From positions 682,001 through 746,000 of the forward strand of contig JAXDDX010000172.1 of the NCBI GenBank assembly GCA_034670405.1: a stretch of DNA of 64,000 nucleotides, written 5' to 3'. Positions within the stretch are counted from its first letter, which is position 1. Each line of letters begins with the position of its first letter. The notes beneath the pieces were generated by a model that did no database searches, had not been told where the DNA came from, and saw only the letters and a program-made list of their open reading frames with translations. This stretch comes from Hoplostethus atlanticus. Its lineage: Eukaryota > Chordata > Actinopteri > Trachichthyiformes > Trachichthyidae. Of the stretch, positions 1 to 64,000 are shown piece after piece. Position numbers and translations under genes: made by a program.

Positions 1-864
1 ATGACCCCTTTCAGACCTCTTTCAGACATTTTCGTTTACTAAAGCCTGCCACTGAGAATGCTGGTAGGCACAGGGAACGATAGGGAATGAAAAATAAAAA
101 TAACGTTTAAACACAGTAAAAAGCTGAATATCTCAATAGAAATTTTCAAATTCAGTAAAATTCTATTTATCATATCGGAGAACATGATACATCACCCAGC
201 CCTAGGTTTTACAAGTGGCTTGAGTCGCAGTGAGTGCTCTTCCTGTCACCACCTGAGTTAATGTTTTCAGTTCAGTTTCTTGTTTTTTTTCTTGCGTGCA
301 AAGAATTTTAAAATTTAAATTTTTTTAAATTCTTTGGGGTCACGGAGTCTGGGTGTGACCCAGTATCTGTGCGACCACCGGAAGGAAAATGGAGTAGACA
401 GGAAAAGGAAGCAAGCACATGGTAGATGTGACTGTAAGGGCCTTTTTGGCCTAGGGGTGCCACTGAGAGAGTCAATCAGTTTTATTTTGTAAATGCCTGA
501 TCTCAGTGTAAAGATGCGTCATTCCCCCAAGTTTCGTCAAAATCGGACCCGCAGTTATTGCACACGATATTTGGGGCCTCTCTTCCCTCTATGTGGCACA
601 ATGTGGGGCCAATCAGTTTTATGTTGAACATTTCTGATCAGCATTCCCTGATGATCATTATAATTTGTATTAAAACTAACAATATGCAACACCTTAGTGT
701 AATTAATGTGTTGAAATGTGGCCTGCCATGAGTCGTGAGGTTATGTGAAAATGCAGCAAATTTGTTTTAAATTGGAAAAAAAACATGCAACAATTCTATC
801 CCCCCTTTCAGAACATGGTTACGCCCTTGTGCAACACACACGTGATACATAATGAGTTAGACAT
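1..864. other. Downstream DNA, nothing recognised
   Basis: AT-rich sequence beyond the presumed 3' end of ap2b1. I see no gene, tRNA or clear transposon termini here. Confidence 0.5.
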
Positions 865-2809
865 TTTATTGACATAAGCGGTGGTACACTGACAGGTTTG
901 CAGTGAGGAGTCATCTACAACAGGTTTACAGCAATAAATTTCATCGAATGCCATGATAGTTCCCTCCCGACATTCTATATTTCTTAAGTTTTTGATATAC
1001 TTCTATTTGTGAAAGTGCTAGAGACACTGGAGCTTTTCTTAAAATATGACATATTGCTTTGTAAACGTACATTGACTTAAAACAAAAGACAGCTGAGGTT
1101 AAAAGGAGAAAATGAACAATAGGTTCATGCAGGTACTCAAGTGTATATGGCAACAACATAATAAGGAAACCATGACACAAACAGGTGGAGGCTCATACAT
1201 CAGCTTAGCAAGATCATGTTAAATTCTATTATAGATCACAAATATGTGACAGGTTGGTGATCTTGAGGGAGTAAACTAAATTTCAGTTACAGGGTAATTT
1301 TCTGTTAATTAAGCATGTTTGCAAAGTACACCATTCCACTGGACTACACTGTGTACATGAACTCGACTATGGTTCTTAGGGCGTATGCACGCACTAATGT
1401 AATTTTTAACAGTACTAGGAGATGCTTTTAACAGCAGGGTATGAAAACGCAAAGTTGGCATTTAATTGATGACATATCTGAATGAATATATGGTCCTGTG
1501 GTTTTGGTTTGGCTGATATGCCACAGGTGTAGTTTGGTTCAACAACTGCATATGGAATATCAATAAACTATCAGTATAAAATGAAATGTAATGGAATCAA
1601 AGGAAGGTGAAAACATTTATAATGCCTTACAGAATCTAAAACTTGCTACTCACATCTGGCATATGAATACAACATGACAATTAGAAAAAAAAGGATATAT
1701 GCAGAGGTAGATGCAGGATAAAAGGGAATGGCAATGTAGTTATACAAAGCTAAACAACTATGTGGCTGCAACAGATTGGGCAATTACAAAATAATTAGAT
1801 GTGAATGGTCAGCTGCAAGTAATTCTCAAAAAGGAGTGGCACTGACAAGCAGACACATAGCTACCATGATTTGTGGTTTGCGTGCTGGTTCCAAAACCAA
1901 TGAGAGAATGTCAGTACTTTTAAAATCATGGAAACCTGATAATTGTTGTTTTTCAGAAACAATGAAGCTGATACTTCTGGCTGAGTCTGATGCCTCTTGA
2001 TGGACTGTCATTTGTGGAATAGATGAGGAAGATCAGTGTAAAGTACTACTGAGACAAAACCAGTATAAAAACATGAATCAAAACAATAGTAAATATGATG
2101 AACAATTTTGAGCTTTTCACAGTACGAAAAAAGCAATGGCTTTCTGGAAACAGATTTTCCACACAGGACAGTTTCACAATCAATCACTTACAACATTAAG
2201 ACATCTAAGTTTAGGATGGAATGGTAGATATATATTTTCACAAGGAGGTAAAATTGAAGTGAGTTGAACAAGGAAACTAAATAATACAGGTAACTGCCAG
2301 AATAAAGGAAATAAGCTCTAGCATGTCTAACTGTTGTTATTCCAGCATCATCTTCCTAGGAGAAATTTGGTGTTTAGCTGAAGCTGGTAGAAAACATCTG
2401 ATATACCACAGTGACTGTTCAACTGGGTTAAGATCTTCTGAGACAGCCATGGTTTATAGTTGTATAAATTAATAGTTTACATCATTATGATGCTTATCAA
2501 TGCAGTGACCCCTCACACTGTGGTATTGTCATCCAACAGAAAACTACTCGTCAGTTTTAGTACAATACACAACAGATTGATGGTGATCACTCAAAATGGC
2601 TTTGTATATACTGACATTTTCCTTGCCCTCTAAGGGTTTCAGTGAACCTAATTTGTGTGGGGAAAATGCACCCAATATTCCAATATGGTTTGCAATCCTT
2701 CATTTACTGTGGTGATTCCTTCGTTTTGGCAGTTAGCTGTACATGACAGGAAATGCTAAACACTGCTGTTTGTTGTCAGGGTGTAGGGTATATGGGGCGG
2801 AAGAGCTGG
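865..2809 (-). other. ap2b1: Probable ap2b1 3' UTR with a candidate poly(A) signal
   Basis: No reading frame of interest and no recognisable transposon lie between the stop codon and 865. On the minus strand AATAAA occurs at 865-870, about 1.94 kb after the stop, which suits a long adaptin 3' UTR. Another AATAAA lies near 481-486. The exact end cannot be read from the sequence. Confidence 0.4.
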
Positions 2810-46578
<43,769 letters not shown>

Positions 46579-46597
46579 GATTGTGGCCCTGTGGCGC
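46579..46597 (-). other. ap2b1: ap2b1 5' UTR segment in the first coding exon
   Basis: Nineteen bases lie between a likely acceptor (TTCCACAG, 46598-46605) and the ATG, so the 5' UTR is probably split by an intron. A second AG eight bases further in could also serve. The upstream non-coding exon and promoter were not identified. Confidence 0.55.
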
Positions 46598-46899
46598 CTG
46601 TGGAAGATAAATGCAATGAATTAGCCCGGCAGAAAAGATTGCCTTAAAGGGGTCATATTATGGAAAGCGGCTTATTCCCGGACCTTATACATGTTCCACA
46701 TGTTACCACTGACCTAAGTAGCCGAGAAAATGTGAAATCTGGAAGTCAACCCCTTTTTCTGTATTTTGTGTCCAAATGGGGCAAAAACAGGCCGTTTCGG
46801 AAAGTAGCCCGTTTATACGTCATAACGGGCACTTCTCAACATAATCCAACCCCTCTCAGAGCATACCCACCGCCAGGTGAATAACCACTCCCATAGAGC

Positions 46900-48465
46900 T
46901 CAACAGTGTGGTTCCGGAAGTGAAAATCCCATTCATATTCTGCATAGGGATTTTGATTATTAGCCATAATGTCGTAACCATCCAATGTAGACTCACCACA
47001 AGCTAGTAGATTGTAAAACGATAGTGTATGCTCCTGTAGAAGCCACAAGTCCATATGATATCAACCTTGTTTTGAGAAAAACATGTTTTATTCACGATGT
47101 CATGGAGAAGTACTACACTACCCACAATCCTAAAGTGTAACAGCGACGTCTCTGATTGGTGGAGCTCGCTGTTACCATGGAAATGTTTACCGCACCCGCG
47201 AACGTCTTGTCAGCTAACGTTAACGTTAGCTACTAACGTAACCTAGCTAGCTGCTTATCCTATGCAGCTGGAACGAATCACTGTACCATGTCGATGACAA
47301 TACTTTACACTATACTATATGAAACACTATATATACACGCACACAAAACAACAACAATATCAACACTATACTATTGACAAATGTTAAATTCAAGATGAAG
47401 CGCGCTAAACTATCGTTAGTTTGGAAGTTTTTGGAAAAGTATCATTCGCAATGGTTTATGGGATGAGTAGTTCCTTCACTTCATAAAATAATTATGTACA
47501 CAGTCTTGTACCTTTGCCTTTTCTTCCGTTTTCCTATTTTGTTTTTGCTCAGAATCAAATGTTTTATGGTCACTGAGGTTGACCGAGCAGCCAGACACAT
47601 GAAAAGGGATGCAGGCGAAGTTCAGCAGTCAGAGTGAATTTTATTTACAGCAGTGGAGTCCCATGCAGATATTTACAGTGCATTAAAGATGGTCAGCAAA
47701 AATGAAGAAAAACAAAAAAACTATTTTCCCAAAAATAGGAAAATACCAAAAAGAAAATACCTCAAACAGAAAATAACTCTAATCCGCTCTTTGGCTATGC
47801 CGCAAATACTGGGCCCAAGGCAGGAGCTGTGGTCTGTAGCTGTCTCTCTCTGGTTGTTCTCTCTCTTATGAGGTTTTGCTTCCCCCTAGGTGCTCCAGCC
47901 TTGTCCCTTAAATACAGGTGGGCTCCACCTACTCAAGAGACCATTATCAATCATCTCATCCCAAACAGTCACAAGAACAGCAATGTTGAATTATCATATG
48001 TTATCATTAAAAAATACATCCAAGCTTATTTTAAAATACGTTTCTTTAAAAAGGGTGCTTTAAATAGCCTAATCCCTAAACAGAAACACAAACACCCCTC
48101 CTACTCTACCGCACTTGGTCTCTTCCCCTGGGAACCCTTCTATTTAAATCGAATGGACCCTCCCGGTCGGATTTGGCAGTTCCCGGTCTATAGCAGAGGA
48201 AGAGACAAGTGTAGCAGAGAGGAGAGGTGACAAACAATTTAGAACAATGTATAAAACAATGTATTATGCCCAGTATGATGTCTAGTTGTGAGTGTTGCAT
48301 CTGTGCCTTACTTTAGGACACAAGGTTTCCCTGTGACAGTCACGATTCATCGTCTAGCTGGTTGGCTTGGTTCCAGCCTTAAAACTCTTTATATAAGGAT
48401 TTTCTGAAATGTCTATGGAGTAAATGAATGGGAAATTTACTTCCGGAACCAGAGCCATTAAAAAA
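46900..48465. mobile_element. Insertion within copy B bounded by GGTTCCGGAAGT inverted ends
   Basis: GGTTCCGGAAGTGAAAATCC near 46909 faces its inverted partner (ACTTCCGGAACC near 48441-48452). The interior includes an LTR-like stretch on the minus strand (47.6-48.2 kb), but no coding frame. Borders approximate; it may be composite. Confidence 0.5.
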
Positions 48466-48858
48466 AAAGTGGGCGGTCACTGTTGCGCTCTCTTTACCTA
48501 GTCTCAAAATGCAGCTCACGGCAGCGCCGCAAGCCGTTGCTTATGGTGCATTCCATTGTACTCGGAAATCGATAATTCCGAGTCGGTATTCCTAACTTCC
48601 AATCTAAATGTGTTCCAGTGCATCTGCTCGGGAAAACATAATCGCCCGCAGCAAACTCATGTTTGTATGGTAAGTCTCAGAATGTTACAAGCATCTAAAG
48701 AGGAACTACATCAACTACTACAGCGCCATTAGTGAATCGAATCAGCGCATATCACATTCGGACGCCGTTTTTTCCGAGTACAATGGAATGCACCATTACT
48801 TTGCGAACAGTGGAGCTACAACGACAACATGTCTATGGCCATATCCCAACTCTCGAGT

Positions 48859-49065
48859 TGTTCTGTTGTAGGATGCAGGCAGCAACATAGATCCCTGCAC
48901 AGTCTCTCAACACGCGAAAATGCCAGGACAGAGTGGATTCATTTTATTTTTAACGGCAACGGCTACAGTTTTTTCTGTGTGTGATGATCACTCCTCAGAC
49001 TGCTTGAGCAACGGCAGGATTAGCATCTAAATTGAAGCTTAAAGATGGAGCAATTCATAAGGTAC
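48859..49065 (+). pseudogene. THAP zinc finger, frameshifted (copy B)
   Basis: CSVVGCRQQHRSLHSLST then WIHFIF, followed by VCDDH: the C-x4-C and C-x2-H pairs of a C2CH THAP domain. One frameshift after GRI is needed before SKLKLKDGAIHK. A GTACTG after AAG could be a donor. Confidence 0.7.
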
Positions 49066-49499
49066 TGAAAAATTGGAATCTGTAAGTGTCACCATGTTTT
49101 GATTTAATTTACCAAATTAGTCTGGTTAGTATATTCAACTGCTGGTTAGCTAACGAGCTAGCGGGGCTAGCCACGGGCTTGTTGGGCGTGGAAGAAGTAA
49201 GAAAACTAAAGCTGGAGTCATTAAAAGTAAAGTAAAAGTAAAGTTATTGGTTGGAGTCAGGACTCATCTTTAAGTTATTTGTTGGGACCAGTGTCTGTTT
49301 TATAAGTCTGTCAGGCTCGGTAAACTTTAGCCACCATTAGTACAATCGCGTTTGGTTGTTTGCGCTGCGCTGTTTGGATGCAAATAGATTGCATCCAATA
49401 ATATATTGGCTAACTAGCTCAACAAAATTGTCAATCCTAGCTTGTCTGCAAGTTGTATTCAATAAGTTCATGGACATGAGCCATAAACGGACCAGCTAT

Positions 49500-49677
49500 A
49501 GCAGAGTGTCGCTCACACACCCACATACACAAACACAAGGCACAAAAGTACAATATTACACAGAATTGTTATCATTGAGAAACTAAGTGGAACCGCCTCA
49601 GCTGCATCTTCCCATTCTGGGTCAGACTCCGGCTCAAACATGTACGGTCTCAGTGTTGGTTCTGGAGCGGCCGCCAT
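49500..49677 (-). pseudogene. Antisense ORF of the THAP element, first exon-like piece (copy B)
   Basis: From ATG 49675-49677 the minus strand encodes MAAAPEPTLRPYMFEPESDP and EWEDAAE. The same peptide is kept in the copy at 63.5 kb with few changes. PYxFEPE starts remind me of the transposon-borne P2X7-C-terminus-like proteins of fish; this is a tentative memory-based link. Confidence 0.5.
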
Positions 49678-49989
49678 GGTGGTAAATTACAGTGTCAAGC
49701 TTATTTGCTTATCTCGCAATGCTACCTGAATCTTACTATGGCACATTGCAATCTTACAGTCCACGCAGTTGTGTGTTCAGCTGAGTGGTGTGTTCAGTTG
49801 TGTCAAAGTTAACATAAGCGGTTTTATCTTGCCACTAGAGGGAGCACTATGGGCTAACTAAATCACAACAAAGTTGACACTTTGAACACACCCCTTCCAT
49901 CTCCCCTTGCCCACGTTGAAGAAAGGCACGTTCTGATCATATTCTGTAAATATAATTGTCATAATTTGCTTGATAATTGATTGTGTCAT

Positions 49990-50092
49990 AATTCTGATTG
50001 TCTATTAGCTTGACCTAATTAGGCCTGTAATTCCTTTGAGGCTTGTTTGCGATAAAGGGTTACATGAATAAACCTGACTTGACATGTCTGTC
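49990..50092 (+). mobile_element. LINE 3' tail, 5'-truncated
   Basis: GCGATAAAGGGTTACATGAA and TAAACCTGACTTGAC form a CR1/L2-like tail. Confidence 0.55.
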
Positions 50093-51000
50093 TCACGTCT
50101 CACAAGCAGATGAGGGAAAAAGGCATGTGTGTTTACAAGCAACAGCTGAGTGAGATTAATCTCTGGTGTGACAGAGAACATAAACGTGATGCGCACCTCT
50201 TAGGTGCATCGCAAGAAATTGATTTAAATCAATTTCTACACTGGCCAACTTTTTATTTTGTGGCAGCTGTGCTAGATGAGCCTATGCACAGGAAATGCTG
50301 AATATGATATCCTTTCATTATTTATTTAACAAAAACTCTGTGCAAAAATATGTGAACTTATATCCTTATTACTTGAGACAATCCAAAACACTAAACTTCT
50401 TCCTGAGCCATTCTTTGGTAGATTTGCTTGAATGCAAAATTAGGCATTGCATTGTTATGTTTTACTTAATAAAATAAATAAGAATTAAAACATTTTAAAG
50501 CCGCAGCTACAAACCTAAGCAAGCAATGCGAGGACTGGTGGAGCAAGGACTCCACCATGATCTGTTCCTAATGATCTTCGCTCCTTTCAATAGTGAAGGA
50601 AGCACTGTAGCAGCGTTCACAGCAGTTGTACACACTACTACAGCAAAAAACTATATTGTTTCTGTTGCCTCCTACAAAAGAATCGTGATACCCTTTCCAC
50701 CTCAAATTAAAAGTAAATCAGTCCCTCCAGGATGTTGCGATCGCAAAAATTAACGCAAGTTCAATTAATTGCCGCAATACTTGCAAGAGCTTGCATTTTT
50801 GCCAAACCCCCACAATATTCCCGCATAAAACGGTCAAATTGGCACGATGTTTGCAAATTTGACCAATCACCACACTTTTCTGCATAATATGGGCCAATCC
50901 AGAGCCACAAATAGCCTTGCTCCAATCAAATCATGTCAAGAAATCAACCTCCTCGTTCCAGTTTTTCACTAACAGCGGCGGTATTGCCAGCATGAAATGA

Positions 51001-51254
51001 GCGAACAGTTCACATTTACCAACAGCAAAGGATCGTGTAAAACAATTCCCCAATGTTTTGCATGAAAGTGGTGGTAAATTATTTTGTACTCCATGCAAGG
51101 TTGTGATGGAACACAAGCGAAAGTCGACAATTGACTGTCACTTCGCTACCGCAAAACACCGGCGAAGAATGGCTGGAACCTCAACAACACAACATAGACA
51201 AATCACCGTGACAGAGGCTGCAGCATCAAAGTCCTTACCTAGTGCTGAAAGAAG
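51001..51254 (+). pseudogene. CGGBP1-like BED finger exon of the hAT transposase
   Basis: Open from 51001 to an AG|GTGAGT donor at 51254/51255. It encodes KDRVKQFPNVLHESGGKLFC, TPC, HKRKSTIDCHFATAKHRRRM: a BED finger (CxxC, HxxxxxH). The LHE.GGKLFCT.C run is what I remember from vertebrate CGGBP1. No in-frame ATG precedes it; an ATG at about 50995 is in another frame (MSEQFTFTN), so a frameshift or missing exon is likely. Confidence 0.8.
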
Positions 51255-51425
51255 GTGAGTTCTCAATTCATTTAATTATGTTACTGAATAAAGTTGGTAA
51301 TGAAAATCTGGGAGAAAGAGAGAGTGTAGGGGATAGAGAGATGCAGGCACACGCATACCTCTGTGGGACTGACATAATTCATTATTTTACCTAACATGCA
51401 TCGGCCATTTTTGTGCTTAGATTGA

Positions 51426-52188
51426 CTGGGTCTGGGGGTCTCCACCTGCACTGCTGTCAACATCCCCCTCTCTAAGAGCGACCATCCTGTAATGAGGAAG
51501 TTTTTAAAGGAAAAAGTAGTTAATGGAGGAGCCATCCCTGGTGCTCACCAGCTACAAGAGAAATACTTGGGAGCAGTGTATGAGAAGGAAAAAGAGGCAA
51601 TGAAGACACATCTTGCAGGAAAGCCTATTGCTGTGATATTTGATGAGACTCCAGATATAGAGGGAAGATGCATGCTTAACATCCTCCTAGCACCACTGGA
51701 GAAGGATGAATCTGGGAGGGTTCTGGCCTACCTCGCAGACACTTAGAGCAGTGCAACCATTCCACTGTTTCCATGGCTGTGGTCAAGTGTCTACAAGAAT
51801 ATGGCATATCTAATGAGAACATCGTGACATTGACACAGATAACGCAGCATACATGAAGAAAGCTTATACAACTGCACTGCAATCTTTATTCCCCAACTCA
51901 CTGCACATCACATGCATGGCACACATAATGAATCTCATAGGCAGTGCCTTCCGCAAACCATTTGATCAAGTCAACATGTTCATGCCGAGTTTCTCACAGA
52001 TGTTCTACCATGCTGGCTCACGCAAAAAACAATACCTTCAATTCATGACAAACAAGATGCCAGCAGGAAAGAAGGCGAGCATGGCTCCAAACCCTTGTGC
52101 AGTACGGTGGAACTCATGGTTCACTGCAGTACAGTACCACTCTGAGCACTTTGAACTCTACAAGGAATTCATAGGAATGGAAATAGAG
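51426..52188 (+). pseudogene. hAT transposase core exon, frameshifted
   Basis: Opens with NIPLSKSDHPVMRKFLKE and VVNGGAIPGAHQLQEKYL, again CGGBP1-like, then passes beyond the CGGBP1 length into hAT catalytic sequence (KPIAVIFDETPDIEGRCML, first D). Frame changes are needed near 51743 and 51827 to reach DTDNAAYMKKAY and LHITCMAHIMNLIGSAF. It ends at ATAGAG|GTAAGA. Confidence 0.8.
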
Positions 52189-52306
52189 GTAAGATTTATT
52201 GATTTACAACTTCCCTCACACAATAAACACCCTGCAACATTAGAACATTAAAATTGTGTGCCTATGGCACTCCTTATGAATATTATAACATCTTAATTTT
52301 TTACAG

Positions 52307-52594
52307 GTATGTGGCAGAAGTGCACCACAGTCTGTTGAGAGACTATATGAGATGCTCCAAAATCCAGGCGTGGCTCAGCTCCTGCAGGTCCAGATCAACA
52401 TTATGGCAGACAAGTGTAAAGTAATCCTCCAGATTCTGGATATCTTTCAGAGCAGATGCCCTGTGACCAAGATTTTAAACTACCTGGATGATCTGCAGAT
52501 GAACTTCACTGCAAATAAAGAGTTACAGTATGAGGCATGTGCCAAATATTTTGAGCAGCTTGACCTATCCTGTATGTTGGTGTATGTTACATAA
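52307..52594 (+). pseudogene. hAT transposase downstream exon, truncated
   Basis: After an acceptor TTTTTTACAG (52306) the frame continues VCGRSAPQSVERLYEML and ILDIFQSRCPVTKILNYLDD and stops at 52594. The intron 52189-52306 has proper GT and AG. The final hAT dimerisation motif is absent. Confidence 0.7.
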
Positions 52595-53773
52595 AAATAA
52601 TCTGTAATAAAGCCATTTCAATTTATGCTCAGGAAAATAATGATGAATGAAAAATGATTTAATTTGGCTCTTGGAATTTAATACCCTTACAAGTTGAAGA
52701 GGTTGAGTGCAATAAATAATTTAATGTTTTTGTTATTTTTTGTATCTTAAGCGTTTTTTGCACACTCATTGTTACTCAGAAGAAAACAAGCTGAGATGTT
52801 ATTCAAACAGCAGAGAACACATGGATGCTCTACCACTGGCATATTGTTTCATGTTCAAGCGATAGATAGATTTAATCTGTTTACCAAGTTAGTGCTTAAG
52901 TATACGAATTTGGTATGAATGAGTTTCACACCTCCGCCTACAACCGTTGAACAGGTTGAATGTACTTTTGTTTGAGATATTAACCAAATAATATTTACAT
53001 TTTTGTTATCCAGAGTGTTTTGTTTGCATACAGGTATGGTTACTCAAACACCACCTTCACTGATGATATATTTTCATATTGTTTTACTCCTACTCTAAGT
53101 GGGACTAATTATATATTACTGGTAAGTTCTGCTGACTTGAAATTTTCAGCCATTCCGGCAGTTTTCCTGCAAGATAACAAAAAATATCGCAAATTGCATC
53201 GCAAATTTTGATAAAAGCCGCTGCAAATTGAATCGTTTTGGGCCGCAATAATCAGGAGAAAAACTGGTGGGACTGGTAAATACAGGCTTTACAGCCGCGC
53301 TACTCAACACACGGCCAACGGGCCGCATGCGGCCCAAGGTTAATATTATTGCGGCCCTTGGTTGAATTTTTATTGTCATAGCAACTACCAATAAAAATAT
53401 AATATTCTCATTTCAATGAACACAAACCATTTCTAAACTAAATTAGTACTGACCACAAGATGGCGATCGTGCATACTGTGCTTATTTAGCAATCGTGGGA
53501 TCAACAAAGAAGATAAAACAACACATGATCAGCGACAAAAACGCCCGGCGCTGGCACTGCCATTGATTTCCTATTTGGCAAGCGTTGCCGTCGATCCTAG
53601 CGTCGCTGCCGCCCTCGGCATTGTGCATCTGGGCGCAGACGCTGGCAGAGCCCCTGGCGCTGCGCTCAAAGTTCTACTATATTCAACTTTTACCTTCGCG
53701 ACGCTGATCTCTGCGACTCGAAACCAATCACAGCACAGTTTGATATCATAGCCACAAAATAAAAAAACAAACA

Positions 53774-53903
53774 ATGGAGGAGAAACCTGTTTTATGTGTG
53801 TCGGAGCATCCCGAGTTATACAACATGACGCTTAAATCATACCACGATCTGACTAAAAAGTTTGTGGCATGGAATGATGTCGGTTTACAGACGGGACTAC
53901 CAG
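53774..53903 (+). pseudogene. MADF-domain exon of a nested Harbinger fragment
   Basis: From ATG 53774, SEHPELYNMTLKSYHDLTKK then FVAWNDV and an exon end CCAG|GTTGGT. HPELY-x-MxLxSYxDxxKKxxAW is the MADF pattern of Harbinger partner proteins. GGGGCTTTCACATGAGCC (inverted, about 54150-54168) looks like a Harbinger end; the other end is not clear. Confidence 0.6.
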
Positions 53904-54208
53904 GTTGGTTGACAGCTTAGTACAGCTTTGTATATGCAGCCAGTCTATATTCACTAGTATGATCATTGGCGATGTGGTTAGCTACGGCTGATGCGGGCTG
54001 TAGTCCGAAATTGAACTCCACTCTATTCTTTCCTGAATGCTGTCATTTTAAAAACTCGACAGTGTGAAAGTAATGAATGTAATGTAATTCGCCTGGCACT
54101 GATCATGTGAAGGGGTCGCGCTCAACCTGGTGTTGACGCCGACGCTTTGCATGGCTCATGTGAAAGCCCCAACTGTGCAGGAAGTCTAGCCTAGCCTACT
54201 CTCAAGTC

Positions 54209-54439
54209 ATGGCAAAACCGGCAAAACGTAAAATTTCTGATGAACACAGGGTATTTCAAAAAGCATGGGAGGAAGAATTCGCTTTTGTTGGGGTAAATAA
54301 CAAACCAGTGTGCCTTCTTTGCCAGAGAACAATAGCAGTACCAAAACGGGCAAACGTTCAACGTCACCATGATAGCTATCACGGTGACTTGGAATTACAT
54401 ATCCATCTGGGGGTAATATGCCTATATTTATTTTATTAA
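54209..54439 (+). pseudogene. BED-type zinc finger ORF of the hAT element
   Basis: MAKPAKRKISDEHRVFQKAW followed by FVGVNNKPVCLLCQRTIAVP and HHDSYHG: CxxC and HxxxxH of a BED finger similar to the N-terminus of GTF2IRD2-like and FAM200/ZBED hAT-derived proteins. The frame ends after 76 codons; the DDE core is missing. Confidence 0.7.
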
Positions 54440-54661
54440 CCATTCTTGTGATTTATTGTAACAGCAATCTAACACTTTTACATTTAGTGAATAAAGCCTA
54501 CTTATTTTGTCATTTAATCATTTGATATCCATGTGGCTTGAAATAACACTACAAAGTAGTTTCTTATATTACCAAAAAATGTGGGTTGCGGCCCTTTGAC
54601 ACAGCTGTATCTTGCTGTGTGGCCCTTGAGCTATGTAAAGTTGAGTAGCCCTGCTTTACAG

Positions 54662-55436
54662 TAACTTGTCTATTGACCCAACACCTGCCATGTTTGTTTT
54701 TGTAGACAATGCCACCTCCCCACCTACTACTACTAGTCATCATATTGTAATTCAAGCTTGAACTTGAAAAGTCGTCAGTAATGCAAAGTCCAGTCTCCAG
54801 TGTCGTTTATTGTTTTGTGGCCAGAACAGCGTTACCATAACATTTTCAGAAGAGGAAGACTGTCAGAATGATTATGATGATAGTTTTAGGGAAACTGGAC
54901 AATTATTCTGTACTCAAAGTAAATACAATTCACAAAGGAGCTCACTTTCATCAGTCCACCCAAAAGTTAGGGGAGGCCACTGAGAAACATATCAGAAGCC
55001 TGCACGAGCTTGCAGATAAATATCCAAGACAGGTTAGTCATTAGGATTTTAGATCATTTAAGCTTTTCTGATAGCTCTTTAACACCTGACATGATGCTCG
55101 ACAAAGCAATAGAGCTTGTGAGGAAGTAAAAGGGCATATTACTCCACAGCTACTACAGAATGGAAAGGACATCAGTTTAGGTTGTGAATGTGAATGTAAT
55201 TAAGGGGACCCAAGGTACCAATCTGCTAGACCGTAATGTAGCTATTGCAATGGGCTTAGTCAAGTGAATATAGTAGATCAAAAGCACAGAACAGATTAGA
55301 TTTTTGTATAGCAGAGGTAGGCAAGTTGAGGATAAAGCCAATCAAAATAACTCTGAAAGAAGCTGCCGCACCATAGGGTGTAACCACTGCCAGGTGTAGC
55401 ATGTCAGTGTTTTGCCCAAACTTGTTTTTCCCACCT
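54662..55436. other. Stretch with nothing recognised
   Basis: No transposon termini or coding frame I can name. Confidence 0.4.
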
Positions 55437-55605
55437 AGATGCAGCCAGTTTGTCAGATTCCATTAAACAGAGAATGCCAAGATTACAACATTCATCACCC
55501 CTTTGGAAGATACTTTTTCAACAGACTTCCTTTTCGAATCACAAATGCCACGGAAGTCTTCCATTGCAAGATGACAGAGCCCCTCAAGGACCAGCCATGG
55601 CAGTG
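55437..55605 (+). pseudogene. Ty3/gypsy reverse transcriptase relic
   Basis: Two frames are needed: LDAAS-type start, then FGRYFFNRLPFRITNATEVF with HCKMTEPLK, the conserved palm region just after motif A of Metaviridae-type reverse transcriptases. No LTR or neighbouring domains remain nearby. Confidence 0.7.
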
Positions 55606-58199
55606 GCTATGTTAGCATGCTACCTTCTGTGCCAAAGTTTTAGATTTTGTTGTGGTATTTTCATATTTGGTGAGAAATATGCCATCTTGGTGTGCCTAAA
55701 GCTCTAGGGGACAGGGCAGAGTTTTCAAAATCTCAAGTATGATGAGAATACTGAAAAATTTAAAAATCATTGGGTCTGCAGCATGCATTTTTTAGAGAAC
55801 ATGAAGACTGAGTTGATTGGGGCCATTGACAACAAAATGAAAACCTGTCGAAGTTCCCTGTATTTCCCTGATGCAGCACTGATGGAGGCGAACTGGGTGG
55901 GGTAGTCAGAGCAGGTAAGTTAGCAAAATAACTAGCTAGCTAGCTACAAGTTACAGCTATGGTGGTTTCTGCTACTAACACGGTCACCTTCCCAAAACCA
56001 TTCAAGTTTGCTAAACTCCTATTCAAAAACTATATATAAAAATATAACTTCATAATCGCTATTTCCTCTCTCAGGATACCTATCCAACTGCACAGCCTCA
56101 GAAACTTGGACGTTAGCAGCAACTACAAGTACCAGCATCTCAGTTCAACCTGGAACATCAGAGGTAAGATGACTATTCAGCTGCTGATATTTAAATGTAT
56201 TATAATATGTAGTTGATCTGTGGAACCGAAATTATAAAAATTAGTGCTATTTTCATGTATGCTGGTGTATGTATTGTTTCGTGGGTGGGTGTCGTTACTG
56301 GTAGCAGGACTGGATATGGTCGTCTTTTGTTGATCATGTGTTCACTCTGTCGGTGCATTCACACAAGTTGTAGTCGGGGTATCTTTGCAATAGCTGGCTT
56401 CATAAAACCAAACATTTGTCAATCCCGACTAACCGGTCTCATAAAGCTGGTTTTCAACTCGCTCTGTCAACCCAGGATTTTACAATCCAGCTATGAGCAT
56501 GTTCACATAAATCACAACAATAGCCAATTGCATGTAACATGGACAGATCCAAGGGAAAGAAATGGATTACAAACATTTTCTCTCAAGAACAATCTATTGT
56601 AATGAATAAGTATGAGCAATACAAAAAATACAACAGCGAAAAGTAACAGTTGCTACTACCAAGGCTAGAGAAGATTGCTGGAGGAAAATGCAGATTGTGT
56701 AATGCAGTGTAAATGTGTAGGTAAATAGGCTTATCACTGCCCGTCACTAAGGCACAGTGGGTATATTTCTCATTGATACAATATTGTGTCATCACATTGA
56801 GGCTGTGAAAAGTTAACAAGGTTAACCTCATATTCCTCAGGGCTGTGGTGATGGAATATGGGTTCAATATATAGTACCAATCACTCTCGGGAATCCTAAT
56901 ACATTTCAGCGCACTTAATATGCAACAGTAAATTGAATTAATTGTTGATAACTAACTAACCAGCTATTGTAAGCTACCCGCTATTCTATACAAGCCCTCT
57001 TTTATAGCCTGAAATACTACAAACATTTATTATATGTCTAATATAAGAAATCCTTACAGAAAGCAAATGTGTTCTGTTGGTCTCTAAACATCATTGACCT
57101 GCTAAGAACCCTCCTTGCCATCTGATAATTCAATATTATCCCTCTGTAAACTTGTTTTTTATTTGAATGCAATGGTTTTGTTCATATTTAGTTTTGTTAA
57201 TGGAATTGTTTCCAATAAATATGATTTAACAAGTCCACAGTATCCAATATCCTAAACATAGCCTGGTCCGGAGCAGGTTAGCTGTGCCAAATTACCATGG
57301 CTATCCATCCCGCTTGAGTGAGTCACCTTCATAAGAAGCTTGCTAACCCACTAATCTCACTTTGTGAGACAGGCCCCTGCTTGCCATTCTACATCACAAT
57401 GAAAATATTGTGAAGAAAAAACAACTAACCACCAGCACTGGTAAGTGATTCGTAGTAGGGTGACTTGAAACACAAACTACTCAAAAGCCTAGTCCTCTAA
57501 GCCCCTAAATGAGATTCCCAAATATTCATTCTCACTTTTCTAAATATCATTTCATAGTTACCATGATGTCATGTAGAATAGATAACCATTGCCCTTTTAC
57601 AGTGGATATCCAGTAATTACAGGCATAACCCGATATAAGGTTTAGGTCTACTGCCGGCAGTCCAAACAGTAGGTGATTAAGACAAGCCTCAGTGTCTGAT
57701 TTTTATTTTTTAAAGCCAGAGCTGAATTATCATTTGATTTCATGGTGACTGCTTTTTATGCACGTGAACATGGTTCTCTCATACCAGAAACTTTTGCATC
57801 CTTTGGTATGGCATTTTATGACACTGGCAGGTGCTATATGACGCTTTTGTGATTGACTCAACTCAATCTGTATTTACTATGTCCACAAACTTCCATAATC
57901 ATGCCCCACACAAGTGAATTATGCAACTATATAATTAGAATCAATGATAATATTATCAGATGGCAATTTAGAAGAAAGTGTGGTGCTGATAGACGTATGG
58001 CAGTCTTAACCACTTCCCATGTGCATAGCGTTCATTGACTTTGTTTGTTAAATCCCTCTAGAGGGAATTTGTTGTTAAAAAAAATAAAATGGCCTAAACC
58101 ATATTATCTATCTCTCTATCTTACCACCTACAGTATTAGTATTTGAGCATCTATGATGGTTGTCCAAGAATTTGCACATTACCAATACTCTGATTACCT
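55606..58199. other. Long stretch with nothing recognised
   Basis: AT-rich. The ORF of 129 codons near 56213-56602 has no family signature that I can see. A run AACTAGCTAGCTAGCTAC lies at about 55930. No gene supported. Confidence 0.4.
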
Positions 58200-58215
58200 G
58201 GACACATTAAAACCT

Positions 58216-58675
58216 TGTGGTAAAACAGTCCTGCTGTGGCGGTGGTATGGCGAAGGAAAACCAGACAAGTCCTGCTTGTGGTGAAAAATGAACAGTAGAT
58301 TTATTAGAACGTGCAGGGGAGTGGGGAGGAGGCGAAAGGGAACTCCGATTCTTCCCGGACCAGGGGAGCAGTCTAGGTGGAGTTGCTGTGGTGTGCGTAC
58401 TAAATCCAGGGTCATACACAAGGCAATCAAATCAGCGTTAATACTCTCTCCTATTTTCCACACCACCTCAGAGATCCGGTCTGCTTGCCTCCGTCAACCA
58501 CCTTCCTCTCTCCCTCCTCCTGCTGCCCTGGAGGTCTTATAGGGCTTGCCAGGTTGATCACTGATACGAGGCAGCTGTGTTCCCTCCAGGACCTGAGGAG
58601 TTGACAGGGATAGAACTGCTTGTTGATTAGCATGCCCAGCTGGCACCGGTTAGGGAAGGGGTGTCTGGGCTTACA
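58216..58675 (-). mobile_element. Probable LTR of a gypsy element
   Basis: On the minus strand it begins TGTAAGCCCAGACACCCC, has a CTATAAGACCTCCAGGGCAG promoter-like box, then AATAAATCTACTG as poly(A) signal, and ends near TTTTACCACA. It sits directly after the RNase H fragment, so it is likely the 3' LTR. Confidence 0.6.
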
Positions 58676-58759
58676 TTGGTGGTGCTGCTAGCCCAACTCA
58701 CCACATATCCTTCCACCCAGCTCCCTGTCCCAGCAGGGAGCTGCAGCCCAGAGGCACTC

Positions 58760-58975
58760 ATCTCTTCTGGAGAGGCTGTCAGCATTGCTGTGCAGCCTCG
58801 TGGGGCAATGCTCCACTTTGAAGTCGAAGTTCTGCAGCTCCAGGAACCACCGGGTGACTCTCGCATTCTTCCCCTGGTTGACATACAACCATTTCAGGGG
58901 GGCATGGTCTATAACAAGAGTGAACTTCCTCCCCAACAGGTAGTATCGCAGTTCATGCATTGCCCCCAACTCTTC
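58760..58975 (-). pseudogene. Ty3/gypsy RNase H domain fragment
   Basis: MHELRYYLLGRKFTLVIDHA with PLKWLY, ARVTRWFLELQNFDFKV and NADSLSRRDE are the classic end of a gypsy RNase H. Integrase is missing between it and the LTR, so an internal deletion has occurred. Confidence 0.85.
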
Positions 58976-60175
58976 TACAGTTATCTGAATTGCTCTCTAA
59001 TGCTGCTTCGTGAAATACCCCCGGACAGTATCGCAACCAAAACAATGAGCCAAAGGACACAAAATAAGATTAAAGTGCTGAGACATGGAAAGTGTCTACT
59101 ACTCTTGCAAAGTTACCTTAGCAAGTTTAGTATGTTAGCCAGCCAGATGGAATCACAAGCTACCAACCACAACATTGCAACTAATGTTCTAAAACTGCAG
59201 GGACTGGAGGGCGAACAAATGTTACCATAAACATCATATAAACCTAAACGTGGGATAACTTGGTTTATTTACTATGGTCATCCATCTGGCTCATGTTAGC
59301 TCACTATGTAACTAGCTACACGATTGGCCACATTTAGCCTTCAATGTCTAAGACCACATTACTTGATGTTAGCCATGTCAGTTAGCAATGTTGTAAAAAT
59401 ATGTACTTACTGTACAGTCATCTGCCTTCTCGGACCGTTTTGCTCAGGTTGCCTTTTTCTGAAAAATGTCTCCAAAACTCCTTTAAATGTGTATGGAAAC
59501 TTTCTTGGCCTGTTACACACACTCCTGGATCTCCTTCTTGATTTGACATTAAACAACTACACCACCAGTCACTGTTTGGTCGGTTCTATGTCTGCCAGCC
59601 ACTGTACCTTCTTCTTGGCCAGTAAGAGTTTAGTTGTTCGAGTTGAAATTTTCCACCCTGTTCACCATCCCGAAGTGGAGACGAGAATCCAGGAAAAGAA
59701 AGCCTGTTGTTTCCATTAGTTTGAATGATTTTTGGAGCATCCCACAGCCTGCCTGAGACACATAGCTAGTGTCATCCAATAGCATGTGTTTGTGAGGACT
59801 GATTGATAGAGATAAGGTTTTAAAAACATGGCGTAATATCCATTTAACTACCTTGGATACTGCACTGACAAGCAGAGCATGATCCACAAATGCTGAGCTG
59901 CAGCAGGTCAAACACTTTGTGACTAATGGGTGGCCCAAGTACTAATGTGCCAGTCAAGGTAAAGCCTACTACATGTCCAGACACCACCTTACAAACTGAA
60001 AGGGTCTATTATTGTAGAACAAGGCATTGCAAAATACTGCAAGCAAGCTTAGTACAGTGTATGGTGGCCTGCAATAAGTAAGCATATTCAGGAAGTAGGC
60101 TAGTTAACACATGCAGTGTCAGATGTCCAAACCTACTCGGAGCAGCGAACCTCTGATCACTACTCCACTCCCCAC
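58976..60175. other. Stretch with nothing recognised
   Basis: No clear termini or protein signatures. Confidence 0.4.
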
Positions 60176-60246
60176 ACGCCCAAGAGGAGGTCTCCCTCGG
60201 AAAAGAGATTTCAATCTCAAGGGACTTCCTGGTTAAATAAAGGTAT
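60176..60246 (+). mobile_element. LINE 3' tail, 5'-truncated
   Basis: AAAGAGATTTCAATCTCAAG and TTCCTGGTTAAATAAAGGT resemble the end of the LINE at 5842-6744. Confidence 0.55.
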
Positions 60247-60899
60247 AATGATCGCATTTTAATACCAGGGTCCCATTTCACATACAGGACTAAGTCAGTT
60301 AACCAGATTAGTTTATGTAAAAGCCACCAGGTGAAATCACACATCCAACAGCAGAAATTAGCGCACCATTTGTAAGAGAGGTTCTTGTCGATGAAGGAGC
60401 AATCATTGTAAGGAGAGCATTGAGAACTCCAGCAATGAATAGGAGGCACAGTTGCAAATCCCTGACCGTGACAAACGCTGTGTATTGGGCTCCACTTCTT
60501 TGCGACAGGCACATTTTTATAAATTGTTGGCGATGCTGAAAATATCAGCAAAGCCACAGTATGCTATCAGAAAAGTCTACCTGGCATTCAAAAGGCTGGT
60601 CCCCCCCCCAGTCTTCTTCTTGTTGGCTACATTAAGATCGTTTTGAGAGGTAACCACTTACTTGGACATTACCCAGTTGAATATGTAGAATTGCAATAAA
60701 GACCTGTTTGCACATTTATTTATTTTTTTATTTGATTTTCACCTGCTGCCAGGTCCTTTTGTTGCCACTGCCGGATGCCCTGGGAAGTAATTAGAAATAT
60801 TATTTTTAATGTTTCAATATGGTGACATTATCAGAAACCACAAGAGTCCAAATATTAGAGGCTAACCACCACTTTAAAATTTTGCAGAATTAAATTAGC

Positions 60900-61040
60900 C
60901 ACAGTCTTTAGTGAATAAAAGTCTTCTTATGCATTTAATTTATCTGCAATTCTCTGCCAGGCTTCCTCCCTCAATCTAGCTGCTCATCAAGAATTCTATT
61001 TCTGCTTCATAAGCCTCAATGAGTTCTTGCTCTGTAGAGC
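60900..61040 (-). pseudogene. Possible Myb/SANT-like transposon fragment
   Basis: The minus strand reads STEQELIEAYEAEIEFL, then in another frame REEAWQRIADKLNA, which resembles the Myb-like partner of Harbinger elements. Very short; tentative. Confidence 0.3.
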
Positions 61041-62384
61041 TGGAAAAAAAAGAACCCTCTCTTGCTTTTCCATGATTTTGGAAGTCTACAACCACAAAAC
61101 AAAATAAAGCAATATAAAAAGGTTACATTATGAGAATAAGGGAATTATTGTTTTTGGCAATTTCAATATGTTACGTGATCTTTCAAACGGTAGTCTCGCC
61201 TTGTGTCCATATAAGGAGTGTGATCCTGTTTTTGCCGTTCAATTCATCTCAATAATCTTAATCTTATTTTAATGCTGGATTGTCTAATCTAGGGCTGCAA
61301 CTAATGATTATTTTCATAATCGACAACAATTACTTTACCAAAAACACACATTTTTCAAAGGAAAATATTAAAACTTCATTGCATATTAACAAAACAAATC
61401 AAAACAAGCAATTTAAACTAGACTGAACAAAGCCAGTACTAGGGGCTAGTACTGGCAGGTAATGAGAACCACATTCTCAGAGATAATACTTTTAAATAAA
61501 ACAAATAATAAATCATACAAAAATGAATAAATAATTTTTAAGTGCAAATGGTTTGAAGGAAAGCATCCATACGGCTTTGTTTTTACTAGAGTAAGGGAAA
61601 CAAAAAGGAAATGTCAGTATTGAGTTTTAGAGTTGCACACCAAATGTAACAATGGTATGGGTGAGTATGCAATTGTCAGTCATTTTTAAAAAATCTATTT
61701 GACCTATTGCCTTAAAATAATACAACACATTTACAAGATATTTAAAGGGGTCATATTATGGAAAACGGCTTATTCCTGGCGCTTATACATGTTCCACAGG
61801 AAATCATTTACCTAAGTAGCTGAGAAAATTTGAAATCTGGAAGTCAACCCGTTTTTCTGTATTTTCCTTTTTCCAAAAACGGTGCCAAAGATAGGAGAAA
61901 AACAGGCCGTTTCAGAAAGTAGCTTGGACGCTTTGGACGTCATAACGGGCGCTTCTTAACATAATCCAGCCCCTCTCAGAGCATGCCCATGCCCAGGTGA
62001 ACAACCAATCCCATTTACCTCGTCTCAAAATGCAGCTCACGGCAGCGCCGCAAGCCGTTGCTTATGGTGCATTCCATTGTACTTGGAAATCGATAATTCA
62101 GAGTCGGTATTCCTAACTTCCAATCTAAATGTGTTCCAGTGCATCTGCTCGGGAAAACATAATCGCCCGCAGCAAACTCATGTTTGTATGGCAAGTCTCA
62201 GAATGTTACAAGCATCTAAACTCAACATCAACTACTACAGCGCCATTAGTGAATAGAATCAGCGCATATCACATTCGGACACCGTTTTTTCCGAGTATAC
62301 AGGAATGCACCATTATTTTGCGACCAGGGAAGCTAAAACAACAACATATCTACGGCGATATATCAACTCTCCAGTTATTATTTT

Positions 62385-62580
62385 GTAGGATGCAGGCAGC
62401 AACATAGATCCAGTCTCCCAACACGTGAAAATGCCAGGACAGAGCGGATTAATTTTATTTTTAACGGCAACGGCTAGTTTTTTCTGTGTGTGATGATCAC
62501 TCCTCACACTGCTTGAGCAACGGCAGGATTAGCATCTAAATTGAAGCTTAAAGATGGAGCAATTCATAAGGTACGTGGCC
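62385..62580 (+). pseudogene. THAP zinc finger, decayed (copy C)
   Basis: Same codons as in copy B (GCRQQHRS, WINFIF-like, VCDDH), with a short deletion and the same frameshift before SKLKLKDGAIHK. Confidence 0.6.
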
Positions 62581-62624
62581 CATCTGCAAAATTGGAATCT
62601 GTAAGTGTCACCATGTTTTGATTT

Positions 62625-62970
62625 TTACATTACATTACATTACAGTCATTTAGCAGACGCTTTTATCCAAAGCGACTTACAATAAGTGCATTCAACATAG
62701 GTAGGCAAGAAAACTACTAGTCACCAGAAATCGTAAGTGCATTTCCTTCCTAAACAAGCAACTAAGAGCATAACTAGTGTTAAGGTAAGAGTGCAATAAG
62801 TTAGCAACCTACTATATCTTAAACAAATGAGACAAATAAGATAATCAAATAAACAAGAGCTAAGACAAATAAGTGAACCAAATAAGCAAGAGCTAAGACA
62901 AATAAGTGTATCAAATGAACAGGAGCCAATAAACAAGAGCTCAGACACATAATTGACGATTGATTGTAAA
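62625..62970 (-). mobile_element. 5'-truncated L2 LINE with 7-bp target duplication
   Basis: TTGATTT is found at 62618-62624 and 62971-62977; copy B has the empty site. The minus strand matches the 3' region of the LINE at 29.9-30.11 kb (TTTAGGAAGGAAATGCACTT) and continues to TAAGTCGCTTTGGATAAAAG and a (TGTAA)n end. Confidence 0.9.
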
Positions 62971-63452
62971 TTGATTTAATTTACCAAATTAGTCTGGTTA
63001 GTATATTCGACTGCTGGTTAGCTAACGAGCTAGCGGGGCTAGCCACGGGCTTGTTGGGCGTGGAAGAAGTAAGAAAACTAAAGCTGGAGTCATTAAAAGT
63101 AAAGTAAAAGTAAAGTTATTGGTTGGAGTCAGGACTCATCTTTAAGTTATTTGTTGGGACCAGTGTCTGTTTTATTAGTCTGTCGAACATGTCAGGCTCG
63201 GTAAACTTTAGCCACTATTAGTACAATCGCGTTTGGTTGTTTGGCTGCGCTGTTTGGATGCAAATAGACTGCATCCAATAATATATTGGCTAACTAGCTC
63301 AACAAAATTATCAATCCTAGCTTGTCTGCAAGTTGTATTCAATAAGCTTATGGACATGAGCCATAAACAGACCGGCTACAGCAGAGAGTGTTGCTCACAC
63401 ACACACATACACAAAACAAGTACAATATTACACAGAATTGTTATCATTGAGA

Positions 63453-63581
63453 AACTAAGTGGAACCGCTCAGCTGCCTCTTCCCATTCTGGGTCAGGCTC
63501 CGGCTCAAACATGTATGGTCTCAGTGTTGGTTCTGGAGCGGCCACAATGGTTATGGTAGATTTCTGCATCAAGCTTATTTG
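63453..63581 (-). pseudogene. Antisense PYMFEPE ORF (copy C)
   Basis: VAAPEPTLRPYMFEPEPDP and EWEEAAE match the copy B peptide. The ATG of copy B is altered here; an ATG further upstream (MQKSTIT) opens the frame instead. Confidence 0.5.
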
Positions 63582-63637
63582 TTTACCTTGAGCAGCATGA
63601 GCGCTCTGCTCTCCGCCTCCGCCAGGCGATTGCGTGT

Positions 63638-63711
63638 AGGTTGTATGTAATGAGCACTGCGCCTCACGGCGTGAGGCGGCCAATCAGAGCAGTGCTCATT
63701 ACATACAACCT
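63638..63711. repeat. Nested palindrome near the right end of copy C
   Basis: A perfect 21-bp inverted repeat (63638-63658 and 63691-63711) encloses a second perfect 8-bp stem with GGC loop (63660-63667 and 63671-63678). A CCAAT word lies between the inner stem and the right outer arm. Might be the promoter of the antisense ORF. Confidence 0.88.
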
Positions 63712-64000
63712 CCACACCCTCAAAACAGCCTGTTCTTTACAATGGAGAAAATGAGAGACTGAAACACACACCACAGAAGCTGGTTTTAGGATTTTTTTTT
63801 ATATAGACTTCACAAACGTCTTGTAAAGACCCCCAGGAACAGTTTAAATAGCCCAAAATGAGTACAATACCCACCCTTTAATGAGTAAACTGCCCCTTTA
63901 ATTTGGTCGGAGATGAAAACAAATCGTAAAACAACATGTTGCGCATCTCATCTGTACCACAAATCCATCACATTGTAAATTGAATTCTGTCCAGAAAATA

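Follow-up and report, generated by a model that had tools for sequence, protein, structure and literature searches.

CGG-binding (CGGBP-type) proteins have been derived from hAT transposons, mainly those of the hAT19 group, in the available part of Yellan et al. (2021; PMC8097297), and a hAT19 origin of CGGBP1 is also supported in the accessible part of PMC9004415. The descent of these proteins from hAT elements, which an earlier sequence-only reading of the present locus had taken as known, is thus already published (PMC8097297). As far as that text was available, the CGGBP1-like hATs described in it (mainly hAT19) combine a BED finger, a Hermes DNA-binding region and a transposase in one protein and have fish among their hosts. 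Both features are shared by the element described here, which differs from them in that the copy studied is internally deleted and dead. No mention of a 6-bp duplication or of a non-autonomous family was found in the available part of the same source. With regard to target-site duplications, the accessible text of PMC12730594 gives 8 bp as the usual length in hATs, uses the names hAT5 and hAT6 for groups making 5 and 6 bp, and reports hAT groups with lengths of 5, 6 and 7 bp. The element has its 6-bp duplication in common with hAT6 (Kapitonov and Jurka, 2007, cited in the available part of PMC12730594), a likeness that concerns duplication length alone, and no mention of hAT5 was found in PMC6004678. 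A search by title and abstract, with most subscription journals and Repbase Reports outside its range, found no paper describing the element family. The kinship of such transposons with CGGBP1 is therefore already published, and the element, while correctly spotted, is ordinary; the new details are its 6-bp duplications, a young non-autonomous family with matching ends and the enrichment of these ends in the word TTGCG.

The window analysed is a stretch of 64 kb (C172:682001-746000) from the 632.8-Mb, 1161-contig assembly of Hoplostethus atlanticus, and positions are given relative to its first base. Positions 50719-53275 are occupied by a DNA transposon of the hAT type whose terminal repeats are 12 bp long, and these limits agree with the ends that had been proposed from the sequence alone. 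Its left terminal inverted repeat CAGTCCCTCCAG (50719..50730, plus strand) is answered by CAGTCCCACCAG (53264..53275, minus strand), which appears as CTGGTGGGACTG when read at the end of the element, and the pair is flanked by two copies of the 6-bp duplication GTAAAT (50713..50718 and 53276..53281), a length which was found in other copies as well. Terminal inverted repeats are a feature of the hAT superfamily, for which ends beginning with CAG are typical. When compared with a second copy on contig C128, the right terminal repeat lacks the bases just inside position 12. The left 141 bp (50719..50859, plus strand) are common to a non-autonomous family, with 92.9% identity to its majority sequence, and contain the perfect palindrome TTGCGATCGCAA. 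The right 140 bp (53136..53275, plus strand) share their first 130 bp with the same family, at 88.6% identity to its majority sequence and 83-92% in those single copies that gave a match, and carry TTGCGGCCC together with two TTGCGAT words on the opposite strand. No copy of the element other than 50719-53275 itself was present within the 64-kb window. It is considered highly probable that this is a dead, internally deleted cut-and-paste transposon of the CGGBP1-like hAT type with a hAT19-like protein and a 6-bp duplication, the ends of which are common to a young non-autonomous family most likely moved by such a transposase.

The surrounding sequence contains several further features. Directly downstream lies a second hAT-like element (53295-54653) with inverted ends around CTACTCAAC and an 8-bp duplication CTTTACAG at 53287-53294 and 54654-54661. 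Its ORF at 54164-54439 is a single zinc-finger exon of the SPIN-DOC type, which scored just above the cut-off for PF18658 (E 2.7e-6). A dispersed direct repeat was found at 48901-49714 and 62412-63588 with approximately 92% identity, and contig C117 contains a match to one portion of it (49503-49714). Open reading frames identified by eye included Tc1/mariner-like transposase pieces (42372-43468, minus strand), non-LTR reverse-transcriptase-like frames (5769-6564 and 27389-29711, plus strand) and pieces of a beta-adaptin (AP1B/AP2B)-like gene (15338-16999 and 40131-40487, minus strand).

A related 654-aa protein annotated from the icefish Pseudochaenichthys (P0002) was used as a tblastn query against the element. 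It aligned in order in five pieces with 53-83% identity, namely residues 1-90 (53%), 97-199 (83%), 202-231 (73%), 232-350 (76%) and 349-437 (69%), and these pieces indicate three exons separated by GT...AG introns. Exon 1 (50992..51254) encodes the CGGBP1-like zinc-finger part, with CxxC and HxxxxxH ligands assigned by eye. It is followed by intron 1 (51255..51420), placed from the sequence and the gap between protein matches, and by exon 2 (51421..52188), in which a CGGBP1-like Hermes-type DNA-binding segment at about 51435-51614 precedes the start of an RNase H-like core. Intron 2 (52189..52306) is defined by sequence and protein matches, and exon 3 (52307..52569) contains the tblastn match to P0002 residues up to 437; all of these features lie on the plus strand. 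The stretch after it (52570..53135, plus strand) is a 3' untranslated part fused directly to codon ~437, as it corresponds to the sequence that follows the end of the reading frame in a copy on contig C166. This junction implies the deletion of at least ~180 codons, including the third catalytic residue and the dimerisation region. The C128 copy is truncated in a similar way, matching P0002 to about residue 474 before passing into the 3' part.

The remaining frame is also interrupted. Exon 1 has an in-frame TGA at 50998-51000, and exon 2 has a stop at 51423-51425 within its disturbed start and frameshifts near 51743 and 51832. With these stops and frameshifts and the loss of the C-terminal part, the open frame with three catalytic residues that marks an active transposon is absent, and the window copy is dead and internally deleted. 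The sequence-only reading had placed the CGGBP1-like part and the transposase in one element with matching ends, which holds: both stretches it quoted, CGGBP1-like and catalytic-core, are present. It is corrected in that the frame is interrupted and the C-terminal third has been lost. At E values up to 10, a Pfam search with pieces of the window gave neither a BED nor a hAT domain, and a PDB sequence search with exon 1 returned nothing, so that relatives and a structure model were required to show the fold. The model of P0002 has a Hermes-like RNase H core with a helical insertion, the core being retained in the window copy only up to residue 437. Its structural matches leave the first ~120 residues, which are most of the binding half, uncovered. 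In these structural alignments the Hermes transposase, which makes 8-bp duplications, is 12-14% identical to P0002. The dimerisation region (PF05699) scored above the Pfam cut-off in P0002, P0005 and P0060 and below it in P0030 and P0032.

The likeness to CGGBP1 was assessed with a binding-half query of 149 residues, spliced across the break in exon 2, against four amniote CGGBP1 proteins (alligator, a sparrow and two turtles). Identity to each of the four was 38-41% across 141-143 aligned columns, with E values from 4e-33 to 4e-30. Each half also matched the four by itself, with E values running from 1e-15 to 1e-14 for the exon-1 half (51-79 columns) and from 5e-15 to 4e-14 for the exon-2 half. 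As the exon-1 piece drew no Pfam BED model at E values up to 10, the likeness exceeds the general BED pattern, and the claim that the first two exons resemble CGGBP1 holds for both parts of the binding region. The element thus matches over the BED and Hermes DNA-binding parts that define CGGBP1-like hATs (hAT19). Amniote CGGBP1 has the same two-part DNA-binding region, yet it is a short host protein of 167-208 aa without a catalytic core and belongs to a different clade. The closest named protein matches of the element, among those listed, were from fish and one lamprey. A simple motif test detected the catalytic-core motif in eight of 31 newly listed proteins (P0081-P0111), many of which are named CGGBP1, and some fish entries under this name may therefore be transposon exons.

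The sequence-only reading had further suggested that the transposase looks like the parent of CGGBP1, and the 38-41% binding-region identity to four of four amniote CGGBP1 proteins could be taken to mean that the element belongs to the lineage from which the amniote gene was domesticated. A phylogenetic tree was constructed from 45 rows, these being the window copy and those of 115 proteins that matched at least 101 query residues. This tree placed the window copy within a clade of 23 rows consisting of fish proteins and one lamprey protein (support 97/95), while amniote CGGBP1 joined the tuatara protein P0064 (98/75) in a six-row group (90/92) outside the fish and lamprey clade. A clade uniting the window copy with the four CGGBP1 proteins was rejected (p-AU 4.9e-5, log-likelihood 62 lower). 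In addition, alligator CGGBP1 has nearer relatives than the element, namely tuatara P0064 and several unnamed metagenome proteins. Its highest identities are 51% to P0064, 48% to P0073 and 47% to P0043, against 38-44% for those fish-clade rows that are among the 28 best matches. The P0064 row has a long branch, so that the placement of the tuatara protein is less sure than the rejection of the joint clade. In a catalytic-core tree of 67 rows the tuatara branch reached 2.05 with a long-branch warning, and this tree was not used for the tuatara position. Relatives from Latimeria and turtles appear in both trees, none of them bearing the name hAT19. Parentage is contradicted by the tree position and the rejected clade, membership of the donor lineage is very improbable, and the element looks like a cousin of the CGGBP1 donor, as judged from these alignments.

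It was also observed that a protein from the lamprey Lampetra planeri (P0001), 82% identical to icefish P0002, falls within the teleost relatives in each of the two trees. This protein is a candidate for horizontal transfer or for contamination.

The distribution of the element in its own genome was examined by DNA searches. A 266-bp piece of exon 2 gave six matches on five contigs. The C128 copy matches the window copy at 90-91% identity over the length of the element, except for a 143-bp stretch absent from the latter, and has different flanks and a 6-bp duplication of its own, GTTAGT. When the left 272 bp were used, 40 of 397 candidates were scored, of which 37 match the first 126-141 bp alone; for the right 140 bp, 40 of 376 candidates were scored. 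On this first look the ends may be present at several hundred candidate places in the genome. Of the 39 copies surveyed for duplications (see below), 38 had a right end; 22 of these, all from the non-autonomous family, measured 1.1-1.3 kb and differed from their majority sequence by a mean of 2.0% (1.3-3.3%), indicating that these 22 are young. Between their ends, nothing in them matched the window copy at E values up to 1 other than short end words. A 40-bp match to this interior (82.5%, E 6e-6) was seen in the C128 copy (L037:4921-4960), within the stretch absent from the window copy.

The length of the target-site duplication was surveyed in 39 copies, two with transposase remains and 37 from the left-end search, taking as the right end the candidate with the longest flank match, a choice that biases toward finding duplications. 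Exact 6-bp duplications were found in 27 of the 39, and in none did the match extend to 7 bp or longer; for comparison, the chance of two 6-mers in the window being identical is 0.0003. The other 12 comprised ten copies without a duplication (two of these one base short), one with five bases in an A run and one without a right end. Right ends were not found for the C3 and C270 copies, hence no duplication; C270 is counted among the ten and C3 lies outside the 39. The duplicated bases show a preference, with T at position 3 in 22 and A at position 4 in 18 of the 27. Since hATs usually make 8-bp duplications (available parts of PMC3942097 and PMC12730594), it might be supposed that this is an ordinary hAT of the Ac, Buster or Tip group and that the shorter length is an artefact of decay. 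However, 27 of the 39 copies have exactly six bases and none has seven or more, including copies only ~2% diverged, which makes such an explanation scarcely credible. A duplication of 8 bp, as is the rule for the superfamily, was accordingly rejected for this element in favour of the 6 bp that characterise hAT6, a length compatible with a hAT given the 5-, 6- and 7-bp groups described in the accessible text of PMC12730594. Least credible of all is a reading of the element as a present or former CGGBP-like gene domesticated by the host, since, even with similar exons called 'CGG triplet repeat-binding protein 1' in fish database entries and with many independent domestications argued for in the available part of Yellan et al. 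(PMC8097297), it has terminal repeats and a target-site duplication, in-frame stops in its binding half and frameshifts in its core, and a second copy elsewhere (C128) with different flanks.

The two ends of the window copy are rich in the word TTGCG (either strand), with seven occurrences against 2.0 expected, a count reached in one of 500 shuffles, and TTGCGA occurs four times against 0.4 expected (0/500 shuffles). The ends of the non-autonomous family contain TTGCG eight times against 2.0 expected (0/500 shuffles), and in the interiors of the window copy and of the family the word falls to 1.3 and 0 per kb. Eight words were tested, all picked after inspection of the sequence; GCAA was strongly enriched in the ends, like TTGCG, GCGGC and TTGCA only weakly, and CGG (the triplet of CGGBP1 itself) and CGC alone showed no enrichment there. 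The TTGCG words are candidate sites for the transposase.

In Hermes and other hATs, the binding half attaches to words repeated near the ends, cleavage is carried out by the DDE core, and a short duplication remains after insertion. By analogy, the N-terminal BED-type finger and Hermes-type segment of an intact relative would recognise the repeated TTGCG-type words within ~140 bp of each end, and excision of the element and its insertion through a 6-bp staggered cut would be the work of the RNase H-like DDE core. The sharing of both ends by the non-autonomous family would represent the cis requirement for mobilisation, and we infer that these young copies were most likely moved by the CGGBP1-like hAT transposase lineage. 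Among 39 and 35 protein matches in the assembly (68 of 128 and 85 of 130 candidates scored), none represented an intact, full-length transposase of this lineage, and the mover of the young copies is either lost, missing from the assembly or among the unscored candidates.

With this element, the transposons that have repeatedly supplied CGGBP-like DNA-binding proteins gain a member whose ends, exon order and duplication length are defined and which has a recently mobile non-autonomous family. The TTGCG words provide concrete candidate sites for checking what a CGGBP-type domain prefers to bind. A wider reading, which we put forward tentatively and consider possible rather than probable, is that the CGGBP1-type hATs are a single lineage, marked by 6-bp duplications, whose host changes have spanned distances as great as that from lampreys to teleosts and whose BED-Hermes half reads TTGCG/CGG words at the ends. 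If this were true, the preference of CGGBP1 for CGG would be left over from the recognition of transposon ends, and the young non-autonomous family would make this testable.
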